NCBI GenBank assembly: GCA_018660265.1 | Contig: JABJKS010000002.1 | Location: forward strand, 1-37,375 | From: Rhodospirillaceae bacterium | GTDB taxonomy: Bacteria; Pseudomonadota; Alphaproteobacteria; GCA-2731375 | Length of the DNA: 37,375 nucleotides | Reading direction: 5' to 3' | Part shown: positions 1 to 37,375 of the stretch, one piece after another | How positions within the stretch are numbered: the first letter of the stretch is position 1 | Layout of the letters: each line of letters begins with the position of its first letter | Program-made: the position numbers and the translations under genes | Notes under the pieces: generated by a model | Databases searched by the model: none | What the model was told of the DNA's origin: nothing | What the model saw: the letters and a program-made list of their open reading frames with translations, nothing else

Positions 1-197
1 GGGATAGTTTCTTTCATGGTGAACCGTAGGTTTTCCTGGTGTCGTTGTTTCGGTCTAGACATCCAAAACACTACGATATTTCAACAGGTTAATCTACGTT
101 CACCGCCTAATTCAAAGGCTGGAGTGAATAATTCAGGTTAGCTCAATATTTTGAGACAGTCGTACCCAACCCGCGTTCCGAAAGACTGCAAATATCA

Positions 198-1304
198 TTG
201 GTAGATGGTTTTTGTGGAGGTGGAGCATTCCTATCCGGTAGCTCAAAGGTGCCGGGGTCTCCAATCGTCATGCTAAATGCCATAGAGGAAGCGGAAAAAA
301 AGCTAAATGCCGGGCGATTGAAAAAACTTCAAATCGACGCTCACTTTTACTTCGTTGATAAATCAAATTCCGCAATCGACTACCTTACCAATGAGCTGTC
401 TGAGCATGGTTTCGCAGACCAGATTGGTCAGACTGTTCATTTAATGAGGGGCAGATTTGAAGATCACTACGACAGCATCATCAAGAATATTCAAAGTAGG
501 GCGCGAGCTGGAAGATCAATTTTCCTATTAGACCAATGTGGCTACAACAAGGTTCCGATGAGTATTTGTCGGGATATTTTTCAATCGCTGACACGATCCG
601 AAATTATTCTGACCTTCGCAATTGACTGGCTTATTGCATATCTATCTCAAAATGCTGCTTTCCTAAAAGCATTGGCTCCAATTGAAATTTCCGAACAACA
701 AGTGAAACGATTCATCGAAAACAAGGGTGTCAAAGGCGGTAGATTTTTGACACAGCGGTTGATTATCAGGGAGCTGCAATTGAGCACCAGAGCACCGTAT
801 TTCACACCATTCTTTATTCGATCAGACGAAGCTGGTCGTGACCTTTGGCTAATTCATCTGTCAAAACATCCGACAGCTAGAAATGTAATGACGTCAAGTC
901 ATTGGACGATTCAAAACGCATCAATACATCAGGGCCCTGCGGGACTTAATATGTTGGGGTTTGATCCCAATTGGGAAGACGCCTTGCCGCTGGATTTTCA
1001 ATTTGACGGCAATGCGGACCGCGAAATTTCGTCCGCCTTAGCAACTCAAATTCCGTACAAGATAGAAGAGTCGGATGGCTTTGGCCCGATTACATTTGAT
1101 GCTTTCCAAAGTAACATTGCGAACGATACAGCAGCAACGCTTAGTCAGATGGAAACAGCTCTGTTGAACCTGCACAGTGAGAAGGATATCGAGATTCTAA
1201 CGCCAACTGGCCAATTAAAGCGTCCTGACGCTCGATTAAAGAGCACTGACCGCCTCCAGCTGACTAGGGCACCGATGTTTCCCGGATTCAAGCTACCAAA
1301 ATGA
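198..1304 (+). CDS. tcmP: Three-Cys-motif partner protein TcmP family, N-terminus apparently disrupted
   Basis: The protein resembles the TcmP (three-Cys-motif partner) family. It has the family's VDGFCGGG signature at the very start, a GSPIVML segment shortly after, an FYFVDKS strand near residue 50, a DQCGY motif near residue 112, and the C-terminal LSKHPTARNVMTSSHW block typical of the family. Biochemical function is unknown; family members are often found beside Gp37/Gp68-like (DUF5131) proteins, and none is visible here. The start given is a TTG, which would place the signature at residue 2. The reading frame is open back to 132 and encodes plausible family sequence (LAQYFETVVPNPRSERLQIS), so the real protein starts further left. 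No start codon lies in that frame because a TAA sits at 129-131. The gene is therefore probably frameshifted. AT-rich base use sets it apart from the core genes. Confidence 0.72.
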   Translation: MVDGFCGGGAFLSGSSKVPGSPIVMLNAIEEAEKKLNAGRLKKLQIDAHFYFVDKSNSAIDYLTNELSEHGFADQIGQTVHLMRGRFEDHYDSIIKNIQSRARAGRSIFLLDQCGYNKVPMSICRDIFQSLTRSEIILTFAIDWLIAYLSQNAAFLKALAPIEISEQQVKRFIENKGVKGGRFLTQRLIIRELQLSTRAPYFTPFFIRSDEAGRDLWLIHLSKHPTARNVMTSSHWTIQNASIHQGPAGLNMLGFDPNWEDALPLDFQFDGNADREISSALATQIPYKIEESDGFGPITFDAFQSNIANDTAATLSQMETALLNLHSEKDIEILTPTGQLKRPDARLKSTDRLQLTRAPMFPGFKLPK

Positions 1305-1423
1305 AGGATATCGTTATCTGCTTTTCGATTATCGATTATAACAATTGAGGCCAGAAACGTAGTATAGGCCATACGATCACGGCTCATATACCTTGGATTG
1401 ACCTATTTCTTAGTAAGAAAAGA

Positions 1424-2470
1424 TTAAATGCTGGAATTCAGCCATTCTTGTTTCTTTAAAACATCATAGGCAATGGAGATTTGACGTTCCGAGAAACCTT
1501 TCTTGCGCTCATTCCATGAGTAAGTTTTTGCAATCACATCATCAATTGAATCTGCGCCCATCTTTGTGGCCGCCCAATGAATTGTTGCCAGCAGTTCCAA
1601 ACCGAATGGTGTTTCAAATCCCTCCACAAGATCAGATACTCTGGCAATTCTCGCTTTTGTCGAAGGGTTGTCTTCAAGGAAGATATCCGCATCACGAATT
1701 GCTCCCGGAACAAGCTTTAGCTCTTTATCGGGCGCGTCGCCGCCATCTGCATAACCCGAAACCATATGCCCTTCGATCTTATTTAAAACATGGCGCAAGT
1801 TTTCAGCATATGGCCCATATAGGGCCTGTCGATATTTCAAGCGCAATGGTTCGCCAGAAACTTGCATGAAGTACATCAGTTTGTGCAATTCCAACAAAGT
1901 TACTGATGGGTCTAGAAGCCCCGCTAAGTAGCGATCTAGCAATGCTACAAGTGACGCCCTGCCTTTGGTGATCGTGGGGACCTCACGCGAGTTTGAAATG
2001 GCATCCGCCTCAGGAGCCCCTTTGGGTTCATAAATGACCACCTGTACATCATCCAAACCAATCAAAGCCTCTTTGATCAGCGAGCGCACCTCGGCCCAGT
2101 TTAGACCACCAAGTCCGCTACCAAGCGGTGGGATGGCGATGGATCGAATTTTCCTGTTTTGCAGTTCTGCCACCAAAGCATCCATGCCAGATCGAACATC
2201 GTCGATACGGCTTTTGCCGCGCCAATGGCGCTTGGTTGGGAAGTTCACAATGAATTTCGGATTTGTCAGAGTGTTGGTCTCGAAGATAAACATTTGGCCG
2301 GGCTGCACTTCTTTTCGCTTGCAAGCGGCGGCATAAGCCTTGAAGTTTTCCGGAAAAGCATTCTTAAACTGCAGAGCAATCCCACGGCCCATGACTCCAA
2401 CACAATTGACAGTATTAACCAACGCTTCAGCATCTTCGGTAAGAATATTGCCAGATTTATACTGAATCAT
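1424..2470 (-). CDS. darG: DarG-type macrodomain antitoxin (DNA ADP-ribosyl glycohydrolase)
   Basis: The N-terminal 150 residues are a DarG-type macrodomain. They begin MIQYKSGNILTEDAEALVNT and contain NCVGVMGRGIALQFK (ADP-ribose binding), FPTKRHWRG and the PPLGSGLGGLNW loop. In the family this domain removes ADP-ribose from DNA bases modified by DarT. The remainder, about residues 165-348, matches the C-terminal DarG region related to SocA/DUF4065-type antitoxin domains (LLELHKLMYFMQ, YGPYAENLRHVL), which is thought to bind and block the toxin directly. The 348-residue length is normal. The gene starts 16 bp after darT on the same strand, with a good GGGAGAGG ribosome binding site before the ATG at 2470, so the two form a two-gene operon. 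DarTG systems protect against phage and are common on mobile islands, which fits this context. Confidence 0.93.
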   Translation of the reverse strand: MIQYKSGNILTEDAEALVNTVNCVGVMGRGIALQFKNAFPENFKAYAAACKRKEVQPGQMFIFETNTLTNPKFIVNFPTKRHWRGKSRIDDVRSGMDALVAELQNRKIRSIAIPPLGSGLGGLNWAEVRSLIKEALIGLDDVQVVIYEPKGAPEADAISNSREVPTITKGRASLVALLDRYLAGLLDPSVTLLELHKLMYFMQVSGEPLRLKYRQALYGPYAENLRHVLNKIEGHMVSGYADGGDAPDKELKLVPGAIRDADIFLEDNPSTKARIARVSDLVEGFETPFGLELLATIHWAATKMGADSIDDVIAKTYSWNERKKGFSERQISIAYDVLKKQEWLNSSI

Positions 2471-2486
2471 TGCTGCCTCTCCCTAT

Positions 2487-3128
2487 TTAATAGTACCAAT
2501 TTCGAAGAATTTCTACACGTGGTTTATGACCAGAATGGGCTAAATCCCTCAGAACCTGGGTTGCAATGCCTTGAGAATGCACGCCTATGCGATCGACTAG
2601 ATTCCAGTGGAAAAAATTTTCAATTAAAAATTCCGCTTGTTTTTGCTCCCCTTTGCCCGCCCATTGATTGGAATTCACGGTCTGCCAGTTTATCTCGTCC
2701 AAATTCTCCAAATCACACCTGTCTTCGAAATACCTGGAGCCGGCATTCGTTAAAGAGTATGCCCAGCGAATATTGTTTTGGTCAGCCCACTCAACGGTTC
2801 GGCGCAAATCGGATTCCAAGTGGATGATTGGCCCTTGTCCGCCTTTATAGGTCACATCTGGATGGTTAGCCCGATCAAAAATAAAGAGCATTACGGATCG
2901 AGGACAAAAGTAGAATGGAACGCACTGTCCAACATAAAGGCCTGGATGGCTTTCTAATGTTAGTTCATGCAGACGCCGCCGTTTGATTTTGTCCATTCCG
3001 ATTGCGGTGGTGATAGTGCCGTTTTCAATCATTTTAGAGTCAGAATAGAGGCCATTGGCCTTGAGAATTGATGGCAGATTATTAACATGAAAAATGTGAT
3101 AAATTTTCGGATTATCAGGAACGATCAT
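2487..3128 (-). CDS. darT: DarT-type ssDNA ADP-ribosyltransferase toxin
   Basis: This is a DarT/DUF4433 family toxin, which transfers ADP-ribose from NAD onto bases in single-stranded DNA and stalls replication. Visible family features are the N-terminal IYHIFHVNNLPSILKANGLY segment that forms part of the NAD pocket, the basic KIKRRRLHEL stretch, the CVPFYFCPRSVMLF core, and the KQAEFLIENFFHW motif carrying the expected catalytic glutamate. The gene could be read from a TTG at 3194, but the ATG at 3128 is preferred: it begins right before the conserved region and has a GGAG element 10 bases upstream. That gives about 213 residues, normal for DarT. It is followed after 16 bp by darG. The subtype and target base cannot be assigned by eye. 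Confidence 0.92.
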   Translation of the reverse strand: MIVPDNPKIYHIFHVNNLPSILKANGLYSDSKMIENGTITTAIGMDKIKRRRLHELTLESHPGLYVGQCVPFYFCPRSVMLFIFDRANHPDVTYKGGQGPIIHLESDLRRTVEWADQNNIRWAYSLTNAGSRYFEDRCDLENLDEINWQTVNSNQWAGKGEQKQAEFLIENFFHWNLVDRIGVHSQGIATQVLRDLAHSGHKPRVEILRNWYY

Positions 3129-3369
3129 TCTAGTATATCTCCGCCCAATAGCCGGATACCACATAGCAAACCGACGGCAGCCATCGATTGGCAAGACCCA
3201 AGGTGAATGTGTGCTATTCCGAATCTCCTTCCATTATAGAAATTATACCTAATGCGCGCATGTATGAAAAGCGGGATAGCAATATGAGCAATTGCAAAAC
3301 CTTGATGAATGATAATCGTTCCATTTGATTAGGGCGGCTAGTCGGACGGACGTCGAAGACCAATTAGTT

Positions 3370-3466
3370 ACGTATACGTGATCAGCCAAGCGCCATAAGA
3401 CAAACGTAAAATCGAAAATAGCCCCTTTACGTTATGTTGAGCTTGATAAGACGGGGCGCGTCTTAT
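3370..3466. promoter_or_regulatory. Cluster of inverted repeats and likely promoter of the regulator at 3478
   Basis: Four symmetric elements sit in under 100 bp. They are ACGTATACGT (3370-3379), a single ATAAGAC half-site (3395-3401), AACGTAAA/TTTACGTT with a 15-bp spacer (3403-3410 and 3426-3433), and ATAAGAC/GTCTTAT with a 7-bp spacer (3446-3466). A possible promoter overlaps the last repeat: TTGATA at 3443-3448 and TATATT at 3464-3469, 15 bp apart. That would put transcription start next to the ATG at 3478. No Shine-Dalgarno sequence is visible. The layout suggests autoregulation by the MerR-like protein or control by the excisionase; which protein binds is inference. The rest of the 3129-3477 gap shows nothing else recognisable. 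Confidence 0.55.
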
Positions 3467-3477
3467 ATTTTATAACC

Positions 3478-3990
3478 ATGGAACTGACATACACACTCAA
3501 GGAAGTCGCGGCCATCCTCAGCCCTACGGGGGAACAGGATGAATTCAACCGTGCCTCCCGCCAGGTCCGCCATTGGACGATCAATGGCCTGCTTGAAACC
3601 GCTGGCGAGAAATACGTCGGTACCGGGCGTAGCCGCCGCTATGAGAAGGACGAAATCCGTTTCGCCGCTTGGCTGATGGAGCTCGCCAAGTACGGCGTCA
3701 ACATTTCCATCATGGAAAGCGTCCGCCTCACCTTCGACGAATATGCCGATGAGGAATTTTGGGACACCATCGCCGAGGCCGATCCGCCCATCCTGTATGA
3801 GTTAGCATGGGATGAAGGTACAATTGTCGGGAAATTCAGTTTTGGCGCAGCTGATCTCATCATGCAAACCCACCTTGATGACGCGCAAAGGCAAAATGCC
3901 AATCCGAAAGATGGCACCATCGATCCGGCCAATATCACCAGCGTTATCGCCGTCAACTTGACGAAGATTTTCGCGCGGCTGAAATTCTAA
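3478..3990 (+). CDS. MerR-like DNA-binding regulator of the integrative element
   Basis: The first 75 residues look like a winged helix of the MerR type: TYTLKEVAAIL, then RQVRHWTINGLLETAGEKYVG, then a wing GTGRSRRYEKDEI followed by a helix. The rest, residues 80-170, has no domain I recognise. The protein lacks the long dimerisation coiled coil and metal-binding cysteines of classical MerR activators. It is the first gene of a plus-strand run with the excisionase-like gene (14 bp later) and the integrase, and lies divergent to darT. The likely role is a master regulator of element excision or of the adjacent toxin-antitoxin operon. The upstream inverted repeats could be its operator, and the message may be leaderless. 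The DNA-binding assignment is fairly safe; the role is inferred from position. Confidence 0.7.
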   Translation: MELTYTLKEVAAILSPTGEQDEFNRASRQVRHWTINGLLETAGEKYVGTGRSRRYEKDEIRFAAWLMELAKYGVNISIMESVRLTFDEYADEEFWDTIAEADPPILYELAWDEGTIVGKFSFGAADLIMQTHLDDAQRQNANPKDGTIDPANITSVIAVNLTKIFARLKF

Positions 3991-4004
3991 GGCCGGTCGC
4001 GATC

Positions 4005-4268
4005 ATGTCCGGACACGCCATTGCCCATACGATTCTCGATATAGAAGCCGTTGCCGGTTTGCTTCGGTGCTCCGTCGATACCGTGCGCCGAATTCCCTTT
4101 GCCGAACTGCCCCATGCCCGCATTGGCCGTAAGAACCTGTATCTCATGGCCGATATCGAAAACCTCGTACGCCGCCGCGCTGGCGCGGCCTGCGCGCCGC
4201 CCTCGCCTCTGACTGGCGATGTGATAGACTTGTTGGCGGATGACGTGCGGGGGCGTTCTCAACGATAG
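4005..4268 (+). CDS. Excisionase-like helix-turn-helix protein
   Basis: This is a small protein of 87 residues. Its first 55 resemble the AlpA/excisionase helix-turn-helix: ILDIEAVAGLLRCSVDTVRRI, then a short wing ARIGRKNLYLMADIENLVRRR. Such proteins bend DNA at attachment sites and bias a tyrosine recombinase toward excision. It lies 14 bp after the MerR-like gene and 9 bp before the integrase start, the usual place for a recombination directionality factor. The ribosome binding site before the ATG is weak. A general AlpA-type transcription regulator is the main alternative. Confidence 0.72.
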   Translation: MSGHAIAHTILDIEAVAGLLRCSVDTVRRIPFAELPHARIGRKNLYLMADIENLVRRRAGAACAPPSPLTGDVIDLLADDVRGRSQR

Positions 4269-4277
4269 GAGAACGCG

Positions 4278-5378
4278 ATGATGGAAAGTTTTCGCATTGG
4301 GCCGTTCAGGCTCGCCCCACACCAACGCAACGGCAAAGCCACCTCCAAATGGCTGGTCGATGTGCCCGCCTCGATTGCCGGTGGCAAGCGGAAGCGGAAG
4401 TTCTTTGACACCTGTGAAGACGCCAAACGGTTCGCAAGGGAACTGGACCGCCGTTATCGACGCGGCGAACTGGGCCTTAGCCATACTCAGGCCACGGCGG
4501 AAGGTACCTTCCGCGAATTGGCCACCGACTGGCTAGCCTTTCAGGAACTCCGCGTCACCACCGGACGCAAGCGGCAAAGCTCGTTCGATGTGGACCGCTA
4601 CCGCCTGCGGGTGTTGCTGGAGACCTTTGGCGACCAATCCCTTGCCGTGATCAACGAGGAACGCATTGCTCTGTTACAGGCCATGCGGCTGAAGCAGGGG
4701 CGTTCACCGTCCACGGTCAACAGTGATGTTCGGTTATTGATGAAGCTGTTGCGATGGGCGCATCGCAAGGGACGCCTGTCAGCCCTGCCGGAGTTTGAAT
4801 GGTTGCCGGAAGATGTCAGCGATACCGTTGTGCCCACCCAAGACGAAGTACAGCGGATCATTGATCATTTGCCGGACCGCCTGAAGCCGCTGGTAAGGTT
4901 GATCGCGCAAACCGCTTGCCGGTCCGGTGAAGCCTTCCATCTGGCATGGGATCACGTTGATCTTGACGCCTGCATGGTGGCCTTTCGCCCGCACGGTAAC
5001 TGGACACCCAAGACGCGGGCGTCCATTCGCCAGGTACCGATCTCTCGCGACCTGGCGGACGAGCTGGCGGCACTGCCACGGGAAAGCGAGTTTGTTTTTC
5101 CAGGCAAGTCACCGGGCAAGCCTATCGAGAATATTAAGCGGGCGTTTCAGACGGCAGTGGAAGCCGCCAAGATCACCCGCTACGGCAAGCCGATCCGTAT
5201 CACGCCGCACACCCTGCGGAAGGCCACGGCAACATGGCTTGCCATTGATCATAGGGTGCCGCAACGGATTTTGCAGTCCATCCTTGGACACGCACCCGGC
5301 TCGTCCGTGACGGACCGTTACTATGTTTCGTCATCAGACGAGGCAAAACGGCAGGCCGTCAGCGACCTGTCAATCTAA
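4278..5378 (+). CDS. int: Tyrosine-type site-specific integrase
   Basis: A 366-residue phage-type integrase. The N-terminal 60 residues are arm-binding-like and a SAM-like core-binding domain spans about residues 75-165 (TFRELATDWLAFQ to LLMKLLRWAHRKG). The catalytic domain follows. Visible catalytic residues are the first Arg in TACRSGEAFHLAWDHVDL, the HTLRKATATWL box (His-x-x-Arg), the LGHAPGSSV histidine and the nucleophilic Tyr in VTDRYYVSS. All are present, so the enzyme appears intact. An AGGAGA element precedes two adjacent ATG codons (4278 and 4281). The gene runs toward the 3' end of the tRNA-Arg gene about 100 bp away, the standard arrangement for an element integrated in a tRNA, with its DNA extending to the left. 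Confidence 0.93.
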   Translation: MMESFRIGPFRLAPHQRNGKATSKWLVDVPASIAGGKRKRKFFDTCEDAKRFARELDRRYRRGELGLSHTQATAEGTFRELATDWLAFQELRVTTGRKRQSSFDVDRYRLRVLLETFGDQSLAVINEERIALLQAMRLKQGRSPSTVNSDVRLLMKLLRWAHRKGRLSALPEFEWLPEDVSDTVVPTQDEVQRIIDHLPDRLKPLVRLIAQTACRSGEAFHLAWDHVDLDACMVAFRPHGNWTPKTRASIRQVPISRDLADELAALPRESEFVFPGKSPGKPIENIKRAFQTAVEAAKITRYGKPIRITPHTLRKATATWLAIDHRVPQRILQSILGHAPGSSVTDRYYVSSSDEAKRQAVSDLSI

Positions 5379-5478
5379 CGCCGAACCACCCCAAATTTGG
5401 CAACACCCAAGGATAGCTGGCAACAAGCAATTTCTCAATTTTTGAGAGACGCCTAACTATCTGATTTTACTAGAGAAA

Positions 5479-5555
<77 letters not shown>

Positions 5556-5686
5556 CTATTTGTTCGGACATGTCCCCACCGGAGTGCGGGGATGTCGTTA
5601 CGGGGCGCAAACTAGGGGGTTTTATTGTTTATCGCAAGGATATCCGTGCGTGAATTGGCCCCTGGCCGCAAATAAATTGCTGCCGC

Positions 5687-7210
5687 TTATTCTGCGGCCT
5701 CGGCCTCCCCTGCCCCGCCGTGCCAGCGCAACACGGGTTTGCGGGCGGCTTGGGTTTCGTCCAGGCGGCGGTAGGGGGCCAGATAAGGCGCGCCGGCGAA
5801 GAATTCCGCATCACCGGACACCGCGCGTTCGCCAAGGTGGCGCATGGAGGCGATGAATTGATCCAGGCTGGCCTTGGATTCGGATTCCGTGGGCTCTATC
5901 AACATCGCGCCCGAGACCACAAGTGGGAAATACATGGTCATGGGGTGGAAGCCCTCGTCAATCATGGCCTTGGCGAAGTCCAGGGTCGTCACGCCGCTGT
6001 CTTTCAGGAAGCTGTCGTCGAATAACACTTCATGCATGCAGGGGCCTGGAAAGGGCAGCGAGAACAGATCCTGCAATTGCGCCATGATATAGTTTGCGTT
6101 CAGCACCGCATCTTCGGATGCCTGACGCAAGCCGTCCGCGCCGTGGCTGAGGATGAACGACAAGGCCCGGACGAACATGCCCATTTGGCCGTGGAACCCC
6201 TTCAGGCGGCCAATACTGCTTTCGAAAGCATTTTCCACCAGCTCCAAGCCGTCCGCATTTCGCACTACCATCGGCAATGGCGCATAGGGGGCCAAGGCTT
6301 CGGCCAGGACCACGGGGCCACTGCCCGGCCCGCCGCCGCCATGGGGGGTGGAAAATGTTTTGTGCAGGTTCAGATGCATACAATCAATGCCCAGATCACC
6401 TGGACGCACCTTGCCGACGATGGCATTGAAATTGGCCCCATCGCAGTAGAAATAGGCCCCCGCAGCATGCACCGCCTCGGCTATTTCCACGATCTCGTTT
6501 TCAAACAGGCCGCAGGTGTTGGGATTGGTCAGCATGATGGCGGCCACATGGGGGCCCAGCTTTTCCTTGAGGGCGGCCAGATCAACCCGGCCCCGGTCAT
6601 CGGCGGGGATTTGTTCGATGCGATAGCCGCAAATGGCAGCCGTAGCGGGATTGGTGCCATGGGCCGATGTTGGCACCAGCACCACCTCCCGCGCATCGCC
6701 CCCATCGCCACGGGCTTCAAGCGCGGCACGAATGGTCATCAGGCCGCACAATTCACCATGGGCACCGGCGGCAGGCGACATGGCAATGGCCGGCATGCCG
6801 GTCAGGGTCAACAGCCAATCCGCCAAAGTGTCGATCAATTCCAGGGCACCCTGCACGGTTTCCATCGGCTGCATAGGATGAATATCGGCAAAGCCCGGCA
6901 GGCGGGCCACCTTTTCATTCAGGCGGGGATTATGCTTCATGGTACACGAACCAAGGGGGTACAGCCCGGCATCAATGGCGAAGTTATTACGCGACAGGCG
7001 GACGAAGTGGCGCACGACCTGCGGTTCGGACAAGCCCGGCAAGCCAATAGGTGCCTGGCGTTCCAAACCGCCAAGACGGTTCTCTACCGCAGGGGCGGGC
7101 GGTAGATCGACGCCGCAACGGCCCGGGCTATCCAGCTCAAATATCAACGGCTCAGCCAGGTCCAGGCCACGATGGCCGCTGGAAGTTACAATTGTGTTCG
7201 GATCGGTCAT
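5687..7210 (-). CDS. gcvPB: Glycine dehydrogenase (decarboxylating) subunit 2
   Basis: This is the C-terminal half of the glycine decarboxylase P-protein, encoded separately from subunit 1. With GcvPA it removes CO2 from glycine using pyridoxal phosphate and passes aminomethyl to the lipoyl arm of GcvH. Family landmarks include [19 protein letters not shown] as in other P-proteins (here [19 protein letters not shown]), [18 protein letters not shown]-like [17 protein letters not shown], and the PLP lysine in [20 protein letters not shown]. The length of 507 residues is normal. The start overlaps the gcvPA stop by 4 bp, indicating translational coupling. It is the last gene of the gcvT-H-PA-PB operon; a short hairpin (5567-5595) lies between its end and the tRNA gene. 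Confidence 0.96.
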
Positions 7211-8577
7211 GCCGGCACCCCCGCCAAGATATCAGACAGGCCATCGACCAGGGCGGCGACGTCCGCATCCGTGTTGGTTTCCGTTGTTGCCACCAACAAC
7301 AGGTTGGCCATATAGGGATCATCAGGGTACAGGCGGCTTAAGGGCACACCGGCCAGAACGTTCCTGCCAACCAGTTCCGCCACCACATCGGCCGCCGCAC
7401 GGGGCAGGCGCACGGTGAATTCGTTAAAAAAGCTGTCATTCAACACTTCCACACCGTCCACGTCCGCCAATCGATCCGCCAATTGTACCGCGCGGCCATG
7501 GTTGATCTGGGCCAGCTGCCGCAGGCCGGTTTCACCCAGAAGGGAGAGATGAATACAAAAGGCCAGGCTGCACAGGCCGGAATTTGTGCAGATGTTCGAG
7601 GTCGCCTTTTCCCGCCGGATATGTTGTTCCCGGGTCGACAGGGTCAGAACATAGCCACGCCGGCCCGTCTCATCGACGGTTTCGCCACACAGACGGCCCG
7701 GCATCTGGCGGACATATTTTTGCCGGGTGGCAAACAGGCCCAGGTACGGCCCGCCGAAATTCAGGGCATTGCCGATGGATTGCCCTTCGCCGACCACAAT
7801 GTCCGCACCCATTTCACCGGGGGAGGTCACGGCACCCAGGGATACCGCCTCCGTCACCACGGCGATCAGCAAAGCGCCCTTGTCATGGGCCGCATCAGCC
7901 AGCGGGCGCAGGTCATGCAGGCGTCCGAATATGTCCGGGTTTTGCACCACAATGGCCGCCGTATCGTCCGCGATCAACCCGGCCATATCCGCCACCTGAT
8001 CCCGATTGCCCGGGGGACAAGGGGGGCGGGCATCAATTTCCAAAGACATAAACTGCGTCACCGTCTCGGTCGCATCCCGATAGTGCGGGTGCAAACCGCC
8101 ACACAGAATGACCTTGTTTCGCTTTGTCACCCGCTGCGCCATCATGACCGCTTCGCCACAGGCCGAGGCACCGTCATACATGGAGGCATTGGCCACATCC
8201 ATGCCGGTCAACATCGCCACCTGGGTCTGAAATTCGAATAGATAATGCAGGGTGCCCTGGCTCACCTCCGGTTGATAGGGGGTATAGGCGGTCAGAAATT
8301 CCGAACGTTGGATCAGATGATCCACAGCGGCAGGGACATGATGGCGATAGGCCCCCGCGCCCAGGAACGAGGCAGCGGTACCCGCAGACAGGTTGCGCCC
8401 GGCCATGGCGGATAGTTGGCTTTCCACCGCCATTTCACCCATATGCATGGGCAGGTCCAGGTTCTCTGGCAACAGCGCCTGGCTGGGCACATCAACGAAC
8501 AGCTCATCTATTGAACCGGCACCAATGGCCGACAACATGGCGGCGCGATCATCCGGGGTATGGGGCAGATAGCGCAT
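7207..8577 (-). CDS. gcvPA: Glycine dehydrogenase (decarboxylating) subunit 1
   Basis: This is the N-terminal half of the split P-protein, 456 residues and normal for the family. It starts [19 protein letters not shown] and shows [19 protein letters not shown], the [22 protein letters not shown]-type segment, [15 protein letters not shown] and [14 protein letters not shown] near the end, all standard for GcvPA. It forms the heterodimeric decarboxylase with GcvPB. The start overlaps the gcvH stop by one base and the end overlaps gcvPB by 4 bp, so the three are tightly coupled in one message controlled by the glycine riboswitch upstream of gcvT. Confidence 0.96.
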
Positions 8578-8954
8578 CAGGACTGCCCCGCCACCAGAGC
8601 GTCATAGGCCGCCTTCTCCATAAGGTTTTCCAGCTCGCGCGGATCGGATAAACGGATCTTAAAGAACCAGCCGTCACCCATGGCATCGGCGTTCACCTTG
8701 GCCGGATCATCCGCCACGTCTTCATTGCTTTCCGTTACCTCACCGCTGACGGGGGCGTAGATTTCGGATGCCGCCTTAACGGACTCGACCACGGCGATTT
8801 CATCGTTCTGAGCCACCCCCCGGCCCGGATCCGGCAATTCCACATAGACGATATCGCCCAATTGTTCCTGGGCGAATTCGGTAATGCCGCAGGTGCCAAT
8901 ATCACCTTCAACCTGGATCCATTCATGGTCTTCGGAAAAGTAAATCGCGCTCAT
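8577..8954 (-). CDS. gcvH: Glycine cleavage system H protein (lipoyl carrier)
   Basis: A 125-residue lipoyl-domain protein. It begins with the family's [14 protein letters not shown], and the lipoylated lysine lies in [19 protein letters not shown]. It shuttles the aminomethyl group from the P-protein to the T-protein and then reducing equivalents to the L-protein (lipoamide dehydrogenase), which is not encoded in this window. It lies 35 bp after gcvT and touches gcvPA. Length and motifs are standard and nothing appears unusual. Confidence 0.97.
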
Positions 8955-8989
8955 GTCTCAATCTCCTCAATCTATCTATCTGTGCTCGC

Positions 8990-10111
8990 TTAGCCGCGGA
9001 AATATCCCGCAGGTACAAAAGGCATTTTGGCCACGCGGGCCGGCAAAGTCTTGCCGCGCACCACCAGGCCCAAGGGGTTATCGGTGGCAGCATGTTCTGT
9101 GGCGACGTAACCCATGGCCAGGGGTCCGCCCAGGCTGGGACCAAAGCCCCCCGACGTCACCGCGCCTATTTCAGCGCCATCGACGCTGTGAATAACTGTT
9201 CCCTCCCGTGCCGGGGCGCGGCCTTCGGGCAGGATACCAATCCGTTTGCGGGCCGGGCCATCGCGCAATTGGGCCTGGATGACAGCCGCACCGGGGAAGC
9301 CGCCATCGACCCGGCGGCGTTTTGGAATTGACCAGTTCAGCGCCGCTTCTATAGGCGTTGTCGTGGTATCGATGTCATGGCCATGCAGGCATAAACCGGC
9401 CTCCAACCGCAAACTGTCCCGGGCGCCGAGGCCAATGGCCTCAACCTCAACCTCGGCCAACAGAGCGCGGGCCAGGGCGTCCGCCGATCCATTGGGCACG
9501 GAAATTTCGAAACCGTCTTCGCCCGTGTAGCCGGAGCGGGAGACATAGCATTCCGCGCCCGCGATGGTCGCGGCCATTGCCGTCATGAATACCAGTTTCT
9601 CGACACCAGGCACCAGCCGGGCCATGACCGATACAGCCGCTGGACCCTGCAGGGCCATCAGGGCATCATCCGTGCAATGTTCCAGGATGGTCGTACTTGG
9701 CAGGGCAGCCTGCATATGATCCAGATCGCCCGCCTTGTTGGCACCGTTGACCACCAGGAACAGGTGATCGCCCGTATTGGTCACCATCAGATCATCGATG
9801 ATACCGCCCCGATCGTTGGTCAGTTGGCTATAGCGCATGGCACCAGGTGCCAGGCCCTGGATATCGCCCGGCAACAGCCTTTCCAAGGCTGTTGCCGCAT
9901 CCGCCCCGTGCAGGCGCACCTGCCCCATATGCGAGACATCGAACAGGCCCGCCTTGGCGCGGGTATGATTATGCTCTCCCATGACACCAAGAGGGAAACT
10001 CACGGCCATTTCATAGCCGGCAAAGGGCACCATTTTGCCCCCCAACTCCACCTGCAAGGCATGCAAGGGGGTGGTTTGTATAGGCGTAGCTATTTCAGAC
10101 GGATTGTTCAT
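8990..10111 (-). CDS. gcvT: Aminomethyltransferase (glycine cleavage T protein)
   Basis: This protein transfers the methylene group from the H-protein-bound aminomethyl to tetrahydrofolate, giving 5,10-methylene-THF and ammonia. Landmarks are TTPLHALQVELGGKMVPFAGYEM at the start, GLFDVSHMGQVRLHG, YSQLTNDRGGIIDDLMVT, SRSGYTGEDGFEIS and LGARDSLRLEAGLCLHGHD, all characteristic of GcvT. The frame is open further upstream, but the ATG at 10111 is chosen: it has a GGAGGG site 6 bases before it and lies directly downstream of the riboswitch. The upstream in-frame sequence is the riboswitch itself. The length is about 373 residues. First gene of the gcv operon. Confidence 0.95.
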   Translation of the reverse strand: MNNPSEIATPIQTTPLHALQVELGGKMVPFAGYEMAVSFPLGVMGEHNHTRAKAGLFDVSHMGQVRLHGADAATALERLLPGDIQGLAPGAMRYSQLTNDRGGIIDDLMVTNTGDHLFLVVNGANKAGDLDHMQAALPSTTILEHCTDDALMALQGPAAVSVMARLVPGVEKLVFMTAMAATIAGAECYVSRSGYTGEDGFEISVPNGSADALARALLAEVEVEAIGLGARDSLRLEAGLCLHGHDIDTTTTPIEAALNWSIPKRRRVDGGFPGAAVIQAQLRDGPARKRIGILPEGRAPAREGTVIHSVDGAEIGAVTSGGFGPSLGGPLAMGYVATEHAATDNPLGLVVRGKTLPARVAKMPFVPAGYFRG

Positions 10112-10174
10112 CCGGCCCTCCAACAATATTCGGCGCGGCATCCACCTGTCAATTTCTGTGGATTCCACCGCCCC

Positions 10175-10446
10175 CAATCTGTCGTCGGACCTGAGAGAGT
10201 TCGTCCCGCCCCATGCGGCTTTGCAGCCGCACATCTGGCGAAACTTAGCCCCTTCGGTGAGGTGCGCTTTAAAGACCCGGCCCGTGTGGCCCCGATCCAT
10301 AGGTGATCGCACCTGCTTTCCAGAGTGACATCCCCCCGCGGTCCATGGGCCTGAGAGTTTGCGGGGTGCTTGCTCCTTCGGCGCCGACCACCAAATTCAC
10401 CCATGCTATCTTGGTGAAATTTTCTGGCCGATCTCTCCCGCGGGGA
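10175..10446 (-). promoter_or_regulatory. Tandem glycine riboswitch (two aptamers)
   Basis: Two glycine aptamers can be read on the minus strand upstream of gcvT. The first (about 10446 to 10318) has GCGGGAGAG, then GCGCCGAAGGAGCAAG, then CAAACTCTCAGGC and GGATGTCACTCTGG. The second (about 10315 to 10175) has CACCGAAGGGGCTAAG, then ACTCTCTCAGGTCCG ending in ACGACAG. The CCGAAGG-GC and CTCTCAGG boxes are the hallmark conserved parts of this class. Tandem glycine aptamers in front of gcvT usually switch the glycine cleavage operon on when glycine is abundant. Exact ends are approximate. Confidence 0.93.
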
Positions 10447-10501
10447 TCATCTGTCTGGCCACCTGGATTAGCATCACAAACCAACATCAGGTGGTGGCGG
10501 A

Positions 10502-10556
10502 ATGATAGGCGGACGGGGCCAGGAGTCAACTATAGCATTTCCGATCAGGAAATGCT
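10502..10556 (-). promoter_or_regulatory. Probable gcv promoter with adjacent palindrome
   Basis: On the minus strand a -35 box TTGACT (10529-10524) and a -10 box TATCAT (10507-10502) lie 16 bp apart, about 55 bp before the first glycine aptamer. Directly upstream of the -35 is a perfect 9-bp palindrome AGCATTTCC/GGAAATGCT (10534-10542 and 10548-10556, 5-bp loop), which could be an operator. The promoter assignment rests on box match and position only; the binding protein is unknown. Confidence 0.55.
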
Positions 10557-10570
10557 CAGACTCTTAAGAA

Positions 10571-10633
10571 TAGAGCAATTTTTCCAATCACTAAGAATCG
10601 CTACGCGATTCACGTTGGATCGGAATTGCTCTA
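10571..10633. repeat. Dispersed palindromic repeat, copy 1
   Basis: This is a 63-bp imperfect palindrome with outer arms TAGAGCAATT (10571-10580) and AATTGCTCTA (10624-10633) and inner arms GAATCGC/GCGATTC around the centre. It contains CCAATCACT after the left arm. A diverged relative occurs at 34906-34966. It lies in the gap between the gcv promoter and the lipoprotein terminator. Such elements form hairpins in RNA and are common between genes in alphaproteobacteria. Confidence 0.7.
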
Positions 10634-10671
10634 AGTCTCGACAAAGAAATTGGAAACCTGGAATCCCAGCA

Positions 10672-10706
10672 AAAAATGCCTTGGCTTGGAATATTTCGTG
10701 CCAAGG
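10672..10706 (-). terminator. Rho-independent terminator of the lipoprotein gene
   Basis: Read on the minus strand, a perfect 7-bp stem CCTTGGC/GCCAAGG with a 14-base loop is followed by CATTTTTTG. It lies about 45 bp after the stop of the lipoprotein gene at 10750, with a tandem repeat between. Arms are at 10679-10685 and 10700-10706. Confidence 0.75.
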
Positions 10707-10752
10707 TCTACGCGCCGGGGTCTACGCGCCGGGGTCTACGCGCCTGGGTCTA
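10705..10752. repeat. 14-bp tandem repeat, 3.4 copies
   Basis: The unit GGTCTACGCGCCGG is repeated at 10705-10718 and 10719-10732, once with one change at 10733-10746, and partly (GGTCTA) at 10747-10752. The last partial unit contains the stop codon of the minus-strand lipoprotein gene, so the repeat forms its 3' untranslated region and joins the terminator stem. Confidence 0.9.
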
Positions 10753-11343
10753 AAAGCGTTTACCGCGATTCTGTTTTAATTGCTGCTCGGAAATTTGCAG
10801 ACCAACGATAATTTCATAGTCGGCCCCCACCTCACCCTTTTTCAGGAAGATGATCTGTTCAACCTCTTCCCGCACACCGGCCCGGCGGCGACCATCGCGG
10901 AATTCAATCTCGCTATCAAATTCCTCCTTGGCAATGATGTTCTGATCTTTGTCCACTATGGCAACAAAGAACGGCACCTGGGCATTGTCCCCCTTGGAGG
11001 CGGGACCCCGCTGGGCGATGAGGTCGATCTTGGCCTCTATACGAAGGCGATTATCCGCATACTTGCAGGCCCAGTTGACGTCGTGGACGCGCGCTTCATA
11101 CAGGACATCAATTAGGTCGCGGCCCGGACCAGCCTGATATTCGGTCATCTTGGCAGCTTCATTTAGCAGGGAAACCCGGGGGCATATCTTAGGGCTGCCC
11201 GGTTGCAGCAAACCACAACTTGTTAACAACAGGATGCCTAGACCCGCGAGCAAAAATGGTCTTCCGATCATTCTTCCGGTACTGCTTCCGGTACTGCTTC
11301 CGGTACTGCTTCCGGTACTGCGAATTGTCTTAATATTCATCAT
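10750..11343 (-). CDS. Putative lipoprotein of unknown function
   Basis: The protein has a lipoprotein signal: a hydrophobic stretch FLLAGLGILLLTSC with the lipobox LTSC-G, preceded by a Lys/Arg-containing start. It should be exported and lipid-anchored. Between the start and the hydrophobic stretch lies a (SSTG)n run encoded by four 12-bp repeats, unusual for a signal peptide n-region. The mature part of about 150 residues contains CPRVSLLNEAAKMTEY, VNWACKYADNRLRIEAKIDL, FFVAIVDKDQNIIAKEEFDSEIEF and a C-terminal YEIIVGLQISEQQLKQNR. This beta-rich pattern is seen in uncharacterised alphaproteobacterial lipoproteins. The start is taken at one of two adjacent ATGs (11343 or 11340) rather than an upstream one at 11391. 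It is divergent to ispH and ends in its own terminator. Confidence 0.75.
   Translation of the reverse strand: MMNIKTIRSTGSSTGSSTGSSTGRMIGRPFLLAGLGILLLTSCGLLQPGSPKICPRVSLLNEAAKMTEYQAGPGRDLIDVLYEARVHDVNWACKYADNRLRIEAKIDLIAQRGPASKGDNAQVPFFVAIVDKDQNIIAKEEFDSEIEFRDGRRRAGVREEVEQIIFLKKGEVGADYEIIVGLQISEQQLKQNRGKRF
11274..11321. repeat. Four perfect 12-bp tandem repeats inside the lipoprotein signal region
   Basis: TTCCGGTACTGC occurs four times in a row without a mismatch (plus strand). On the coding strand it encodes repeated Gly-Ser-Ser-Thr. Copy-number change would alter the n-region length without shifting the frame. Confidence 0.95.
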
Positions 11344-11463
11344 GCCAAAACGCGGCTCACTCCGTAGCTCAAAATCGTTCCAAGCTCTCATTTGTACCAG
11401 AGCGCTTTCGGGTTATATAGAGCCATTCGACGGCATTTGCACGATTTGAACGAAATAGGCGAC

Positions 11464-12408
11464 ATGGAACCAATTACTCTCCTACTGGCCGCGCCACGCG
11501 GCTTCTGCGCCGGGGTTGACCGGGCCATTCAGATTGTTGAGTTGGCCCTGGAACGCTATGGTAAGCCGATCTATGTGCGGCACGAGATCGTTCACAACCG
11601 CTATGTGGTTGAGGGGTTGGAAGGCCGGGGCGCGATTTTCGTCGATGAATTGGACCAAGTGCCAGATGGCGGGATGGTCATATTCTCGGCCCATGGCGTT
11701 GCCAAATCCGTGCCCGAGGATGCCCGCCGTCGCGGCCTGAAATATCTCGATGCCACCTGCCCCCTGGTCACAAAAGTGCACCGGGAGGCGGAAAACCATC
11801 ACGCCAAGGGCCGCCATGTGGTCATGCTGGGGCATGCCGGCCATCCGGAAGCTGAAGGCACCATGGGCCAATTGCCAGCCGGCGAAATTACCCTGCTGCA
11901 AACGGCGGCGGAGGCCGAGACCTTCACAGCCCCCAACGACGGCCAAATCGCCTACATAACCCAAACAACTTTATCCGTGGATGATACCGCCGCGGCCGTC
12001 GATGTCTTGAGCAAACGATTTCCCGATCTGGCGGGTCCGCGCAAGGGGGACATCTGTTATGCCACCACCAATCGCCAGGCAGCGGTAAAGGCCATTGCCG
12101 GACGCTGCGACGGCCTGTTCGTCATTGGCGCGCCTAATTCGTCGAACTCCCGCCGTTTGGTTGAAGTCGGCATAGGCGCAGGCTGTACCTACAGTCACCT
12201 GATACAGCGGGCCGACGACATTAATTGGGCCGAGCTGAAAGACCGCCCAAATGATGTCATCGGCATTTCCGCCGGGGCCTCCGCGCCCGAGATATTGGTG
12301 GAGGAAGTGTTGGCAGCATTCCGCGAACGCTATGACGTAACCGTTGAACAGGTTACCACGGCGACTGAGGATATGGAGTTCAAGCTTCCCGCGGAACTGC
12401 GACCCTAG
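11464..12408 (+). CDS. ispH: 4-hydroxy-3-methylbut-2-enyl diphosphate reductase
   Basis: This is the last enzyme of the MEP isoprenoid pathway. It reduces HMBPP to IPP and DMAPP using a 4Fe-4S cluster. The three cluster cysteines are visible in [27 protein letters not shown] and [11 protein letters not shown], and the substrate-binding [32 protein letters not shown] and [13 protein letters not shown] segments are present. The 314-residue length is typical. The ATG at 11464 is chosen because the family begins just before PRGFCAGV, though the frame stays open to 11392. It is followed after 13 bp by thrB and then rnhA, a combination seen in many Rhodospirillales, probably one operon. Confidence 0.96.
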
Positions 12409-12421
12409 GGGGCGGGGCGGC

Positions 12422-13384
12422 ATGGCTGTATACACGGAAATTGATGATGATGAGCTGCGCAGCTTCGTCGCCGAATATGACATTGGTACGGTAACGGGCT
12501 GCAAAGGCATTGCAGAGGGGGTGGAGAACACCAACTATCTGCTGCAGACGGATCGGGGCAGCTTTATCCTGACCATCTATGAAAAGCGCGTGGATCCCAA
12601 TGATCTGCCATTCTTTCTTGGCCTGCTGGATCATCTGGCCAATCGGGGCGTGCCCTGCCCCCCGACCATCCATGGCCGGGACGGCATCGCCCTGCGCCAG
12701 GTCGCGGGTAAACCTGCCGCCGTGGTAACGTTTTTGCAGGGCATATGGCCAAAACGACCCAACGCCACGCACTGCGCCGAAGTTGGTGCCGCGCTGGCGC
12801 GGATGCATTTGGCCGGGCAGGATTTCGCCCAAACCCGGCACAATGCCTTGTCCCTGGATGGCTGGGCCCAATTGGTTGAGGCGACCGTGGATCGGGCCGA
12901 TGAGGTCGCCACGGGATTAAGAGCCGAGATTACCGCCGAGTTTGAAGATATATCCAGCCATTGGCCGCTGGATTTGCCCACGGGCGTTATTCATGCGGAT
13001 CTGTTTCCCGACAATGTCTTTTTCATGGGCGATAAACTGACGGGCCTTATAGATTTCTATTTCGCCTGTACTGATGCCCTGGCCTATGACCTGGCGATTT
13101 GCCTCAATGCCTGGTGTTTTGAACGGGGCGCGGAGTTCAATATTACCAAGGCACGACGTTTGCTGACCGCCTACCGGGAGGTCCGCCCGGTCAGCGAGGC
13201 GGAGTTGGCCGCCCTGCCTCTTTTGGCGCGCGGTGCCGCCTTGCGCTTTTTGCTAACCCGCCTATACGATTGGCTGAACCAGGTCGATGGTGCCATGGTC
13301 AAACCCAAAGACCCCTTGGAATACCTGCACAAAATGCGCTTTCACCGCCGTATCGGTGGCCCTGGTTCCTACGGTCTGGATTGA
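12422..13384 (+). CDS. thrB: Homoserine kinase (HSK2 / aminoglycoside phosphotransferase fold)
   Basis: A 320-residue kinase that phosphorylates homoserine in threonine synthesis. It starts [22 protein letters not shown] and has the family signature [13 protein letters not shown], the catalytic loop [13 protein letters not shown] and the metal-binding [24 protein letters not shown]. It belongs to the alternative, APH-fold homoserine kinases rather than the GHMP type of enterobacteria. The start lies 13 bp after ispH with a GGGGCGG stretch upstream, and the stop is 5 bp before rnhA, so the three are co-transcribed. Confidence 0.94.
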
Positions 13385-13389
13385 CAACC

Positions 13390-13842
13390 ATGGGCAATGA
13401 ACTGAACGAAGTGGTGATCTATACGGACGGTGCCTGCTCCGGCAACCCAGGGCCCGGCGGCTGGGGTGTCCTGATGCAGTTCGGTGACCATGAAAAAGAG
13501 CTAAAAGGTGGGGAGCCTGATACCACCAACAACCGCATGGAAGTGCTGGCCGCGATCGAGGCCTTGGAAGCATTGAAACGGCCCTGCCTGGTCAATCTGC
13601 ACACCGACAGCGTCTATCTGCGCGACGGCATCACCAAATGGATCATCAATTGGAAGCGCAACGGCTGGCGCACCGCCGCCAAAAAGCCGGTCAAGAATGT
13701 CGATTTGTGGATGCGCCTGGAAGACGCCATAGAACGCCATCAGGTCAATTGGCACTGGGTCAAAGGCCACGCGGGCAATCCCGGCAACGAAGCCGCCGAC
13801 GCCCTGGCCCGCCAAGGATTGGACGCCTACGGACGCCTGTAA
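13390..13842 (+). CDS. rnhA: Ribonuclease HI
   Basis: A 150-residue RNase HI that cuts the RNA strand of RNA-DNA hybrids. The catalytic acidic residues appear in [19 protein letters not shown] (Asp), [14 protein letters not shown] (Glu), [12 protein letters not shown] (Asp) and the late [10 protein letters not shown] (Asp); the histidine-bearing [14 protein letters not shown] loop is intact. It starts 5 bp after the thrB stop. A T-run follows the stop (13849-13855) but no convincing stem was seen. Confidence 0.96.
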
Positions 13843-13928
13843 CGGTATTTTTTTCAGGCCCGTGGTCCGTGGGGGCGGAACTGGAAAATCATAGTTAGCG
13901 CGGTTTCGTCACGGCCCCCTGACGTCCA

Positions 13929-15356
13929 TTATTTGCCTGCGTCGCCGGGCGTATACAGCTCGCTCTTGAGGCCAAGGTAGTTGTCCCAGGCGAACCAATA
14001 GGCGATGTGCCCGGCCACGCGCGGCAGGCGGTCACCCTTCGGCCCGGTTAATTCGGCCTCCCCCACCTGCCAGACTCCGTCCGATGTTTTTAGAATGCCG
14101 GCCTCATCATGGGGTAGAAACTGCCGGTCGCCCCGTTCATAGGCACGCACCGTGCGCGAGGCGCTATCCCCCAACAGAACCAAATTACGGCCCGCCAGGT
14201 GGTCATTTATCACCGCCCCCCCTTTGAATACGGACAGGGGCCAGGCCTTGGCAGCGCCAAAGGCACGAATACCAAAGACATAGGATTTTTGCTGCAAGGG
14301 AGATTTCGGTCGTGGCAGGGCAGGAAACATCAGATCGGGCGAGGCGAAATAATCTTTATAGACCACCTGTGAGCCATAATCCCGGCGAAAGCCGGTTTCC
14401 AAGGCCAACACCGTTGTCCGGGGATGCGACCGGCGCCATTCAGCCCAGGTGGTGATCGCCACGGGGCGGATTTTCAGGCGAATACCGCTATGTGCCAGGG
14501 GACCGGCCACTGGTTCGCCGGTAAATTGGTTCCACAGACTTAATGTTTCCCAATCGAACATCAATTTATTGGATCGATACAACAGCCCGGATGAACCAAA
14601 GACAAAGGCCTTGCCCCGGCCCGGCAAATCCTTGGCGCCGGGCAACAGGGTTTCATACAGAATTCCCGAACCACATAGGGTGCAATAGGCCAGGGCCACG
14701 GGCACACCGCCTATGGTGTCGTTGAACATTTCGTGCCAGCCCATGATCCGCAAGGGATAGGCCCGTGCATCGCCGCCAATCTCTACACCGAACACCAGAT
14801 CGTCATCCGCCAGATAGTCGGCGGGCCCTGGCTTTTCCGCACCGGTCATGTGTGGGTTGTCGAGGGATGGAATACCCGTCATGGCACCGACACCGCCCCA
14901 GATAATCTCCTCCATCCGGACACGCATGTTCTGGCCGGTCTCCCACCCGGGGCGAAAGAACAGGGAGAATTTCGGATCGACCCGTTGCAAGGTATCAATC
15001 ATCAGGGCGGCAAAACTGGGATGGGCATGCAGGTCCTTGTTGGCTTCCAGCCACAGCATCCATTGGAACCAGCCCGCGGCCTTAAATCCGGTCAGAGCCG
15101 TCAATGTCTCCAGGATCGGGCCTTCGCTGCGATTGGTGAACTGCAGGGCCAGAATAAGGCCCGGAACCACGTCCTTTTTGCCTCGTTGACGCAGAAATGC
15201 CAGGGCCTTGGCCGCCTGTTCCGGCGGGCCGAAGATAACCACCTGGCTTGCGCCCGCGACCGCATCATCGCGATGACCATGATTGGCCAGAGATTGAGCC
15301 GGGATAAATATTACTGCCAGGAACAACAGGAAAATCTGCATTATGGACGGGCGCAT
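13929..15356 (-). CDS. DUF3179 domain-containing exported protein
   Basis: This is a 475-residue protein with an N-terminal signal peptide (MQIFLLFLAVIFIPAQSLA, likely cleaved before NHGH). The central and C-terminal part matches DUF3179: GVEIGGDARAYPLRIMGWHEMFND, PVALAYCTLCGSGILYE, FGSSGLLYRSNKLMFD and VYKDYFASPDLMFP. The family's conserved cysteines lie in CTLCGSG. The molecular role is unknown; the family occurs in periplasmic proteins of marine bacteria. It is convergent with rnhA and lies 36 bp downstream of the small lipoprotein on the same strand, possibly one transcript. The start may be the ATG at 15356 or the one five codons later. Confidence 0.85.
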   Translation of the reverse strand: MRPSIMQIFLLFLAVIFIPAQSLANHGHRDDAVAGASQVVIFGPPEQAAKALAFLRQRGKKDVVPGLILALQFTNRSEGPILETLTALTGFKAAGWFQWMLWLEANKDLHAHPSFAALMIDTLQRVDPKFSLFFRPGWETGQNMRVRMEEIIWGGVGAMTGIPSLDNPHMTGAEKPGPADYLADDDLVFGVEIGGDARAYPLRIMGWHEMFNDTIGGVPVALAYCTLCGSGILYETLLPGAKDLPGRGKAFVFGSSGLLYRSNKLMFDWETLSLWNQFTGEPVAGPLAHSGIRLKIRPVAITTWAEWRRSHPRTTVLALETGFRRDYGSQVVYKDYFASPDLMFPALPRPKSPLQQKSYVFGIRAFGAAKAWPLSVFKGGAVINDHLAGRNLVLLGDSASRTVRAYERGDRQFLPHDEAGILKTSDGVWQVGEAELTGPKGDRLPRVAGHIAYWFAWDNYLGLKSELYTPGDAGK

Positions 15357-15392
15357 TCAGAACCTTTCCGGTGAGCATCGGTTGGATTATGC

Positions 15393-15893
15393 CTAATTTT
15401 TATTGGTTGGTGCTTTCAAAAAACATCCCATGACGATGGTTCGAAAATAAACTTGATCATTCCGCCGCAAAAGCCCCGCATAAATCTGCTTCACCTGTCG
15501 CGCCTTGTATCGGCCTTCCAAGGGAGCCATTGCGTCCTGCAAGGCGTCTTTCATGGCAAACGAATTAGATTGTTCCTGCCGGCTTTTTGATGCCGTCGTT
15601 TCCACAGGCAACTGATTGATGCCGGTGCCCAACGTACCTTCAGTGCAATAACCCGCTGCGTTATTCCGAACAACCTGTTGCATGCCTGCATGATCATCAA
15701 ATTTCAGCAGCATAATATTTCTCAGAATATCGTCGATGGAATTCCTGCCGAATTTGACGGCGACCGGCACCGGCGTCTTTATCGGCGGCGTTTTCGCCGC
15801 TGCTTTGCCTGCCGCCTTGTTCGCCGCCTCATCGTCGCCGCAACCGGCTAGAAGCGATAGGGATACTGTAAGAATAAGAAAAAATTTTATCAT
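15393..15893 (-). CDS. Small putative lipoprotein, unknown function
   Basis: The protein opens MIKFFLILTVSLSLLAGCGDDEA, a textbook lipoprotein signal with lipobox LAGC. An Ala/Lys/Pro-rich linker follows, then a predicted helical domain (SIDDILRNIMLLKFDD, AGMQQVVRNNAAGYCTEG, a region ending in IVMGCFLKAP) with two further cysteines that could pair. The length is about 166 residues. No family is recognised. The start is set at the ATG at 15893, since the longer form would put charged residues before the signal. It may be co-transcribed with the DUF3179 gene, suggesting a shared envelope role. Confidence 0.7.
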   Translation of the reverse strand: MIKFFLILTVSLSLLAGCGDDEAANKAAGKAAAKTPPIKTPVPVAVKFGRNSIDDILRNIMLLKFDDHAGMQQVVRNNAAGYCTEGTLGTGINQLPVETTASKSRQEQSNSFAMKDALQDAMAPLEGRYKARQVKQIYAGLLRRNDQVYFRTIVMGCFLKAPTNKN

Positions 15894-16221
15894 ATCTGCC
15901 GCGCCAGGCAATTGCGCGCTGTTGAAGGTGCCACACAGCCCAACCTATAGAGCCAAGGCGATTTGAGTGGTCGTAAAAAAAATTCATAGTCAGTTGAGTT
16001 CAAAGCCATGTTTCGATTGCCCGCAATTTCCAGCTTCCAGTCATATGAAATCCATCCTACCGGCAAGCCTATAAGAAAGTGTATCGATTTAGGCGCCCCA
16101 TTGGGATTGCCATGCACTGTCTTTGGCCCCGAAACACGAATATAGTGTTGGCGAAGGCCCCTGCCCTATCCGGGGTACATAAAATGCAAAAAAAGATCAA
16201 ACCCAGCATGAGTTTTTGCCC
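15894..16221. other. Divergent intergenic region without a recognisable gene
   Basis: About 330 bp between the small lipoprotein (minus) and the acyl-CoA dehydrogenase (plus). Short open frames here have no family resemblance. The stretch presumably holds the two divergent promoters; I see no clear operator, RNA or repeat. Confidence 0.5.
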
Positions 16222-17487
16222 ATGAGCTATCGTATTCTTCCAACCACGCCGGAAGGTGCCCGTGTCATTGCCGCTGCGACCGATCTGATTGAGCCGTTTC
16301 AAGCCAGAGCCGATGCAGCGGACCGGGCCAATGAAATTTGCACCGACAATTATGCGGACATGCAACGAACGGGCGTGGCGGCCGCGTTCGTGCCGGAGGA
16401 GCTGGGCGGCATGGGCCTGCGCTCCATGCACGACTGGATTTTGACCATCGCGACGCTGGCCAAGGGTGATGGTTCAGCCGCCATTGCCATCAGCATGCAT
16501 CTTTCAGCGACGCGCGGGCTGGCAGCGATTTACCGCGCCAATGAACCAGGTACCGCACCGCATGTACGGGCGAAAGCCTTCCTGGAAGCGGTTGCCAACG
16601 GTGAGATGCTAATCTGCTCCACCACCACGGAGCGGGGCACGGATAATTTGCATCCGCTGAGCGAAGCCGTCCGGCATGAGGACGGCTGGCGTCTTAATGG
16701 TACCAAGAACTTTGTTACCATGTCGCCCCTGGCAACCCATGTCGCGGCCAACGTACGCATGCGTGATGAGACGGGCGATCATATCGCCAACGTCCTTGTT
16801 GCCATGAACACAGAGGGCGTTGTCCAGCTGGGTGATTGGGATGCCCTGGGCATGCGCGCCTCGGGCAGCCAGTCCATCCAGTTTGAAGACTGCGAGATCC
16901 CGCACGATGCCTTGCGCAAGCTCGCCCCCTGGGGGCAATGGAGCACGCCAATCCTGGTCAATCGCACACTGGCAAATGTGCCCCTGGTCGGCGCTTTTCT
17001 GGGCATTGCCGAAACGGCGTTTCAATATGCCATTGATGCCCAGCCGACGAGCAAGCCACCGGCCCAGTCACCGGCCCAGTCACGGGCCCAATCTCCGGCC
17101 CTGACCGTCAAGTCGCCATCCGGCGTGCATCACGCTGTGGCGGAGATGGAGATTATGCTGGCCACCGCACAAAGCATCCTGGCAAGGATGGGCGCGCGCC
17201 TGGACGACTTCATGGCAGCGACGAACGGCGGCACAACTGCCACATACGAACAAGGCCACGAATTGATGAAGGATTATCAAAGTGCTAAATGGGTAGCCAA
17301 CCGCCATGCTATCGACATCGTCAGCCTGGCCATGGATTTGTGCGGCGGCGGCGGATACACGGCACGAAACCCGTTGTCACGTCTATATCGGGACGTCAGA
17401 GCAGGCCCGTTCATGCAGCCCTATTCCCCCATCGATGCCCGCGAATACATGGGCAAAGTGTTGTTAGGCGAATACCCCGCAGCATGA
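16222..17487 (+). CDS. Acyl-CoA dehydrogenase family protein
   Basis: A flavoprotein of the acyl-CoA dehydrogenase fold, about 421 residues. The N-terminal helical domain (IPEELGGMGL-like VPEELGGMGLRSMHDW), the FAD and substrate region (TTTERGTDNLHPLSEAV, LNGTKNFVTMSPLATHV, GMRASGSQSIQFEDCEIP) and the C-terminal helical domain (DLCGGGGYTARNPLSRLYRDVRAG) are all present. Late acyl-CoA dehydrogenases of this type act on diverse acyl or non-CoA substrates, so the substrate is open. An inserted Pro/Ala/Gln/Ser run (PPAQSPAQSRAQSPAL, near residue 280) comes from a 12-bp tandem repeat and is absent from the usual fold. The start is set at ATG 16222. Confidence 0.85.
   Translation: MSYRILPTTPEGARVIAAATDLIEPFQARADAADRANEICTDNYADMQRTGVAAAFVPEELGGMGLRSMHDWILTIATLAKGDGSAAIAISMHLSATRGLAAIYRANEPGTAPHVRAKAFLEAVANGEMLICSTTTERGTDNLHPLSEAVRHEDGWRLNGTKNFVTMSPLATHVAANVRMRDETGDHIANVLVAMNTEGVVQLGDWDALGMRASGSQSIQFEDCEIPHDALRKLAPWGQWSTPILVNRTLANVPLVGAFLGIAETAFQYAIDAQPTSKPPAQSPAQSRAQSPALTVKSPSGVHHAVAEMEIMLATAQSILARMGARLDDFMAATNGGTTATYEQGHELMKDYQSAKWVANRHAIDIVSLAMDLCGGGGYTARNPLSRLYRDVRAGPFMQPYSPIDAREYMGKVLLGEYPAA
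17058..17093. repeat. 12-bp tandem repeat within the acyl-CoA dehydrogenase gene
   Basis: ACCGGCCCAGTC occurs twice exactly (17058-17069, 17070-17081), then as ACGGGCCCAATC (17082-17093), and decays into TCCGGCCCTGAC. The unit is in frame and encodes (S/R)PAQ-type repeats. Confidence 0.9.
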
Positions 17488-17576
17488 TGCCCTGCAGAAT
17501 GATGTCCTGTGGAAAGACCTCCTGTTACATGATGTCCGGGATGGTCTCATACAATAGCGCAGCGAACGTGTGTCCG

Positions 17577-17900
17577 TCAGGCCTCAGTTGGAAATCCAGC
17601 CTCTTTCCAGGCGAACAAGCCGCCGTCGAGTTGAAAAGCCTCGTCGTACCCTGCCGCAAATAGCTGTGCTGCCGCCTCGGACGAGCGATGGCCGATAAAG
17701 CAGGTCAACACCGTCTTCTTACCTGCTTCATTGGGAAAATTGTCCGGATCAAATCCAGATAGGGGAAACGGCAAAGTACCGGGTATCCGCTCCTCGGCAT
17801 ACTCCTCCGCCTCACGCACGTCGACGAGAACCGCTTCCTCACGTTCAAGCCAGTCGCGCACGGTTTGCGCATCGATTTCGATCAATTTTCCCTTGCTCAT
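17577..17900 (-). CDS. Rhodanese-like domain protein
   Basis: A 107-residue single rhodanese domain. It shows VRDWLEREEAVLVDVREAEEYAEERIPG (CH2A region), the active-site loop TCFIGHRSSEAAAQL with the catalytic cysteine, and LDGGLFAWKEAGFP at the end. Such proteins move sulfane sulfur, for instance to thiol acceptors; the precise role is unknown. The ATG at 17900 is preferred over the upstream frame opening at 17945, which would add a hydrophobic, Tyr-rich tail. The upstream region (17905-18010) is very AT-rich and probably contains the promoter. Confidence 0.88.
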   Translation of the reverse strand: MSKGKLIEIDAQTVRDWLEREEAVLVDVREAEEYAEERIPGTLPFPLSGFDPDNFPNEAGKKTVLTCFIGHRSSEAAAQLFAAGYDEAFQLDGGLFAWKEAGFPTEA

Positions 17901-18145
17901 TGTTAATATATACAGTCGGTATCGTGATATTTCAATGAATAACATTATAAACGATATTTATTATTATCATACATATTATTATTGTAAAATAAAGATCAAT
18001 TCAACACATTTTCGAAGTTGATCAATACGTGGAACGGCAGTGGACCATAATAGAAAGGGGATGTGTCCAAATTGACCACAGGATGTATAGTGGCTAATCT
18101 GACCTTCATCAGCACGTCCTCCACAGCAAGGAGCATCGAAACACC

Positions 18146-19288
18146 ATGAAATATCAAAGGATTTCGGCAGACTGTCATCTGGACATGCCCTGGATGCCGC
18201 CGACGCTGTTCACATCGGAAGCGAGCAACGGCTTGAAAGACCGAATGCCTTTTGTGGAAGATGGCCCTGACGGCCCGCATTGGGTCACCAAAAAAGGCGC
18301 TAACTTTGGCTTGCTGAATGGCGTCGGGCCCAGCGGCGCAAAGCTTGTCCCAGGCCAGAACATCCGCGTTGATATCATGGCCAAAACCGGGATGTTTGAG
18401 GATGGCCAAAAAGGTATCCAGCGGGTGTCCGACCCGCACATGCGCCTAAAGGAGATGGACCGCGATGGTGTCGATGCCGAGGTAATTTTCGGCATCCTTG
18501 GCTCGGCCTCCAAGATGCAGGACAGCGAAGCCGCCAGCGAGATGTTCCGGATTTATAATGATTGGCTGAAAGATTTCTGTAGCCACTACCCGGACCGGCA
18601 GATCGGTCTTGCCTGTCTGCCCTATGGTGATATCGACGCTGCGGTGGCCGAAATCCATCGTTGCGCCAAGATGGGCCTGAAGGGACTGGAATTGTCCTGC
18701 TCCTGGGATATGGAGCCGATGTGGCATCCCTGCTGGGATCCCTTGTGGGAGGCCGTTAACGAGGTGCAGTTGCCGCTGCATTTCCATACCTTTCCGACCA
18801 CCTCACCAAGGGCCGGTGAAATAACCTCGAGCCATGTGCGTCGCGCGGCGATGTTTACCGGCGTATCCGCATTCCAGATGGGTTTGATCCATATCCTGTC
18901 GGCAATTATGGGCGCAGGGGTATTTGAGCGTTACCCGAAAATGAAGGTATCCTTGGGTGAGAGCGGTGCCGGCTGGATTCCCTATGCGCTTGATCGCATG
19001 GATTTCGAGTTTGAGGATCGCTTCCGTGATCTTATGAAGCTGAAACCGTCCGAGTACTGGCAGCGCCAGTGTAAAGCCACCTTCCAGTATGATCCGATCG
19101 CGCCGATTTTGCTGAACGCCAGAAACCTGATGACGGAAGATACCCTCATGTGGGGGTCCGACTACCCGCACACCGATGGTATCTGGCCGGAATCCAGCAA
19201 ATACATTGACGAACAGTTTGCCGATCTGACGGCGGCGCAGATCCAAAAAATTACCTGCGACAATGCGGTGGAATTTTACAGTCTTTGA
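18146..19288 (+). CDS. Amidohydrolase family protein (amidohydrolase_2 type)
   Basis: A 380-residue TIM-barrel metal-dependent hydrolase or decarboxylase. The first strand carries ISADCHLDMPW in place of the usual D-x-H-x-H. Further family elements are LKEMDRDGVDAEVIFG, YNDWLKDFCSHYPDRQIGLACLP, LPLHFHTFPTT (metal-ligand histidines), VSLGESGAGWIPYALDRMDFEFEDR and the terminal WGSDYPHTDGIWPES with the catalytic Asp. These match PF04909 proteins acting on aromatic or related carboxylates. The substrate is unknown. No tight operon partner is present. The HxH replacement suggests altered metal use. Confidence 0.85.
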   Translation: MKYQRISADCHLDMPWMPPTLFTSEASNGLKDRMPFVEDGPDGPHWVTKKGANFGLLNGVGPSGAKLVPGQNIRVDIMAKTGMFEDGQKGIQRVSDPHMRLKEMDRDGVDAEVIFGILGSASKMQDSEAASEMFRIYNDWLKDFCSHYPDRQIGLACLPYGDIDAAVAEIHRCAKMGLKGLELSCSWDMEPMWHPCWDPLWEAVNEVQLPLHFHTFPTTSPRAGEITSSHVRRAAMFTGVSAFQMGLIHILSAIMGAGVFERYPKMKVSLGESGAGWIPYALDRMDFEFEDRFRDLMKLKPSEYWQRQCKATFQYDPIAPILLNARNLMTEDTLMWGSDYPHTDGIWPESSKYIDEQFADLTAAQIQKITCDNAVEFYSL

Positions 19289-19297
19289 CGCGGTCCA

Positions 19298-19317
19298 TAG
19301 AGCATGTCGCGGCCACG
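19298..19317. repeat. Dispersed short repeat TAGAGCATGTCGCGG, copy 1
   Basis: TAGAGCATGTCGCGGCCACG lies just after the amidohydrolase stop. Near copies occur at 22049-22068 (after usg) and 29751-29770 (at the break in the dehydrogenase pseudogene). Confidence 0.5.
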
Positions 19318-19332
19318 CCTAATATAATCTGG

Positions 19333-19371
19333 CAGAAAAATGGGGGCCGCACCGTTTGGTGCAGCCCCCAT
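19333..19371 (-). terminator. Rho-independent terminator of groESL
   Basis: On the minus strand a 14-bp stem (ATGGGGGCTGCACC pairing with GGTGCGGCCCCCAT, one mismatch) and a 4-base loop are followed by TTTTCTG. It lies 35 bp after the groL stop. Arms are at 19340-19353 and 19358-19371. Confidence 0.9.
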
Positions 19372-19405
19372 AATCTTTGGGTCGTTGGTCGTCGGGGTAA
19401 GAGGC

Positions 19406-21091
<1,686 letters not shown>

Positions 21092-21137
21092 TTATTGGCC
21101 TCCTTTTAATAGGGTGTCTGATAAAGGCTGGAAAAAC

Positions 21138-21488
21138 TTACTTCTTGCCCTTTTTGGCCTTTTGCGCCTTTTTTGCGGGCTTCGCTGCTTTTGCGGGCTT
21201 CGCATCAAGGATGGCCATGATGTCGCTTTCATTCATGATCAGCAGTTCCTCGCCACTCAAAGTGACTTCAGTACCGGACCATTTGCCGAATAGCACCCGA
21301 TCGCCGTCCTTGAGGGCGGGGGCAACGCGATCGCCCTTTTCATCACGGGCGCCTGGGCCAACGCCCATAACGATGCCCTGCATGGGCTTTTCCTGTGCCG
21401 TATCGGGGATGATGATCCCGCCGGCGGTTTTTGTGTCTTCATCCGCGCGCTTGATCAGCACGCGGTCGTTCAGCGGACGAAGTTTCAT
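21138..21488 (-). CDS. groS: Co-chaperonin GroES with lysine/alanine-rich tail
   Basis: The GroEL lid. The canonical domain ([29 protein letters not shown], then [14 protein letters not shown], ending [16 protein letters not shown]) is complete. The protein is 116 residues against the usual 95-98, because about 20 extra residues form a basic tail with repeated AKPAK/KKA motifs. The effect of the tail is unknown. First gene of the groESL operon, preceded by a CIRCE element about 75 bp upstream. Confidence 0.97.
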
Positions 21489-21560
21489 AGGCCCTCACAG
21501 TCGCTGGGGTTACAGAAATTGGGGTTCAACTAAAAAAATTCAGCCGCCCAGGGCGCTTGC

Positions 21561-21616
21561 TAGCACTCTATGCGGACGAGTGCCAGTGATTTAGGCGAGG
21601 ATGGACAAAGGTTCAA
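21561..21616 (-). promoter_or_regulatory. groESL promoter and CIRCE operator
   Basis: TAGCACTC (21561-21568), a 9-bp spacer and GAGTGCCA (21578-21585) match the CIRCE consensus with one mismatch, the operator bound by the HrcA repressor. Just upstream on the minus strand are TTGAAC (21616-21611) and TAAATC (21593-21588), 17 bp apart, a plausible sigma-70 promoter whose start would fall inside CIRCE. HrcA is not encoded in this window. Confidence 0.88.
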
Positions 21617-21661
21617 GTACTTCTTTCCCGCGCCGTGGCGGTTTGTCGCACCTGGAATTGT

Positions 21662-21686
21662 CAGCAGTCTATGCAAGTGAGTGCCA
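21662..21686. promoter_or_regulatory. Second, degenerate CIRCE-like element
   Basis: CAGCAGTC (21662-21669), a 9-bp spacer beginning TATGC like that of the first copy, and GAGTGCCA (21679-21686). The left arm has two changes relative to the first CIRCE copy and the right arm is identical. It is centred 101 bp from the first copy, towards usg. Confidence 0.5.
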
Positions 21687-21787
21687 AGTTATTGATTTAG
21701 CTAGCATTTCAATAGACCGTTAAGATTCATCTGTGATAATTTTTATGTCTGGGGAGGTGGTTGGATGAGTATGAAAGGAACACCATC

Positions 21788-22051
21788 ATGGCCACGCTAA
21801 AAACACAATTGGACGGCTATCGTCTAACCACGGCAGAGATTACTTACCATCTGCCCGACCGCCCGATCCTGTTGCAAACCTATCTGTGGCAGGAATACGA
21901 CCTCGCCCCACGCTTTCCCCGCCTGCACGAATTCCTGGATTTCTGGGAACAAAACCTGGATGGCCCCGTGCATTCGGTCCGTGTCGCCTCAGCCAAATTG
22001 GTAACGCCTTCGGACTATCGGCATTTAGAGGGCGAATGCCTGTTGCACTAG
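21788..22051 (+). CDS. Usg family protein
   Basis: An 87-residue protein matching the alphaproteobacterial Usg family: LDGYRLTTAEITYHLPDRPILLQTYLWQEYDLAPRFP, then EFLDFWEQNLDGPVHSVRVA. It was once suggested to be linked to phosphoribosylanthranilate isomerase, but its function is unproven. The start is the ATG at 21788, with AAAGGAA 8 bases upstream; a TTG at 21761 in the same frame is less likely. It is divergent from groESL and shares the intergenic region with the second CIRCE-like element. A dispersed repeat begins at its stop codon. Confidence 0.88.
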   Translation: MATLKTQLDGYRLTTAEITYHLPDRPILLQTYLWQEYDLAPRFPRLHEFLDFWEQNLDGPVHSVRVASAKLVTPSDYRHLEGECLLH

Positions 22052-22068
22052 AACATGTCGCGGCAACG
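22049..22068. repeat. Dispersed short repeat, copy 2
   Basis: TAGAACATGTCGCGGCAACG starts at the usg stop codon. It matches the copy at 19298 except at two positions. Confidence 0.5.
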
Positions 22069-22130
22069 ACTTTTCAGAGCGGCCCTCTTCAGGCAGACTG
22101 TGTGGCATCGGATTTTTAAGGATGATCGCC

Positions 22131-22745
22131 ATGTCGCAAACAGCGCCGGAATTAGAATGCTTCTTTGATTGTTCCAGCCCGTGGACCTATCTGGGCTTTC
22201 ACAATATTCAACCCCTCGCAGCTGAATTCGGGGTGGAGATTAGTTGGCGACCCATTCTGGTCGGGGGATTGTTCAACACCATCAATCCTTCCGTTTATGC
22301 CGGTCGGGAAAATCCGGTGCCGGCCAAACAAAGCTATACGCATAAGGACCTGCAAGACTGGGCCCGCCATGCCGGCATTACCATCCGCTGGCCCATGACG
22401 ATTTTTCCCATCAACAGCGTCAAGGCCATGCGCGGCTGCATCGCCGCCGGTCGCCAGGGTAAGCTGGTGCCCTATGCGACGCGGGTGTTCGAGGCCTATT
22501 GGGGCCACGACAGGGATATCACTCAAGAAGACGTGCTGGCCGAAATCGCTGCTGCATCCGGCTTGGATCCCGACCAGATGGCCGCCGCCATGGCCGCGGA
22601 CGATATCAAGACAGAGCTGCGGGAGAATACCGAAGAACTCGCCAAACGGGGCGGTTACGGCAGCCCGACCTTCTTTGTCGGCGGCGATGATATGTATTTC
22701 GGCAACGATCGTATGCCCCTTATCAAGGCTGCCCTGACGGCCTAA
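22131..22745 (+). CDS. 2-hydroxychromene-2-carboxylate isomerase / DsbA-like (GST kappa) protein
   Basis: About 204 residues with the kappa-GST thioredoxin fold. It begins LECFFDCSSPWTYLGFHNIQPLA, where the Ser of SSPW replaces the DsbA cysteine pair, as in HCCA isomerases that use glutathione. Other features are WRPILVGGLFNTIN, the helical insert (DWARHAGITIRWPMTIFPINSVKAMRG), FEAYWGHDRDIT and the cis-proline GYGSPTFFVGGDDMYFGNDR. The family isomerises aromatic catabolites such as naphthalene intermediates, but related proteins have other roles, so the substrate is open. The ATG at 22131 has an AAGG site 9 bases upstream and is preferred over the one at 22122. Confidence 0.9.
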   Translation: MSQTAPELECFFDCSSPWTYLGFHNIQPLAAEFGVEISWRPILVGGLFNTINPSVYAGRENPVPAKQSYTHKDLQDWARHAGITIRWPMTIFPINSVKAMRGCIAAGRQGKLVPYATRVFEAYWGHDRDITQEDVLAEIAAASGLDPDQMAAAMAADDIKTELRENTEELAKRGGYGSPTFFVGGDDMYFGNDRMPLIKAALTA

Positions 22746-22812
22746 CTGACAGGTTAGATCATTGACTGTATAGTCTGCCTCCCAATCAGCAAACAGACGG
22801 ATACGAACGTCC

Positions 22813-23700
22813 ATGACAGCGGATATTATTGACGGCAAGGCCTTCGCCGAGGGCCTGCGGGGCATGGTCGCCCAACAGACGGCACAGCTGAAAGAAGGCC
22901 ATGGTCTGATACCGGGCCTGACCGTTGTGATCGTGGGCGAAGATCCTGCCAGCCAGATCTATGTCCGCAACAAAGGCAAAGTGGCGGCGGAAATGGGCTT
23001 CCTCTCGGACACCATTCGCATGCCGGAAGACACCACCGAGGCACAATTGCTGGCCGTGGTTGAAGGCTTGAACGCCGATCCTGCGGTGCATGGCATTTTG
23101 GTGCAACTGCCCCTGCCGCCACAGATCGACGAAGGTTTGGTCATTCTAACGATTGACCCCAACAAGGACGTGGACGGTCTACACCCTATCAATGCGGGGC
23201 GTCTGGCCAGTGGACAGAGTGCCCTGGTGCCGTGCACGCCGTTGGGCTGTTCCATGTTGCTGGCGGATCGATTTGGACAGGGGGGCATGTCGGGCCTGCG
23301 GGCCGTCATGGTGGGCAGATCGAACCTGGTAGGCAAACCCATGGCGCAGTTGTTGCTGGCGGAACATTGCACGGTAACCATCGCCCATTCCCGCACCAGG
23401 GATCTGCCCGGTGTCTGCCGCGAGGCGGATATCCTGGTCGCCGCCGTGGGCCGGGCGGAAATGCTGGGTGCCGATTGCATCAAACCGGGCGCGGTTGTCA
23501 TTGATGTGGGCATGAACCGCATCGATCTGGATAATGGCAAAACCAAGCTGACCGGAGATGTGGATTTCGAGGCAGCCAAGGAAATCGCCGGGGCCATCAC
23601 CCCGGTGCCGGGCGGCGTCGGGCCCATGACAATTGCCTGTCTGATGGTCAACACGGTAACGGCGGCCTGTTGGGCCGGGGGCGTTGAAGGCCCTGCGTAG
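22813..23700 (+). CDS. folD: Bifunctional methylene-THF dehydrogenase / methenyl-THF cyclohydrolase
   Basis: FolD interconverts 5,10-methylene-, methenyl- and 10-formyl-tetrahydrofolate in the cytosol with NADP. Signatures seen are [21 protein letters not shown] (active-site Tyr and Lys), [26 protein letters not shown], the nucleotide-binding [17 protein letters not shown] and the terminal [16 protein letters not shown]. The length of 295 residues is normal. It uses the methylene-THF that the glycine cleavage genes upstream in the window generate. It begins a plus-strand run with the VOC and methyltransferase genes, with a 28-bp gap to the next gene. Confidence 0.97.
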
Positions 23701-23728
23701 ACTTGCCTAATTTTGTCGGAGAGAGAAT

Positions 23729-24493
23729 ATGCGGTTGAGACAATTTGTGTTCGTAGCTGAGGATCTGAAGCAGGCGGTGGTCGATATTGGTGCCACCCTG
23801 GGCCTGGCCGTTTGCTACAACGATCCCAATGTGGCCAACTTCGGCCTGGTCAACGCCCTCCTCCCCATCGGGGGCGATCTGATCGAGGTCGTAGCCCCGT
23901 TCAAGGAGGGTACCACCGCCGGGCGCCTGCTGGAACGGCGTCAAGGAGACGGCGGCTATATGATCATTTTGGAATGCGATGACGCGGTGGCGCATCGAGA
24001 CCGGATTACCGCCATGGGCGTGCGGGACATCTGGCGGCATGATGGTGATGACTGCCACGCCACGCATTTTCACCCCAAGGACGTACCCGGTGCCATTCTG
24101 TCCATCGATGACATGGGCCCCGAAGGCAATCCGGACGAGGAGCTGTCCCGGTGGAAATGGGCCGGTCCCAACTGGCAGGAATTCGTCCAGACACAGGATA
24201 CCAAGGCCCTGACTGCGGTCGAAATCCAGTCCGATGATCCCGATACCCTGGCAGCGCGCTGGGCGGAAATATTGGACATGTCCGTGGCAAGCATTGACGG
24301 CAAACCGGCTGTACAGCTGGACAACGCCCATATCCGCTTTGTCGCCGACACAGACGGCCGCGGCGTAGGCATCTCCGCCATCGATGTTCGGCCGGCCAAC
24401 AGGGAGAATATTTTGCGCGTTGCCGACAAACTGGATCTGGTGGGCCCAGATGATCAGATCATGTTATGCGGTGTCCGGGTTAACCTGGTCTGA
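23729..24493 (+). CDS. VOC family protein (glyoxalase/dioxygenase fold)
   Basis: A 254-residue vicinal-oxygen-chelate protein with two copies of the fold: residues 1-125 (LRQFVFVAEDLKQAVVDIGATLGLAVCYND, GDLIEVVAPF) and residues about 150-250 (TAVEIQSDDPDTLAARWAEILDMSV, HIRFVADTDGRGVGISAIDV). The reaction is unknown; members include lyases, isomerases and dioxygenases. A GGAGAGA ribosome binding site precedes the ATG. It is followed after only 2 bp by the methyltransferase gene, so the two are translationally linked and may act on the same compound. Confidence 0.85.
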   Translation: MRLRQFVFVAEDLKQAVVDIGATLGLAVCYNDPNVANFGLVNALLPIGGDLIEVVAPFKEGTTAGRLLERRQGDGGYMIILECDDAVAHRDRITAMGVRDIWRHDGDDCHATHFHPKDVPGAILSIDDMGPEGNPDEELSRWKWAGPNWQEFVQTQDTKALTAVEIQSDDPDTLAARWAEILDMSVASIDGKPAVQLDNAHIRFVADTDGRGVGISAIDVRPANRENILRVADKLDLVGPDDQIMLCGVRVNLV

Positions 24494-24495
24494 AG

Positions 24496-25821
24496 ATGCC
24501 TGAAAAGTTGAAAGTTGAAGCCCGCCTGGCGGCATTGTTCGAACATCTGGGATTAGAGCGGGCCCATTTCGGCGTGCAGAATTCGGCTGAGCTTGACCCC
24601 ATCATCGCGGCGCAACCGGAACGGTTTTCCTCCCTCGCCCTGATCGGCCTGAACCGGCTGCAGGCGGAAGTTGTCGCCCCCGTGGCGGATCGGTTGATAC
24701 TGATGTATGGCGATGGCGGCGCAGGGGTCGAGGCCATGGCCACCAACCAGCCCGCATTGCCCGAGGCGGAAAGCCATTGTTTCAAAGATTATACGGTTTT
24801 GACCTGGTCCGACGTGGCCGCAGACCGGGGGGCCGAGATTGTGCCCCGGTGGCGCGATTTTCTTGACCGGGCCGAGGCGCGGGCACCTGCGTCTTTGATC
24901 AATACGGACAAAACGGAAGGTGAGGTCGCTGGCATAACCTACCGGTTGCAAGGCAATGGTCCTGCCCTGGTGTTGTTGCCCATGTTATTGTCGCCGTCCC
25001 AATGGGAGCCGATTATCGAACGCTTGGCAGAGCGTTATTGTGTCATCTCCCTGGGCGGCAGGCATCTGGGCGGCGTCGGGTTTATCGATGGCCGGGGCAC
25101 GGACCCCGGTTATCTGCGTGGCGTGCGCATGCATGTGGACGAGATCGGTATCCAGCCGGGCCAGACCGTGCTGGATGTCGGCTGCGGTCCCGGTTCCCTG
25201 GATCGTTGGCTGGCCCGCTATACCAAGGGCACCAATCCGATTACATCCGTGGATATCAACGGCTATTTCCTGCGCGAGGCAGCGGCGATTGCCAAGGCGG
25301 AGGGGGTGGGCGATATCATTACCTTCGGCCCCGGAAACGCAGAGGATCTGCCCTTCGACGATGCCAGCTTCGATGTGGTCATGTCCCACACGGTGATGGA
25401 GGAATGCAACGCGGAAAAAATGCTGGCCGAAATGATCAGGGTCGCCAAACCGGGCGGCAAGGTGGCGGTCATGGTACGCGCCGTTGATATGCGCAGCCTG
25501 TGGAACCTGCCGGTTTCAGCCGCCATCAAGGACAAGGTGGAGGCACCTGTGCCATCTGTGGGAGAGGGCGGCTGCGCCGATGCCTCGCTTTATACCCGGT
25601 TCGGGCAAAGCGGCCTGATTGACCTGAAACTGTTCCCCACGACCATGACCGTGAACGACCCCGACGGCTATACCTGGAAATATTACGAGCCGTATTTGTT
25701 TTCCATGCTGGACAAGCAGGAGATCGCGGAATGGCACGCCGCCAAGCGTCAGGCCATCGCGGACAAATCCATCCTACTGGCCCGCTGGCTGCATTGCGCG
25801 GTGGGTACCAAACCTGCCTAA
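24496..25821 (+). CDS. Class I SAM-dependent methyltransferase with unusual N-terminal extension
   Basis: A 441-residue protein. The C-terminal half is a Rossmann-type methyltransferase: motif I TVLDVGCGPGSLDRWLARY near residue 225, a following acidic SVDINGYFLREA, then EDLPFDDASFDVVMSHTVMEE and MIRVAKPGGKVAVMVRA. Residues about 141-195 (ITYRLQGNGPALVLLPMLLSP, WEPIIERLAERYCVISLGGRHLGG) resemble the opening strands of an alpha/beta-hydrolase without its catalytic parts. The first 140 residues are unassigned. The substrate is unknown; tight linkage to the VOC gene suggests a shared pathway. The 3' end overlaps the convergent MaoC gene by 4 bp. Confidence 0.85.
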   Translation: MPEKLKVEARLAALFEHLGLERAHFGVQNSAELDPIIAAQPERFSSLALIGLNRLQAEVVAPVADRLILMYGDGGAGVEAMATNQPALPEAESHCFKDYTVLTWSDVAADRGAEIVPRWRDFLDRAEARAPASLINTDKTEGEVAGITYRLQGNGPALVLLPMLLSPSQWEPIIERLAERYCVISLGGRHLGGVGFIDGRGTDPGYLRGVRMHVDEIGIQPGQTVLDVGCGPGSLDRWLARYTKGTNPITSVDINGYFLREAAAIAKAEGVGDIITFGPGNAEDLPFDDASFDVVMSHTVMEECNAEKMLAEMIRVAKPGGKVAVMVRAVDMRSLWNLPVSAAIKDKVEAPVPSVGEGGCADASLYTRFGQSGLIDLKLFPTTMTVNDPDGYTWKYYEPYLFSMLDKQEIAEWHAAKRQAIADKSILLARWLHCAVGTKPA

Positions 25822-26312
25822 CCGCGCTTTTTGACCAGAAATTTCTGCTCCCCTTCCAGTATGAGTTCGCGCCGCTGGTTGTGCACGGTGGATCGCAGAG
25901 TGAGGAGACCCGTGCTGCGCTGTTCCTTTAGGGCGACGATTTCCAACATGGGATAGACTGTATCCCCGGCGTAAAGCGGTTTGAGGAATTTGCTGGACTG
26001 CTCAATGAACGCGATCATGGCATCGCCAAGGATATGGGGCATCAGCCCCGCGCCCGGCGCGGTCTGGATCAAGGCCTGAAAGCCATGGGCCAATAAATTG
26101 TCATGTCCACGGGCCTGACAATAAGGCAGATCATAGTGGATGGGATGGTTATCTCCCGACGCCAACTGAAAAGCGGCGAAATTGGCATCTCCGATAGTGC
26201 GTGAGGGGATCGGGAATTTATCACCTATAGCTAAATCCTCAAAATAGCTTGGTTCGCACAACTCGTGTTTGGCGGGATCGAAACTCTGGTCGATATCTGG
26301 TTCGCCGCGCAT
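25818..26312 (-). CDS. MaoC family dehydratase
   Basis: A 164-residue hot-dog fold protein with the MaoC hydratase motif. YFEDLAIGDKFPIPSRTIGDANFAAFQLASGDNHPIHYD contains the typical catalytic Asp and His (SGDNHPIHYD), followed by AHGFQALIQT and YAGDTVYPMLEIVALKEQRSTGLL. Such enzymes hydrate enoyl-CoA or related thioesters. The substrate is not determined. Its tail overlaps the methyltransferase stop by 4 bp, and it is divergent from the dipeptidase-like gene. Confidence 0.88.
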   Translation of the reverse strand: MRGEPDIDQSFDPAKHELCEPSYFEDLAIGDKFPIPSRTIGDANFAAFQLASGDNHPIHYDLPYCQARGHDNLLAHGFQALIQTAPGAGLMPHILGDAMIAFIEQSSKFLKPLYAGDTVYPMLEIVALKEQRSTGLLTLRSTVHNQRRELILEGEQKFLVKKRG

Positions 26313-26339
26313 GGCGTTAACTCCTCTTCCATGGGTAAT

Positions 26340-27392
26340 ATGTCTGAGCGACAGAGTATATTAGATGCGGGGAGATTCCAGGTGGTAACGTTAAATGAAC
26401 TTCAGGATAGGGCCTTGGTGATCGATGGCCTATCCTATCACAGTGACGGCTATACGGGCGACCTGCGCACGGGCGGCATCAATGCCCTGAACGTCACAGT
26501 CGGTCATTTTGAGGCGGATTTCACCGAAAGCTGTGAACAGATCGCGGGTTGGCTGGCTGCCATGGCGGCCCCTGACAGTGAATGGGCCCCGATCCGAAAG
26601 GCCGCAGATCTGAGCACTGCCCAGGCCGCCGGCAAGATCGGCCTGATCATGGGTTGGCAGAATATGCGCCCGGTGGCCGATGACCTGGATCGCATACATC
26701 TGTTTCATCAACTGGGTGTACGTGTGATGCAGCCCACCTATAACTACCGCAACTTCATGGGCGACGGCAATTTGGAGACGGAGGACGCCGGCCTGTCCAT
26801 TCTGGGCCGGGATGCGGTCAGATTGCTCAACGAATTGGGCATCGCCATTGATATCAGCCATGTCGGCGACCAGACCTCCCGCGATATACTGGATCTGTCT
26901 ACACAGCCCATACTGGCCACCCATGTTGATGCGCGCGCCCTGACGCCGCTGCCCCGAAACAAGGACGATGGCATTCTGCGCGCCGTTGCCGACAGCGGCG
27001 GCGTCATCGGGGTCAGCGTCTATGGGCCCATGTTATGGGATGGTGACCGCAACCGCCGCCCCAGCATCGACGATTTCATTCGCCACCTGGAATACATCAC
27101 CGAACTGGCGGGCAAGGATCATGTCGGTTTCGGCACGGATTTGCCCGTCTCCAACGATCTCCGCCGTACGGCCCAGATCAATGTCAACCGGCGTCTGTGG
27201 TCCGGTATCTCGGACTACGGCGATTGCTTTGGCCACGACATCCCCGCCCGCTATGCGATGGGCGCCAATAACCATGGCAAGCTGCCCAATATCACCGAGG
27301 CGCTGCTGGCATGCGGCTGGCCGGAAGCGGATATCGAAGCATACCTTGGTGCCAATTTCGCACGCGCGTTTGCAGAGATTTGGGGCGGATAG
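26340..27392 (+). CDS. M19 family dipeptidase-like protein with altered metal site
   Basis: About 350 residues with the renal-dipeptidase (M19) TIM barrel. Recognisable ligands and motifs are the mid-protein IAIDISHVGDQTSRDIL (His), ILATHVDARALTPLPRNKDD (His), GGVIGVSVYGPML and HVGFGTDLPVS (Asp). The first metal motif is displaced (VIDGLSYHSDGY rather than DGHND), and the usual glutamate after the third strand is missing (GLIMGWQNMRPV). It may bind metals differently or act on a non-peptide substrate, as some distant M19 members do. The start is uncertain: ATGs at 26331 and 26340 lie close together with no strong ribosome binding site. Confidence 0.8.
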   Translation: MSERQSILDAGRFQVVTLNELQDRALVIDGLSYHSDGYTGDLRTGGINALNVTVGHFEADFTESCEQIAGWLAAMAAPDSEWAPIRKAADLSTAQAAGKIGLIMGWQNMRPVADDLDRIHLFHQLGVRVMQPTYNYRNFMGDGNLETEDAGLSILGRDAVRLLNELGIAIDISHVGDQTSRDILDLSTQPILATHVDARALTPLPRNKDDGILRAVADSGGVIGVSVYGPMLWDGDRNRRPSIDDFIRHLEYITELAGKDHVGFGTDLPVSNDLRRTAQINVNRRLWSGISDYGDCFGHDIPARYAMGANNHGKLPNITEALLACGWPEADIEAYLGANFARAFAEIWGG

Positions 27393-27490
27393 CCGAAGGC
27401 GGACAGCACTCAAAGCATGTCTTACAGCGCGGTTCACTGTAGCAGACGGCCCTGTCGTTTAATCGAGGCGACTTATACCAAGGTGCGGTA

Positions 27491-28087
27491 TTAGCCTTTA
27501 GGCGTGTGGGCGAAGGCTTCTGCGGGCACCAACTCGAAATTGCCCCCATCCGGGGACTGCCAATGCAACTCCAGCGTCGCTGTGCCGCGGCGTTCAAAAT
27601 ACAGCAGATAGACCTGGTACCATCCTGGTGAGGGCACCGAGACGTTGGCCACGTCGCTGAATTTATCCGCATGCACATCAGGATCATCAATAACCACCTG
27701 CCCACTGATGCTAAGACGCACGCCATCGTTGGATTTGATTTTCATCTGATACGTACCTGCCGAGGCAAACTTTATAAAGCCCGAGATACGGGCCCCAACG
27801 CCTTCATCTTCGGCGTGGGTCAGAACCGGGCCGCTGCCCATGGACCAGTTCAGCATCATCAGCGGTTTACCAGGCTTACCCTTGCCGGCAGACTCCAGGT
27901 CATCAACGTGGAAAGCATCTATCATCATATATTCCACCGCCAATCCCTGGGCCATTTGACCGGCACCCGGTTGCGGCGAGGCTGGCGTCAGTCCGGCCGC
28001 CAGGGCTTGTTGCGAGGCAAAACCGACCGAAAATGCTGCCATGATAAAGACGATGAAGATATGGCGAAAAACTCTAAAATACGACAT
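27491..28087 (-). CDS. Exported PA14-like domain protein
   Basis: About 198 residues. The N-terminus MSYFRVFRHIFIVFIMAAFSVG with ASQQALA is a signal peptide. The mature part looks like a PA14 beta-barrel: GLAVEYMMIDAFHVDDLES, ARISGFIKFASAGTYQMKIKSNDGVRLSISGQVVIDD, and SPGWYQVYLLYFERRGTATLELHWQSPDG. PA14 domains bind carbohydrate or act as spacers in secreted enzymes; a free-standing single domain is less common. The start at 28087 is preferred over 28123 because the signal peptide then has a normal n-region. The biological role is unknown. Confidence 0.75.
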   Translation of the reverse strand: MSYFRVFRHIFIVFIMAAFSVGFASQQALAAGLTPASPQPGAGQMAQGLAVEYMMIDAFHVDDLESAGKGKPGKPLMMLNWSMGSGPVLTHAEDEGVGARISGFIKFASAGTYQMKIKSNDGVRLSISGQVVIDDPDVHADKFSDVANVSVPSPGWYQVYLLYFERRGTATLELHWQSPDGGNFELVPAEAFAHTPKG

Positions 28088-28176
28088 TACATACCCCACG
28101 TGATGTTCTGAATAGGCTGACACCCTACGCGGTTACGCCATTGCTGCCAAGCTGGCAGCAGTCGCCTGCAAGGTGG

Positions 28177-29118
28177 CTATATTTTTGGCGCAATTTCGTC
28201 GGCAAAACGCGCAATCTGTTGTTGTTGTTCCACGCCATCCTGGCCGATGTAACGGACGATAAAACCCCGATAGCCCAGATCACGAATACGCCTGAAATCG
28301 TCAACAATCTGTCCAACACGGCCCGTGCCCGGCACCCGCCCGCCGTCTTTACCCGCGACCTCCGCGCCGATATTTATGAACAGCTTGTGATAGAGCGTCA
28401 GATCCTCATAGGCGCGCCCCTGGGTCTGACAGGCCTGCCGTAAAACCGCCAGACGTTCGGCCAGGTCATCCACGCTCAAACCGACGGACAGCCAGCCATC
28501 GGCCAACCGGGCGACACGGGACAGGGCCGCCTTTGATGTGCCGCCGACCAAAATGGGCGGATGCGGGCGTTGGCTGGAAGGCGGATAGGAATAAACCGGG
28601 TCAAACTGATAGGTCTCCCCCTGATAGGAGACCTCACCGCCGGCGCAAATAGCCTTGAATATTTCCAGGTATTCGTCCGTGACTTTGCCCCGCTTGGCGA
28701 AATCATATGTATCCAGGGCCGCAAACTCCTCCGCCAACCACCCCACCCCGGCCCCAAGAATGATGCGACCATTGGAAAATACATCCAAGGTCGCCAGCAT
28801 CCGGGCCAGCAGGATTGGATTGCGGTAGGGCATGACCAGCACCGCCGTGCCAATTTTCACCCGTTTTGTAGCCCCCACCAGAACCCCCATGGTGGCCACG
28901 GGTTCCAACAACGGCTCATCCAACGGTACCGGAAAAGAACCATCGGGGCTGTACGGATATTTCGAGGCGACCTTGGACGGGAAGACCACATGATCGGCCA
29001 GCCAGACGGAATGAAAACCCTCATCCTCGGCCAGCAAGGCCAATTTCGAAACTTCATCGGGCTGCGCCAGGCGGCCATAGACGCCCACATCAAGCCCGAA
29101 TTCAATATCATCCGCCAT
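28177..29118 (-). CDS. LLM-class oxidoreductase (luciferase-like, possibly F420-dependent)
   Basis: A 313-residue bacterial luciferase-like TIM barrel. It shows DVGVYGRLAQPDEVSKLALLAEDEGFHSVWLADHVVFP, MLATLDVFSNGRIILGAGVGWLAEEFAALD, HPPILVGGTSKAALSRVARLADGWL and a terminal IRDLGYRGFIVRYI. These match the TIGR03619-type F420-dependent subfamily, although the cofactor (FMN or F420) cannot be proven from sequence. It and a paralogue at 29937-30893 lie on either side of the broken dehydrogenase gene. Substrate unknown. Confidence 0.88.
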   Translation of the reverse strand: MADDIEFGLDVGVYGRLAQPDEVSKLALLAEDEGFHSVWLADHVVFPSKVASKYPYSPDGSFPVPLDEPLLEPVATMGVLVGATKRVKIGTAVLVMPYRNPILLARMLATLDVFSNGRIILGAGVGWLAEEFAALDTYDFAKRGKVTDEYLEIFKAICAGGEVSYQGETYQFDPVYSYPPSSQRPHPPILVGGTSKAALSRVARLADGWLSVGLSVDDLAERLAVLRQACQTQGRAYEDLTLYHKLFINIGAEVAGKDGGRVPGTGRVGQIVDDFRRIRDLGYRGFIVRYIGQDGVEQQQQIARFADEIAPKI

Positions 29119-29225
29119 TATCTCTCCCCTGCTTCGCGCCTGAATTCACCAATGGCCGCCTATGTTCAGGCAGCGGCATCCAGGCTATCGTGGCCAGCAA
29201 CAAATGAAAACCGGGAGAATGCAAC

Positions 29226-29940
29226 ATGGCGGGACGTTTGGCAGACCGGCGGGCGGTGATAACGGGGAGCGCGGCGGGTATCGGTCGGGCCATCGCGGAG
29301 GCTTATTTACGCGAAGGCGCAAAGGTGATGATCGCCGATATAGATGGGCGTGCCGCCGAACGCACGGCAGGCGAATTGGCCGCGATGGGCGCGATCTCCG
29401 CCATGGCCTGTGACGTCACCAGCCTGGAGCAGACCCGTGCCCTGGCAGCCGAGGCCGGCAAACGTCTGGGCGGGGTGAATGTGCTGGTCAACAACGCGGG
29501 CCTGAGCGGCCGGGGCCTGATCACGGAAATTCCCGAAGAACGTATTGATGCTTTATTGGCGGTCAACCTCAAGGGTGTGCTCCTGTGCGCCCAGGCCTTT
29601 GCCTAGGTTATGTACGACCAAGGTGACAGCGTGATGATCAACATGTCGTCCCAGGCGGGCAAGCGCGGCTGGCCGGAGCTGTCGGTCTATGGTGCCACCA
29701 AGGCCGGCGTTCTGGGCATGAACCGGGCCCTGGCAGTTGAACTGGCGCCTAGAGCGTGTCGCGGCGGAGGGCGGCAGCGCCGGCGACATCGGCAACAGCT
29801 TCGCCGCCGAAAACATCCCCCTTCAACGCCTGCAAAGCGCTGAAGACATCGCCAATACAGCGGTCTTCCTCGCCTCCCCCGAAGCCAGCGAAATCACCGG
29901 CGAGACCATCAACGTCGGCGGCGGCGTGGTAATGGATTAA
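29226..29940 (+). pseudogene. Short-chain dehydrogenase/reductase, disrupted
   Basis: The frame begins as a normal SDR: RRAVITGSAAGIGRAIAEAYLREGAKVMIADIDG (TGxxxGIG), VNVLVNNAGLSGRG (NNAG). An in-frame amber stop occurs at 29604-29606, in the middle of AQAFA-stop-VMYDQGDSVMINMSSQAG. Beyond it the same frame gives the catalytic block (SVYGATKAGVLGM, YxxxK) up to ELAP at about 29750. There it is lost: the next family segment (LERVAAEGGSAGDIGNSFAAENIPL, then ETINVGGGVVMD) is in another frame, and the usual 20-25 residues around VNAxxPG are missing. So there are two lesions, a stop and a deletion/frameshift. Its end overlaps the convergent oxidoreductase by 4 bp. Confidence 0.9.
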
Positions 29941-30893
29941 CGCAGTTTGGTGATGACCTCTTCCGCGAACTTCTCAATGGTATCGAGGGAGCGTTGCAAA
30001 TCGTCGCTTTCAAAGCCGATGATCATGTGGCCCAGGCCGCCATCACGGAAGGCCCCGACGTCATTTAGGATGTCATCGGCGCTGCCGGTGAAAGGCTTCC
30101 GGCTACCGTCGTCTAATTGGTCAGCTTCCCCCATGCGGTAACCCACGGTGATCAACCCGGTTTCGATCTTGTCAGGGTCACGGCCCACGGCCTCCGCCTG
30201 GGCCCGCATATCGGCCAGCCCGGCGGTATAACGGTCCAAGGTGTCATAGGGCGCGGCGGGGTTGTTGTTGACCGGGTACCAGCCGTCACCCATTTTACCC
30301 GCCCGCCGGCGCGCGGGCCTCGTCTCACCACCAACCCAGATCGGCGGATAGGGCTTTTGGGTCGGTTTCGGCTCAAACAGAATGCCGCTGAAGTTGACGT
30401 ATTCACCCTCGTAGACCGGATTGGCCTGGGTCCATAAGGCGCGGAAGCCTTCGATATATTCATCCGCCAACTTGCCCCGGCCGGCGAATGTGGGCGCGCC
30501 CAGGGCCATGATTTCTTCTTCCATCCAGCCAACACCAACGCCCACCGTCAGCCGCCCCCGGGACAGATGATCGATGGTGCCCAGCATCTTTGCCGTCAAC
30601 ACCACGGGCCGGTGCGGCAGCACCATGACGGAGGTCAACAGCCGCAAGGTGGTCGTACTAGCGGCAACAAAGGCCAGGGCAGTCAACTGATCCAGGCATT
30701 CGCCTGTATCATGGGCGAACCATTTGCCGGATTTGGTATAGGGATAGGGGGAGTTCACATCTGTGGCGATGACCACATGATCGCTGAGACCAAGGTGGGT
30801 ATAACCAAGTTCCTCAGCCCGACGGGCAATGGTGAGAAGCCCGTCAGGGTCCATCGCCGCGCCCCGCGTCCCCGCATGCAGACCAAATTTCAT
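29937..30893 (-). CDS. LLM-class oxidoreductase, second copy
   Basis: A 318-residue paralogue of the protein at 28177-29118. It shows FGLHAGTRGAAMDPDGLLTIARRAEELGYTHLGLSDHVV, MLGTIDHLSRGRLTVGVGVGWMEEEIMALG, KPYPPIWVGGETRPARRRAGKMGDGWYP and a final GLGHMIIGFES. Fold and cofactor binding follow the luciferase-like family, probably F420-dependent TIGR03619-like. The two copies look clearly diverged, so an ancient rather than recent duplication is likely. Substrate unknown. Confidence 0.88.
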   Translation of the reverse strand: MKFGLHAGTRGAAMDPDGLLTIARRAEELGYTHLGLSDHVVIATDVNSPYPYTKSGKWFAHDTGECLDQLTALAFVAASTTTLRLLTSVMVLPHRPVVLTAKMLGTIDHLSRGRLTVGVGVGWMEEEIMALGAPTFAGRGKLADEYIEGFRALWTQANPVYEGEYVNFSGILFEPKPTQKPYPPIWVGGETRPARRRAGKMGDGWYPVNNNPAAPYDTLDRYTAGLADMRAQAEAVGRDPDKIETGLITVGYRMGEADQLDDGSRKPFTGSADDILNDVGAFRDGGLGHMIIGFESDDLQRSLDTIEKFAEEVITKLR

Positions 30894-30970
30894 TTCACCG
30901 CCCTCCCCTTCTCACAATTTCAACTATGATCATATACCAATTTTCAGCGATAGAGACCCAGGGATAGCTA

Positions 30971-31000
30971 TGAAATATTAGGAAATATCGTGAAATATTG
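30971..31000. repeat. Three helically phased GAAATAT repeats upstream of the ParD-like gene
   Basis: TGAAATATTA, GGAAATATCG and TGAAATATTG follow each other with an exact 10-bp period (GAAATAT at 30972, 30982 and 30992), 38 bp before the ParD-like start. Repeats spaced one DNA turn apart are typical of operators for ribbon-helix-helix proteins, so this is a candidate ParD operator. Confidence 0.55.
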
Positions 31001-31037
31001 CTAAACTGCCAGTATCAGAACTTATGAGGATGCGATC

Positions 31038-31292
31038 ATGGCGACCGTCACAATTTCTTTGCCTGAGCCCATGAAAGATTGGATCGAAGGCCAGGCCAGC
31101 AACGGTCAATTCAGTGGGGTGAGCGACTATATCCGGGATTTGGTGCGACGGGATCAGAGCCGGAAAGACTATCGCGAAACCTTGATCCAAGCCTTGATCG
31201 AGGGCGAGGAGAGCGGTCCGGCAAGCACCTGGACCCGCGATGAACTGCAGGCCGAAGCGCGGCGGCGGTTCGGGATGAAACAGATTGACTAA
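31038..31292 (+). CDS. Orphan ParD-family antitoxin-like ribbon-helix-helix protein
   Basis: An 84-residue protein that starts with the ParD ribbon-helix-helix: ATVTISLPEPMKDWIEGQASNGQFSGVSDYIRDLVRRDQ. A charged tail follows (ALIEGEESGP, then ARRRFGMKQ), which in ParD wraps the toxin. A GAGGA site precedes the ATG. ParD normally precedes parE by a few bases, but no ParE or RelE-like frame occurs in the 100 bp after it; the next gene is unrelated and of different composition. It could be a solitary regulator, the remnant of a lost pair, or the partner of the gene at 31396. Confidence 0.85.
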   Translation: MATVTISLPEPMKDWIEGQASNGQFSGVSDYIRDLVRRDQSRKDYRETLIQALIEGEESGPASTWTRDELQAEARRRFGMKQID

Positions 31293-31395
31293 ATACCATA
31301 TGCGGCCGAAGGCCGGGTCCGATTATTTGAATATTTGGGCCAACGTACTCATTTCAAAAACTACGGCTTTGCCCTAAATAGTGTATTATTCTGCT

Positions 31396-32373
31396 ATGAT
31401 AGAAATTCCAAGTTTTACAATATATGGGAATGGCGATCCTCAAATTGAAGGGAATATTCAACCTCGATTGACGCTGCGGGGATGGGACGACCTTCAGGCA
31501 GAAGACAAAAAAATAGCTCTACAGGAATTAACTAATCTACGTTGGGTTCGAGATTATTCCCACGAAATCATCCGAACAATTTCTTTCCTAAACCATTGTC
31601 ATCTACAGCTATGCCCTGGCAAGAATCTCCACAATATTATTGGGGGCAATCGCGGAGCTGCTGACGATTCTCGCGGGATGGCTGCAGCTTTGAAAGATTT
31701 TCAGACTATATTTCTGACCTATAGTCCTGGTGATATGGTTGTCCGCATGTTGTCTAAATTTGCTGAATGCCACATCGACAACGCCTTTATCAAAAGCGCA
31801 GAAAATACGGACGATGAAGATGAAAAAATTGAACACATTAGGAGAGCGTTTGAAACATTTGATCGATTGGCACGTTGCCTCAATCACATCTTCGAACAAT
31901 TTTCAGTAAACTTATGCATTACTCGCAATGGATTTATCCCAAAACAAGATCAAAAAATTCTAGATGAAATTTACGTTCCCACATTAGCGGCTTTTTCAGA
32001 CCCAAAATGGAAAGCTGTCAGTGTAGATTTAAATTTAATGTTTGAGGATTATAGCGATGAAAATTATTCTGAAGTCATCACTAAAGCGCACAGTGCAGTT
32101 CATAGATTTCTTCAAATCTTAGTCGGCGAAGAGGGCAAAAGCGGAAAAGGGGAAATTGGAAAATTATTCAATGAAGGTAAACGAACAGGAATTATTCCAA
32201 TAGATCGTTTTACCGAGCCTATAATAAGTGCTTTCCAAGGCTTTATATCTTCAGAAAGAGCAAAAAACAGCACCGCAAAACCTGCATTATCAGAAGCGAC
32301 GAGTTCCGATGCGCTGCTGATAATGAATGTTGTAATGGTCTTCTTCCAACACTGTTTGCAGTCTTCAAAATGA
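31396..32373 (+). CDS. AT-rich protein of unknown function, possible HEPN-like C-terminus
   Basis: About 325 residues with no family I recognise with confidence. Base composition is clearly more AT-rich than its neighbours and codons are A/T-ended, a sign of transfer. The protein looks mainly helical and soluble. The final 100 residues contain KAHSAVHRFLQILVGE, a middle TEPIISAFQGFISSER and then AKNSTAKPALSEATSSDALL with MNVVMVFFQHC. This arrangement of an Arg followed a few residues later by S-T-A in a helical domain is reminiscent of abortive-infection (Abi C-terminal) HEPN-type domains. That link is inference. A TATTAT box at 31384-31389 sits 7 bp before the ATG and there is no Shine-Dalgarno sequence, so the message may be leaderless. 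A GTG at 31381 is the alternative start. Confidence 0.65.
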   Translation: MIEIPSFTIYGNGDPQIEGNIQPRLTLRGWDDLQAEDKKIALQELTNLRWVRDYSHEIIRTISFLNHCHLQLCPGKNLHNIIGGNRGAADDSRGMAAALKDFQTIFLTYSPGDMVVRMLSKFAECHIDNAFIKSAENTDDEDEKIEHIRRAFETFDRLARCLNHIFEQFSVNLCITRNGFIPKQDQKILDEIYVPTLAAFSDPKWKAVSVDLNLMFEDYSDENYSEVITKAHSAVHRFLQILVGEEGKSGKGEIGKLFNEGKRTGIIPIDRFTEPIISAFQGFISSERAKNSTAKPALSEATSSDALLIMNVVMVFFQHCLQSSK

Positions 32374-32408
32374 AAAGACGTCGACAAGCCAAGCGTTTCA
32401 GCGACAGC

Positions 32409-33542
32409 CTATTTTTCTTGAACTTTGCGCCACCATTCTAGCTTTGGTGCAGGCCTATCCGCGTCCACAATCTCGCCTATGCGAGGGATGGCCAGGTCCA
32501 CGTTCGCCTTGTTCGCTGCCTGGACCGCACGCTGGATCGGTTCGTCCCAATCGTGGAAGGCCAGATTGAAGGTGGCCCAGTGGACGGGCAGCATGCGGCG
32601 GGCCTGGACGTCGACATTGGCCTGGACGGCGTGTTCGGGATTCATGTGACTATCCATCCAGGATGCACCGGGGCCATAGGCACCGACCTTGATGATGCTC
32701 AGATCGAAGGGCCCGAATTTATCGCCGATCTTTTTGAAATGGTCGGAATATCCAGTGTCGCCGCTGTAGTAGAGGCGATGGCGCGGGCCGATGATGGACC
32801 ATGAGGACCACAGGGTCGCCTTGTAGTCGGATATGCTGCGCCCGGAATAATGCCGCGACGGTGTGGCGAAAATCTCCAGGCCGTTGATTTTACCTGACTG
32901 CCACCATTCCAGTTCGACGATTTGAGTGTCAGGCACGCCCCATGCCTGCAAATGCGCACCAATACCCAGGGGCACTAAAAACCGACTGCCCTTGGCTGAT
33001 AGATGCTGAATGGTCGGCATGTCCAGGTGGTCGTAGTGATCGTGGGAGATCACCACCGCATCGACCTTCGGCAGATTTGGCAGGCTGATCGGCGGTTCAT
33101 GTGAACGTTTCGGGCCCAGGAATTCCACCGGCGAGGGACGGTCAGAAAATACCGGGTCCACCAACAGGCGCGTACCATCGATCTCCACATAAACACTGGC
33201 ATGACCCAGCCAGATCGCGCGTAAGCCATCGGGGGGTGGGGCGTCCGGATTTTCAATAACAACAGGCAGTACGGCAATAGGGAACGGCGGCACGCGGATC
33301 TGATCACCGCCGAATTGTTCCGCTATATAATCCCAATAAATACCCATGGACAGTTTGGCCTGTGGCACGTCATTGAAGAACGCACCGTCTCGATATTGCG
33401 CGGACGCCTCAACCCGGGCCAATCGATCCCCCGCGACCTCACCGCCCAGGGAGGCGCAACCGGTCAGGAACGACAGAACCGCAATCCCGATGATAGCGAC
33501 AACAACGACCATGAATATGAACCAGCGTCGTCCACGGGTCAT
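32409..33542 (-). CDS. Metallo-beta-lactamase fold lipoprotein, NAPE-PLD/UlaG-like
   Basis: A 377-residue protein with an N-terminal membrane/lipoprotein segment (WFIFMVVVVAIIGIAVLSFLTGC, lipobox LTGC) and a metallo-beta-lactamase domain. Metal ligands are visible in VVISHDHYDHLDMPT (HxHxDH), YYSGDTGYSDHF and LPVHWATFNLAFHDW, with WLGHASVYVEIDGTRLLVDPVF at the start of the fold. The sequence resembles NAPE-PLD-like phospholipase D and UlaG-like lactonases, so lipid or lactone hydrolysis in the envelope is likely; the substrate is unknown. It ends 36 bp from the convergent AT-rich gene and lies 15 bp downstream of argG on the same strand. Confidence 0.9.
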   Translation of the reverse strand: MTRGRRWFIFMVVVVAIIGIAVLSFLTGCASLGGEVAGDRLARVEASAQYRDGAFFNDVPQAKLSMGIYWDYIAEQFGGDQIRVPPFPIAVLPVVIENPDAPPPDGLRAIWLGHASVYVEIDGTRLLVDPVFSDRPSPVEFLGPKRSHEPPISLPNLPKVDAVVISHDHYDHLDMPTIQHLSAKGSRFLVPLGIGAHLQAWGVPDTQIVELEWWQSGKINGLEIFATPSRHYSGRSISDYKATLWSSWSIIGPRHRLYYSGDTGYSDHFKKIGDKFGPFDLSIIKVGAYGPGASWMDSHMNPEHAVQANVDVQARRMLPVHWATFNLAFHDWDEPIQRAVQAANKANVDLAIPRIGEIVDADRPAPKLEWWRKVQEK

Positions 33543-33557
33543 TGCCGAACCCGGAGC

Positions 33558-34766
33558 CTAGTTCTTTTGCCGATGCAGCAAACGTAGGCGCAAGGCATTC
33601 AGCTTGATAAAGCCTGCCGCATCCCGCTGGTCATAGACGGTATCTGCCTCGAACGTCACGTGTTCCATGGAATATAGGCTCATCGGTGATTTCCGGCCCA
33701 CCACGCTGGCGCTGCCCTTGTACAATTTCACCCGCACGGTGCCCTCGACGCATTCCTGGCTTTTGTCGATCAAGGCCTGGAGCATTTCCCGCTCCGGCGA
33801 GAACCAGAAGCCGTTGTAGATCAGCTCCGCATAACGGGGCATGATCTCGTCCTTCAAATGCATGGCACCACGGTCCAGGGTGATGCTTTCGATACCCCGA
33901 TGAGCCGCCAACAGGATCGTGCCGCCCGGGGTTTCGTATACGCCCCGGCTTTTCATGCCGACGAAACGCCCTTCAACCAAATCCAGACGGCCAACGCCGT
34001 TGGCCCCGCCAAGTTCGTTGAGCCTGGTCAGCAATTCAGCGGGCGTCATGGCCACGCCGTCGATGGCAACCGCATCGCCGTTTTTGAATTCGATTTCCAC
34101 ATAGGTGGGCGTGTCCGGGGCATTTTCCGGCGAGACGGAGCGGGAATAGACAAACTCCCCCGGCTCGTGCCAGGGATCTTCCAGGGCTTTGCCTTCAGCA
34201 GAGATATGCAACAGGTTGGCATCCACGGAAAACGGTGCCTCCCCGCGTTTGTCTTTGGGAATAGGTATCTGGTGTTTTTCGGCAAATTCGATTAGCTGGG
34301 TGCGGGAGTTCAAGTCCCACTCCCGCCAGGGCGCGATCACCTTGATATCCGGGTTCAGCGCGTAATAGCCCAATTCAAACCGGACCTGGTCGTTGCCTTT
34401 GCCCGTGGCACCATGAGAGACAGCATCGGCACCTGTCAGGGCGGCAATCTCGATCTGCCGTTTGGAGATGAGCGGGCGGGCGATAGAGGTACCAAGCAGA
34501 TACAGCCCCTCGTACAAAGCATTGGCGCGGAACATGGGGAAGACGAAGTCGCGGGTAAATTCCTCGCGCAGATCCTCAACATAAATCTCTTTGATGCCCA
34601 TCAACTCGGCTTTTGCCCGTGCCGGCTCCACCTCTTCACCCTGGCCCAGGTCGGCTGTGAAGGTCACCACCTCACAGTCATAGGCCTCCTGCAACCATTT
34701 TAGAATGACGGAGGTGTCCAGTCCGCCGGAATAGGCCAATACGACCTTGTTTACATCGCCTGTCAT
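33558..34766 (-). CDS. argG: Argininosuccinate synthase
   Basis: Joins citrulline and aspartate with ATP in arginine synthesis. A 402-residue protein of normal length, with the ATP-binding loop [19 protein letters not shown] at the start, [61 protein letters not shown] and [13 protein letters not shown] near the end. All are standard. It is likely the first gene of a transcript that continues into the metallo-beta-lactamase lipoprotein gene. Confidence 0.97.
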
Positions 34767-34905
34767 GGTGCTGGGTCCTGTCTAAAAGGTGGCTCGATTG
34801 CGGCGCGGAGTATAGGCATTTGCGGCTCGCCAGCAATGGGGAATCTTGTCGCGCCCAGCGCATGTTTTCTTTAAACATGCCCATGGCCCGGAGATTCTCA
34901 GGAAA

Positions 34906-34966
34906 AGAGCAATTGAACCAATCACTTGAATCGCAAAAGCTTATCCAGTTGATTGAAAATTGCCCT
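34906..34966. repeat. Dispersed palindromic repeat, copy 2
   Basis: Left arm AGAGCAATT (34906-34914) and right arm AATTGCCCT (34958-34966), with CCAATCACTTGAATCGC inside. This is the same order of motifs as in the element at 10571-10633 but with a diverged centre and weaker inner pairing. It touches the 3' end of the small zinc-ribbon gene and could serve as its terminator hairpin. Confidence 0.6.
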
Positions 34967-35219
34967 AATCCCCATGCCAACGGTGCCCCGCAACAACGCC
35001 CAGGCCGGTATAATGGGGCCGGGTTTCAATGGCCCGGCTGCCGCATGCACTGCACGATAAACGTCGCGCCACAGCCGCCACAGCCGTACGCCCGTCCATA
35101 CGCGCACACAGGTATGCCACGGCAAGAACGGCGTGATGGCCGCAATCGAAGCACCATGCCGCTACCGGAACGCCCTGGCGCAACAGCTCCTCCAGGCGGG
35201 GGCCGGCTTCGTTTGCCAT
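34965..35219 (-). CDS. Small zinc-ribbon-like protein
   Basis: An 84-residue protein with two CxxC pairs, AWCFDCGHH and LSCSACGSRAIETRPHY, separated by about 35 residues, the spacing of a zinc ribbon. The first part ELLRQGVPVAAWCFDCGHHAVL resembles small uncharacterised proteins of Rhodospirillales that probably bind DNA, RNA or other proteins. It starts at the ATG at 35219. No operon partner is evident. The cysteine pattern supports a real gene, but there is no functional clue. Confidence 0.7.
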   Translation of the reverse strand: MANEAGPRLEELLRQGVPVAAWCFDCGHHAVLAVAYLCARMDGRTAVAAVARRLSCSACGSRAIETRPHYTGLGVVAGHRWHGD

Positions 35220-35445
35220 CTACAATCATCCGATACTAGGAACAAAAATAGAACATATAGGGGATATATGTTCCCGGCCAGCGTAAGATACCTTGCACTG
35301 CAATATATCCATCCCTACATATTGGTTGCGCGATGCCGTTCCGGGTCGCGTGCAGACGCCTGTGGGGTTGCGCCATAACTTTGATTTGACCCTGGGGTTT
35401 GCCCGAACTGATACAAATTGGTGTTGGGCCTATTGTCATAGGACC

Positions 35446-35475
35446 GCCATGCCCGCTCATTCAGGAGGAGGTGGC
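35446..35475 (+). promoter_or_regulatory. Hairpin burying the hsp20 ribosome binding site (candidate ROSE-like RNA thermometer)
   Basis: GCCA (35446-35449) pairs with TGGC (35472-35475), and CCCGCTC (35452-35458) faces GAGGAGG (35465-35471) with a G-G and a C-A mismatch. This encloses a six-base loop and hides the whole AGGAGGAGG Shine-Dalgarno region just before the ATG at 35479. A further weak stem-loop precedes it (GCCC/GGGC around 35401-35430). A mismatched, Shine-Dalgarno-masking hairpin in front of a small heat-shock gene is the signature of ROSE-type thermometers in alphaproteobacteria. Confidence 0.6.
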
Positions 35476-35478
35476 ACC

Positions 35479-35973
35479 ATGAATAGATTATCCGCTTTTA
35501 GCAGCCCATTGCTTTTGGGCTTTGATCATTTTGAACAATTACTGGACCGGGTGGCGAAATCCGCCAACGACGGTTATCCCCCCTATAATATTGAGCGTGT
35601 CGCGACCAATGGCCAATCGAACGGCCTGCGCATCACCCTGGCAGTGGCCGGATTTGCCCGCGATGACTTGCAAATCTCGGCGGAAGACAACCAGTTGATC
35701 ATCCGCGGCCGGCAGGCTGAGGAGGCGGAACGGGTCTACGTGCATCGCGGCATCGCGGCACGGCAGTTTCAGCGCAGTTTTGTCCTGGCCGAAGGGATCG
35801 AAATTTCCGGTGCCTCGCTAGACAACGGCTTACTGCACATTGATCTGATACGGCCTCAGCCGGAAGTGGTGACGCGCAACATCGAAATCGCTGCCGGACC
35901 ACCCAATGGCGGTCCCAGTGCCAATGGCAAGCTGTCAGTTTCCACCACCCCAAACAAAGCGCAGGAGGGATAA
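35479..35973 (+). CDS. Hsp20 / small heat-shock protein
   Basis: A 164-residue small heat-shock protein of the IbpA type that holds unfolded proteins for refolding. The N-terminus SPLLLGFDHFEQLLDRVAKSANDGYPPYNIERV is typical of class A alphaproteobacterial Hsp20. The alpha-crystallin domain follows: LRITLAVAGFARDDLQISAEDNQLIIRGRQ, VYVHRGIAARQFQRSFVLAEGIEISGASLDNGLLHIDL, with the C-terminal extension after it. The ATG at 35479 is fixed by the strong AGGAGGAGG site, which is sequestered in a hairpin. The DUF1150 gene follows after 4 bp, so the two form an operon. Confidence 0.95.
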   Translation: MNRLSAFSSPLLLGFDHFEQLLDRVAKSANDGYPPYNIERVATNGQSNGLRITLAVAGFARDDLQISAEDNQLIIRGRQAEEAERVYVHRGIAARQFQRSFVLAEGIEISGASLDNGLLHIDLIRPQPEVVTRNIEIAAGPPNGGPSANGKLSVSTTPNKAQEG

Positions 35974-35977
35974 ACAA

Positions 35978-36211
35978 ATGGAAACCCCCAAGAACGATAT
36001 TCGCGAAGAAGGCCTGCGCAGTCTGTCCAGTGAAGGTCTGGCCATTCTGGGCACGGATCAGGTGGCCTATATCCGGCCCCACGATGTCAACGGACAGACG
36101 GTCTTTGTGGTGCATGGGGCCAACGGCAAGGAACTGGCCGGTTTCGACAACCGCAACAGCGCCCTGGCGGCCTGTTACGAGCACGAACTGGAAGCCGTCA
36201 GCCTGCACTAA
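35978..36211 (+). CDS. DUF1150 family protein
   Basis: A 77-residue protein of the alphaproteobacterial DUF1150 family, usually encoded directly after an Hsp20 gene as here. Features are LSSEGLAILGTDQVAYIRPHDVNGQTVFVVHGANGKELAGFDNRNSALAACYEHELEAVSLH. The function is unknown, but linkage to the small heat-shock protein suggests a role in the stress response. It starts 4 bp after the hsp20 stop, with GGAGGGA upstream of the ATG. The gene is followed by a long inverted repeat. Confidence 0.9.
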   Translation: METPKNDIREEGLRSLSSEGLAILGTDQVAYIRPHDVNGQTVFVVHGANGKELAGFDNRNSALAACYEHELEAVSLH

Positions 36212-36241
36212 GGCCTTTTCGATATTCATCGAATAGCCGGG

Positions 36242-36323
36242 CCACCCGCTCCCCCTGCCCGACCACCCATTAATGGTACCCTGTGGGTGCCAAGTACGCC
36301 CTGGGGGCAGGGGGAGCGGGTGG
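36242..36323. terminator. 19-bp perfect inverted repeat between convergent genes
   Basis: CCACCCGCTCCCCCTGCCC (36242-36260) is repeated in reverse complement at 36305-36323, with a 44-bp loop that itself contains CACCC/GGGTG. It lies between the convergent DUF1150 and MmgE/PrpD genes and likely acts as a two-way terminator, although no T-run follows on either strand. A small mobile palindrome is the alternative. Confidence 0.55.
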
Positions 36324-36344
36324 GTAGTTCAACCTCAAAAATGA

Positions 36345-37375
36345 CTAAATCGCCAGCAAACCCACCAACGGCGAAGACAAGGGTGCATTGAGGATACCTT
36401 GGGCCATTTTGTTGGCGCAGGCCTGTCCCAGGATCGGCGTGACATAACGGATGAATTTGGCCTCAACTTCGTCGGCGGGCAGGGGCATGTCCACTTCGCC
36501 GGGCACCGCATCCACCAACACTGTTTCCTTGCTATCGGCGTAAGTTATCGTCAGGCGCGCGGCACGTTGGTTGCGGGCGGTATAATCCGTTGCTTCTGTA
36601 AGGACGACCAAAGCTTCCAGGCGGCGGACCTCCCCATCCATCAGGCTGGCATCATGATAGGCATCCGGCCCCAAATCACCGGCGGTCAAAGCCCAGGCGA
36701 GGCCGTAACTTAAGCTAAATTGCGCCTGAATTGGCGTTGTGGGGGCGCGATTGCCGCAATAGGTCATGGCCTCGCCATAGATGGACAGCTGCAATGCCTC
36801 GATCTTGCGCGTATCCACATTTGCCTGCTGCCTGCGCCAATCGATCGCGGCCTGGGCACCGTAGTGAACATGGCGGACGGCGGCATAGGGTTTCAAATAA
36901 CCCTGGCTGATCAGCCATTCGCCTGGCGGGGCCAATTTTTTGGCCGGGCCGTCATAGGCCAGCGCCGAACGATCAAACGCCTCAACAGCACCCTGAGTTG
37001 GCGTGGTGATGCCTGCAGCCGCGGCCATGGCCTGAAAAATCCCGCGCCGGGCCGCCTCGCCCACATAGGCATTGCGCACAGTGGCGCCCTGGGTGATGGG
37101 CAGATAAAGGCTGTAGGGCAGCTGACAGGCCGTACCCTGCAGCGCTGAAACAGTGGTCGCCGCCGAATGGCCCAGCAAACGGGCCGCACCCGCCGTGGCA
37201 CCGAAAGTGCCCCAGATACCATCGACATGCATGCCCGGGCGGATGCGCAGATACTCTCCCATACGCCCCCCCACCTCAAACCCGGTGACCAGGGCCGCCA
37301 GGGTTTCGCCCAAACTATGTTGCCGCCCCCCCAGCCGTCCTGTGCCGCCCGTGTCCCCCATGCCCCCCATGCCCC
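36345..37375 (-). CDS. MmgE/PrpD family protein, truncated by the window edge
   Basis: The C-terminal 343 residues of an MmgE/PrpD (2-methylcitrate dehydratase-like) protein; about 100 or more N-terminal residues lie beyond the edge. Recognisable parts are AALVTGFEVGGRMGEYLRIRPGMHVDGIWGTFGATAGAARLLG, VRNAYVGEAARRGIFQAMAAAAGITTPTQ and KPYAAVRHVHYGAQAAIDW. The family includes propionate-pathway dehydratases and itaconate-related enzymes; the substrate is open. At the window edge the sequence becomes a Gly/Met/Thr-rich run (GGMGDTGGTGRLGGRQ) where family members have ordinary helical sequence, an unexpected low-complexity insertion. The ATG at 37370 is most likely internal. Confidence 0.85.
   Translation of the reverse strand, partial: GMGGMGDTGGTGRLGGRQHSLGETLAALVTGFEVGGRMGEYLRIRPGMHVDGIWGTFGATAGAARLLGHSAATTVSALQGTACQLPYSLYLPITQGATVRNAYVGEAARRGIFQAMAAAAGITTPTQGAVEAFDRSALAYDGPAKKLAPPGEWLISQGYLKPYAAVRHVHYGAQAAIDWRRQQANVDTRKIEALQLSIYGEAMTYCGNRAPTTPIQAQFSLSYGLAWALTAGDLGPDAYHDASLMDGEVRRLEALVVLTEATDYTARNQRAARLTITYADSKETVLVDAVPGEVDMPLPADEVEAKFIRYVTPILGQACANKMAQGILNAPLSSPLVGLLAI

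Follow-up and report, generated by a model that had tools for sequence, protein, structure and literature searches.

A probable ROSE-derived RNA thermometer with a variant CCGCU box in the leader of an alphaproteobacterial hsp20 gene

The presence of ROSE elements in front of alphaproteobacterial small heat-shock genes is established in the passages of the literature on which we draw (PMC4166951, PMC2873474, PMC5756330), which include a ROSE element assigned by RF00435 to Hsp20 of Gluconobacter oxydans (PMC5756330) and one preceding a small heat-shock gene of M. loti (PMC3989490). In these passages a U(U/C)GCU box and a bulged G characterise ROSE, whereas the box of ROSE-G is CUGCU and has a G facing another G (PMC3669281, PMC11342760, PMC4166951, PMC12857270), and the ROSE leader is defined by two to four hairpins with the SD sequence in the last (PMC3669281, PMC4166951). 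According to a passage of PMC11342760, heat induction was hardly affected when only a U next to the bulged G was changed to C, and was abolished when the bulged G was lost as well; as we read that passage, the mutated U is the second base of the box, whereas the change in the genus described here is in the first. The list of Waldminghaus et al. 2005, which according to a passage of PMC4166951 contains over 40 ROSE-type elements located upstream of small heat-shock genes, may already include a leader of the present kind. A search of the open-access literature returned no paper with both 'CCGCU' and 'RNA thermometer', and DUF1150 was not found among the matches listed there for ROSE, RNA thermometer and DUF1150.

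We analysed a window of 37,375 nucleotides (the whole stretch of DNA under study) from a Rhodospirillaceae bacterium. On its forward strand, which carries all features of the leader described below, hsp20 (35479-35973) encodes a small heat-shock protein of 164 aa (Pfam PF00011, 63.8 bits), the kind of downstream gene expected of a ROSE element, and the next gene on the same strand (35978-36211) encodes a DUF1150 protein of 77 aa (Pfam PF06620, 45.4 bits). A genome search gave three HSP20 matches and one DUF1150 match, and across the orthologous loci used a DUF1150 match was present in 67 of 87. A preliminary description of this DNA had drawn a candidate thermometer at 35395-35480. A hairpin does lie there in front of hsp20-DUF1150, but the element extends further upstream, where it includes an RpoH-like promoter and as many as three additional hairpins.

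Just 3' of hsp20-DUF1150 we observed an 82-nt palindromic sequence (36242-36323) with perfect 19-nt arms and 44 nt between them. Searched against the genome at E <= 0.001, it gave nine match rows that fall at seven places. Four copies other than itself span most or all of its length at 78-90% identity, and these multiple matches identify it as a dispersed repeat.

The RpoH-like promoter pattern, CTTGCA-N16-CCTACAT, occupies 35292-35320, 159-187 nt upstream of the start codon, and suggests a putative transcription start near 35327. It resembles the S. meliloti RpoH1 (CTTGAA-N15-16-CCTATAT) and RpoH2 (CTTGCC-N15-16-CCTATCT) promoters given in the passage of PMC4843759 that we used. In all nine distinct leaders of the genus, CTTGCR is followed by C(C/T)TACAT starting 22 nt further on; a looser form of the pattern occurred in 50 of 87 leaders, at a false place in at least one of them (L009). 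Because of this upstream promoter, transcription from within the SD hairpin, which the preliminary description had named as a finding that would count against its reading, appears unlikely. A promoter scan, limited to sigma-70 sites, found none. A sigma-70-like TTGACC...GATACA noticed by eye upstream of the third hairpin was set aside, as it was not seen in three other leaders (L013, L008 and L010), and a transcript from it would still include the last two hairpins.

The whole conserved leader spans 35321-35481 and can form up to four hairpins, A to D, with the SD sequence in the last, an arrangement that falls within the ROSE definition of two to four hairpins, although hairpin C depends on the stretch folded. 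Hairpin A (35329-35350) is of the GAUGCC/GGGUC type with a bulged G, and hairpin B (35352-35402) has arms at 35352-35360 and 35394-35402. Hairpin C (35426-35445), a further stem that most genus leaders have, is the least certain of the four. Hairpin D (35446-35475) sequesters the SD (35463-35471) by means of the anti-SD box CCGCU (35453-35457). A YGCC/GGG module that leaves a G unpaired also recurs in the consensus structures of hairpins A and B (35329-35402) and of their counterparts in relatives; it resembles the YGCU/AGG core of hairpin D.

The sequence of hairpin D, GCCAUGCCCGCUCAUUCAGGAGGAGGUGGC, forms an outer stem in which GCCA (35446-35449) pairs with UGGC (35472-35475), a bulged UG (35450-35451), and an inner part consisting of CC/GG pairs, C.A and G.G mismatches and CUC/GAG pairs below the loop AUUCAG (35459-35464). 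Sequence, mismatches, two-base bulge and six-base loop are thus as first drawn. The accompanying claim that the whole SD is paired holds for seven of its nine bases (35465-35471), but A35463 and G35464 lie unpaired in the loop. The box G is unpaired as well, within a 2x2 loop and not as the single bulge of a ROSE box-SD helix, and no four consecutive U face the SD as they would in a fourU element. Three registers of the hairpin were predicted to differ by no more than 0.5 kcal/mol at 25, 37 and 42 C. In two of them (registers A and A2) G35455 is opposite G35468; in the slipped, near-isoenergetic register, which is the MFE fold at or below 25 C, the box G is opposite an A. The canonical single-bulge register lay 3.4-3.5 kcal/mol above the best at all three temperatures. 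Neither a 37-nt segment (-11.8 kcal/mol at 37 C, z -0.44, matched or exceeded in stability by 60 of 200 shuffles) nor an 81-nt segment (-19.8, z 0.77, 154 of 200 shuffles) was more stable than chance. Fold energy by itself is therefore uninformative, and the case is comparative.

For this comparison 97 loci were collected from the genome itself, its family and GTDB representatives (the best 80 of 564 confirmed). Leaving out L002, L012, L022, six duplicates and the paralogue L003 gave 87 distinct leaders, in which the boxes before the SD were UCGCU (65), UUGCU (5, among them L006), CCGCU (10), CUGCU (3), GCGCU (1) or none (3). The textbook U(U/C)GCU box therefore precedes the SD in 70 of the 87 orthologous hsp20 leaders. 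The window, with CCGCU, has neither this box nor the CUGCU of ROSE-G, and its CCGCU is shared by the eight other distinct leaders of its genus and by L023 from outside it. The departure from the textbook box that the preliminary description had pointed out is accordingly a property of all nine distinct genus leaders examined. YGCU followed by an SD within the last 45 nt was found in 84 of 87 leaders, compared with a mean of 9.8 (sd 2.8, maximum 19) in 100 rounds of dinucleotide shuffling and with 14 of 67 control DUF1150 starts at the same loci. A pattern derived from the genus leaders, with up to two mismatches allowed, had a single occurrence in each of 9 of the 11 genomes of the genus and none when read backwards; the two genomes without it were G007, where the DUF1150 match was not found, and G008, at whose locus L012 no usable hsp20 start was found.

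In the MFE folds of these leaders the box G formed a single bulge in 66 of 87 cases. A 2x2 loop of CG over GA was predicted in 11 of 87, namely the window, seven more genus leaders, L023, L028 and L035, the last two having a textbook box and yet this loop. Within the genus, eight of nine leaders thus fold with the C.A/G.G loop, and the ninth, L014, folds in the slipped register. Separately, the hsp20 leaders L033 and L057 carry the ROSE-G box sequence CUGCU with the SD GAAGGG; their box G was paired in a short MFE fold, and their structure may differ from that of ROSE-G.

The leader as a whole is kin to those of its orthologues. A covariance model, R1, built from 11 leaders outside the genus, four of them from the same family, scored 39.3 bits (E 2.3e-7) at 35321-35481, and no other place in the window exceeded 8.7 bits. 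Genome-wide, the same place scored 29 bits (E 0.0071) and the next 18.2 bits. All 15 base pairs of R1 lie in hairpins A and B. RNAalifold did not predict hairpin D from this alignment, and it entered the model by sequence only, because the SD columns look misaligned and were left unpaired. Among 53 other loci, R1 matched 20 at E <= 0.01, and these 20 include the eight further distinct leaders of the genus (38.8-49.3 bits); the remaining loci were weak or unmatched, and the paralogous leaders L002 and L003 went unmatched at E <= 1.

These two paralogues merit a separate description. L003 (G000:C37) is the genome's second hsp20. Its leader, in which UUGCU precedes AGGAGG and the stems resemble GCC/GGGUCC, is more textbook ROSE-like than that of the window; it bears the single RF00435 match in the genome, which is not significant (18.2 bits, E 7.1). 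The leader of the third hsp20, L002 (G000:C105), shows by eye a GAGCATGTTC/GAACATGCTC stem before AATGCAGGAG; a ROSE box was not seen in it by eye, and a CTCC at the stem end could pair with GGAG instead, giving a possible alternative fold.

A search with ROSE covariance models had been proposed in the preliminary description. Rfam ROSE_3 (RF02523) matched 35327-35380 at 21.6 bits, below its cut-off of 43, with E 0.017 over the 231 bases searched and E 0.094 at this place genome-wide; genome-wide ROSE_3 matches (E <= 10), which all 14 control genomes also gave, were used solely for this place. RF00435 gave no match in the window, and a scan from 35380 onwards, without the first hairpin, gave no ROSE match where the longer stretch had given ROSE_3. 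At gathering cut-offs, Rfam identified in the whole window only a tRNA (5482-5555, reverse strand, 68.8 bits) and a glycine riboswitch (10329-10450, reverse strand, RF00504, 67.4 bits). The gathering score is a weak test of ROSE membership, as relatives with the known box miss it too: of the 20 relatives that we scanned, which include 14 with the textbook box, none reached it, and only L082 gave a ROSE match (32.5 bits, sub-threshold), the others having none at E <= 1. The Rfam cut-offs miss these 20 relatives and the window leader alike.

Structural support was assessed on an alignment of 13 family leaders and 33 pairs. With the structure drawn on the window, a choice that favours this structure, 90.9% of cells were paired compared with 36-48% when the structure was slid; the figure was 79.6% for hairpin C and 95.7% for hairpin D. 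Seven pairs had changed on both sides, as against 2.4 by shuffling, and further pair types showed no excess (16 compared with 16.1 in shuffles). Compensatory changes, the other comparison proposed at the outset, were plentiful in hairpin A (5 of 9 pairs), but none of the nine pairs of the SD hairpin had changed on both sides. Hairpin B had one such pair of eight (A-U in five and G-C in four of the nine lettered rows, with four rows gapped) and hairpin C one of seven; at hairpin C, L009 differs and the leaders of other genera, L005, L006, L007 and L011, are mostly gapped. Hairpin A is thus well supported, by covariation and by the ROSE_3 match, B and C weakly, and for D the evidence is its conservation and the box. 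At 37 C the MFE fold of 35327-35481 contains 9/9, 8/8, 5/7 and 8/9 pairs of hairpins A to D, respectively; extending the fold by 19 nt into the coding sequence leaves 0/7 pairs of hairpin C and 6/8 of B, with the AUG mostly paired. Because hairpin C and the pairing of the AUG change with the length of sequence folded, our confidence in a thermometer is slightly lower.

In ViennaRNA computations on hairpins C and D with the first codons, mean SD unpairing was 0.40 at 25 C and 0.43 at 42 C, and that of the AUG 0.15 and 0.36. Opening the six-base SD core was predicted to cost 6.2 kcal/mol at 25 C and 5.1 kcal/mol at 42 C in the window, medians of 5.45 and 4.1 in 78 leaders outside the genus, and 4.4 and 2.8 kcal/mol in E. 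coli ibpA, a larger drop than that of the window. With 28 of the 78 leaders at or above its cost at 42 C, the window lies inside the range of its orthologues. At 25 C the median cost was 5.6 kcal/mol for hsp20 and 3.0 kcal/mol for DUF1150 starts (Mann-Whitney p 4.7e-7, nominal since the sequences are related), and 9 of 67 control DUF1150 starts reached the cost of the window. In these folding models the SD is sequestered and no thermal switch appears.

That predicted SD opening barely changes with temperature would suit an account in which heat acts on transcription alone. The leader would then be the conserved 5' end of an RpoH transcript, its hairpins serving to protect the mRNA or to reduce basal translation, and hairpin D would be so stable that a physiological heat shock leaves it closed. 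The RpoH-like promoter and the CC/GG pairs that persist outside the mismatch loop point the same way. Against such an account, 84 of 87 leaders keep an SD-facing YGCU, the opening cost of the window is not exceptional among orthologues, and validated Pseudomonas ROSE elements join sigma-32 transcription to translational control, according to a passage of PMC3669281. We consider purely transcriptional control distinctly improbable. The same conservation bears on whether hairpin D might be a chance fold around a GC-rich SD, of no functional role. Its energy does not exceed that of shuffles and its pairs do not covary, as a chance fold would have it; but it is conserved in 9 of 11 genus genomes, its box is conserved across orthologues, and a model built outside the genus finds this very leader, which makes chance a very remote explanation.

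Nor is the hairpin likely to be coding sequence. An ATG at 35449, after a weak AGGA site (35440-35443), is in frame with the ATG at 35479, and the frame between is open in the window, so that Hsp20 of the genus might start there. Yet L014, from the same genus, has a stop in that frame (ATG CCC GCT TGA), the spacing in L005, L006, L007 and L011 from other genera is not a multiple of three (counted by eye), and the strong SD serves the downstream start. We rejected this N-terminal extension, which is scarcely credible.

Taken together, our results make it very probable that this leader acts in cis as an RNA thermometer and that it derives from the ROSE elements found before small heat-shock genes. 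Box conservation, the R1 match and the identity of the gene support the ROSE-related thermometer of the preliminary description as the best reading, on which the leader works like ROSE and is derived from it, with a variant core. That description had also entertained a variant class; we see a variant of the known ROSE class and not a class of its own, nor a strict member, because the ROSE box and the single bulge are absent and the scores lie below the Rfam cut-offs. In the mechanism we propose, the RpoH heat-shock sigma factor would produce an mRNA with a leader of ~150 nt, whose upstream hairpins would fold stably and set up hairpin D. At normal temperature hairpin D would pair the SD with the CCCGCUC strand. 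Its predicted core is a C.A and G.G internal loop, or else the slipped G.A register; most relatives carry a single bulged G at that point. Heat shock would melt this weak core first, the 30S subunit would then bind, and Hsp20 would be made, probably with the DUF1150 protein.

A more far-reaching reading, which we regard as doubtful, is that this genus has a distinct thermosensor core, which arose from that of ROSE. One U-to-C change would have converted the bulged-G core to a C.A/G.G 2x2 loop able to slip along the AGGAGGAGG repeat from one near-isoenergetic register to another. Such a core might open at a different temperature, or respond to pH via C.A+ pairing. L023, which lies outside the genus and has CCGCU and the same predicted loop, hints at a possible parallel origin of such a core. 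If true, this reading would link ROSE-like to ROSE-G cores. The leader itself, as a ROSE-derived thermometer, would be a case in which a validated RNA thermometer class has changed its sensing core with gene, promoter type and remaining leader kept, and the set of orthologues allows the effect of one base to be tested.

Finally, we compared the leader, as a ROSE-derived thermometer, with the known systems. With fourU elements it would share an SD hairpin opened by heat, its own function being inferred, but opposite its SD there are not four U in a row. Like ROSE-G, as presented in a passage of PMC12857270, it has C as the first box base, C-G pairs flanking the core and, in two of its three best registers, a box G opposed by a G of the SD region; unlike ROSE-G, it has CCGCU where ROSE-G has CUGCU, and so an extra C.A mismatch, it precedes a small heat-shock gene and not an ABC transporter, and it sits among orthologous leaders with UCGCU or UUGCU. 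In its gene, architecture and relatives it agrees with ROSE-like elements (B. japonicum ROSE1, E. coli and Pseudomonas ibpA; RF00435, RF02523). From these the window leader differs in its CCGCU box, in scores below the Rfam cut-offs and in a predicted 2x2 C.A/G.G loop or slipped G.A register in place of one bulged G; with them it shares the small heat-shock gene, the multi-hairpin leader, the SD in the last hairpin and an unpaired G in the anti-SD box, and the first hairpin of Rfam ROSE_3 resembles its hairpin A.
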